Below, piece by piece: positions 1 to 30,080 of a stretch of 30,080 nucleotides of DNA (positions are counted from its first letter, which is position 1; the number at the start of each line of letters is the position of its first letter). The translations under genes were made by a program, and so were the position numbers. Source of the stretch: a virus; the IMG/VR virus record IMGVR_UViG_3300030012_000204, positions 1 to 30,080 of that record; one strand, 5' to 3'. The notes under the pieces were generated by a model, which ran no database searches, was not told where the DNA came from, and saw only the letters and a program-made list of their open reading frames with translations.

Positions 1-130
1 TTCCATTTTCTAAGTTCATAGTTGCCAAAGTAACTTCTTCTGCTTTGACTTCTACATCCTTAACTTCATCTTTTGATAATTCCATACCTAAGATATTTTT
101 AATTTTACTTAATGTATCAGTTGCTTTCAT
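1..130 (-). CDS. Scaffold-like phage head protein, N-terminus only (partial, runs off left edge)
   Basis: The reading frame starts with ATG at 130 and stays open to the left edge, giving 43 residues that begin MKATDTLSKIKNILGMEL. A Lys/Glu-rich stretch follows, then the segment TMNLENG. From memory, short head proteins beginning this way, with an LENG segment, sit between the protease and the major capsid protein in marine flavobacterial phages; a scaffolding role is often assumed. That is family recall, not a search. The context supports it: the protease and three micro-genes lie just upstream in the same direction. The start is preceded by a 41-nt AT-rich spacer after the previous stop. The C-terminal part and the expected capsid gene lie outside the window. 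Confidence 0.55.
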   Translation of the reverse strand, partial: MKATDTLSKIKNILGMELSKDEVKDVEVKAEEVTLATMNLENG

Positions 131-171
131 AATCATATAATTATATTGAACTTAAAATTTATATATTTGGT

Positions 172-324
172 CTAACTTTCTGTTTGACCTACACCTTGTG
201 CAAACAAAGTTCCATCACAACAATCAGGATGGTAAGTGTTATCATCACACAAACAACCCTTAGTAGACCTTATAGGACTTGTATATGATGGTGCAGGATT
301 TTTTCTTTTTCTATTTTTGTTCAT
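172..324 (-). CDS. 50-aa Cys-rich micro-protein with CxC-x9-CDG pattern
   Basis: This small ORF starts at 324, where its ATG overlaps the stop of the preceding gene (ATGA), which suggests translational coupling. The N-terminus is basic (MNKNRKRKN). The second half has GCLC at residues 23-26 and CCDGT at 35-39, and it ends in AQGVGQTES. I recall similar short proteins with CxC and CCDG motifs in the head region of marine phages, but I know no function. The cysteine spacing is like that of CDGSH iron-sulphur sites, except that the ligand His position is Leu, so metal binding is uncertain. It could be a structural zinc knuckle or a minor capsid component. The coupled context makes it likely to be a real gene. 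Confidence 0.6.
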   Translation of the reverse strand: MNKNRKRKNPAPSYTSPIRSTKGCLCDDNTYHPDCCDGTLFAQGVGQTES

Positions 325-455
325 CTTCCTTGACCTCTGTATTTTTTAAGGTAGTTTTTGCTAGATTTTAGTTTACTGCTTTTAGTTTTAGCATGTACTC
401 CTTTTCTTCTGACCTTAGGTTTCTCAACTTTGACATGAATTATCCTCCTTGCCAT
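321..455 (-). CDS. 44-aa highly basic micro-protein
   Basis: The ORF starts at 455 within a TAATG that overlaps the stop of the 14-codon ORF upstream, and its own stop overlaps the ATG of the next gene. The product begins MARRIIHVKVEKPKVRRKG and ends YRGQGR. It is dominated by Lys and Arg with almost no acidic residues. The segment GVHAKTKSSKLKSSKNY resembles short basic proteins I recall from marine flavobacterial phages. A nucleic-acid-binding or capsid-interior role is a guess from charge. An alternative ATG at 436 has a good AGGAGG seven bases upstream, but it would give only 22 residues in another frame. The AGGAGG is better explained as the Arg codons of this ORF. Confidence 0.6.
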   Translation of the reverse strand: MARRIIHVKVEKPKVRRKGVHAKTKSSKLKSSKNYLKKYRGQGR

Positions 456-499
456 TAGTATCTTTTCTTTTTCTTTTTATGTTTTCTTTTATTAGGCAT
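455..499 (-). CDS. Possible 14-aa polybasic micro-ORF
   Basis: The ORF starts two bases after the protease stop, and its TAA overlaps the ATG of the 44-residue gene. The peptide is MPNKRKHKKKKKRY, almost entirely Lys and Arg. The tight stop-start chaining (protease, then this, then the 44-aa and 50-aa genes) is the main argument that it is translated. It may serve only to couple translation. It is too short for codon statistics to help. Confidence 0.35.
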   Translation of the reverse strand: MPNKRKHKKKKKRY

Positions 500-501
500 G
501 A

Positions 502-1695
502 TTAACTTCTTATTGGTATACAATTTGGCACTCTTTTGCCATTCTTAATTTTAAATCCATACATTTCATAACCTGCTTGACATGGTTTCTTTAGTGTATG
601 TTGGAAACAAGGCATATACCACTCTTTTCCATCTAGCTCATGCATATGGTAACCTTCACATCCTATATTTTTAGCCATCTCCTCTGCTTTCTCAACAGAA
701 GAATATGCTAATCTATCATCAATTATTGCAAAATCATCATCAACTACAATAGTCTCTAGCTCTAACTCTCCTAATTCTCTTAGTTTGTTTCTGCTCCATC
801 CTAATGCTGCTAACCCACCCCACAATAGGTATGATATATTAGCACATGCCTCTGAATCATTTTCATTTTTTCTATACTGATCTTCTGCTCTAGACAGATA
901 GCTGTACATTCTTTTGATTGTTGCTACTGTTATATTCTTTTTTTGTGCTAATTGTGTAGCTCTAATCTTACCTACATCTGTTGCACATCTATTTTTAATT
1001 TTTTTATTAAGCTCTATTCCTTTTTTTGCATTATTTGCTACACCTTGTGGATAGTCATTAAAGCTCTCTAACTCTACTTCTTCTTCATTAATAACACTTT
1101 CTATTTCAGATAAAAGAAACTCTGCCTCTGCTGCCTCTAATTTGCTTAGAAAGTCATTTATAGATTCATTTGGTCTTTCTTGTTTATCTGCAAAATAGCC
1201 TTCTATAGAAAAACCTCTAACCACACCTTCTTTAACATAATCTTTCCACACTTCATCACTATCAACTCTAATAGCTCCCATCCATGTTCCTAGTGGTACT
1301 TCCTTTGTACTTTCATATAATCTACTTTTGTCATGCACTTCATCTTGTACAATCCAACTTTCTACAAGAGTTAGTCCTTTAAGACTATATTGATGTTCTA
1401 AAGTAGCATTACCTTGATTACCTTCTTTTAAATACATTTGACTAGCTTTTTCTACAGTATCTTTACTAAAGTATATGTAGTAATCTTCTTTATCACCATT
1501 TCTTAAAATTGGTTTATTAGGTATAAGTATAGGACCAAGTAGTAATCTTTTTTCTTTTGATACTTCTGCTAACTTTATTTCTTGATCTTTTAAAGCTACA
1601 AAGTTGCTTTGTATTGCAGGATTCTCTACAATAGATATTGCATCTATTCCATTAAATTCTTGGTTTTCATCTAATATTAACTCTACTATCTTCAT
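502..1695 (-). CDS. XkdF-type prohead protease with C-terminal extension domains
   Basis: This 397-aa protein carries an N-terminal XkdF-like serine protease domain (about residues 1-170). The sequence opens MKIVELILDENQEFNGIDAI. A candidate catalytic His is H101 in TLEHQ, followed by VESWIV (111-116), and the candidate nucleophile is S163 in GFSIEG. These are the usual family landmarks. Prohead proteases trim the head during maturation. After an acidic linker (180-211), a second module (214-310) reads DYPQGVANNAKKGIELN ... CATDVGKIRATQLA ... ISYLLWGGLAALGW, a block I recall attached to head proteins in these phages. A third module (345-397) has HELDGKEWYMPC and ends NGKRVPNCIPIRS. Together this is longer than a bare protease domain. 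The scaffold-like gene follows downstream, as expected in a head module. Confidence 0.8.
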   Translation of the reverse strand: MKIVELILDENQEFNGIDAISIVENPAIQSNFVALKDQEIKLAEVSKEKRLLLGPILIPNKPILRNGDKEDYYIYFSKDTVEKASQMYLKEGNQGNATLEHQYSLKGLTLVESWIVQDEVHDKSRLYESTKEVPLGTWMGAIRVDSDEVWKDYVKEGVVRGFSIEGYFADKQERPNESINDFLSKLEAAEAEFLLSEIESVINEEEVELESFNDYPQGVANNAKKGIELNKKIKNRCATDVGKIRATQLAQKKNITVATIKRMYSYLSRAEDQYRKNENDSEACANISYLLWGGLAALGWSRNKLRELGELELETIVVDDDFAIIDDRLAYSSVEKAEEMAKNIGCEGYHMHELDGKEWYMPCFQHTLKKPCQAGYEMYGFKIKNGKRVPNCIPIRS

Positions 1696-1725
1696 ATCTA
1701 TATAATGTATTTATTTTCTTTTTTT

Positions 1726-3402
1726 TTAAAATCCTGCTATAGGTCCACCTAATGCTGCATTTCTAATTCTGTTTCTTTCTAACTCTTGTGCAGTTGTTAC
1801 ATCACCTGCTACAACAAATGCTTTCACAGGTTGTTGTGTTTGTCCTGCTATAGCTTCTGTTAGTTGGTTTATAGGTGATGCACCTACAACATTAAAACTA
1901 GGTGGTTGTATTTGTGGTACTGGTGTAGCACCTGCACCTCCTGTTGCAACTCCTCCTACACTTAGTACAGGTATTTGTGTTTGCTGTATAGCTCTAATCT
2001 GTTGGAAACCTGTAGCTAATACTAGTGCAACATCTGCTGCTTTTTGAAAAGGTGTAACATTTAAAGGATTGTTTAGTGCTTGTGCTGCACCTGCATATGT
2101 AGCTATAATTGCATTTGCTATACCTAATGCTTTTGCTGCATTTGAACCTTCTGCTGCTAATCCTATACCTAGAGCTGTAAACTTCAATGCTAAATCTAAC
2201 TTTTGTTGTTCTGTAGTTTCTGTTAGATCTACATCTGTTTTAGTTGCATTTATTCTTAAATCTTGTTCTGCTATAATTCTTGCAGTTTCTAATTCAAATG
2301 TATCTCTACCAAACTGTTTTGCAAGTTTTATTAATGCATCATATCTATCATTACTTTTTTTAACAGCTAACTCTAGTTTTAATTCTTCTGTTATTGCAAG
2401 AGCTTCTAACTCTCTTTCTTCAAATGACTTTAGTGCATCCTCTTGTGCTTTTATTTCATCTTGTGCTGCTTTTGTTGCAGCTTCATTAGCAGTTTTCTCC
2501 TCATTCTTTAATGCTATGATCTGACCAGTAACTTCTTTTTGCTTAGATAGTCTAGTAGTTTCTAATGTGATAAGGTCTGCTCTTAATTGTGCTTCTTCTT
2601 GTAGATCTTCTTTTGTAGATCCTGATAATTTGTTCTCCTCAATTTTAGCATTAAGTCTAATTTGTGTCAATGCTATTTCTTTATTTGTAATTTCTTCATC
2701 TAATGCACTAGCTTCTTGTAAAAATCCTATTCTTTCTTCTGTACTAAATTTTTCTCTATCAACTGCTTTTTCTAATAACTCTGCTCTATTTCTGTCTGCC
2801 TCAGCTCTATCTACAAGTAACTGTCTTTCTATTTTATCTGCTTTAGCTCTAGCATCTGCAAGTTCACCTGCTATCTTTATTTCTTTTCTAGTTTCCTCTC
2901 CAAAGTCTTTTACACCATCAACTACATCACTAATGTTTCCTCTAAGGTCTTGAAATGCTACTGATGCTGCTGCTATGTTTCCTGTAAAGAAATTAGCAAA
3001 TGCTTTACCTGCATTCATAACTGCATTACCTAAATCAGACATAATGTCTAAAACATTACCAGTTACAACTGCTATTTGACTCATGATCTTAGCAAATTTG
3101 TTCTGACCTTCTTCTGAATTGTTAAATGCTGCTGTAACAGATCCTATAACTAATGCAAATGCACCTATACCAGTAGCTATAATTGCACCTTTAAGAGTAG
3201 CTAAACTTTTTATTGCAGTTTTTATACCTGCAACTACTGCTTTAAATTGTGTAACTAACCCACTTGTTAAGACATCACCAGTTTCTCCAACTGCATCCAT
3301 GTCTGTTTTAGTCTCTTTTAGCTTATCATTAGTTTCATCAATCTCCTCATTAGCCTTATCATTATCAACTTCAAAGGTTATTTTATATTTACCTATTTTC
3401 AT
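1726..3402 (-). CDS. Tail tape measure protein (short)
   Basis: This 558-aa protein starts at 3402 in a TAATG overlap with the preceding small gene. Its architecture is typical of tape measures. A polar N-terminus is followed by a hydrophobic stretch at about 72-93 (GAIIATGIGAFALVIGSVT), a long alanine/glutamate/lysine-rich coiled-coil region at about 170-390, and a second hydrophobic Ala/Gly-rich region at 405-445 containing ATYAGAAQALNNP, which I recall near the C-terminus of Bacteroidota phage tape measures. It would set tail length and be ejected during DNA entry. At about 1.5 angstrom per residue, the family rule of thumb, 558 residues would predict a tail of roughly 80 nm. That is an estimate, not a measurement. 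The antisense ORFs over this gene are shadows caused by its low-stop composition. Confidence 0.75.
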   Translation of the reverse strand: MKIGKYKITFEVDNDKANEEIDETNDKLKETKTDMDAVGETGDVLTSGLVTQFKAVVAGIKTAIKSLATLKGAIIATGIGAFALVIGSVTAAFNNSEEGQNKFAKIMSQIAVVTGNVLDIMSDLGNAVMNAGKAFANFFTGNIAAASVAFQDLRGNISDVVDGVKDFGEETRKEIKIAGELADARAKADKIERQLLVDRAEADRNRAELLEKAVDREKFSTEERIGFLQEASALDEEITNKEIALTQIRLNAKIEENKLSGSTKEDLQEEAQLRADLITLETTRLSKQKEVTGQIIALKNEEKTANEAATKAAQDEIKAQEDALKSFEERELEALAITEELKLELAVKKSNDRYDALIKLAKQFGRDTFELETARIIAEQDLRINATKTDVDLTETTEQQKLDLALKFTALGIGLAAEGSNAAKALGIANAIIATYAGAAQALNNPLNVTPFQKAADVALVLATGFQQIRAIQQTQIPVLSVGGVATGGAGATPVPQIQPPSFNVVGASPINQLTEAIAGQTQQPVKAFVVAGDVTTAQELERNRIRNAALGGPIAGF

Positions 3403-3551
3403 TAGTCTTTTTTATCAAATTTTCCAATTCTTTTAGCTAGTTTAAAACCATCTTTCCAGTTATCAGGTAAGTAATGACTACCTTGTGCAAATCTGATACT
3501 CTCAGTTTCACCATTTACCACCTGTAAAAGCTCTATTATATTCTTTAGCAT
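3402..3551 (-). CDS. 49-aa hypothetical protein upstream of the tape measure
   Basis: The ORF starts at ATG 3551, six bases after the stop of the oxygenase gene, and its TAA overlaps the tape-measure ATG (TAATG). The product begins MLKNIIELLQVVNGETESIR and has a central FAQGSHYLPDNWKDGFKLA and a basic tail. I do not recognise it. Its position just before the tape measure is where small tail-assembly proteins are often found, but nothing in the sequence confirms that role. Tight coupling on both sides makes it likely to be real. Confidence 0.6.
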   Translation of the reverse strand: MLKNIIELLQVVNGETESIRFAQGSHYLPDNWKDGFKLAKRIGKFDKKD

Positions 3552-3556
3552 ACTAT

Positions 3557-4171
3557 TTATATAATACTTAATTGTTGATTTTTTAATTTTTGCTCATATT
3601 CTTTATGATCAGCTCCACCATTCCATATATTTTCTCTCCACCAACTTGTAATTATATACTTTGTGCCTTTTGTTACTTCTTCTCCACTATGTTGCATGTA
3701 TTCATTTGGATGTCCATGTTGTAAATTATTCCAAACTACAGCTTTACAACTTAATGGTTTTATTTCTTTTTTTAGATGAGGAAAGTTAGTAGTACCTCCT
3801 TCAAAATTATCATTTAAATACAGCATAAAAGTGTATGTTCTGTTGCCACTTGACAAACAGTTTTTCTCATAACTATCACCTTTAAAATAATCATGATGTG
3901 ATCTAAAATATTGACCTTGTTCATATCTTTGACCTTGTAGTGATTCACCTTTATGTAGAGGTTGTCCTAAATATTTAGCTATTTTTTTGTGTAATGTTTC
4001 TACAGTAGGATCATTAGCTACAAGATTAGATGTATATGATGTTCTTGCTTGACTATATTGATTCATTTGTTTACCTCCTGCTACAACCATAGACTTATTA
4101 GCATACCTATCTATCATATTCATTAGATACCTAGCTTCTTCTTTTGTAATAAAGTTTTGTATTTCTTTCAT
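3557..4171 (-). CDS. 2OG-Fe(II) oxygenase, prolyl 4-hydroxylase type
   Basis: A 2-oxoglutarate/iron dioxygenase of the P4Hc fold. Using the start at 4171, the iron triad is H92 and D94 in RSHHDYF and H161 in YMQHSGEEV. The 2-oxoglutarate-binding basic residue is K171 in KGTKYIITSWW. The strand TYTFMLYLNDNFEGGTTNF and the segment AVVWNNLQHGHPNE complete the usual pattern. Such enzymes hydroxylate proline or other side chains in proteins and are common in marine phage genomes; the substrate here is unknown. I prefer the ATG at 4171, which overlaps the previous stop as TAATG, over the upstream ATG at 4180 that adds three residues. Its position inside the tail module, straight after the big repeat protein, suggests a tail or host-surface substrate (inference). 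Confidence 0.85.
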   Translation of the reverse strand: MKEIQNFITKEEARYLMNMIDRYANKSMVVAGGKQMNQYSQARTSYTSNLVANDPTVETLHKKIAKYLGQPLHKGESLQGQRYEQGQYFRSHHDYFKGDSYEKNCLSSGNRTYTFMLYLNDNFEGGTTNFPHLKKEIKPLSCKAVVWNNLQHGHPNEYMQHSGEEVTKGTKYIITSWWRENIWNGGADHKEYEQKLKNQQLSII

Positions 4172-7100
4172 TATGGACAATTAGATGTAAATGGACCTGT
4201 TAATGTACCTGCTGTTGCATTCCAAAAGTAATAATTTGATCCTGCATTAGTTGCAAAATATTGATCTGTAGGAAATAGTGTGTTACATGTATCATCTGTA
4301 TATACTTCACTTGCAGATGCTAATGTACTTGCATTTAAATATACAGTTCTTGTAAGACCATCACATATATCTATAGGTGCAGCACCTTTAACCAATGATA
4401 ATGTAAAACATGTTTGTGCAGGTGGTGATGGAGGAGGAGGTGGTACTGGTACTGTAGATTGACAATCTAAACAGTTAGCTCCTGCTGTATTTTCTTGACT
4501 AAATATAGTAAAGTTTTGACTATTTAATTCAGTAGGATTTACACCTTGATGGTTACTATCCCATCTATAACATTCAAAACCTCCAACAGGTTGTATTACC
4601 CACCATGTACTTATAGGTTGATAACTGTATACATCAACTATAAAACCAGTAGGATCATCACAACTTATAAATCTTGCATAATATATACTTGCAGGTGGTT
4701 GCACAGGTGTAGGTGGTACTGATATACAGTTGTTTCCTCCATCTGCACACACAACTCCTACTTGTATACCTGTGTTTATTAATGCAGCTCCTACAACTTG
4801 ATACCTTATTGAGTTTACTGTAACAGTATCATTTGAGTTAAAACTGACATCATTAACTGTTTGTAAAGAAAGATAACCTGTTGTACTATCATCACATTTT
4901 TGTAATGACCAATATTGTGTAGAACCTGTTATTGTAGGACAATTAGTCTGACCTGTATCTGTTACTGTACCTACATTTGCATAACCTCCTCCTGATACCC
5001 CTACTGATACTACTGTATAAGGCATACCACAACTATCTGTTACTCTGTCATTTACACTTAGGCTTATTTGTGAAATACTGTTGCCTGATCTGTAACCTGT
5101 TTGTAAAGTATAACATTGTTTTAATTCATAAAAAGTAGGACATGCTGTTTCTGTACTAGTAACAACTGTACCTACTGATGTTCCACTTGTTGTTGTACCT
5201 AATACTTTATATAATGGACCTGCTGTGCTGCCACTATGCACCATATCACCTACACTTAAACTGATTTGAGTTGTTGTTTGTGCTGTTATATAACTTGTGC
5301 TACCTGTACTACATTGTTGTAATTGGTAATATTGTACAGTTCCACAAGGTGTGCTTGGACATCCTAAAGATCCTAGACTTGTAACTTGACCTATTGCATT
5401 TGCATATGTTGTAGTATCTGTTGTTGTAGCATTTACAGTATAACATTTACCTGTACTATTATCTTGCACTAATGATGCTTGATTAGGATTGCTATTAGCT
5501 GTTAAATTAGGTATATCTGCTGTTGTTGTAGCTGTTCTTATTTGTGTAGCTGTTTGACAATCTCTAAGTAAATAATAAACAGGTAAAACTGTACAAGAAC
5601 AAGAGCTTAATGCATCTAAATCTATAGATCCTGATGTGTTTGTTGTGTTTTGTGCTTCATAACATGTTCCATTATATGTTAATTGTGTGTTATTTAAGTT
5701 GCTACAGTTACTAAAACCATAATGTTGTATAGAACCATCTGTACAACTGTTTAAAGAATAGTAGTATGTAGTACATGATCCAGTTTGCAAACTTGCAATA
5801 TTTATTGTTCCTGTTTGATTTGCACTTGCAGGACTTATAACATATGTTTGATTTTGATATACAACAGTACCACTAAAAGAATTACTAGCATGATAACCAA
5901 AAAGAGTTGTACCACTACAACATGGATTTAATGCATAATAGTTTGTTGTTGTGTTACCACTACATGTTAGTTGTGCAGGACTAGGTGTAGATGCTATTGT
6001 AACACTAGGTACAGAATCTAATGCAGTTGAGTTTTCAATTACATACTTAGTACTTCCTGAATCAAAGACTTGTTGTGTAATAGCATATGTTGGATTCCCT
6101 ACATCTGTTGATGATCTAAAATTTGTACTATTATCACTACATCTCTTTAATGTATAATAATTAGTTACTGGTGTAGTTGGTGTAGAAGGGCATCCTGTTA
6201 ATCCTGTTGCTGTTATAGCTTTTGATGTATATGTGTTAGGCACATTGTTACCTGTAACTTTATATGTGTTTCCTGAGCTATCTTCTACTCTTTGATTGAT
6301 TGCTAAATTTAATGTACCTAATGTTGTAGTAGATTCAAAAGTAGCATTTGGAGCTGCACACTCATATAATGTTAAAACATTTGTTAATGGACCTTCTTGA
6401 CCACCTGATCCCCCAGTCTCAGTTTGTGCAACTGCTGCATCATTTACTGTCTCATTTAACAGCTCTAATTGACTTGAACCTGTTAATAAATCTGTAGTAA
6501 TACTGTTAATCTTGTAATTATTGTCATTTATTCTTACAGTATCTGCAAGAGTAAAGTTAATTACAAACTTTTTTGGTAATCTAGCATTTATTCTTGTTAA
6601 TCTTTTTGCTGAATTGAATACACCTGCAATATAAAATCTATGATATTTTTCAAATAGTGTGTCTGTAAATGCAGATGTAAAATCCCATTCTGATAATTCT
6701 AAATCAAAATGTATTCCTTCTTTGTTTACTGTAGCATCTCTACTAACAAAATTAGAAGGCATCCAGTAATCTGATATATCTGATATGCTAGTTGTTCCTG
6801 TTTTTCCTAATAAGAATCTAAATGGATTAGTTAAATTAACAAACTCACCAATAAATAATACAGGTTTTTTAAAATATGGCTCATTCTTTTCATCTGCCAT
6901 AAACCCCCATTGTATATCTGTATTGATTCCATTAATTCTTTCATATTTTAAATGTGCAAAAGGTGCTGTTACTTCAAACTTCTGATCATTGGAGTTTAAG
7001 TTTCCTGTTTCAACATATTTAGCTGCACCCCATTCTACACCTTGTGATTCTTTATGTTGTTTTGCTAATGTTGCATCTGTATCTTCATACTTAAATTCTA

Positions 7101-8547
7101 TCTCTCTATAAGGTAATGCCTTATCTACTTGTATAGATGATGGATCTACAAACTCTGTAATATCTCTAATAGTTCCTCCATTATAAAAACTCTCTAATGT
7201 CTTGACATGTATAATGCCATCTTTTTGAAATGCAGTTAAATTAAACATTGTAAATAGACCAGTTAAAAAGTCTATGACCTTCATACTAGGAATATTATCA
7301 GTTATAATAAACTCTTTTTCTAGTGGTACAGATATAGCTGAATTAATTTGAGATGTATATTGGTTTCCACTTGTATCAATTCCTGTAAATGCACAACTAT
7401 CTATTGTAAATGCTGTTGTGGTTTCTATGTGTAAAGTAAAACCTTCTGATGTTGGACCTAGCTGTTGTGATATTTGTGCTGATGTGTTAGTTGATGCTGC
7501 AAATGTTTTTCTTAATACTTCTTCTGCACCTTCTTTAATTATAGCTGTAAACTCAGGATAACCTCCTTGTGTACCAAACCCAAATGTATATGTCCCTAAT
7601 AAAGAATCACTTTGTCTATTTTGAAACACTAGTAATGCATCATTATTCATCTGCATAGAGGTGTTTTGAGGTAACAATGGAAAACCTTTGATTTGTTTTT
7701 CTGCAAGATCTAAATCATCATAAACTCTACCTTCTTTTTTTTGCAATAGCATGTAAAGGTTTTTATATGCCTCAGGTCCATTTGTTAAATTTAAAAAATC
7801 ATCACTAAATGTTATGTTTGTATATTGTTCTTGTATAGCTTTTACAATCAGATGTACTTTAATAGCATATGTTAAATCTTCAAATAAAACTCCATGTACA
7901 TCATCAGCTCCTAAATTAGTGTGATTTGTAGGATATAGATTTCCACCTAGAGCTGTATTATCTGTACCATCTGTATTTGTGTAAGGTATGTTAAGGCTAG
8001 AATCATAGTAAAACCTCATAGTGTTAGATATTAGAGGTACTATAAGTCCTGCAACATACTCTACACCATCAACTGTGTGTTTATAACCTTCACTATTTGT
8101 TAGTATGTTTTCTATTTCTGCTGCACTATAAGTTGTGTTAAAGTTATTTAGCCAAGATAATCCTGATAATTCATCTTCTCCTAACAAGTCTTTTAGATTT
8201 ACAGTATTACCATAAAATGTAACTCTATAAGATCTAGGTTTACCTTTTTCTAGGTCTACACCTTCTAGTGTTATTTTACCTTCTCTGTATGGTATAGTGT
8301 TTAGTTCTATTCTTGCAGCTACTTTTTTTCTTGCATCAAATGTATAACCTTGTGCTAAATTAAATCTGTAGTAATGTTTAAATATCTTGTTGTTAGTATC
8401 TGATGCAGGTAATGAAAAAGGTTTAGTAAAATCTGTAAAAACCTTAGATACATCTTTTATGTTTTGTATTGTTTCTGTTAAACTAACAGTTTCATCAGAG
8501 AATAAATCTACTCTTTGATTGTTTATGTATAATTGAAATTTGCTCAT
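4171..8547 (-). CDS. Large tail protein with C-terminal Cys-rich repeat array
   Basis: This 1458-aa protein is the largest in the window. Residues 1 to about 705 form a non-repetitive part that begins MSKFQLYINNQRVDLFSDET and contains FTDFTKPFSLPASDTNN. I recall this opening from central tail or baseplate-hub-like proteins of uncultured marine phages, though no enzymatic motif is visible. After a GGSGGQEG linker (712-719), the rest is built of units that start with an aromatic pair and a cysteine (YYxLxxC), rich in Thr, Ser, Asn and Gly. Proline-rich linkers (PPTPVQPP and VPPPPPSPP) precede the last two segments. The likely role is a tail-tip or receptor-binding structure, with the repeats projecting outward. 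The gene is chained to its neighbours: its ATG abuts the stop of the 326-aa gene and its TAA overlaps the oxygenase ATG. Confidence 0.7.
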   Translation of the reverse strand: MSKFQLYINNQRVDLFSDETVSLTETIQNIKDVSKVFTDFTKPFSLPASDTNNKIFKHYYRFNLAQGYTFDARKKVAARIELNTIPYREGKITLEGVDLEKGKPRSYRVTFYGNTVNLKDLLGEDELSGLSWLNNFNTTYSAAEIENILTNSEGYKHTVDGVEYVAGLIVPLISNTMRFYYDSSLNIPYTNTDGTDNTALGGNLYPTNHTNLGADDVHGVLFEDLTYAIKVHLIVKAIQEQYTNITFSDDFLNLTNGPEAYKNLYMLLQKKEGRVYDDLDLAEKQIKGFPLLPQNTSMQMNNDALLVFQNRQSDSLLGTYTFGFGTQGGYPEFTAIIKEGAEEVLRKTFAASTNTSAQISQQLGPTSEGFTLHIETTTAFTIDSCAFTGIDTSGNQYTSQINSAISVPLEKEFIITDNIPSMKVIDFLTGLFTMFNLTAFQKDGIIHVKTLESFYNGGTIRDITEFVDPSSIQVDKALPYREIEFKYEDTDATLAKQHKESQGVEWGAAKYVETGNLNSNDQKFEVTAPFAHLKYERINGINTDIQWGFMADEKNEPYFKKPVLFIGEFVNLTNPFRFLLGKTGTTSISDISDYWMPSNFVSRDATVNKEGIHFDLELSEWDFTSAFTDTLFEKYHRFYIAGVFNSAKRLTRINARLPKKFVINFTLADTVRINDNNYKINSITTDLLTGSSQLELLNETVNDAAVAQTETGGSGGQEGPLTNVLTLYECAAPNATFESTTTLGTLNLAINQRVEDSSGNTYKVTGNNVPNTYTSKAITATGLTGCPSTPTTPVTNYYTLKRCSDNSTNFRSSTDVGNPTYAITQQVFDSGSTKYVIENSTALDSVPSVTIASTPSPAQLTCSGNTTTNYYALNPCCSGTTLFGYHASNSFSGTVVYQNQTYVISPASANQTGTINIASLQTGSCTTYYYSLNSCTDGSIQHYGFSNCSNLNNTQLTYNGTCYEAQNTTNTSGSIDLDALSSCSCTVLPVYYLLRDCQTATQIRTATTTADIPNLTANSNPNQASLVQDNSTGKCYTVNATTTDTTTYANAIGQVTSLGSLGCPSTPCGTVQYYQLQQCSTGSTSYITAQTTTQISLSVGDMVHSGSTAGPLYKVLGTTTSGTSVGTVVTSTETACPTFYELKQCYTLQTGYRSGNSISQISLSVNDRVTDSCGMPYTVVSVGVSGGGYANVGTVTDTGQTNCPTITGSTQYWSLQKCDDSTTGYLSLQTVNDVSFNSNDTVTVNSIRYQVVGAALINTGIQVGVVCADGGNNCISVPPTPVQPPASIYYARFISCDDPTGFIVDVYSYQPISTWWVIQPVGGFECYRWDSNHQGVNPTELNSQNFTIFSQENTAGANCLDCQSTVPVPPPPPSPPAQTCFTLSLVKGAAPIDICDGLTRTVYLNASTLASASEVYTDDTCNTLFPTDQYFATNAGSNYYFWNATAGTLTGPFTSNCP
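4380..6375 (-). repeat. Degenerate protein-level tandem repeats (YYxLxxC units)
   Basis: Within the 1458-aa tail protein, repeat units begin at about residues 726 (LTLYEC), 797 (YYTLKRC), 870 (YYALNPC), 928 (YYSLNSC), 991 (YYLLRDC), 1073 (YYQLQQC), 1139 (FYELKQC), 1212 (YWSLQKC) and more loosely 1289 (YYARFISC). The period is about 55 to 80 residues. Most units end with another Cys before the next aromatic pair, and several share a middle segment of the type ISLSVGDMV or ISLSVNDRV followed by Y-V/K-V. The units are diverged at DNA level, so this is an old array, not a recent expansion. Confidence 0.75.
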
Positions 8548-9527
8548 TATCTAACACTATTTACTACATCATATGCAAAGACCATTTCTAAAGAATAGTT
8601 TACAAGTTTATCATTTACCTTTGTTTTTTTTGTTAAAGAGCTAGTGTTTATATTTACTGGATGTACTGTAGTATCTATAATTGCCCACACTTGTTCTGAC
8701 AACATTAGCTGTTTTATTGTTTCATATTGTCCTTGATCTATGTAGCCTGTATTTATTTGTATTGTTTCAGATCCTTGTTTGTTGTAAACATATTTTTGAT
8801 GATCTGTATTAGAGTATGTGTTAGCTTGAATTAACATAGATTCATAGTTTTCTTGTGTGCTATTAAATCCTATTGTGTTCTTTTTGTTAAAATGAAACTC
8901 TTGTAAAGCTCCAAACTTATTCATAAATACAACTTTAATAATATCAAATACTGGTTCACATATCCTTTTAATTTGAACAGTAATACCACCTACTGTAACA
9001 CTTGTATCTGATGATGATACAGTAGTATAACTTACAGCATTAGATGATTCAACTGGTATATATGCATCTCCAGTTTCAGGTAAGTACATAACTGTAGCAC
9101 TTTGTAACATTTGACCTGATGATAATTCATGATTAGAACCTTCTAAAAATTCTGAATATGCATCAAATCCATGTAATGTATGTGTTACTGTTTCTGATCC
9201 TATTGGTGAATCAGGAGTACCTGCTGCACTATTAGCAGCTCTTGTAACTTTGTTGTTAGTGTAAAACTCTACTTTTATTGTAGCAGTTACTGTTTGACTT
9301 GATATAGTAGTAGATGAATATGGAAACACACCATCCCATGTTGGATTGAGGTAGTCTCTTATAAGTTCTGATACTTCAAATGTTATTCTATTACTAGTTG
9401 TATCTTTTGATATTATATACACATCTGAACTATTTATTGTAATAGTTAAATCTGCTGATGCAGCAGTTGTGCTTGATGTCTGATCAATAAAGAAAGGTGA
9501 TCTAAGTCTTGCTAAATATGTTGCCAT
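8547..9527 (-). CDS. Tail/neck structural protein, unknown
   Basis: This 326-aa protein begins MATYLARLRSPFFIDQTSS and is rich in Thr, Ser, Val and Ile, as expected for a beta-rich structural protein. A repeated serine-threonine pattern covers the first half. The second half contains EFHFNKKNTIGFNSTQENY and a C-terminal VNYSLEMVFAYDVVNSVR. There is no signal peptide, membrane segment or catalytic motif. It lies between the HK97 gp10-like gene and the giant tail protein, and its start and stop abut both of them. By position it could be the major tail tube or a distal tail protein. I recall similar sequences next to the large repeat protein in uncultured marine phages, but none with a proven function. 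Confidence 0.55.
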   Translation of the reverse strand: MATYLARLRSPFFIDQTSSTTAASADLTITINSSDVYIISKDTTSNRITFEVSELIRDYLNPTWDGVFPYSSTTISSQTVTATIKVEFYTNNKVTRAANSAAGTPDSPIGSETVTHTLHGFDAYSEFLEGSNHELSSGQMLQSATVMYLPETGDAYIPVESSNAVSYTTVSSSDTSVTVGGITVQIKRICEPVFDIIKVVFMNKFGALQEFHFNKKNTIGFNSTQENYESMLIQANTYSNTDHQKYVYNKQGSETIQINTGYIDQGQYETIKQLMLSEQVWAIIDTTVHPVNINTSSLTKKTKVNDKLVNYSLEMVFAYDVVNSVR

Positions 9528-10042
9528 TATGTTGTTGTAAATTTTAAAAAGTTGTCTATATCTAATTCATACTTGTCTATGAACTCTTTTGGTAGCTTTT
9601 TGTATGCTGCTTGAAAAGCATCTGTAAAAAAGTAAGTTGGCTCTAGACCTTTCATGTATATAGATCTTGCAATTAAAAATGTTAGAGATTGTCTTTTAAC
9701 AAATCTACCTTTATCATCTCTTGTACCTTTTAGTCCTCTTTTGACAACCCACTTATCTAATGATTTTGGAGGTGGCATTTTATTAGTATACTTATATGTA
9801 GGTAATCCTGCTTTTCTTTTACCATACTTTTTCTTCTTACCATCTACACCTGCATCTTGATACTGACCATATCCTGCCATTTCAAAGTCTAACTCAAAAG
9901 ATTTAGGATTCACTTTTACATTACTTTGTAGAGACCTAGAAAGTTTACCTGATGCATTTCTTTTTTTAAGGTTTTGTTTTGCACCTCTAATAACTTCTTT
10001 AGCAAAGTTTTCTAATACTTTTGTAGTCTCTTTATATTTCAT
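9527..10042 (-). CDS. HK97 gp10-like neck/tail-completion protein
   Basis: The product is 171 aa from the start at 10042. A basic helical N-terminus (EVIRGAKQNLKKR) and LSRSLQSNVKV are followed by the segment GYGQYQDAGVDGKKKKYG (positions 58-75), the usual hallmark of HK97 gp10-type proteins (YGxYqDxGV). A conserved C-terminal half has TFLIARSIYMKGLEPTYFF, as in family members with RSI...KG...f. Members of this family sit at the head-tail interface and help complete or attach the tail. The ATG at 10042 overlaps the previous stop as TAATG and is preferred over the ATG at 10048, which would add two residues. The stop overlaps the start of the 326-aa gene. Confidence 0.7.
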   Translation of the reverse strand: MKYKETTKVLENFAKEVIRGAKQNLKKRNASGKLSRSLQSNVKVNPKSFELDFEMAGYGQYQDAGVDGKKKKYGKRKAGLPTYKYTNKMPPPKSLDKWVVKRGLKGTRDDKGRFVKRQSLTFLIARSIYMKGLEPTYFFTDAFQAAYKKLPKEFIDKYELDIDNFLKFTTT

Positions 10043-10515
10043 TAGCAATAATCTGTATCATTAAATATTTCTACTGTAAATGATGTTGCCCATCCTGCTA
10101 GTACATTTTCAAACCTATCAAAAAAAGGTTCACATGTAGCATCACCTACAAGTTGATAACCATCTTGATACATTTGTCCTTTTCTAAGTTTTGTAACAAG
10201 TTTATTAGAAACTGTTAGTTGTGTATTTAAAATGTCATGTGTATTGTTATTACCTAAAAATAGATCATTAACATGCTCTTTACTGCTGTCTATTTGTTCC
10301 ATTGTTAGTATAGTAAAACTAAACTGCATTGTTTTTTCTGCATGTACTACATTCTCTATTATCATATGTGCAAGAGGAAAGATTGTTTGTTTACCTAGAT
10401 CTACATCTGTTATATCTCCAAATGTCATTGTCTTTATACTAGGATTGTTTATTAGTTCATTCTTTATTTCTTCAACTACTAAGTAAAATCCTCTTTGTGC
10501 TTTATCTGCTGCCAT
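10042..10515 (-). CDS. Neck protein, probable tail-terminator-like
   Basis: This 157-aa protein begins MAADKAQRGFYLVVEEIKNE. The middle has FPLAHMIIENVVHAEKTMQF, and the C-terminus is FENVLAGWATSFTVEIFND followed by TDYC. The C-terminal beta-strand with a GW is a pattern I recall in small neck proteins next to gp10-like genes in flavobacterial phages. Tail terminators are of this size and lie in this position. No motif proves the assignment. Its ATG lies inside the last codons of the -1-frame extension of the upstream gene, which ends at 10502, so the two are translationally linked only if frameshifting occurs. Confidence 0.5.
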   Translation of the reverse strand: MAADKAQRGFYLVVEEIKNELINNPSIKTMTFGDITDVDLGKQTIFPLAHMIIENVVHAEKTMQFSFTILTMEQIDSSKEHVNDLFLGNNNTHDILNTQLTVSNKLVTKLRKGQMYQDGYQLVGDATCEPFFDRFENVLAGWATSFTVEIFNDTDYC

Positions 10516-11247
10516 GCTTTCTTTTTAATCTTTGATTTTCTATTGTTTGTTTTTCATTTACAAATTCTAAATACATCAATATTTTGTGTAATTTCTGTTC
10601 TGAGATATGTTCAAATCTTGTAACATCTCCTTGAGCTGCTTGGTAAAATGATGTATACCAACCCCACTTTCTATTAAACCCTCCTTCTGATGTGTATGAT
10701 CCTTCAGAACTCCCTTCTGCAAATAATCCATCATAACTATTGATAACTCTTTGCCTAAATTCATTAAAAAAAAAACAGCACCTAATGCATATCCTAGTGG
10801 CATCTCTTTCATAGTATCATCAGTAATAGCAGTATATTCTTTAATATTATATCTGCCTCTTACACTAATGTCTACTGGTCTATACAATACTTGCATAGCT
10901 TTATGCATTTCTTGCCAGTCTCCTAAGTATGTATCTAAGTCTACAAATTCACCAAAACTAATTTCATCTAAGTTTGGTATAAATCCATAGTTCACTCCAT
11001 TCATGTGAAACTGTCTTTTTAATTTCTGATCTTGATCAAACATAAGACCTAGATCTGTTACAATCTCCTGCACATCTCTCCACCTCATTTTCATGACATA
11101 ATCTAATCTAGTGTTACAAAAGATCTCTACCATTTTTTGTGCAATAAAGGTTTGATCCTCATTGTCCTTCTCCATTTTTAAGTATTTCTGATACTGCCCT
11201 AATGTTATTTCTGTTAGGTTCTCAGGTATCTTTAGTGTTAGTTCCAT
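10502..11247 (-). CDS. -1 frameshift fusion product of the chaperone-like gene (lambda GT-like role), about 248 aa
   Basis: This is the alternative product of the same gene. If the ribosome slips back one base on T TTT TTA (10771-10765), residue 161 is followed by 87 codons read from 10765 to the TAA at 10502. This extension looks like authentic protein: NEFRQRVINSYDGLFAEG, then GGFNRKWGWYTSFYQ, AAQGDVTRFEHISEQ and LHKILMYLEFVNEKQ. The W-x-W-Y ... GD-x-T-x-F ... YLxFxxEK pattern is one I recall in tail-associated proteins of marine phages. The extension has no ATG before its last third, so frameshifting (or an extra T in the real genome) is the only evident way to translate it. The stop lies just inside the next gene. 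Confidence 0.6.
10576..11247 (-). CDS. Probable tail-assembly chaperone, zero-frame product (lambda G-like role)
   Basis: The zero-frame product is 223 aa. The first 160 residues include LTEITLGQYQKYLKMEK, QKMVEIFCNTRLDYVMKM and the conserved-looking YGFIPNLDEISFGEFVDLD (about 87-105), then MHKAMQVLYRPV. At codon 161 the frame crosses a run of ten T on the coding strand that contains the heptamer T TTT TTA. The zero frame then continues for 62 more residues (LMNLGKELSIVMMDYL ... FTKQLKEMLQDLN). I recall proteins of this size and pattern among uncultured marine phages without a proven function. The chaperone call rests on size, neck/tail context and the frameshift site, which is the signature of tail-assembly chaperones in many siphoviruses. 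The tape measure lies about 7 kb downstream rather than next door, which weakens the call. Confidence 0.5.
   Translation of the reverse strand: MELTLKIPENLTEITLGQYQKYLKMEKDNEDQTFIAQKMVEIFCNTRLDYVMKMRWRDVQEIVTDLGLMFDQDQKLKRQFHMNGVNYGFIPNLDEISFGEFVDLDTYLGDWQEMHKAMQVLYRPVDISVRGRYNIKEYTAITDDTMKEMPLGYALGAVFFLMNLGKELSIVMMDYLQKGVLKDHTHQKEGLIESGVGIHHFTKQLKEMLQDLNISQNRNYTKY
10765..10771 (-). promoter_or_regulatory. -1 programmed ribosomal frameshift slippery heptamer (T TTT TTA)
   Basis: On the coding (minus) strand the zero-frame codons read GTT TTT TTT TTA ATG, so the heptamer T TTT TTA sits exactly in the X XXY YYZ register of canonical -1 slippery sites. It forms the end of a ten-T run at 10775-10766. 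Both frames downstream are open and protein-like. I did not find an obvious strong stem-loop just downstream, and a long homopolymer is also the commonest place for an assembly error. Confidence 0.6.
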
Positions 11248-11339
11248 ATCTATATAATAATAAAATAGATAAGTTTTAAAAAAAAGTTATCAAAATATTT
11301 GGTGATATTATAATAATGTATTATATTTATACTATAAAT
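11248..11339. promoter_or_regulatory. Divergent intergenic region, probable promoters for both directions
   Basis: This 92-bp AT-rich gap separates the leftward tail/neck genes (start 11247) from the rightward island (start 11340). It must supply promoters for the island and, unless TerL transcription reads through the island's antisense strand, for the tail genes as well. An inverted repeat, TATCA ... TGATA, at 11288-11307 with 10 bases between the arms surrounds AAATATTT and could be an operator. I could not find a clean Bacteroidota -7 element (TAnnTTTG); the nearest matches lack one position. Confidence 0.35.
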
Positions 11340-11555
11340 ATGAAAAACACTATTATGAACAATTTAGAAAATTACTGGAATCATGAGTACAGGCACTATC
11401 TTAGAGATGCTAGACCTCATGAAAAAGATAGAATTAAAAATCTATTTATTAAAAACAACTTAGAGTTAGATGGAGAATCTGATGCACACTTAGACATCAT
11501 TAAAAAGGTTTTACCATTCTTTTTTAACCTTCACAAATACAAAAACTTTATATAA
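11340..11555 (+). CDS. 71-aa hypothetical protein, first gene of plus-strand island
   Basis: The ORF is open from 11316, but I prefer the ATG at 11340 (MKNTIMNNLENYWNHEY), because the next gene starts with the same MKNT and the upstream nine codons look like promoter DNA. The protein is small and rich in charged and aromatic residues, with HYLRDARPHEKDRIKNLF, then DAHLDIIKKVLPFFFNLHK near the end. There is no signal peptide, and the PFFF stretch is too short to span a membrane. I do not recognise the family. Its stop overlaps the next ATG (TAATG), so the two genes are coupled. It is transcribed against all the surrounding genes. Confidence 0.6.
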   Translation: MKNTIMNNLENYWNHEYRHYLRDARPHEKDRIKNLFIKNNLELDGESDAHLDIIKKVLPFFFNLHKYKNFI

Positions 11556-11905
11556 TGAAAAACACAAAATTTAGTATACAAACAAACATTAAAAAATCTA
11601 ATGATTATTGGTTTATCACTTTAGTGTGCCATCATCCTGATTCATCATGGAAGAAAAACACAGATAGTAAGTTTAAAATCAAATGTCCTTTTGAAGAAAC
11701 AATAGACATGAACATAGATGACATGAATATCTTTAAGTCTTTTTGCAAAGATTTAGGAGTACCATCTTGGCATGTAATTGAATTCATGGAAAAATGTATA
11801 GATATTGCTGTAGATGAATGGCAAGATATAAATATATCTAATGAATCTTTTAAATGGTTACAAATGCCTGAAACTGTAGAATTACTAAAAAGACAAACTA
11901 TATAA
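11555..11905 (+). CDS. 116-aa hypothetical protein, plus-strand island
   Basis: The gene starts at 11555 in a TAATG overlap. It has the sequence NDYWFITLVCHHPDSSWKK near the N-terminus, then KIKCPFEETIDMNIDDMNIF, an acidic centre, and WHVIEFMEKCIDIAVDEWQ towards the C-terminus. It is a soluble, acidic protein with four cysteines and several Trp. I do not recognise it, and no nuclease, methyltransferase or helix-turn-helix motif stands out. Its placement in a separately transcribed cassette with a membrane micro-protein suggests an accessory role such as host takeover or anti-defence, but that is inference from context only. Confidence 0.65.
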   Translation: MKNTKFSIQTNIKKSNDYWFITLVCHHPDSSWKKNTDSKFKIKCPFEETIDMNIDDMNIFKSFCKDLGVPSWHVIEFMEKCIDIAVDEWQDINISNESFKWLQMPETVELLKRQTI

Positions 11906-11907
11906 TT

Positions 11908-12027
11908 ATGAAAGACTTAAAAGAATTAGAAAAATACTTTAACCAACCATTATGGTTAATAACCTTATTACTTTGGATCTTGACAACAGGACTGGTTATC
12001 CTAATGTCATATGTAGATTCATTGTGA
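11908..12027 (+). CDS. 39-aa single-pass membrane micro-protein, plus-strand island
   Basis: This small ORF starts two bases after the stop of the 116-aa gene and ends 29 bases before the terminator stem. The product begins MKDLKELEKYFNQP and continues with one hydrophobic helix (LWLITLLLWILTTGLVILM, about residues 15-33), then SYVDSL. Positively charged residues precede the helix, so the N-terminus is probably cytoplasmic. Short single-pass membrane proteins of phages often act on the host envelope, for example in superinfection exclusion or lysis timing, but nothing here specifies which. Confidence 0.6.
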   Translation: MKDLKELEKYFNQPLWLITLLLWILTTGLVILMSYVDSL

Positions 12028-12056
12028 TGTTTTTCATATTAATTAGTTTTAATCAC

Positions 12057-12089
12057 AGGAGAGGAGGCTTAGGTCTCCCTCCTTTTTTT
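12057..12089 (+). terminator. Strong intrinsic terminator of the plus-strand island
   Basis: The arm GGAG-A-GGAGGC (12058-12068, one bulged A) pairs with GTCTCCCTCC (12073-12082) around the loop TTAG, giving ten pairs including one G-T. Seven T follow at 12083-12089. It is far more GC-rich than its surroundings. There is no T tract on the other side, so it works only rightward. Its tail overlaps the terL stop codon (12088-12090), so it also shields terL from converging transcription. Confidence 0.9.
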
Positions 12090-13257
12090 ATTTTATAGCA
12101 TACCTTCCATAGTTAGGATAGGATAGTTTATGAACTACACTATATCTTAGTGCATCACAAAAGTGATTGTTTAGGTCTAGTGGTTTATTAGTAGGATTGC
12201 CATTCCTATCTTCTACATACTTATAGCTCTCTAGTTCTCTTATTGCATTAGTGCTATCTTTTGTTACATGTAGTTTGTATCTTCTGATCATGTCTATTCC
12301 ATAATTGATTTCATACTTCTTCTTGCCTTTTATATTCCATCCCATTCTATAGATCTCCTCTATACTTTTAGGTTCACTAGAATCTGCAAATATCTCATCC
12401 CTTCTATCTAATCCTAATGCTTCAAACTTTCTAGCAAGATCCTGATTAGTTAATCCAGTCTCATATAAGATTTCTCTAACATACATGTTGTCTCCTTCTA
12501 TGTAGGTCTCACACATACTAGATGGATCTGATGCAAAGCCAAAGTCTAATCCTCTAGAGACAAGTTTAGCTGTTTCAGGTATGTCATTACAAATACTAAA
12601 CTTAAATACAAGTGATCTGTTCTGTCCTCTTAGTCCTAATCCATACACTCTGTATAATTCAGGATCTGTTTCTTTTAATCTCAGGAGTTCTTGTCTTAGT
12701 GTATCTGATATAAATGGATTCTGCATAAATGTAGAAATGTGTAATTGACAATCAGGTCTCTCTAACACTTTATCATATATCCAATGAAACTGATCATGTG
12801 GATTGTAGTCTATGATAACAGATACTTCACCCTCTGCACCATCTGTTCTAAACAGTAACTGGTTCCATGATTCTAGATCTACCTCATTAGCTTCATTAAC
12901 AAATAATAGATCTCTCTTTCTACCTCTAACTCTAGATCCCATATCTAAGCTAAAGAACTCTATTAGGTTTCCATTTAACCAATACTCATTAGATGTCTTG
13001 TTATGATAGATCTCTGAGTAGAGGTCATTCTGCTTTAGGATTTCTAGAAAGTCTCTTAGAACTGATGCTTTTAAACTAGGCAAGGTTTTTCTACATATAG
13101 ATATTACTCTGCCTGTATGCTTATTACAATAACTAAATATGATCCACAATAATGAGTTAAAAGTTTTCCCTGATCTGCTTGATCCCTGTAATGCCACTAT
13201 TTTGCTTGTGCTTGATTCTAAAACTTTAAATACAACATTAGTTTGTATCTGTTTCAT
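12088..13257 (-). CDS. terL: Terminase large subunit
   Basis: The product is 389 aa. The N-terminal packaging ATPase has a Walker A motif GSSRSGKT at residues 25-32 and a Walker B LLFVNEAN at 117-124, with the catalytic glutamate E122. A coupling-motif-like region IIDYNP lies at 148-153. The C-terminal RNase H-like nuclease has acidic residues in RGLDFGFASDP (D238), IFADSSEP (D292) and NNHFCDALRYS (D368). The layout matches the Terminase_3/PBSX XtmB group. It translocates genomic DNA into the prohead at the portal and cuts the concatemer. It follows the small subunit with a 20-nt overlap. It is separated from the portal gene by most of the window, whereas in many phages the two are adjacent. 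Confidence 0.95.
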   Translation of the reverse strand: MKQIQTNVVFKVLESSTSKIVALQGSSRSGKTFNSLLWIIFSYCNKHTGRVISICRKTLPSLKASVLRDFLEILKQNDLYSEIYHNKTSNEYWLNGNLIEFFSLDMGSRVRGRKRDLLFVNEANEVDLESWNQLLFRTDGAEGEVSVIIDYNPHDQFHWIYDKVLERPDCQLHISTFMQNPFISDTLRQELLRLKETDPELYRVYGLGLRGQNRSLVFKFSICNDIPETAKLVSRGLDFGFASDPSSMCETYIEGDNMYVREILYETGLTNQDLARKFEALGLDRRDEIFADSSEPKSIEEIYRMGWNIKGKKKYEINYGIDMIRRYKLHVTKDSTNAIRELESYKYVEDRNGNPTNKPLDLNNHFCDALRYSVVHKLSYPNYGRYAIK

Positions 13258-13576
13258 CCTTTAGTATCTTTACCTCAAACATCTTATCTCCAATAGTATC
13301 TACTTCCTGTCTTTCTATATAGCCTCTTTTCTTACCTTTTGTTTTTAGATAGAATAGTATCTCTGCTGTTTTACCATCTCTGATATTAGACAATAACTGA
13401 TGCTCTGCAAAGTCTAGTAGACCTTCTCTAACCTCATCTACCTGACCTGCAAAATCACTATCCTTCATCCAATCATAGAAAGTCTGTCTAGAGATGTTAG
13501 CTGCTTTACATGCTTTACTAACATTCCCCATCTTACTTGCATATACTTCTAAAAACTTTGATCTATCTTTTGCCAT
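13238..13576 (-). CDS. terS: Terminase small subunit
   Basis: This 112-aa protein has an N-terminal helix-turn-helix (about 16-38, GNVSKACKAANISRQTFYDWM) followed by DSDFAGQVDEVREGLLDFAEH, typical of phage terminase small subunits that recognise packaging-site DNA and recruit the large subunit. The rest is helical (NIRDGKTAEILFYLKTKG), with a basic KKRGYIERQE near the end. Its stop lies 20 nt inside the terL start, so the two are coupled. Its own start overlaps the end of the small lipoprotein gene by 28 nt. Confidence 0.85.
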   Translation of the reverse strand: MAKDRSKFLEVYASKMGNVSKACKAANISRQTFYDWMKDSDFAGQVDEVREGLLDFAEHQLLSNIRDGKTAEILFYLKTKGKKRGYIERQEVDTIGDKMFEVKILKDETDTN

Positions 13577-13764
13577 CTTTTACTTAGTGAATCTTTTATC
13601 TTTTCTAATCTCTCTATTGTGTATTTAGATCTTGGTAACTTCTCATCTAGTTTGTTAATAACTGTACTCTTAATTGTGTAACAAGATGTCATTAATAACA
13701 TCAAAAATATTACCAAAATCCTTTTTACTAATTTATTGTCAGTTTTGTAAACTTTCTTCTTCAC
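13549..13764 (-). CDS. 71-aa putative lipoprotein
   Basis: The basic N-terminus MKKKVYKTDNKLVKR is followed by a hydrophobic stretch (ILVIFLMLLMTSC) ending in a lipobox-like LMTSC with Cys at residue 28. The mature part of about 43 residues is polar and helical (KYTIERLEKIKDSLSKRWQ). This is the form of a small outer-membrane-directed lipoprotein. Such proteins can be o-spanins of the Rz1 type or envelope-modifying factors; no i-spanin partner is visible beside it, and the lysis cassette is 7 kb away. The gene overlaps both the DnaA-like gene (26 nt) and terS (28 nt) and is tightly coupled. Confidence 0.6.
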   Translation of the reverse strand: MKKKVYKTDNKLVKRILVIFLMLLMTSCYTIKSTVINKLDEKLPRSKYTIERLEKIKDSLSKRWQKIDQSF

Positions 13765-14182
13765 TCATTTGTATAATAGCCTCCTCATACATTTCTTTTA
13801 CAATTGTTGATAACTTTAGCAAATCATCATCTGATAAATACTTGAGTTTTGGCTTTATATAATCTATTCTTTGTGCTGCAAGATCTTCTTCTAGATCTAT
13901 TACAACAGCATGATACCACTCTAATAAATGTGGTGAATACTTACTGTAAACTTCAAAAGACTTTATGCTATGTATTACACTAGCATGTGTTATATAATAA
14001 TTATACTCTTGTGCTAAGTCCTGTATTTCTCTAAGTGTAAATCTATAGAACTTTTTTAGTACTGTATATAGGAGAGATCTAATCTCAACTACTTCCCTTC
14101 TTCTTGTATTCTCAAATACTCTATATCCTGACAATGATTCTATTTCATTTATCAGGCTCATTATTCTACTTCTATTCCTCAT
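13739..14182 (-). CDS. DnaA domain IV-like DNA-binding protein
   Basis: The product is 147 aa. Residues about 18-85 match the C-terminal DNA-binding domain of the initiator DnaA: TRRREVVEIRSLLYTVLKKF, FTLREIQDLAQ and then ITHASVIHSIKSF, corresponding to the basic-loop helix and the RDHTTVxHA signature helix (here ITHASVIHS). No AAA+ ATPase domain is present, so it cannot be an initiator by itself. Such stand-alone domains in phages may bind DnaA-box-like sites to control replication or host initiation. The remaining C-terminal 60 residues are helical and acidic. An internal ATG at 14161 (MSLINEIESL) is an alternative start that avoids overlap with the preceding gene. Confidence 0.75.
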   Translation of the reverse strand: MRNRSRIMSLINEIESLSGYRVFENTRRREVVEIRSLLYTVLKKFYRFTLREIQDLAQEYNYYITHASVIHSIKSFEVYSKYSPHLLEWYHAVVIDLEEDLAAQRIDYIKPKLKYLSDDDLLKLSTIVKEMYEEAIIQMSEEESLQN

Positions 14183-14450
14183 TGTTTTCTAATTTAGTTT
14201 GTAATGCTGCTAATGCTCTCCATGCTACCTTAGCTAAATGTGATACTCCATCATCATCATCTTCCTTAGCTTGTATTAGATGTCTAGTTAATGCATCTAG
14301 GTGGTCCATACTTTTACTCTTGTCCCAATGTAGAGGTTTGCCTTTGTGATGTTGTTCATTTCCAATCTTGCTCACTCTAGATATTTCCATAAGAGCATCA
14401 GGAAAATAGTTTATTACACCTGTCCATACTGGATAATCTTTTCTATTCAT
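14172..14450 (-). CDS. dATP/dGTP diphosphohydrolase N-terminal-like protein (DUF5664 type)
   Basis: This 92-aa protein has three conserved blocks: GNEQHHKGKPLHW at 30-42, MDHLDALTRHLIQ at 48-60 and SHLAKVAWRALAAL at 70-83, with the acidic EDDDDG between them. These are the hallmarks of the small family annotated as dATP/dGTP diphosphohydrolase N-terminal domain (PF18909, as I recall the number). The histidine and acidic residues would bind metal and nucleotide in a MazG-like helical fold. In some phages relatives hydrolyse dATP or dGTP to remake the nucleotide pool. There is no PurZ or DatZ here, so modified-base DNA is not indicated. The start overlaps the stop of the membrane micro-gene (TAATG). 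Confidence 0.75.
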   Translation of the reverse strand: MNRKDYPVWTGVINYFPDALMEISRVSKIGNEQHHKGKPLHWDKSKSMDHLDALTRHLIQAKEDDDDGVSHLAKVAWRALAALQTKLENNEE

Positions 14451-14614
14451 TATCTAAACACCCAAAATAAAAAGTTAATTCCCATAATAGACCAAAATGT
14501 AAATATTGGTAATCCCCAAACTATATATCTCAGTAGTCTTTGTTGAAAAGCTATATCAGCTTTAGTTGTTCTGTAGTGATATCTTAAATCTGCTTTTGGT
14601 ATGTAATGTTTCAT
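14450..14614 (-). CDS. 54-aa single-pass membrane protein
   Basis: The ORF starts in an ATGA overlap with the stop of the nuclease gene, and its TAA overlaps the next ATG. The product begins MKHYIPKADLRYHYRTTKAD and continues with LLRYIVWGLPIFTFWSIMG and INFLFWVFR, giving one long hydrophobic stretch from about residue 28 to 53. It is probably anchored in the inner membrane with a basic cytoplasmic N-terminus. I do not recognise the family. Its place among replication genes could mean membrane attachment of replication, or simply a host-envelope factor. Confidence 0.6.
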   Translation of the reverse strand: MKHYIPKADLRYHYRTTKADIAFQQRLLRYIVWGLPIFTFWSIMGINFLFWVFR

Positions 14615-15396
14615 AGTTCTATGTTTATATAATATTGATCTAAATCTGATTCATGCATAAACCACTCCTCATAAATATCTAATGCTCTCCTAGCTTTTGC
14701 TTCACCTCTTAGATAAAACTCCTCTGATACTTGTGCATAACCTATATCAAGAGATCCTTTATCTATAACAATAAATCCCATATTCTCAGGTAATATATCA
14801 AAGGCTTGGCAATATAGAAAGCATTGTAGGTCATATGCATATTTATTTGCTGAATATTCCCATCCATTTAATGATGCTGTTGTCTTTAAGTCATACATCT
14901 CACAATTATTGCTTAGAATATCTGCTCTTGCTCTAAAAGGATATAGGTTTCCATTATGCTCTAATGTAAAAACCTCACTCTGCTCAAACTCAGAATCATT
15001 TAACTTTTGCAATACCATTTCATTTCTAAGTAATGCATCAGCTAATCTCTCTGCATCATGTTTTTCTTTTAGTGTAAATACTTTACCATATTGTTTAACT
15101 GCATCTTTATATTTTTTTGTATTCTTACTTTGCACATTAACAAATATCTGACTGGCAAATACATCAGGTTGTAGTACAGCAGCATGTGCTAACCACCCAT
15201 CTCTAAATGCTTGTGCATCAGGTTGTCCATATTCTAGGATATGTTTGTATGTCTTTGGGGAAGATAGTAAGTGTTTTAAAGAACTGCTAGAAAAACAGTA
15301 CTTGCCTAAATAATTATAGTAAAAGTCATCATTGTCAGCTTGTTTTACTAAATCTTCTTTGTCATATGTTTGACCATCTAATAGTGTTATTTTCAT
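14611..15396 (-). CDS. PD-(D/E)XK exonuclease (RecE/DUF3799-like)
   Basis: The product is 261 aa. The motifs of the lambda-exonuclease/RecE/Cas4-like family are visible in order: the FRDGWLAHAAVLQP block (64-77, with H71), RARADIL (155-161, with D159), YDLKTTASLNGW (168-179, with D169 and K171), and AYDLQCFLYCQAF (187-199, with Q191). D159, D169 and K171 would coordinate the metal for 5'-to-3' digestion of double-stranded ends in recombination or concatemer formation. A partner single-strand annealing protein of the RecT or Erf type is not evident in the window; the small neighbours or the OB-like proteins could supply it. The gene overlaps the 97-aa gene before it by 4 nt. Confidence 0.8.
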   Translation of the reverse strand: MKITLLDGQTYDKEDLVKQADNDDFYYNYLGKYCFSSSSLKHLLSSPKTYKHILEYGQPDAQAFRDGWLAHAAVLQPDVFASQIFVNVQSKNTKKYKDAVKQYGKVFTLKEKHDAERLADALLRNEMVLQKLNDSEFEQSEVFTLEHNGNLYPFRARADILSNNCEMYDLKTTASLNGWEYSANKYAYDLQCFLYCQAFDILPENMGFIVIDKGSLDIGYAQVSEEFYLRGEAKARRALDIYEEWFMHESDLDQYYINIEL

Positions 15397-15686
15397 TCTT
15401 GTAGTTTAAGTGTTACTGTTATAAATAATGTCTTGTTGTGTACATGATAAAACTTTCCTATGATCCTAGCCATTAATTCCATGTTCTGAAATGTAACAAG
15501 TACTTCTTCATACATATTAGGTATAGCTTCAAAATCCATCCATATAGCATTGAGCTGATCTATAATTAGATTCTCAATATCTATCTCTGCACCTTTATAA
15601 ATTGTATTAGGATCAAACTCTAGCTCTACTCCTAACTCAATCTTCTTTGGTCTCCAATTTGGATTCAGCTTTTCTAGCTCTTTCAA
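15393..15686 (-). CDS. 97-aa hypothetical protein
   Basis: The product begins MKELEKLNPNWRPKKIELGV, is acidic in the middle (GAEIDIENLIIDQLNAIW) and ends with a beta-rich segment (VLVTFQNMELMARIIG, then LFITVTLKLQE). There are no cysteines or known motifs. It overlaps the 110-aa gene by 50 nt in another frame and the exonuclease by 4 nt, so it is part of the same operon. I do not recognise it. With an exonuclease next door, a recombination accessory role is possible but unproven. Confidence 0.6.
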   Translation of the reverse strand: MKELEKLNPNWRPKKIELGVELEFDPNTIYKGAEIDIENLIIDQLNAIWMDFEAIPNMYEEVLVTFQNMELMARIIGKFYHVHNKTLFITVTLKLQE

Positions 15687-15969
15687 CTGCTCTTAATTTA
15701 TCTGCTCTATATTCATCTATACTCAACATCAAAAGATGTCTGTCATTCTGTAGCTCTGTTACATAAAAATGTATTTGCACTACAGCATTAATTAATGTCT
15801 CTAGCTTTTCATTAGTAGGATTCTTTTTCTGATACTCTAATAATATGTTATTTACTATTTCAGCATTAGTCAAATACTGCATGTCTTTTAAATTGTCTAG
15901 CTTTTTACTAACTAATTGTCTGTCTATGTCCTTTGTAGGCACACTAATATTGAAATCTGTATTTTTCAT
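15637..15969 (-). CDS. 110-aa hypothetical helical protein
   Basis: The product is predominantly helical, with heptad-like spacing in NAEIVNNILLEYQKKNPTNE and in the C-terminal RADKLRAVERARKAESKLE. It is probably a coiled-coil oligomer. No enzymatic motif is seen. It starts inside the end of the 158-aa nuclease-like gene (26-nt overlap), and its end overlaps the 97-aa gene by 50 nt, a larger overlap than usual here. I do not recognise the family. Confidence 0.6.
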   Translation of the reverse strand: MKNTDFNISVPTKDIDRQLVSKKLDNLKDMQYLTNAEIVNNILLEYQKKNPTNEKLETLINAVVQIHFYVTELQNDRHLLMLSIDEYRADKLRAVERARKAESKLETKED

Positions 15970-16420
15970 AATCTCTTATATCTGATTCTCTAACTTTTAT
16001 TATTACATCTTTATTACCATCTCTAGTATATAAACAATGGTAATCAGATTTGTTTATGCAATTCTCCTGAAATCTTTTTATGTATTTAACTAATCCTAGT
16101 CTATCATAAAACACATAGCTGTTTATATCAAGATATTCAATAACCATATATTTTGCAAAGCCATATAGAGAACCCTTACCTCCCCAAACATTTCTTTTCT
16201 CTAACCATACTGCCTCAGTATTTTTATCTCCTTTTAGGTCTACAGGAGTTATCTCACCAATAATAAAATCTACATGATAATTTTTATCAATGTGTGTAGA
16301 TGTTTTTGTTGCTCCTATTCCTATCTTATCCATAAAGTCTTTAAACCTTTTCTCTGATAACTCACCTTTTTTCCAGTTACCTTTATTCTGATAACTTCTT
16401 GGTTTGAACCCCATTCTCAT
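15944..16420 (-). CDS. Putative PD-(D/E)XK-fold endonuclease
   Basis: The product is 158 aa. An N-terminal helix carries GELSEKRFKDFM with E20. A strand HVDF (D51) and the strand VDLKGDKN (D61, K63) give the E...D...DxK pattern of PD-(D/E)XK nucleases. The following WLEKRNVWGGKGSLYGFAKY and the tail SYVFYDRLGLVKYIKRF match a phage family I recall, with VDVKG, WVELxNVxGxxGWLYG and a C-terminal FV region, usually annotated as hypothetical. It may act as a structure-specific or host-DNA nuclease. The enzymatic call is inference from motif spacing. The gene overlaps both neighbours (38 nt upstream, 26 nt downstream). Confidence 0.55.
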   Translation of the reverse strand: MRMGFKPRSYQNKGNWKKGELSEKRFKDFMDKIGIGATKTSTHIDKNYHVDFIIGEITPVDLKGDKNTEAVWLEKRNVWGGKGSLYGFAKYMVIEYLDINSYVFYDRLGLVKYIKRFQENCINKSDYHCLYTRDGNKDVIIKVRESDIRDYEKYRFQY

Positions 16421-16655
16421 AAACTTTTTCTAAATCTCCTATCCACACATTTATTGTGTCCATCTTCTTAACTCCTCCACACCCACAAGGTTCATTATAT
16501 GCATGTACAAAATACTTAGCATGTAATCTATACACAAGTTTTAGATCATCATCTGTAAAGCCATTTACCATAGCTGTCTTAAATCCAGTAAAGTCTATAT
16601 AGTCCTCCTGTTCCATTTGTTGCCTCAGCAAACTCTTATAACTTCTTAATCCCAT
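16383..16655 (-). CDS. 90-aa protein with a CGCG motif
   Basis: The helical N-terminal half ends in LVYRLHAKYFVHAYNEP, followed directly by CGCGG at residues 57-61 and KKMDTINVWIGDLEKVYEN. The block H-x-K-Y-F-x-H-x-Y...PCGCGG...W-I is one I recall in small proteins of Cellulophaga-type and other flavobacterial phages. The closely spaced cysteines with nearby histidines could bind zinc. The function is unknown. It is coupled to the 83-aa gene upstream, which ends in a related CGCE motif, and overlaps the nuclease-like gene by 38 nt. Confidence 0.6.
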   Translation of the reverse strand: MGLRSYKSLLRQQMEQEDYIDFTGFKTAMVNGFTDDDLKLVYRLHAKYFVHAYNEPCGCGGVKKMDTINVWIGDLEKVYENGVQTKKLSE

Positions 16656-16887
16656 CTTTTGTAAAAATATATTTATTTAATTTCTGTTGCCTTTCTTCAC
16701 ACCCACATGATTTATAGCCAAATAACTTAGCTACAAATTTTGCTATTCTCTTACCTTGTCCTAAAGTAATTATTCTTATAACCTTTTCTGTAAAGTCTCC
16801 TAGCTTCATAGGTTTCTTTGTTTTATGTCCTGCTGCCATTTTATATCCATTTTTAAAAAATCTTTTTATTCCTTTTTCTAATCTCAC
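16636..16887 (-). CDS. 83-aa basic protein with a CGCE motif
   Basis: The protein is strongly basic in its first 60 residues (MRLEKGIKRFFKNGYKMAAG, HKTKKPMKLG), then has LGQGKRIAKFVAKLFGYKSC (42-61) and SCGCEERQQKLNKYI (60-74). This GYKSCGCEERQ..LN block is recalled from flavobacterial phages and prophages with no function assigned. The CGC cysteines may bind a metal. A shorter start at the internal Met (MAAGHKTKK) is possible. The gene overlaps the sigma-like gene by 4 nt and the CGCG gene by 20 nt. The motif similarity with its neighbour suggests they act together. Confidence 0.6.
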   Translation of the reverse strand: MRLEKGIKRFFKNGYKMAAGHKTKKPMKLGDFTEKVIRIITLGQGKRIAKFVAKLFGYKSCGCEERQQKLNKYIFTKDGIKKL

Positions 16888-17366
16888 AATCCTATCTTCT
16901 TCTTTAAAAGTTTTTTGACATTCCTATAAGTATTATACAAACTAATATATGTAATAGTTGTCTTTCTACTAAGCTCTGATATTTTAGTACCTGATGCAAT
17001 AATCTCAAACACCTTTTGATCATACCAATGCAGTTTAGAAAATTCTTCATTAAATCTTTTCTCAACTCTAGCAAACTCAACCTGTTCTCCATCTTCCAAG
17101 TTTGATAATATTTCATCACTAATAAATGATACTCTGTTTTGTTTCTTTTTGAGTTGTAAGAACATTGTGTACAAAGTCTTAAATATATAGTAGTAATTAA
17201 CATCATCATCACCATAGCTAATATCAGTTCCCTTTTCTGTAAGATAATGAATTTTTATGTATAACTCCTGAACTAAATCTTCTGCTGTTGCATGATCTAA
17301 ACCAAATGACTTGCATATGTTTACCCATATCTTATGTTTCTTTGCTGCTTTCTCTAGTATGTTCAT
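16884..17366 (-). CDS. RNA polymerase sigma-70-like factor
   Basis: The product is 160 aa. The N-terminal half resembles sigma region 2: HATAEDLVQELYIKIHYL (25-42), as in the DxAEDLVQExF helix that contacts RNA polymerase. The C-terminal part resembles region 4: LHWYDQKVFEIIASGTKISE then LSRKTTITYISLYNTYRNV (112-150), with a helix-turn-helix for the -35 element. The length fits ECF or phage late sigma factors. The likely role is to redirect host RNA polymerase to phage promoters, probably the late genes. It overlaps the helicase gene by 35 nt. A different-frame ORF of 103 codons inside it is a shadow. Confidence 0.7.
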   Translation of the reverse strand: MNILEKAAKKHKIWVNICKSFGLDHATAEDLVQELYIKIHYLTEKGTDISYGDDDVNYYYIFKTLYTMFLQLKKKQNRVSFISDEILSNLEDGEQVEFARVEKRFNEEFSKLHWYDQKVFEIIASGTKISELSRKTTITYISLYNTYRNVKKLLKKKIGL

Positions 17367-18255
17367 CTGTTATCAAGTCTATCATGTTATCTCCTTCTAT
17401 ACTAAATCCTACATTATTTATTAAACTTCTAATTTTTACTGGAGAATCTAAACTTGTAGGCATCATTCCAGTATCTGTATCTTTAACTTTTCTAACATGT
17501 AACTGAGTTATCATCCAATCTAAAGGATGCTGTACCATTCTTGCAATTACACAAAAATTATCACACCTATTACTCCACTTACCACCACCTTCACAATCAC
17601 TCATCATTGGTGCTACAGGATGACCTGCATATTCATGATTAGAATTATATACTCTCCTTGTAGCCTCAGTTACTGCATGTGCTGTTAGCCATAATGCTAC
17701 TCCAGTTTTATGACAAAACATTCTCATATCTGATGCTGCTTTATAATCATACTCATGTCCTCCTACAGATCTAAACAAGTCTCTATCTTTTTCTAAGGAG
17801 TTGTAAGGATCTATAAAATAACCTTGATAATTCCAACTCTTTTTTATTTCTTTTCCAAGTTCTAATAATTGTAGATATGTATATTGTTCATCTATGCTTA
17901 TTAATTTAAAGTGAGAATCTACCCATTGACTTCCTTCTTTCAGCTTTTCCTCATCAACTTTGTTAATGGGCAAACCCTCTTTAAATTCTATTAATTTTTT
18001 CACTATAGCATATGGTTCATTTTCTGCTGCATATACTAAGAATCTTAAACCATGTTTTTTTGCATATAGGAACATAAAAAAAAGCACAGTATGAGTTTTA
18101 CCTACATTACTATGCCCTAAAAAAATATTAAAAGTTCCTTTTTTAAATCTAAAATAAGTATCAAAAGACTTAATACCTAGTGCCAGTCCTTCCTTGATTT
18201 CTCCTCTCCTAATTTTGTGGATCTTGTCAAGTTGGTCTTTAACACTAAGTATCAT
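17332..18255 (-). CDS. RecA/DnaB-type replicative ATPase or helicase
   Basis: The product is 307 aa. The Walker A motif GHSNVGKT lies at 47-54, preceded by GTFNIFL. Then comes RFLVYAAENEP with the conserved glutamate (E78), a Walker B-like YFIDPYN (146-152, D149), and a sensor segment LWLTAHAV (189-196). The sequence between 210 and 235 (GHPVAPMMSDCEGGGKW) matches DnaB-family loops. It lacks the N-terminal primase-interacting domain, so it resembles the shorter DnaB-like ATPases of flavobacterial phages and could unwind DNA or support recombination. No DNA polymerase or primase gene is visible, so the phage presumably depends on the host for synthesis or encodes these outside the window. It lies between the putative ssDNA-binding proteins and the sigma-like gene. 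Confidence 0.8.
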   Translation of the reverse strand: MILSVKDQLDKIHKIRRGEIKEGLALGIKSFDTYFRFKKGTFNIFLGHSNVGKTHTVLFFMFLYAKKHGLRFLVYAAENEPYAIVKKLIEFKEGLPINKVDEEKLKEGSQWVDSHFKLISIDEQYTYLQLLELGKEIKKSWNYQGYFIDPYNSLEKDRDLFRSVGGHEYDYKAASDMRMFCHKTGVALWLTAHAVTEATRRVYNSNHEYAGHPVAPMMSDCEGGGKWSNRCDNFCVIARMVQHPLDWMITQLHVRKVKDTDTGMMPTSLDSPVKIRSLINNVGFSIEGDNMIDLITDEHTRESSKET

Positions 18256-18258
18256 ATG

Positions 18259-18552
18259 CTAGTCTGTAAATGGATCATCATTCCCATAGCCTAAGTCTCT
18301 ATCAGGATTGTGTTCAACTGTTGTTACTTTTTTCTCAGGTGAAAAATCACTATGTGGTATGTAAAGTTTACCATTCTTACTTCTTAATACATCCATTGAT
18401 AAATATCCACTATTTTTTCTAACAGTTTCTTTTACCTCAGGATTTTCTAAATGTTCTTTAAATCTATCTACATTCATTCTCATTTTAACCACTACAAATT
18501 CCTTTGGTGATTCATCTAGATAAATTCCTTGAACAAAATCAGGTTTTGGCAT
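18259..18552 (-). CDS. 97-aa protein with SSB-like acidic tail
   Basis: The product begins MPKPDFVQGIYLDESPKEFV and has a compact beta-rich body (VVVKMRMNVDRF, then NSGYLSMDVLRSKNGKLYI). It ends in an acidic tail, GNDDPFTD. The end resembles the DDDIPF-type tip of single-stranded-DNA-binding proteins. The body also resembles small phage proteins that I recall next to replication genes (kPDFV.GI......). A role at replication forks is plausible but not proven. It lies directly upstream of the ATPase. Confidence 0.5.
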   Translation of the reverse strand: MPKPDFVQGIYLDESPKEFVVVKMRMNVDRFKEHLENPEVKETVRKNSGYLSMDVLRSKNGKLYIPHSDFSPEKKVTTVEHNPDRDLGYGNDDPFTD

Positions 18553-18554
18553 AA

Positions 18555-18974
18555 TTAATCAGGTTTAGTTAATAATGTTTTATATAAATATATTGAGACA
18601 TCTTTTACATCTGTAAGCATTTGTCTCTTATCCTCTAGTGATGCTTTCTGCCATACATCAGTTGCTACTAATTGTATTGCATTATTTACACCAACAGATC
18701 TTGCTATGCCTTCCTCTCTAGTCATACTAGATCCCTCAGGTTTATAGTCTTGTGGAGTAGGTTGCATTTTAGCATAGTTCTTCTTTTCATCAAGAGTATA
18801 GAAGATTGTATCTCCTACATTTTTTTTGAAATCTCCTATTGCAGAGAAATCAGGTACATCACCATTTGCCAGTTCAACAGAGTATTTATTAAATGTCTGT
18901 TTACCATTACTCCATGTACCTTTAGGTGTAATAGTCTTAACTGTACTTTGTTTAATATTCTTGGATTCCATCAT
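18555..18974 (-). CDS. 139-aa putative OB-fold ssDNA-binding protein
   Basis: The first 75 residues read like an OB-fold: VKTITPKGTWSNGKQTFNKY, VELANGDVPDF, FKKNVGDTIFYTLDEKKNYA. This is the strand pattern of phage ssDNA-binding proteins that describe the nucleic-acid ligand as NGD with a later vGd-x-I-x-Y-t. A helical C-terminal part (SVGVNNAIQLVATDVWQKAS) follows. Together with the 97-aa acidic-tailed protein it forms a pair next to the ATPase and upstream of the nuclease genes. The start may be the second Met. The functional call is inference from pattern only. Confidence 0.5.
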   Translation of the reverse strand: MMESKNIKQSTVKTITPKGTWSNGKQTFNKYSVELANGDVPDFSAIGDFKKNVGDTIFYTLDEKKNYAKMQPTPQDYKPEGSSMTREEGIARSVGVNNAIQLVATDVWQKASLEDKRQMLTDVKDVSIYLYKTLLTKPD

Positions 18975-19236
18975 AAAGTTTATTCAAGTTAATGTTTTTA
19001 TTTAATTCTTTATTTTGTTCTTTCCATTTAAGGAAAACTCCCTCTAGAGCATCTACCTTACCTTTCAGTTGTGAAAGTTCTAATTGTAAGCTAGTTTTTT
19101 CTCTAAGGAGTTCTCTACATTCTGAATACATTTCTTTGTAGAGTTTATGTAGCTGATCTAATCTATCTTTTTGATCTTTGATCATGCTATCTTTTGCAGT
19201 AGGTTCTTCACCTTTGTTTCTAAAAAATATTGACAT
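18952..19236 (-). CDS. 94-aa coiled-coil protein
   Basis: I place the start at 19236 (MSIFFRNKGEEPTAKDSMIK) rather than at the in-frame Met 51 nt further upstream, because the extra 17 residues (VIIYNSINIVIEKHF...) look like translated spacer. The rest is a single long heptad-patterned helix, from DRLDQLHKLYKEMYSECREL to LKGKVDALEGVFLKWKEQ. It has no catalytic motif. It probably forms a dimeric or higher coiled coil; such proteins may act as adapters in replication. The function is unknown. The stop lies inside the start of the OB-like gene. Confidence 0.6.
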   Translation of the reverse strand: MSIFFRNKGEEPTAKDSMIKDQKDRLDQLHKLYKEMYSECRELLREKTSLQLELSQLKGKVDALEGVFLKWKEQNKELNKNINLNKLYDGIQEY

Positions 19237-19290
19237 TTTAAAGTGCTTTTCTATAACAATATTAATACTATTATATATAATAACCAAACA

Positions 19291-19677
19291 TTATGTTAAT
19301 AAATTTTTAAAATATTTTATCATTTCCTGCAACTCATCTAGAGAGTATTTAACAGTTTCCCTTGATTTTATTAGTAATTCAGTAGCTTTATCTGTTTTGT
19401 ATTTATCATTTAAAAAAAGTGCAAATTTATATTGTTCACCTCCTCTAAAAGTATTGCAGCTAACACATTGGAGTGCTACATTCTCCTCATCCCATCTTGT
19501 TGCATAATGTCTCCTGCTCATAAAATGTCCTGCATGTGCATCCTTGTAGTGTAGCTCTTTTGCACAAGTACAGCATAGTCCATAACCTAAACCATCAGTA
19601 TCTCTTTTCCTGATATATTCACTAAAGACTTTATCTAGTTTTCTTATTAAAGTTTTTCTGCTAGGTTTTTTTGCCAT
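19291..19677 (-). CDS. ninG: NinG-like recombination endonuclease
   Basis: The product is 128 aa and matches the lambda NinG/Rap family. It has a basic N-terminus (MAKKPSRKTLIRKLDKVFSE), a zinc-binding core with cysteines C35, C36 and C38 and C71/C74 (CCTC ... CVSC), and an HNH-type region DAHAGHFMSRRHYATRWDEE (46-65) with several histidines. These enzymes are structure-specific endonucleases that resolve recombination intermediates (Holliday or D-loop structures). It is the first gene after a terminator and leads the leftward replication block. The start is 12 nt after the terminator T tract, so transcription probably reads through it or a promoter lies inside the preceding gene. Confidence 0.85.
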   Translation of the reverse strand: MAKKPSRKTLIRKLDKVFSEYIRKRDTDGLGYGLCCTCAKELHYKDAHAGHFMSRRHYATRWDEENVALQCVSCNTFRGGEQYKFALFLNDKYKTDKATELLIKSRETVKYSLDELQEMIKYFKNLLT

Positions 19678-19689
19678 ACAAAAAGGTAC

Positions 19690-19730
19690 AAAAAAAAAGA
19701 GAGACTTGCTATCACCTAAATCTCTCTCTT
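19690..19730 (-). terminator. Intrinsic terminator (or attenuator) upstream of ninG
   Basis: On the minus strand, AAGAGAGA (19730-19723) pairs with TCTCTCTT (19704-19697) around an 18-nt loop, and the T run extends from 19698 to 19690. This lies between the stop of the DUF3846-like gene (19764) and ninG (19677). A 12-codon ORF (MMPMKHRIHTCD) starts at the overlap with the preceding stop and ends at the base of the stem, which is where a leader peptide would be in an attenuator. The stem is moderately stable, and the long loop lowers confidence. Confidence 0.6.
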
Positions 19731-19763
19731 AATCACATGTGTGTATTCTATGTTTCATAGGCA

Positions 19764-20174
19764 TCATGTTTTTGTCATTAAACCTTTCAGTATTTCTACA
19801 TTATTTTGATAACCTGATTCTTTTCTACAGTATTTATCTATAGTAGAATATTCTTCTACACACACAACAATATTACCTTGTGGTATACCATTGTGAAAAT
19901 ACATGTTTGATTCAGGATATAACAAAGTAAGTAAAGCACTTACATAAATGTTCTGATCTAGATCAAGATTAATACCATTTTCATTTAAGTATATCTTGTT
20001 CTTATCATCAAGATGTAATACTTGGATATTACCTTCTACTTCTTTTTGTAAAAGTTCTAGAGTTGCATCTTCTGCTTTTCTAGTTAAGTGTGTTACCTTT
20101 CCACCTGTACTTATTGTGTACCAGTTTCTTTGGATTCTTTGAGTATTTGTTTTTTTATTTTCTAGGATTGACAA
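19764..20174 (-). CDS. 136-aa protein with DUF3846-like C-terminal part
   Basis: The N-terminal 35 residues are basic (NTQRIQRNWYTISTGGKV, then HLTRKAEDATLELLQ). Residues 44-110 read VEGNIQVLHLDDKNKIYLNE, then NGINLDLDQNIYVSALL, and finally HNGIPQGNIVVC. This is the pattern of DUF3846, a small phage and plasmid domain of unknown function with GG.iE.v..., N-EDG, N..At.L and G..vv. The gene stands alone after the AT-rich gap and is closed by a terminator, so it is probably a separately controlled early gene. The last 25 residues carry STIDKYCRKESGYQ. No helix-turn-helix is evident. Confidence 0.6.
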   Translation of the reverse strand: MSILENKKTNTQRIQRNWYTISTGGKVTHLTRKAEDATLELLQKEVEGNIQVLHLDDKNKIYLNENGINLDLDQNIYVSALLTLLYPESNMYFHNGIPQGNIVVCVEEYSTIDKYCRKESGYQNNVEILKGLMTKT

Positions 20175-20355
20175 ATTTTAATTATTATTTATTGTTTGTA
20201 AACTTAATTACACCACAATATTATAACTTTATTTACAATCTACCAAATAAAATGTAAAAAACTTTATTATATACTATATTTACTGTATTGTAAAGTAATA
20301 TATATTATAACTATATTACATATTATAATACAAGTATATAATATTTATACTTATA
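20175..20355. other. Extremely AT-rich intergenic region, candidate origin/promoter region
   Basis: This 181-bp stretch has no ORF worth calling. By hand count, 20221-20340 holds 16 G or C in 120 bases (about 13%), much lower than the rest. It contains a perfect 12-bp palindrome TAATATATATTA at 20296-20307 and the repeat TTTAC-TGTATT-GTAAA near 20278-20293. It must hold the promoter for the leftward DUF3846 gene. A TATAAT lies on the minus strand at about 20216, with an imperfect TTTGGT upstream, but I could not pin down the spacing with confidence. Confidence 0.45.
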
Positions 20356-20360
20356 TTATA
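20324..20360 (-). repeat. 15-bp inverted repeat (hairpin) at the end of the lysis operon
   Basis: TATAATACAAGTATA (20324-20338) and TATACTTATATTATA (20346-20360) pair at 14 of 15 positions around a 7-nt loop TAATATT. It overlaps the stop codon of the CDGSH gene. No T tract follows on the minus strand, and it has almost no G-C pairs, so it is not a typical terminator. It could be an operator, an RNA end-stabilising hairpin or an origin feature. Confidence 0.6.
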
Positions 20361-20475
20361 GATAAGGAAATGGTAAGCTATTCATATCAAATAGATGTTT
20401 AGTTTTTTTATGACTTCCATCACAATATCCATTTCTATCTTTTGTATTACCACATTGACATTTATTTCTTTCCAT
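20356..20475 (-). CDS. 39-aa CDGSH-type iron-sulphur micro-protein
   Basis: The ATG at 20475 overlaps the holin TAA (TAATG). The product begins MERNKCQCGNTKDRNGYCDG and continues SHKKTKHLFD. It carries a CDGSH signature: C6 and C8 (CQC), then T11, C18, D19, G20, S21 and H22. In this family three Cys and one His bind a 2Fe-2S cluster. The canonical spacing is CxC-x8-C, with Pro two residues before the third Cys; here it is CxC-x9-C with NGY in that place. CDGSH proteins usually have two sites or dimerise; at 39 residues this is close to a bare motif. The function is unknown: redox sensing, electron transfer or iron handling are possible. An alternative is a zinc knuckle. The in-frame coupling to the holin supports a real gene. 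Confidence 0.7.
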   Translation of the reverse strand: MERNKCQCGNTKDRNGYCDGSHKKTKHLFDMNSLPFPYL

Positions 20476-20894
20476 TACTTTCTTGATTTTTCAAATGATC
20501 TTCCACCAAAATAAGCTCCAACCATTAACATTACTAATTGATTTACAATATCTAACTCATATTTAAAAAAGAATCCAGTAGCATATACTACTAGCATAAA
20601 TATAAGTGCCATAGGTCTAACATTCTGACTAAGCCATGATCCTGATTTAGCATCTGCCTCCCATCTTCTAGTTACTGCCTCCATCTCTGCAAGATCCATT
20701 TCTAGCAGTTTTAATGCTTGATCTTTATCTACTGGAGGTAAAGTATTATCTTTCTGTATTATATTTTTAACTAAGCCTAAAACACCTTTATCAGGTACAA
20801 CATCAAGTAGATTGTTTATCAGACCTGACTTTGCTAGTAGCTGACCTACCTTTGTCTCTCTTAGTGGTTTCCTTTTTTTCTTCTCTTGGCTCAT
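20475..20894 (-). CDS. Holin, GTA 3TM-type
   Basis: The product is 139 aa. The middle contains WLSQNVRPMALIFMLVVYAT (87-106), whose NVRP followed by a hydrophobic helix is the mark of the holin family called 'Holin of 3TMs, for gene-transfer release'. I see two clear membrane segments (about 94-110 and 115-131) after a long amphipathic N-terminal part (LAEMEAVTRRWEADAKSGS). It would permeabilise the inner membrane to release the endolysin. The start at 20894 lies 92 nt inside the endolysin gene in another frame; no internal ATG would retain the conserved VGQLLAKSGLINNLLDVVPD start region. The TAA overlaps the next gene. Confidence 0.75.
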   Translation of the reverse strand: MSQEKKKRKPLRETKVGQLLAKSGLINNLLDVVPDKGVLGLVKNIIQKDNTLPPVDKDQALKLLEMDLAEMEAVTRRWEADAKSGSWLSQNVRPMALIFMLVVYATGFFFKYELDIVNQLVMLMVGAYFGGRSFEKSRK

Positions 20895-21354
20895 AAGGTT
20901 TATATTTTGTTACTTGTGTTACAGGATCTCTGTATGCCTCTATAACTTGATTTCTATTCTTACCTTCTCTGTAACTTACATGCACCCACTTAGGTGATCC
21001 ATCTTCATTACTAAACTCCCATATTAATGTATCAAACTCTAGGTTATCTTTTATATAGTTAAATATCTCTGTATTAGATACTTTAGTGAAATCCATATCT
21101 ATATCAAGAGCTTGACCTGTCATGTGTAGGCTTGTTTTAGAGCCTTTAATAGCTCTATTTAGCCTTTCTCCTCTATAACCACTAGAAACATGTATAGGAC
21201 AGTTAAAATGGTCTCTAATAGGTTGAAACACCTTTTCTGCTATTACCTTTAGATTATCTATATGCTCTTTTGGTGGAGTATTATCTATATCTAATCTTTT
21301 GGCAGTCTCTGATCTTACTACCTCTGCTAAACTTAAATTTTTACTTAACTTCAT
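20803..21354 (-). CDS. Endolysin, Peptidase M15 (D-Ala-D-Ala carboxypeptidase type)
   Basis: The product is 183 aa. The M15 zinc site has H77 and D84 in SLHMTGQALDID and H125 in WVHVSYRE. The preceding HVSSGYRGERLNRAIKG is the conserved substrate-site block of Peptidase_M15_3. It would cleave peptide cross-links of the host murein at lysis. The N-terminus (LSLAEVVRSETAKRLDIDN) is typical, with no signal peptide, so it depends on the holin to reach the wall. The C-terminal tail, from about residue 151 on, is a low-complexity basic stretch (REEKKETTKRDKGRSATSKV) and overlaps the holin gene for 92 nt in another frame. Confidence 0.85.
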   Translation of the reverse strand: MKLSKNLSLAEVVRSETAKRLDIDNTPPKEHIDNLKVIAEKVFQPIRDHFNCPIHVSSGYRGERLNRAIKGSKTSLHMTGQALDIDMDFTKVSNTEIFNYIKDNLEFDTLIWEFSNEDGSPKWVHVSYREGKNRNQVIEAYRDPVTQVTKYKPYEPREEKKETTKRDKGRSATSKVRSDKQST

Positions 21355-21375
21355 AATCTATCTTCTTTATTTATT

Positions 21376-22227
21376 TTAACATGAAGGACATGCTCTTGAT
21401 GTTGTAACTACTATATCACTATAATTTGATGTATAATATCTAATATAAATATATCTAGTACTATTACATTGACTAAAATCATAACATGTACCTCTTAAAC
21501 TAGCACCATATTTATATAATGGTGGACCTTGTGGTTGATAAGTACCAAATGTATTTTTACACCCTGGGTATGTTGAGTTGTTTGTAGCATGTTGAAATGC
21601 ACTAGTACTATTATTTCCATAAACATCAATAATAGTTGTTGTTTGTGAGTTAGTCCATTGTATAGGACTAAAACCTCCATTAAAATTAAAGTTTGGACAG
21701 TAGTTTGCACTTGACCAATCACCACTTCTAGTCTCTACTCTACCTGTAACTGGTATTAATGGTGGTGGAGATGTAGTAGAACCTAAACTAAATTGTGTTT
21801 CACCTGCATCATTTTTTGCATAAATCCAACAATAATAAGTTGTGTTAGCAGACATACCACTAACATTAAAATATCTCCATGAGTGCATCCCCCAACTACT
21901 ATGCTGATTGTATTTTGTAGCACTACCAATACTACTAGATGTACCAACATATACACCACACTCTGTAATATCACACCCACCATTACCTCTCATAATAGCT
22001 TGTGCTGATAAATTACCTGATGTATTAATACTAAAACTTTGACTACCTAGTTGTGTAGGTGCTGTACATGCTTGATAACCATAAAACTCACTCATGTTAT
22101 CAGGATCTGTAAATCCTGCTTCATTACTTAAAGTTCCAAGAGATACATTATTATCTGTATCATTCCCATTAACTTCTTGATTGATGTCAGCTCTAAGTCT
22201 AAGTTGTCCTGATGATGGTACTGCCAT
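21376..22227 (-). CDS. Surface/fibre protein, copy 2 of duplicated family
   Basis: The product is 283 aa. The first 50 residues (MAVPSSGQLRLRADINQEVN, then NVSLGTLSNEAGFTDPDNMS and EFYGY) are nearly identical in layout to the 337-aa protein encoded at 22732-23745. The middle (GSQSFSINTSGNLSAQAI ... GMSANTTYYCWIYAKNDAGE) has a fibronectin type III-like ending, with the sequence L-x-A-N-TTYYcW. The C-terminal 110 residues are unlike the other copy and end in IVVTTSRACPSC. The likely role is a tail or capsid decoration that contacts the host or sugars. The two copies share their N-termini and have diverged distally, which fits attachment by the N-terminus and receptor contact by the rest. The endolysin gene follows. 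Confidence 0.6.
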   Translation of the reverse strand: MAVPSSGQLRLRADINQEVNGNDTDNNVSLGTLSNEAGFTDPDNMSEFYGYQACTAPTQLGSQSFSINTSGNLSAQAIMRGNGGCDITECGVYVGTSSSIGSATKYNQHSSWGMHSWRYFNVSGMSANTTYYCWIYAKNDAGETQFSLGSTTSPPPLIPVTGRVETRSGDWSSANYCPNFNFNGGFSPIQWTNSQTTTIIDVYGNNSTSAFQHATNNSTYPGCKNTFGTYQPQGPPLYKYGASLRGTCYDFSQCNSTRYIYIRYYTSNYSDIVVTTSRACPSC

Positions 22228-22230
22228 GTT

Positions 22231-22617
22231 TTAACAATTTTGTAAATCTTTAAAATTATCTCTTTCTTTTAAATCATTATAACATTGAGACCACAAGTTT
22301 AAATTATGGTCATGGTTAAACAAAACATCACCATTAAAAAACAAAAAGTTTTCATTATCTGCATCTCTTGCCTCTTTACTTTCATAACCTGCATAATGAT
22401 AAGTTACTTGTTCTACTTTTATGTTATCATGTGTTATAGTGTGTACTTGTATTTGCTTTACATACAGATATACATTTGACCATGATTCTGTTCTTAATAT
22501 TTGTTTAGGTTGTTGTATAGTTTCTTCTGTTCCATCAGGATGTGTAACTAAAATATCTTCTGTTTCAGTCTCACTTTGTTCAACAAATGTCCATGTTATA
22601 TCTCCTTGTAGTGCCAT
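22231..22617 (-). CDS. 128-aa protein, copy 2 of duplicated MALxGD family
   Basis: I place the start at 22617 (MALQGDITWTFVEQSETETE) because the paralogue at 23747-24199 starts MALVGDVTLYKLEVVGQ. The ORF itself is open nine codons further. The two share YHY and the SKE tail (AGYESKEARD against NIYTSKEDRQD) and end CYNDLKERDNFKDLQN against CYTHLKQKKGFTELTDN. There is no motif with known function. It is the first gene of the second two-gene unit and is followed three bases later by its surface-protein partner, as in the first unit. A chaperone or adapter for the partner is a fair guess. Confidence 0.55.
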   Translation of the reverse strand: MALQGDITWTFVEQSETETEDILVTHPDGTEETIQQPKQILRTESWSNVYLYVKQIQVHTITHDNIKVEQVTYHYAGYESKEARDADNENFLFFNGDVLFNHDHNLNLWSQCYNDLKERDNFKDLQNC

Positions 22618-22619
22618 AA

Positions 22620-22718
22620 TTACATTTTTATTTTTTTTAACCAATTATTCCAAGTCTCTACAACTTTATTGTTAAAGGCTTGTATTTTGTTTGCTAAATA
22701 TTTTAATATTCTTACCAT
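22620..22718 (-). CDS. 32-aa amphipathic micro-protein
   Basis: The ORF lies in the 114-bp gap between the 337-aa and 128-aa genes. It begins MVRILKYLANKIQAFNNKVV and ends ETWNNWLKKIKM, giving a lysine-rich amphipathic helix, and the next ATG (22617) follows its stop with a 2-nt gap. It is too short to judge by composition alone. Charge and Trp content suggest membrane-surface or nucleic-acid binding. It may also be only a coupling peptide. Confidence 0.4.
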   Translation of the reverse strand: MVRILKYLANKIQAFNNKVVETWNNWLKKIKM

Positions 22719-22731
22719 TTTTTTTTAATTT

Positions 22732-23745
22732 TTAGACATTATATGTCATTTGAATTTCATATCTTATTTGTGATGAACCACCACCTGATGATACTTGCAT
22801 TATATTTGTGTTGTAATTCATATTACTTGACCAACCATATCTTGCATTTGAACCACCTGCATCTTGTGTAACTACAGTACCAGTTGCACCACCATTGAAA
22901 TGTGATGAACCACTTATACTAGATGTACCTGACCTAGTTTCTGCTCTAGCCAACATACTTTGACCTAGATATGAAGGATATGGTGTATTATTATCTCTTA
23001 ATCTACAATAACCTATTGTTCTATTATTAGTTGCTGTACCTCCACTTAAATATCCTGCACTCCAATTACTTGAATTACCCCATCCACTCTGTACACTCCC
23101 TGGGTTACCTGTTGATAAATATTTACTTGCTTGTGCTAAAGTTGTCCAACCATAATAATAATGATTATATTGATTGTATACAGTTGCATATGAATTGACA
23201 TTAGGTGGAAATATCTCAGCATAAGCACCTTGTGCAGCTCCTGAATATGTTGTATAAGTATATGCAGCTCCAGTAGCTTGTGTTTTTACAGATGAATATG
23301 TTGCAGTAAACCTTGCAGGTGATTGTGAATCTCTAATACCTGCCCACATATAGTATGTAGTACTTGCTGATAAACTAGTAAAATCTCTGTTAAAATTAAA
23401 ACTAGTAGATGTTGTGTTTCCTTCACTATACCATGTGTTACTAGTCATTGTAGCACTTGTGCCAAAGTAAAAACCTCTTTCTACTGCACCACCACTTGGA
23501 TTACTAAAAGTAGGACTTGTAACTCTCATACTTACATCATATACATTAGATGTAGTTGGTGAACCACTAACTGTTGGTTGCTCATAACTAACATAGCCAT
23601 AAAATTCTGACATTTCATCTGGTTCAGTAAATTCTGCTGAATTAGAAAGTGTACCTAATGATACATTATCTCCAGTAGCTGAACCATCAACCTCTAAAGC
23701 TATGTCTGCTCTTAACTTTAATTCTCCTGAACTTGGTACTGCCAT
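22732..23745 (-). CDS. Surface/fibre protein, copy 1 of duplicated family
   Basis: The product is 337 aa. It shares its N-terminal 50 residues with the 283-aa protein (MAVPSSGELKLRADIALEVD, then NVSLGTLSNSAEFTEPDEMS and EFYGY). The middle has fibronectin type III-like features (AVERGFYFGTSATM ... SLSASTTYYMWAGIRDSQSP). The C-terminal half is a Ser/Gly/Asn/Tyr-rich region (NQYNHYYYGWTTLAQASKYL, then GWGNSSNWSAGYLSGG) typical of phage adhesins. No enzymatic motif is visible. It is likely a virion-surface or tail-tip decoration. It is separated from the 150-aa partner by a single base. Confidence 0.6.
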   Translation of the reverse strand: MAVPSSGELKLRADIALEVDGSATGDNVSLGTLSNSAEFTEPDEMSEFYGYVSYEQPTVSGSPTTSNVYDVSMRVTSPTFSNPSGGAVERGFYFGTSATMTSNTWYSEGNTTSTSFNFNRDFTSLSASTTYYMWAGIRDSQSPARFTATYSSVKTQATGAAYTYTTYSGAAQGAYAEIFPPNVNSYATVYNQYNHYYYGWTTLAQASKYLSTGNPGSVQSGWGNSSNWSAGYLSGGTATNNRTIGYCRLRDNNTPYPSYLGQSMLARAETRSGTSSISGSSHFNGGATGTVVTQDAGGSNARYGWSSNMNYNTNIMQVSSGGGSSQIRYEIQMTYNV

Positions 23746-23746
23746 A

Positions 23747-24199
23747 CTAATTATCTGTTAATTCTGTAAATCCTTTCTTTTGTTTTAGGTGTGTGTAACA
23801 GTATTGAAAAACAGTTTGACCACCTAAAGTCAAATCCTCTACTTGTATTCTTTCAATAGTATCAATTTCTTCTAATGGTGAAAAATATCTATCCTGTCTA
23901 TCTTCTTTAGATGTATATATGTTATATCTATAATGTAAATAATGTGGATTTTTTGTATCACCTCTAGGTACATCTATTGTTATTTCTTGTCCATTTTCAT
24001 CATGTGCAATTCTATCATAATCATCAGTATGAAAAGCACACATTCTAATCATAACATATGCATCTTCAATAACTTTGTCTACAACTTCTTCATACACATC
24101 TACCATTTGTGTTTCTTTAACACCATCATTTTCTACTATTATTTCTTTTTGTCCAACTACTTCTAGTTTGTACAATGTTACATCACCAACTAATGCCAT
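23747..24199 (-). CDS. 150-aa protein, copy 1 of duplicated MALxGD family
   Basis: The product begins MALVGDVTLYKLEVVGQKEI. The middle has AYVMIRMCAFHTDDYDRI, then HYLHYRYNIYTSKEDRQD, and it ends with FQYCYTHLKQKKGFTELTDN. It is a paralogue of the 128-aa protein at 22231-22617 with a longer middle. No domain is recognised. It is the first gene of its two-gene unit and probably serves the surface protein encoded one base downstream. Confidence 0.6.
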   Translation of the reverse strand: MALVGDVTLYKLEVVGQKEIIVENDGVKETQMVDVYEEVVDKVIEDAYVMIRMCAFHTDDYDRIAHDENGQEITIDVPRGDTKNPHYLHYRYNIYTSKEDRQDRYFSPLEEIDTIERIQVEDLTLGGQTVFQYCYTHLKQKKGFTELTDN

Positions 24200-24200
24200 G

Positions 24201-24527
24201 TTATGTTTGTTTTCTTACTGATTTATGTCTATCTATTATTTCTTGTATTTCTTTCAATGATTCCTGTATTCTCATTGATAAATTTGCTTCAAACTTTGCT
24301 ACTGGTCTACCATTTTTATACAGAATAATTGTAGGAGCTGCTTTTATACTGGCTTGTAATGCTTCACCTTGCTCCTCTACATATGCATATTGTACTTTTA
24401 CATCTTTTAGTCTATCTAAATTGTCATATTGATTGTGTGTATTCCACTTATAATTAAAGTGAACAATACTTAAATCCTGACCATAACTAAATGTTGTAAA
24501 CAATAATGCTAATAATAATGTTCTCAT
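24201..24527 (-). CDS. Exported thioredoxin-fold protein without CxxC
   Basis: The product is 108 aa. A signal peptide MRTLLLALLFTTFSYG (1-16) is followed by Gln, a frequent cleavage pattern in Bacteroidota. The mature part has VKVQYAYVEEQ, then IKAAPTIILYKNGRPVAKFE (61-80), the thioredoxin cis-Pro region (P65) and following strand. In place of the redox CxxC the sequence is NYKWNTHNQYDN, so it has no redox centre. I recall similar small proteins in flavobacterial phages, but not their role. It may be a periplasmic decoy, a chaperone or a redox-inactive partner. The gene is coupled to neighbours on both sides (one-base gaps). Confidence 0.75.
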   Translation of the reverse strand: MRTLLLALLFTTFSYGQDLSIVHFNYKWNTHNQYDNLDRLKDVKVQYAYVEEQGEALQASIKAAPTIILYKNGRPVAKFEANLSMRIQESLKEIQEIIDRHKSVRKQT

Positions 24528-24528
24528 G

Positions 24529-24819
24529 CTAATCTTTTTTAATTATTTCATATAGCTTTTCATCTATTTTATCTAATTTATCACTATTCTCCTCTACCTT
24601 CTTTTCTGTTTGTAAGATGCTAGTCCTAATTGCAGAATCCTTAAGGTCATATTCTGTTCTGCTGATTGGTGGTTCAGGTAATTCTTTAGCAAGTTCTATT
24701 TCACCTTGTAGAGAATACCACATACCAGTAACAGTAACAATTACAAATCCTATTGTTACAAGGTTTTCTATAGTTATATTTAATTTTTTTCCTTTTATTT
24801 TATCTAAATCATCTGACAT
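24529..24819 (-). CDS. 96-aa membrane-anchored coiled-coil protein
   Basis: I use the start at 24819 (MSDDLDKIKGKKLNITIENL); the open frame extends twelve codons upstream into the fibre gene's end. A single membrane helix (about 17-37, VTIGFVIVTVTGMWYSLQGE) is followed by a polar part with PEPPISRTEYDLKD, and then a coiled coil (ILQTEKKVEENSDKLDKIDE). This form is like small phage membrane proteins (holin-like, or i-spanin Rz-like), but the sequence does not tell which. Its position after the fibre gene and before the thioredoxin-like gene leaves both possibilities. Confidence 0.6.
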   Translation of the reverse strand: MSDDLDKIKGKKLNITIENLVTIGFVIVTVTGMWYSLQGEIELAKELPEPPISRTEYDLKDSAIRTSILQTEKKVEENSDKLDKIDEKLYEIIKKD

Positions 24820-24826
24820 TTGTTTA

Positions 24827-27697
24827 TTATTTTTTACAATTATTACACTTATCACTTAATTCTTTAACAGCTTCAATTAACAATCCAATTATACCATTAT
24901 AATCTACTGCCTTAAAGCCATCTTCACTTTTTAAACTATCAACCTCTTTTACAAGCTCAGGCATTACTTTTTCTAGCTCTTGTGCTATTATACCACCTGA
25001 CCTTTTATCATCTCTGTCAATCCAATCAAAAGTTACACCTCTTAATTGATCTATTTTGTCTAAGGCATTGTCAATAACCTTAACATTTTCTTTTAATCTT
25101 TCATCAGAAGGTGTAGTTGTAGAGTATGCTATCACATCTCCATCAGCATGAAAATCACCATCTGCTTCAAATCTAAATTTATTAATATTATTAATGTACA
25201 TGTCTACCTGAGTATCATTTGTAAACTCAATATAGTCTGTACTATCTAGCCCAATGTACTGTACTGCTCTTAAATCACTTGCTACTTTTGCTGCTGTTAC
25301 TGCATCATCTGCAATCATATCAGTAGCTACTTGTACTTCACCTATTGTTCCTGCTGATACTGCACCTAATACTCTGTTAGCTGTTGTAGTATCTTGCATT
25401 TTTGCATATGTTACATTATCATCTAATATTTTAGCTGTAGTAACTGCATCATTAGCAATAGTTAAAGCAGTTGCACCTGTAACATCACCTGTATGTGTTT
25501 GGTTATATAGGTTAGTTGATCCTTGTGTTAAATCATCTGTATCTTTTGTTGCAAGTCTAGTATCAAATGCTGAGTTAGCTCTAGCATCTGTATAGTACAA
25601 GTTAGAACTACCTTCTGTTAATACATCTGTTGTAGAGTTTGTCTCATCAATTAACTTAATCCAGTTACCTGCATGTGCAAAATATCCCTTACCTGTTGCA
25701 TGTACATGTGCAAACATACCATGATAAGTAGATGCACTTGGTAAATCTCCTTCTGTTGCATACATGTTAGCATATAACATTTTACCAGTTGTAGTAAAGT
25801 TGTATGACTGACCATCTAAGTTACCACCTAATTGTGGAGTAGTATCTTCTACAACATTGTTAATACTTACTGCTTGTACTCTAGCATCAGTATAATAAAG
25901 ATTTGTGTTCTCTGTTATTGCTGATGTGTTTAATGTAATATCAGCAGTACCATCAAATGAAACTCCTGATATATTTCTTGCTGTTGCAAGTGCTGTAGCA
26001 GTTGCAGCATTACCTGTAGTAGATCCTGATGAACCACTTACATTACCTGTAACATTACCAGTAAGGTTACCAGTTACATTACCAGTAACATCTCCTGTTA
26101 CATCACCTGTTAAATTACCAGTTATTGTACCTGATGCTCCTATAGTACCTACTGATATATTAGGTGTACCAGTTAAACCTGCTGCTGTAGTAGCTGCAAT
26201 ACCTAATCCATCAACATATGATTTAGTAATATGTGCTTGTACTTCTGATTGGCTAGGTCCTGTATATGTAAATGCTCCACTTGTGTTATCATAAGTAAAA
26301 CTTCCATCACCTCCTGCATCAACAGCACTAAAATCTGCTAATCCAATACCACTTTGTGTAGATGCAATAGTTAATGTACCTGCTGCATCATCATATGTAA
26401 GACCTATTCCTGATCCTGCTGTTAAAAGTGTATTTACTTGATCATCTATTCTTTCATTTGTTAGATATTTATTTGTAGATCCTTCAGGTAAATCATCTGT
26501 ATTAACTTGATTTGCTCCTGTTCCAAAGTCTATTAGTGTATCATCTATAGAATCTGCTGCAATACTTACAGCTCCACTACTAACACTAAAATGAGATGAT
26601 GAGAAACTAGCAACCCCTTTTGCACTTGTACTAGCATCTGTTCCTGCTACAGTTAGGTTAGGATATGTACCCCCAGTCTGTACCCCATTTGATGCAGTAA
26701 TTGCTACTGTTTGGTCAGGTGATGAGTTTGTAATTGTTAGGCTATTGGCAGCATCATCATATGTTGCTGTAATTCCAGTTCCACCTACTACTAAATTACT
26801 AACTCTGTCATCTACTCTCTCATCAGTAAAGTACAGATTACTGCCTTCACTTAAATCTGATGTTGATTTACTTGATAAATCTAAATTACTACCTGTATTT
26901 AATGCAATTCTAGCATCTGCTCTTGCATTAGTATAGTATAAATTTGTACCCTCAGAAAGATCTGTTGTAGATTTGCCTGATAAAGCAGAATCAAACCTTG
27001 CAGTTGTGTAATACAAGTTAGATCCCTCTGTAATATTGTCTGTTGTTAATGAAATGTCTGCTGTTCCATCAAATGCTACACCTGCAATATTTCTACTTGT
27101 AGCTAAAGCTGTTGCAGTAGATGCATTTCCTGTTAATGCACCTGTAAAAGTTGTAGCAGCTACACTTGTTAGTCCACTTATGTTTGGATTAAGTGATACT
27201 GTTAATGCATTACCTGCTGATGCTGTTTGTATTTCATTAGTTGTACCTGCAATAGTAAATGTTTCACTATCTAGGTCTATGCTTTGCACACCTCCTGAAT
27301 CACCTTGAAAGTCTAAATCAGATGCTGTTACTTGTGCATCTACATATGCTTTAATTGATTGTTGTGTTGCTAGTGCTGTTGCACTATCAGAGGACATGTT
27401 ATCCTCATCTTTTATATCTGTTATTGTTATTGTTCCATCAGATAATGATCCAAAAGTAAGTGTTCCTGATACTGTAGAGTTTCCTGAGATATTACCACTA
27501 AGACTACCTACAAAGCTATTAGCTGTTATAGTGCCTGTTGCTGTTAAATCTCCTGCATTGTTAAGGCTAATCCCTGTTTCTGTTCCCAAACCATCAGAAA
27601 TCACCTGTAAACTAGCTGATAATCCATCATTATCACCAACCTTTAGTAGTGAATCATAACTTGATGCAATAGATATTCCTGTTAAACTACTTGCCAT
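24827..27697 (-). CDS. Long tail fibre with S74 intramolecular chaperone
   Basis: The product is 956 aa. The C-terminal 93 residues form a Peptidase_S74 autoprocessing chaperone: SDERLKENVKVIDNALDKID (864-883, with the probable nucleophile S864), GGIIAQELEKVMPELV and YNGIIGLLIEAVKEL. This domain drives trimerisation of fibres and then cuts itself off. The stalk is made of beta-rich repeats, with several segments of the type EGSNLYYTTAR, EGTNLYYTNARADAR, EGSNLYFTDERVDDR and a GNLTGDVTGNV run. The N-terminus (MASSLTGISIASSYDSLLKV) probably attaches to the tail. It is a trimeric receptor-binding fibre. Antisense ORFs across it are shadows. Confidence 0.85.
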   Translation of the reverse strand: MASSLTGISIASSYDSLLKVGDNDGLSASLQVISDGLGTETGISLNNAGDLTATGTITANSFVGSLSGNISGNSTVSGTLTFGSLSDGTITITDIKDEDNMSSDSATALATQQSIKAYVDAQVTASDLDFQGDSGGVQSIDLDSETFTIAGTTNEIQTASAGNALTVSLNPNISGLTSVAATTFTGALTGNASTATALATSRNIAGVAFDGTADISLTTDNITEGSNLYYTTARFDSALSGKSTTDLSEGTNLYYTNARADARIALNTGSNLDLSSKSTSDLSEGSNLYFTDERVDDRVSNLVVGGTGITATYDDAANSLTITNSSPDQTVAITASNGVQTGGTYPNLTVAGTDASTSAKGVASFSSSHFSVSSGAVSIAADSIDDTLIDFGTGANQVNTDDLPEGSTNKYLTNERIDDQVNTLLTAGSGIGLTYDDAAGTLTIASTQSGIGLADFSAVDAGGDGSFTYDNTSGAFTYTGPSQSEVQAHITKSYVDGLGIAATTAAGLTGTPNISVGTIGASGTITGNLTGDVTGDVTGNVTGNLTGNVTGNVSGSSGSTTGNAATATALATARNISGVSFDGTADITLNTSAITENTNLYYTDARVQAVSINNVVEDTTPQLGGNLDGQSYNFTTTGKMLYANMYATEGDLPSASTYHGMFAHVHATGKGYFAHAGNWIKLIDETNSTTDVLTEGSSNLYYTDARANSAFDTRLATKDTDDLTQGSTNLYNQTHTGDVTGATALTIANDAVTTAKILDDNVTYAKMQDTTTANRVLGAVSAGTIGEVQVATDMIADDAVTAAKVASDLRAVQYIGLDSTDYIEFTNDTQVDMYINNINKFRFEADGDFHADGDVIAYSTTTPSDERLKENVKVIDNALDKIDQLRGVTFDWIDRDDKRSGGIIAQELEKVMPELVKEVDSLKSEDGFKAVDYNGIIGLLIEAVKELSDKCNNCKK
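26038..26122 (-). repeat. 12-bp tandem repeats coding GNVT/GDVT in the fibre
   Basis: The region encodes about seven four-residue steps of the type G-N/D-V/L-T/S (residues about 526-553). At DNA level this is a run of 12-base units built on ACATTACCAGTA and close variants. It could be a stretch where strand slippage changes fibre length. Confidence 0.75.
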
Positions 27698-27776
27698 TTT
27701 TATTTATTTTAAATTTGTTATTTATATATCTCATTAACTTTATAATGTTTTTTTCCTTAGGTTTATATATTTTCAT
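27687..27776 (-). CDS. Possible 29-aa basic micro-ORF upstream of the fibre
   Basis: The gap between the connector gene (ends 27786) and the fibre start (27697) holds an ORF that begins MKIYKPKEKNIIKLMRYINN and ends KFKINKNGK, with 12 Lys or Arg. Its stop lies 8 nt inside the fibre gene. It may be translated as a coupled leader or be chance in AT-rich spacer DNA, which always gives Lys and Asn codons. Confidence 0.25.
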   Translation of the reverse strand: MKIYKPKEKNIIKLMRYINNKFKINKNGK

Positions 27777-27785
27777 ATCAATGTT

Positions 27786-28292
27786 TTATAGCACCCACCC
27801 TTGAAATGTAGGCTCATCTCTATCAGGATAAATATCATCATTTGTATTAGATGTATATTCAGGATAACTGCTTTGATTAAAATCCATAAATTGTATAAAC
27901 CTTCTTGTATAATATTCAGCTAAAGTTCTTTCTTTTTCAACTAAATAATCTACTTCTGCCTTTTCTACTGTCTCTGCATTTTCAGAAACATGCTTAAATA
28001 TTCCACCATTCTTAATCTGATATGCAGCAAAAGGTAAAAAGTCTACCATAGCAAAATGGATTAACATTGGCTGAACATGATTTACTAATAGTGTTTCATA
28101 TACTGTACCTGATATAGTATCTGTATCTATTAGAGTTTTAATTTTGTTGTATAAATCTGTTCCTAAATAGTTTTGTATGTGTATAGTTTGTGCAATTTCA
28201 ATAAAATGCATCAGTTTGTCAGCTTGAACATTACCATCTATAATGGTGTTCTTAACTAAATCATTTCTACTTATAAATAATACTTTTGCCAT
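27786..28292 (-). CDS. DUF6712-like head-tail connector protein
   Basis: The product is 168 aa. It begins MAKVLFISRNDLVKNTIIDG and has NVQADKLMHFIEIAQTIHIQ, then NYLGTDLYNKIKTLID, the arrangement of DUF6712 and gp6-like connector proteins (NvD.dK....i..aQ..hi...LGT.LY.kl...i). The rest is helical with LLVNHVQPMLIHFAMVDFLP. The C-terminal tail (SNTNDDIYPDRDEPTFQG) is acidic. These proteins sit under the portal and link head to tail. It directly follows the portal gene with a two-base gap, as expected. Confidence 0.65.
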   Translation of the reverse strand: MAKVLFISRNDLVKNTIIDGNVQADKLMHFIEIAQTIHIQNYLGTDLYNKIKTLIDTDTISGTVYETLLVNHVQPMLIHFAMVDFLPFAAYQIKNGGIFKHVSENAETVEKAEVDYLVEKERTLAEYYTRRFIQFMDFNQSSYPEYTSNTNDDIYPDRDEPTFQGWVL

Positions 28293-28294
28293 AA

Positions 28295-30080
28295 CTATCT
28301 AGGTGTTGTAAATTTTTTAGGTTTTAAGAATCCTCTATTTTTCATATCTCTAGGTCTCTTAGCAACCTTGTTATCATTTTTTTCAGGTGTAAATCCTTGC
28401 CTTCTTGCTTCATTTACAGTTACAACCTCATCATTACTAATACCATCACTAGGTAAAAACTCACCTTGTGCATTTCTTTTTCTAAAATATACCTGTCTCA
28501 TCCAAAAATGCTGACATGATCCACCTCCTTTGTAAAACCAAATACTGTATGTATCAGCTCCATTAGCTCCCCATCCTGCATTAACAGCTTTTTTATCCAT
28601 AGCAAGTATATCTTCTTTTCTATATATCTTACCTGCTGCTAACATTTTTCTACAAAACTCTCTAGTATTAGGACTTACAATATCAGGTGCATACTTATAT
28701 CTTACTTTAAATAGACCTTTATCTTGATCAGATTTAGAATCAGGTTTAGCAGAACCTGTAGATGCTAGTTTTAACATCTCATTTTGCTTATCATCTAAGT
28801 CATAATTTACTTCTTCTGCACTAATTAAATCCCATTGATCTAAATCTTCATCTTCTCCTAGTGCTATTAGATCATCTGCTACTTGATTACTAGGATGATT
28901 GTCAGTTCTATATACCTTTTTCTCTTTTTTAAGGCTTAATTTTTGTCCTGTTTCTTCTTCTCTAGTTTCTTTATCTGCAACATTTGTAAGATCAGTAAAT
29001 TCTAAAGGCTGTAATGTTTTAAAGTATAGCTTTAATGTAATGTTATTGTAAGCTAAAATTCTATCAAATGCATCTATCATTAAATTTTGATAAGGTCTAA
29101 TAACCATATTATCCATAAGTATAGATGCTTTCTCTAATTCATCTGCATTATTACCTAATCCTGTATTGTTTTTTACACCTAAAAGCATAGGTGATACAAT
29201 TCTATGTGATACTAATATCTTTTCTTGTGATTCTGTAGAAAGAAATTGGTATTGTTGGTGTGCATCTGATAACTGTATTGGCTCTATAGTAGCTTGACTA
29301 TCTGTATTGTCATTGAATGATAGTATAAACTTACCTGCATTACTTGATCCACTAAACTTTTGTGATATTTTCTTTTCTATTAATGCTCTTTCTTCTTCAT
29401 TAGGTATACCATTGTTCATGTTTATAATCATAGATGGAGACATACCATTTAATATATTATTCATGTGAAAGTTAGAGATCTCTCCTTCTAGTTCTGCATA
29501 CTGTAATCCACCAGTATATGCAGGAGGACTGTAGTAATAATAACCTGCTTTGTAAGGTTTTATAAATAATATTTCTCTAGGTTCTTTAGATGTCCCAAAT
29601 GCAGGTATTCTAGTAATATCAGAAGATGCTTTATACTCACTCCAATCATGAAAATAATAGTATGCTTCAATTTCTCCTGATTCACCTGATTTTTCAGCTC
29701 TAATTGTTTCTACAGGCATGTGTTCTACCTGTACTATCTTCTTTCTACCTTTTCCATATATTATTTGTAGTGCAGCACCACCCATTAGATAGTAGTCATA
29801 TATTACTTTTCTAACTACATCTTTTTTTAATAGGCTTAACATTTGTGCATACTGATCAGGTTTATTACTAGAATCTAGTGCATCTAATCCTTTACCATAA
29901 ATCATTTCACTAATACCATTAATACAGGCATGATTTGTAGGTGAACCATTATATAGGTCAATTAGATATTGATAATAGTTATTATCCTCACCATACATTA
30001 CAAAATCTTTTCTTGGATCTTCTATAATTTTAGGAGCTGTATAAGCTGCTAACTCTACTACTCTAATATCTCCTTCAAAC
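28295..30080 (-). CDS. Portal protein with C-terminal extension (partial, start off right edge)
   Basis: The frame is open through the right edge: before the ATG at 29998 there are 27 further codons in frame (EGDIRVVELAAYTAPK, then KDFV), so the ATG is internal and the true start lies outside; 594 residues are visible. The body has portal features such as NILNGMSPSMIINMNNGIP, SQEKILVSHRIVSPMLLGVK and DNMVIRPYQNLMIDAFDRIL, matching HK97/SPP1-type portals. The last about 140 residues form an extra module: FKVRYKYAPDIVSPNTREFC, GWGANGADTYSIWFYKGGGS and CQHFWMRQVYFRKR. I recall this Cys/His block in head proteins of marine flavobacterial phages. The portal ring is the DNA entry channel and terminase docking site. 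Confidence 0.85.
   Translation of the reverse strand, partial: FEGDIRVVELAAYTAPKIIEDPRKDFVMYGEDNNYYQYLIDLYNGSPTNHACINGISEMIYGKGLDALDSSNKPDQYAQMLSLLKKDVVRKVIYDYYLMGGAALQIIYGKGRKKIVQVEHMPVETIRAEKSGESGEIEAYYYFHDWSEYKASSDITRIPAFGTSKEPREILFIKPYKAGYYYYSPPAYTGGLQYAELEGEISNFHMNNILNGMSPSMIINMNNGIPNEEERALIEKKISQKFSGSSNAGKFILSFNDNTDSQATIEPIQLSDAHQQYQFLSTESQEKILVSHRIVSPMLLGVKNNTGLGNNADELEKASILMDNMVIRPYQNLMIDAFDRILAYNNITLKLYFKTLQPLEFTDLTNVADKETREEETGQKLSLKKEKKVYRTDNHPSNQVADDLIALGEDEDLDQWDLISAEEVNYDLDDKQNEMLKLASTGSAKPDSKSDQDKGLFKVRYKYAPDIVSPNTREFCRKMLAAGKIYRKEDILAMDKKAVNAGWGANGADTYSIWFYKGGGSCQHFWMRQVYFRKRNAQGEFLPSDGISNDEVVTVNEARRQGFTPEKNDNKVAKRPRDMKNRGFLKPKKFTTPR

Follow-up and report, generated by a model that had tools for sequence, protein, structure and literature searches.

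The window analysed here is the whole 30,080-base stretch of virus record IMGVR_UViG_3300030012_000204, in which one gene on the minus strand carries a run of ten T's (T10; 10766-10775), the candidate slip site. The zero frame reads GTT TTT TTT TTA at positions 10776-10765, with the run itself at 10775-10766. The zero-frame ORF (10576-11247, minus strand, 223 amino acids) continues for 62 codons beyond the run, up to a TGA stop at 10578-10576. A -1 frame extension on the same strand (10502-10768, 88 codons plus stop), predicted to encode the folded helical C-terminal domain of a fused protein, runs for 87 codons past the F codon at 10768-10766 and ends with TAA at 10504-10502. Both extents, 62 codons to 10576 and 87 codons to 10502, had been claimed in an earlier note on this DNA and were confirmed on the minus strand. 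The two frames share a stretch of about 190 nt (10576-10765, minus strand). There is a 14-nt overlap between the -1 stop and the start of the next gene, phrog_30964 (10042-10515, minus strand), and translation of the -1 frame may therefore be coupled to that of phrog_30964. Other nine-base A/T runs occur in the window at 1719-1727, 19690-19698, and 22718-22726, at or near gene ends.

The gene order is terminase large subunit, frame-switch gene, phrog_30964, and phrog_29822, the last being weakly like a neck protein, and it is the same in a Nonlabens phage and in two bacterial isolate genomes (see below). Two small ORFs on the opposite strand lie between the terminase and frame-switch genes (11316-11905). 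Five genes separate the frame-switch gene from a tape-measure-like gene, and a 2OG-Fe(II) oxygenase-like gene (3557-4180) is found between the latter and a large tail-tip-like gene. We then searched for the identity of the frame-switch gene. No named family came out as significant in Pfam, NCBIfam, or PHROGs, the weak matches being a tail protein family, phrog_166 (E 0.0036), and Phage_TAC_7 (E 0.2); hhalign returned probabilities of 0.3 percent with lambda G and 0.1 percent with P2 E, and sequence and fold searches of the PDB gave no convincing match. The earlier note had taken the product for a tail-assembly chaperone. Neither gene order nor the searches bore this identity out: the gene directly follows the terminase instead of preceding the tape-measure-like gene, and none of its similarities to known chaperones reached significance. 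In the lambda-type cassette, by contrast, the corresponding gene is located directly upstream of the tape-measure gene, and because the gene studied here lies elsewhere, we did not file it with G/GT despite its G/GT-like layout. Its position in the genome suggests a putative function in assembly.

To define how widely the arrangement is shared, we collected relatives by tblastn-confirmed searches (35 loci with the zero-frame product and 78 with the -1 part), and four further scans, distant, upstream-only, or with a shared profile, enlarged the set. In the 78 loci found with the -1 part, the run, an open zero frame (56 to 80 codons), and an open -1 frame (78 to 92 codons) were present down to 35% identity, with the single exception of a T11 contig. 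Profile searches brought the family to at least 574 to 588 confirmed loci. The 271 distinct relatives used below were retrieved with one of two queries only, the zero-frame part upstream of the run or the -1 part, and some of the loci with the former alone. The run is T9 in 177 of them, T10 in 91, and T8, T11, and T12 in one each, which gives nine or ten T's in 268 of 271 and nine or more in 270; the sole T12 is L072 and the sole T8 is L357. Past the start of the run the zero frame stays open for at least 49 codons in nearly all the relatives (49 to 90; 27 in P12024S), the -1 frame for 79 to 95 codons in 270 of 271, and the third frame is shut within 10 codons in all except the naturally fused contig. 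Across this large family, whose members are phages of marine flavobacteria, a single gene retains nine or ten T's in a row. Runs of A or T of this length (at least nine) are rare in neighbouring coding sequence, with 3 in 297 kb.

In BLAST searches against cultured phages, matches were found only in the Nonlabens phages P12024S and P12024L, and the -1 part alone had no match. Both phages have T9 and a zero-frame tail of about 26 codons, while the isolate genomes of Flagellimonas onchidii and Galbibacter pacificus have T9 and tails of 71 and 77 codons, respectively. In both phages the -1 tail is annotated as a separate small gene; for P12024S (positions 5001-5695) public records list the two frames as P12024S_38 and P12024S_39, and PHROGs repeats the split as phrog_32199 and phrog_38404. 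Since one gene has been divided into two unknown families, the annotation of this large group is systematically wrong. The first 60 codons of the -1 part are free of ATG in 243 of 270 relatives, which makes an independent -1 gene unlikely, as the earlier note had argued from the window.

The earlier note had also named a competing reading, in which one T is missing from the run because of a sequencing or assembly error and the gene is a single frame. One contig (L045, also L030 and L211) indeed has T11 near 456-466 and a naturally fused frame; this may be a real variant or an error, and its close relatives L046 and L051 have T10. On the other hand, nine or ten T's in the zero-frame register recur in 268 of the 271 distinct sequences, T9 and T10 appear in the same register across hundreds of assemblies, and the zero frame is itself under selection (see below). 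The presence of the run in P12024S, P12024L, F. onchidii, and G. pacificus excludes the missing T, and an error is an extremely improbable account of the locus. Likewise, the run could in principle be a hypermutable on/off switch acting at the DNA level, and both the homopolymer and the T11 contig are of the kind that phase variation would produce. Such a switch would often show both states, however, whereas the fused state was found in 1 of 271 relatives, and it would not be expected to place the zero-frame tail under selection; we therefore hold phase variation to be very improbable. The run recurs among the 271 relatives together with both frames, rather than one frame alone being conserved and the slippery heptamer being lost, and a programmed switch to the -1 frame, as originally proposed, is best in keeping with this conservation.

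The choice of codons within the run was then analysed. Without exception (271 of 271 relatives), both Phe codons of the run are TTT, while TTC makes up 21% of the Phe codons in the same genes; the chance of finding no TTC at one of these two codons across 95 clusters is about 1.6e-10. A third Phe codon, where present, depends on what precedes the run. With two T's supplied by the preceding codon it is TTC in 17 sequences (8 clusters) and TTT in 2, one of which is the fused T11 contig, and with no T supplied it is always TTT (13 sequences, 7 clusters). The contrast is significant at the cluster level (Fisher p 0.002), as is the excess of TTC, used in 8 of 10 clusters where the background is 21% (p 1e-4). 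In other words, TTC is used where TTT would take the run beyond ten, and TTT where TTC would leave eight or fewer, so the length of the run is held both from below and from above. The family therefore conserves an A/T homopolymer of about nine or more, kept at the DNA level beyond the need of coding, though this is partly confounded with a requirement for U7. The codon following the two TTT codons varies (TTA, TTG, TTC, TAY, or TGG). The earlier note had singled out U UUU UUA as the signal. A heptamer of the X XXY YYZ type (T TTT TTN, correctly phased with the zero frame) does occur in the window and the whole family, but the specific U UUU UUA is not supported as the signal, given the variable following codon, the weakness of UUA in Escherichia coli, and the conservation of T9-T10 instead.

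We asked whether both frames are under selection in the overlap. In the window's clade, the part read in the zero frame only changes at rates of 0.11, 0.08, and 0.34 at codon positions 1, 2, and 3, whereas in the overlap the rates are 0.12, 0.15, and 0.14, slow at all three; both frames are open past the run in 75 of the 75 relatives used here. When the -1 protein was recoded at random with synonymous codons, the zero frame remained open as far as is observed in a mean of 3.8% of trials. The double opening is thus not a product of chance. Synonymous change in the first 14 codons of the -1 frame is 0.32 to 0.47 of the control, and 0.1 in the window's clade. Finally, the identity of the zero-frame protein exceeds that expected from -1 frame selection by itself, both in the first block of the overlap (0.49 versus 0.37) and in the last (0.51 versus 0.39). 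These statistics come from sequences that are related to one another. Selection of both frames over the overlap of about 190 nt is thus well supported, in agreement with the dual coding and its unusual length suggested before; against 62 codons for the zero-frame tail here, lambda G has 5 and P2 E has 6.

The zero-frame tail could still be a passenger, kept open as a by-product of the -1 codons while the fused protein is the functional one. Midway through the overlap, the conservation of the zero frame is fully accounted for by the conserved -1 sequence FNRKWGWY, so zero-frame selection is seen in the first and last parts and not there; the tail of the Nonlabens phages has only 26 codons, and the part read in the -1 frame only is also at 0.6 to 0.8 of the control for synonymous change, which makes this control imperfect. 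The predicted structures point the same way. We used the naturally fused contig to predict the -1 fusion from an unchanged sequence and obtained a pLDDT of 91.1 and a pTM of 0.84, while in the zero-frame product, which has the same N-terminal part, the tail is predicted with a pLDDT of 28 to 43, a comparison of confidence that is rough since the two structure alignments differ in depth. Against a passenger tail stand the two blocks of excess identity, the low recoding openness, and the reduced synonymous change in the first 14 codons, and taken together these make it unlikely. Among viral predictions, the matches to the fold of the fused protein include unnamed proteins of 243 to 267 residues at the full fused length (TM about 0.7 to 0.8), which suggests that other phages may make the fused form from a single frame.

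How would the switch be made? Bacterial RNA polymerase slips efficiently at nine A's or T's, its RNA-DNA hybrid being 9 to 10 bp (PMC5009743). In the mechanism we propose, the host RNA polymerase would slip on T9-T10 and add one U to a part of the mRNAs. The product of unslipped mRNA would have about 220 residues and end in the zero-frame tail; that of mRNA carrying the additional U would have about 245, of which the last 85 or so, from the -1 frame, would form the folded helical domain. Other slips would lead into the third frame, where a stop follows within ten codons. Both products would then act together in particle assembly at a set ratio. That the gene of this phage head-tail module carries a programmed frame switch made by RNA polymerase slippage is, in our judgement, the probable reading, albeit by a modest measure. 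We infer that the switch takes place in the cell mostly through the polymerase rather than the ribosome, with its products acting jointly in assembly.

The alternative is ribosomal -1 frameshifting, with tandem tRNA slippage on U UUU UUU (or U UUU UUN) within the run producing the fused protein. The in-frame T TTT TTN found in the window and throughout the family would allow it, U UUU UUU can slip ribosomally in E. coli, and U_UU.U_UU.Y is among the better motifs there (PMC4066793); moreover, a prediction places the slip for SPP1 17.5* on UUUUUUC (PMC6316719), and the site behind P2 E' is rich in T. In E. coli a UUC ending makes a good site and a UUA or UUG ending a poor one (PMC4066793), yet the second Phe codon is TTC in 0 of 271 relatives, although U_UU.U_UU.C would work, and UUA and UUG endings are common. 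Nor would a cap at T10 be expected. Stimulators were looked for and none was found: among pseudoknot-free folds of the region downstream no conserved structure emerged (mean z about 0; 0 consensus pairs), a Shine-Dalgarno-like sequence is present in only 19 of 271 relatives and hence not conserved, and Rfam gave nothing at a family's gathering score over 10300-11400. Ribosomal frameshifting is accordingly a possibility of some weight but a doubtful one.

Transcriptional slippage is preferred on account of the invariable TTT at the second Phe codon, the pattern at the third, the lack of detected stimulators, and the known slippage of the polymerase at nine T's. Several points speak against it. 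Almost all runs include U UUU UUU in frame, and if U7 were strictly required the lower bound would be explained almost as well; since such a requirement would mimic that bound, the polymerase reading stays inferential. Avoiding replication errors could be what sets the upper bound, the T's flanking the run are confounded with amino-acid constraint on the codon before it and with -1 frame constraint on the codon after it, and relative L357 has T8. Conservation gives the frame switch good support; as to its mechanism, slippage of the polymerase is the better of the two readings, though an unproven one, and both kinds of slippage may contribute.

Lambda G/GT, P2 E/E+E', and SPP1 17.5/17.5* likewise have a shared N terminus and two C termini produced by a late -1 switch, expression being predicted in the present case, and the sites of P2 and SPP1 are T-rich, as here. 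The zero-frame tail of lambda or P2 (measured the same way) is only a few codons, whereas here it is at least 49 and dual coding; a short tail is customary in lambda-type cassettes but no strict part of their definition. The gene also differs from the chaperones of the three phages in its T9-T10 run without detectable stimulators, its place next to the terminase, and the lack of detectable homology. RNA polymerase slips at homopolymer runs in Thermus dnaX (nine T's) and in Shigella spa13 and mxiE, giving two products in substantial ratio (PMC5009743), but these are cellular or plasmid genes, while the present genes form a phage family whose long overlap is selected in both frames. In potyvirus P3N-PIPO (PMC5009743; PMC4552492), polymerase slippage at a short run likewise leads to an overlapping-frame fusion with the zero frame also coding; that system differs in having an RNA virus replicase, a different motif, and an unrelated protein. 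We found no report of transcriptional slippage in phage tail or assembly genes in the literature searched, most subscription journals lying outside its coverage.

Textbooks illustrate ribosomal -1 frameshifting with phage assembly genes, whose two products are as a rule cleanly separated. Here a counted T run and a long two-frame stretch are kept in more than 570 environmental loci, in cultured Nonlabens phages, and in flavobacterial isolate sequences. Whether this family of double-stranded DNA phages sets the ratio between two versions of an assembly protein by RNA polymerase slippage at a counted T9-T10 run rather than by ribosomal frameshifting, with both C termini encoded and selected in the same 190 nt or so, is in our estimate evenly balanced. 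Should the polymerase prove responsible, phages would possess, besides frameshifting by the ribosome, another means of fixing the proportion of their assembly proteins, and this means would not depend on RNA structure. The cultured phages and isolates bearing the run make these questions directly testable. Elsewhere in the window, two proteins (21376-22227 and 22732-23745) share an N-terminal part that is 42% identical, and each is followed by a short gene, an arrangement resembling a duplicated fibre-like module.
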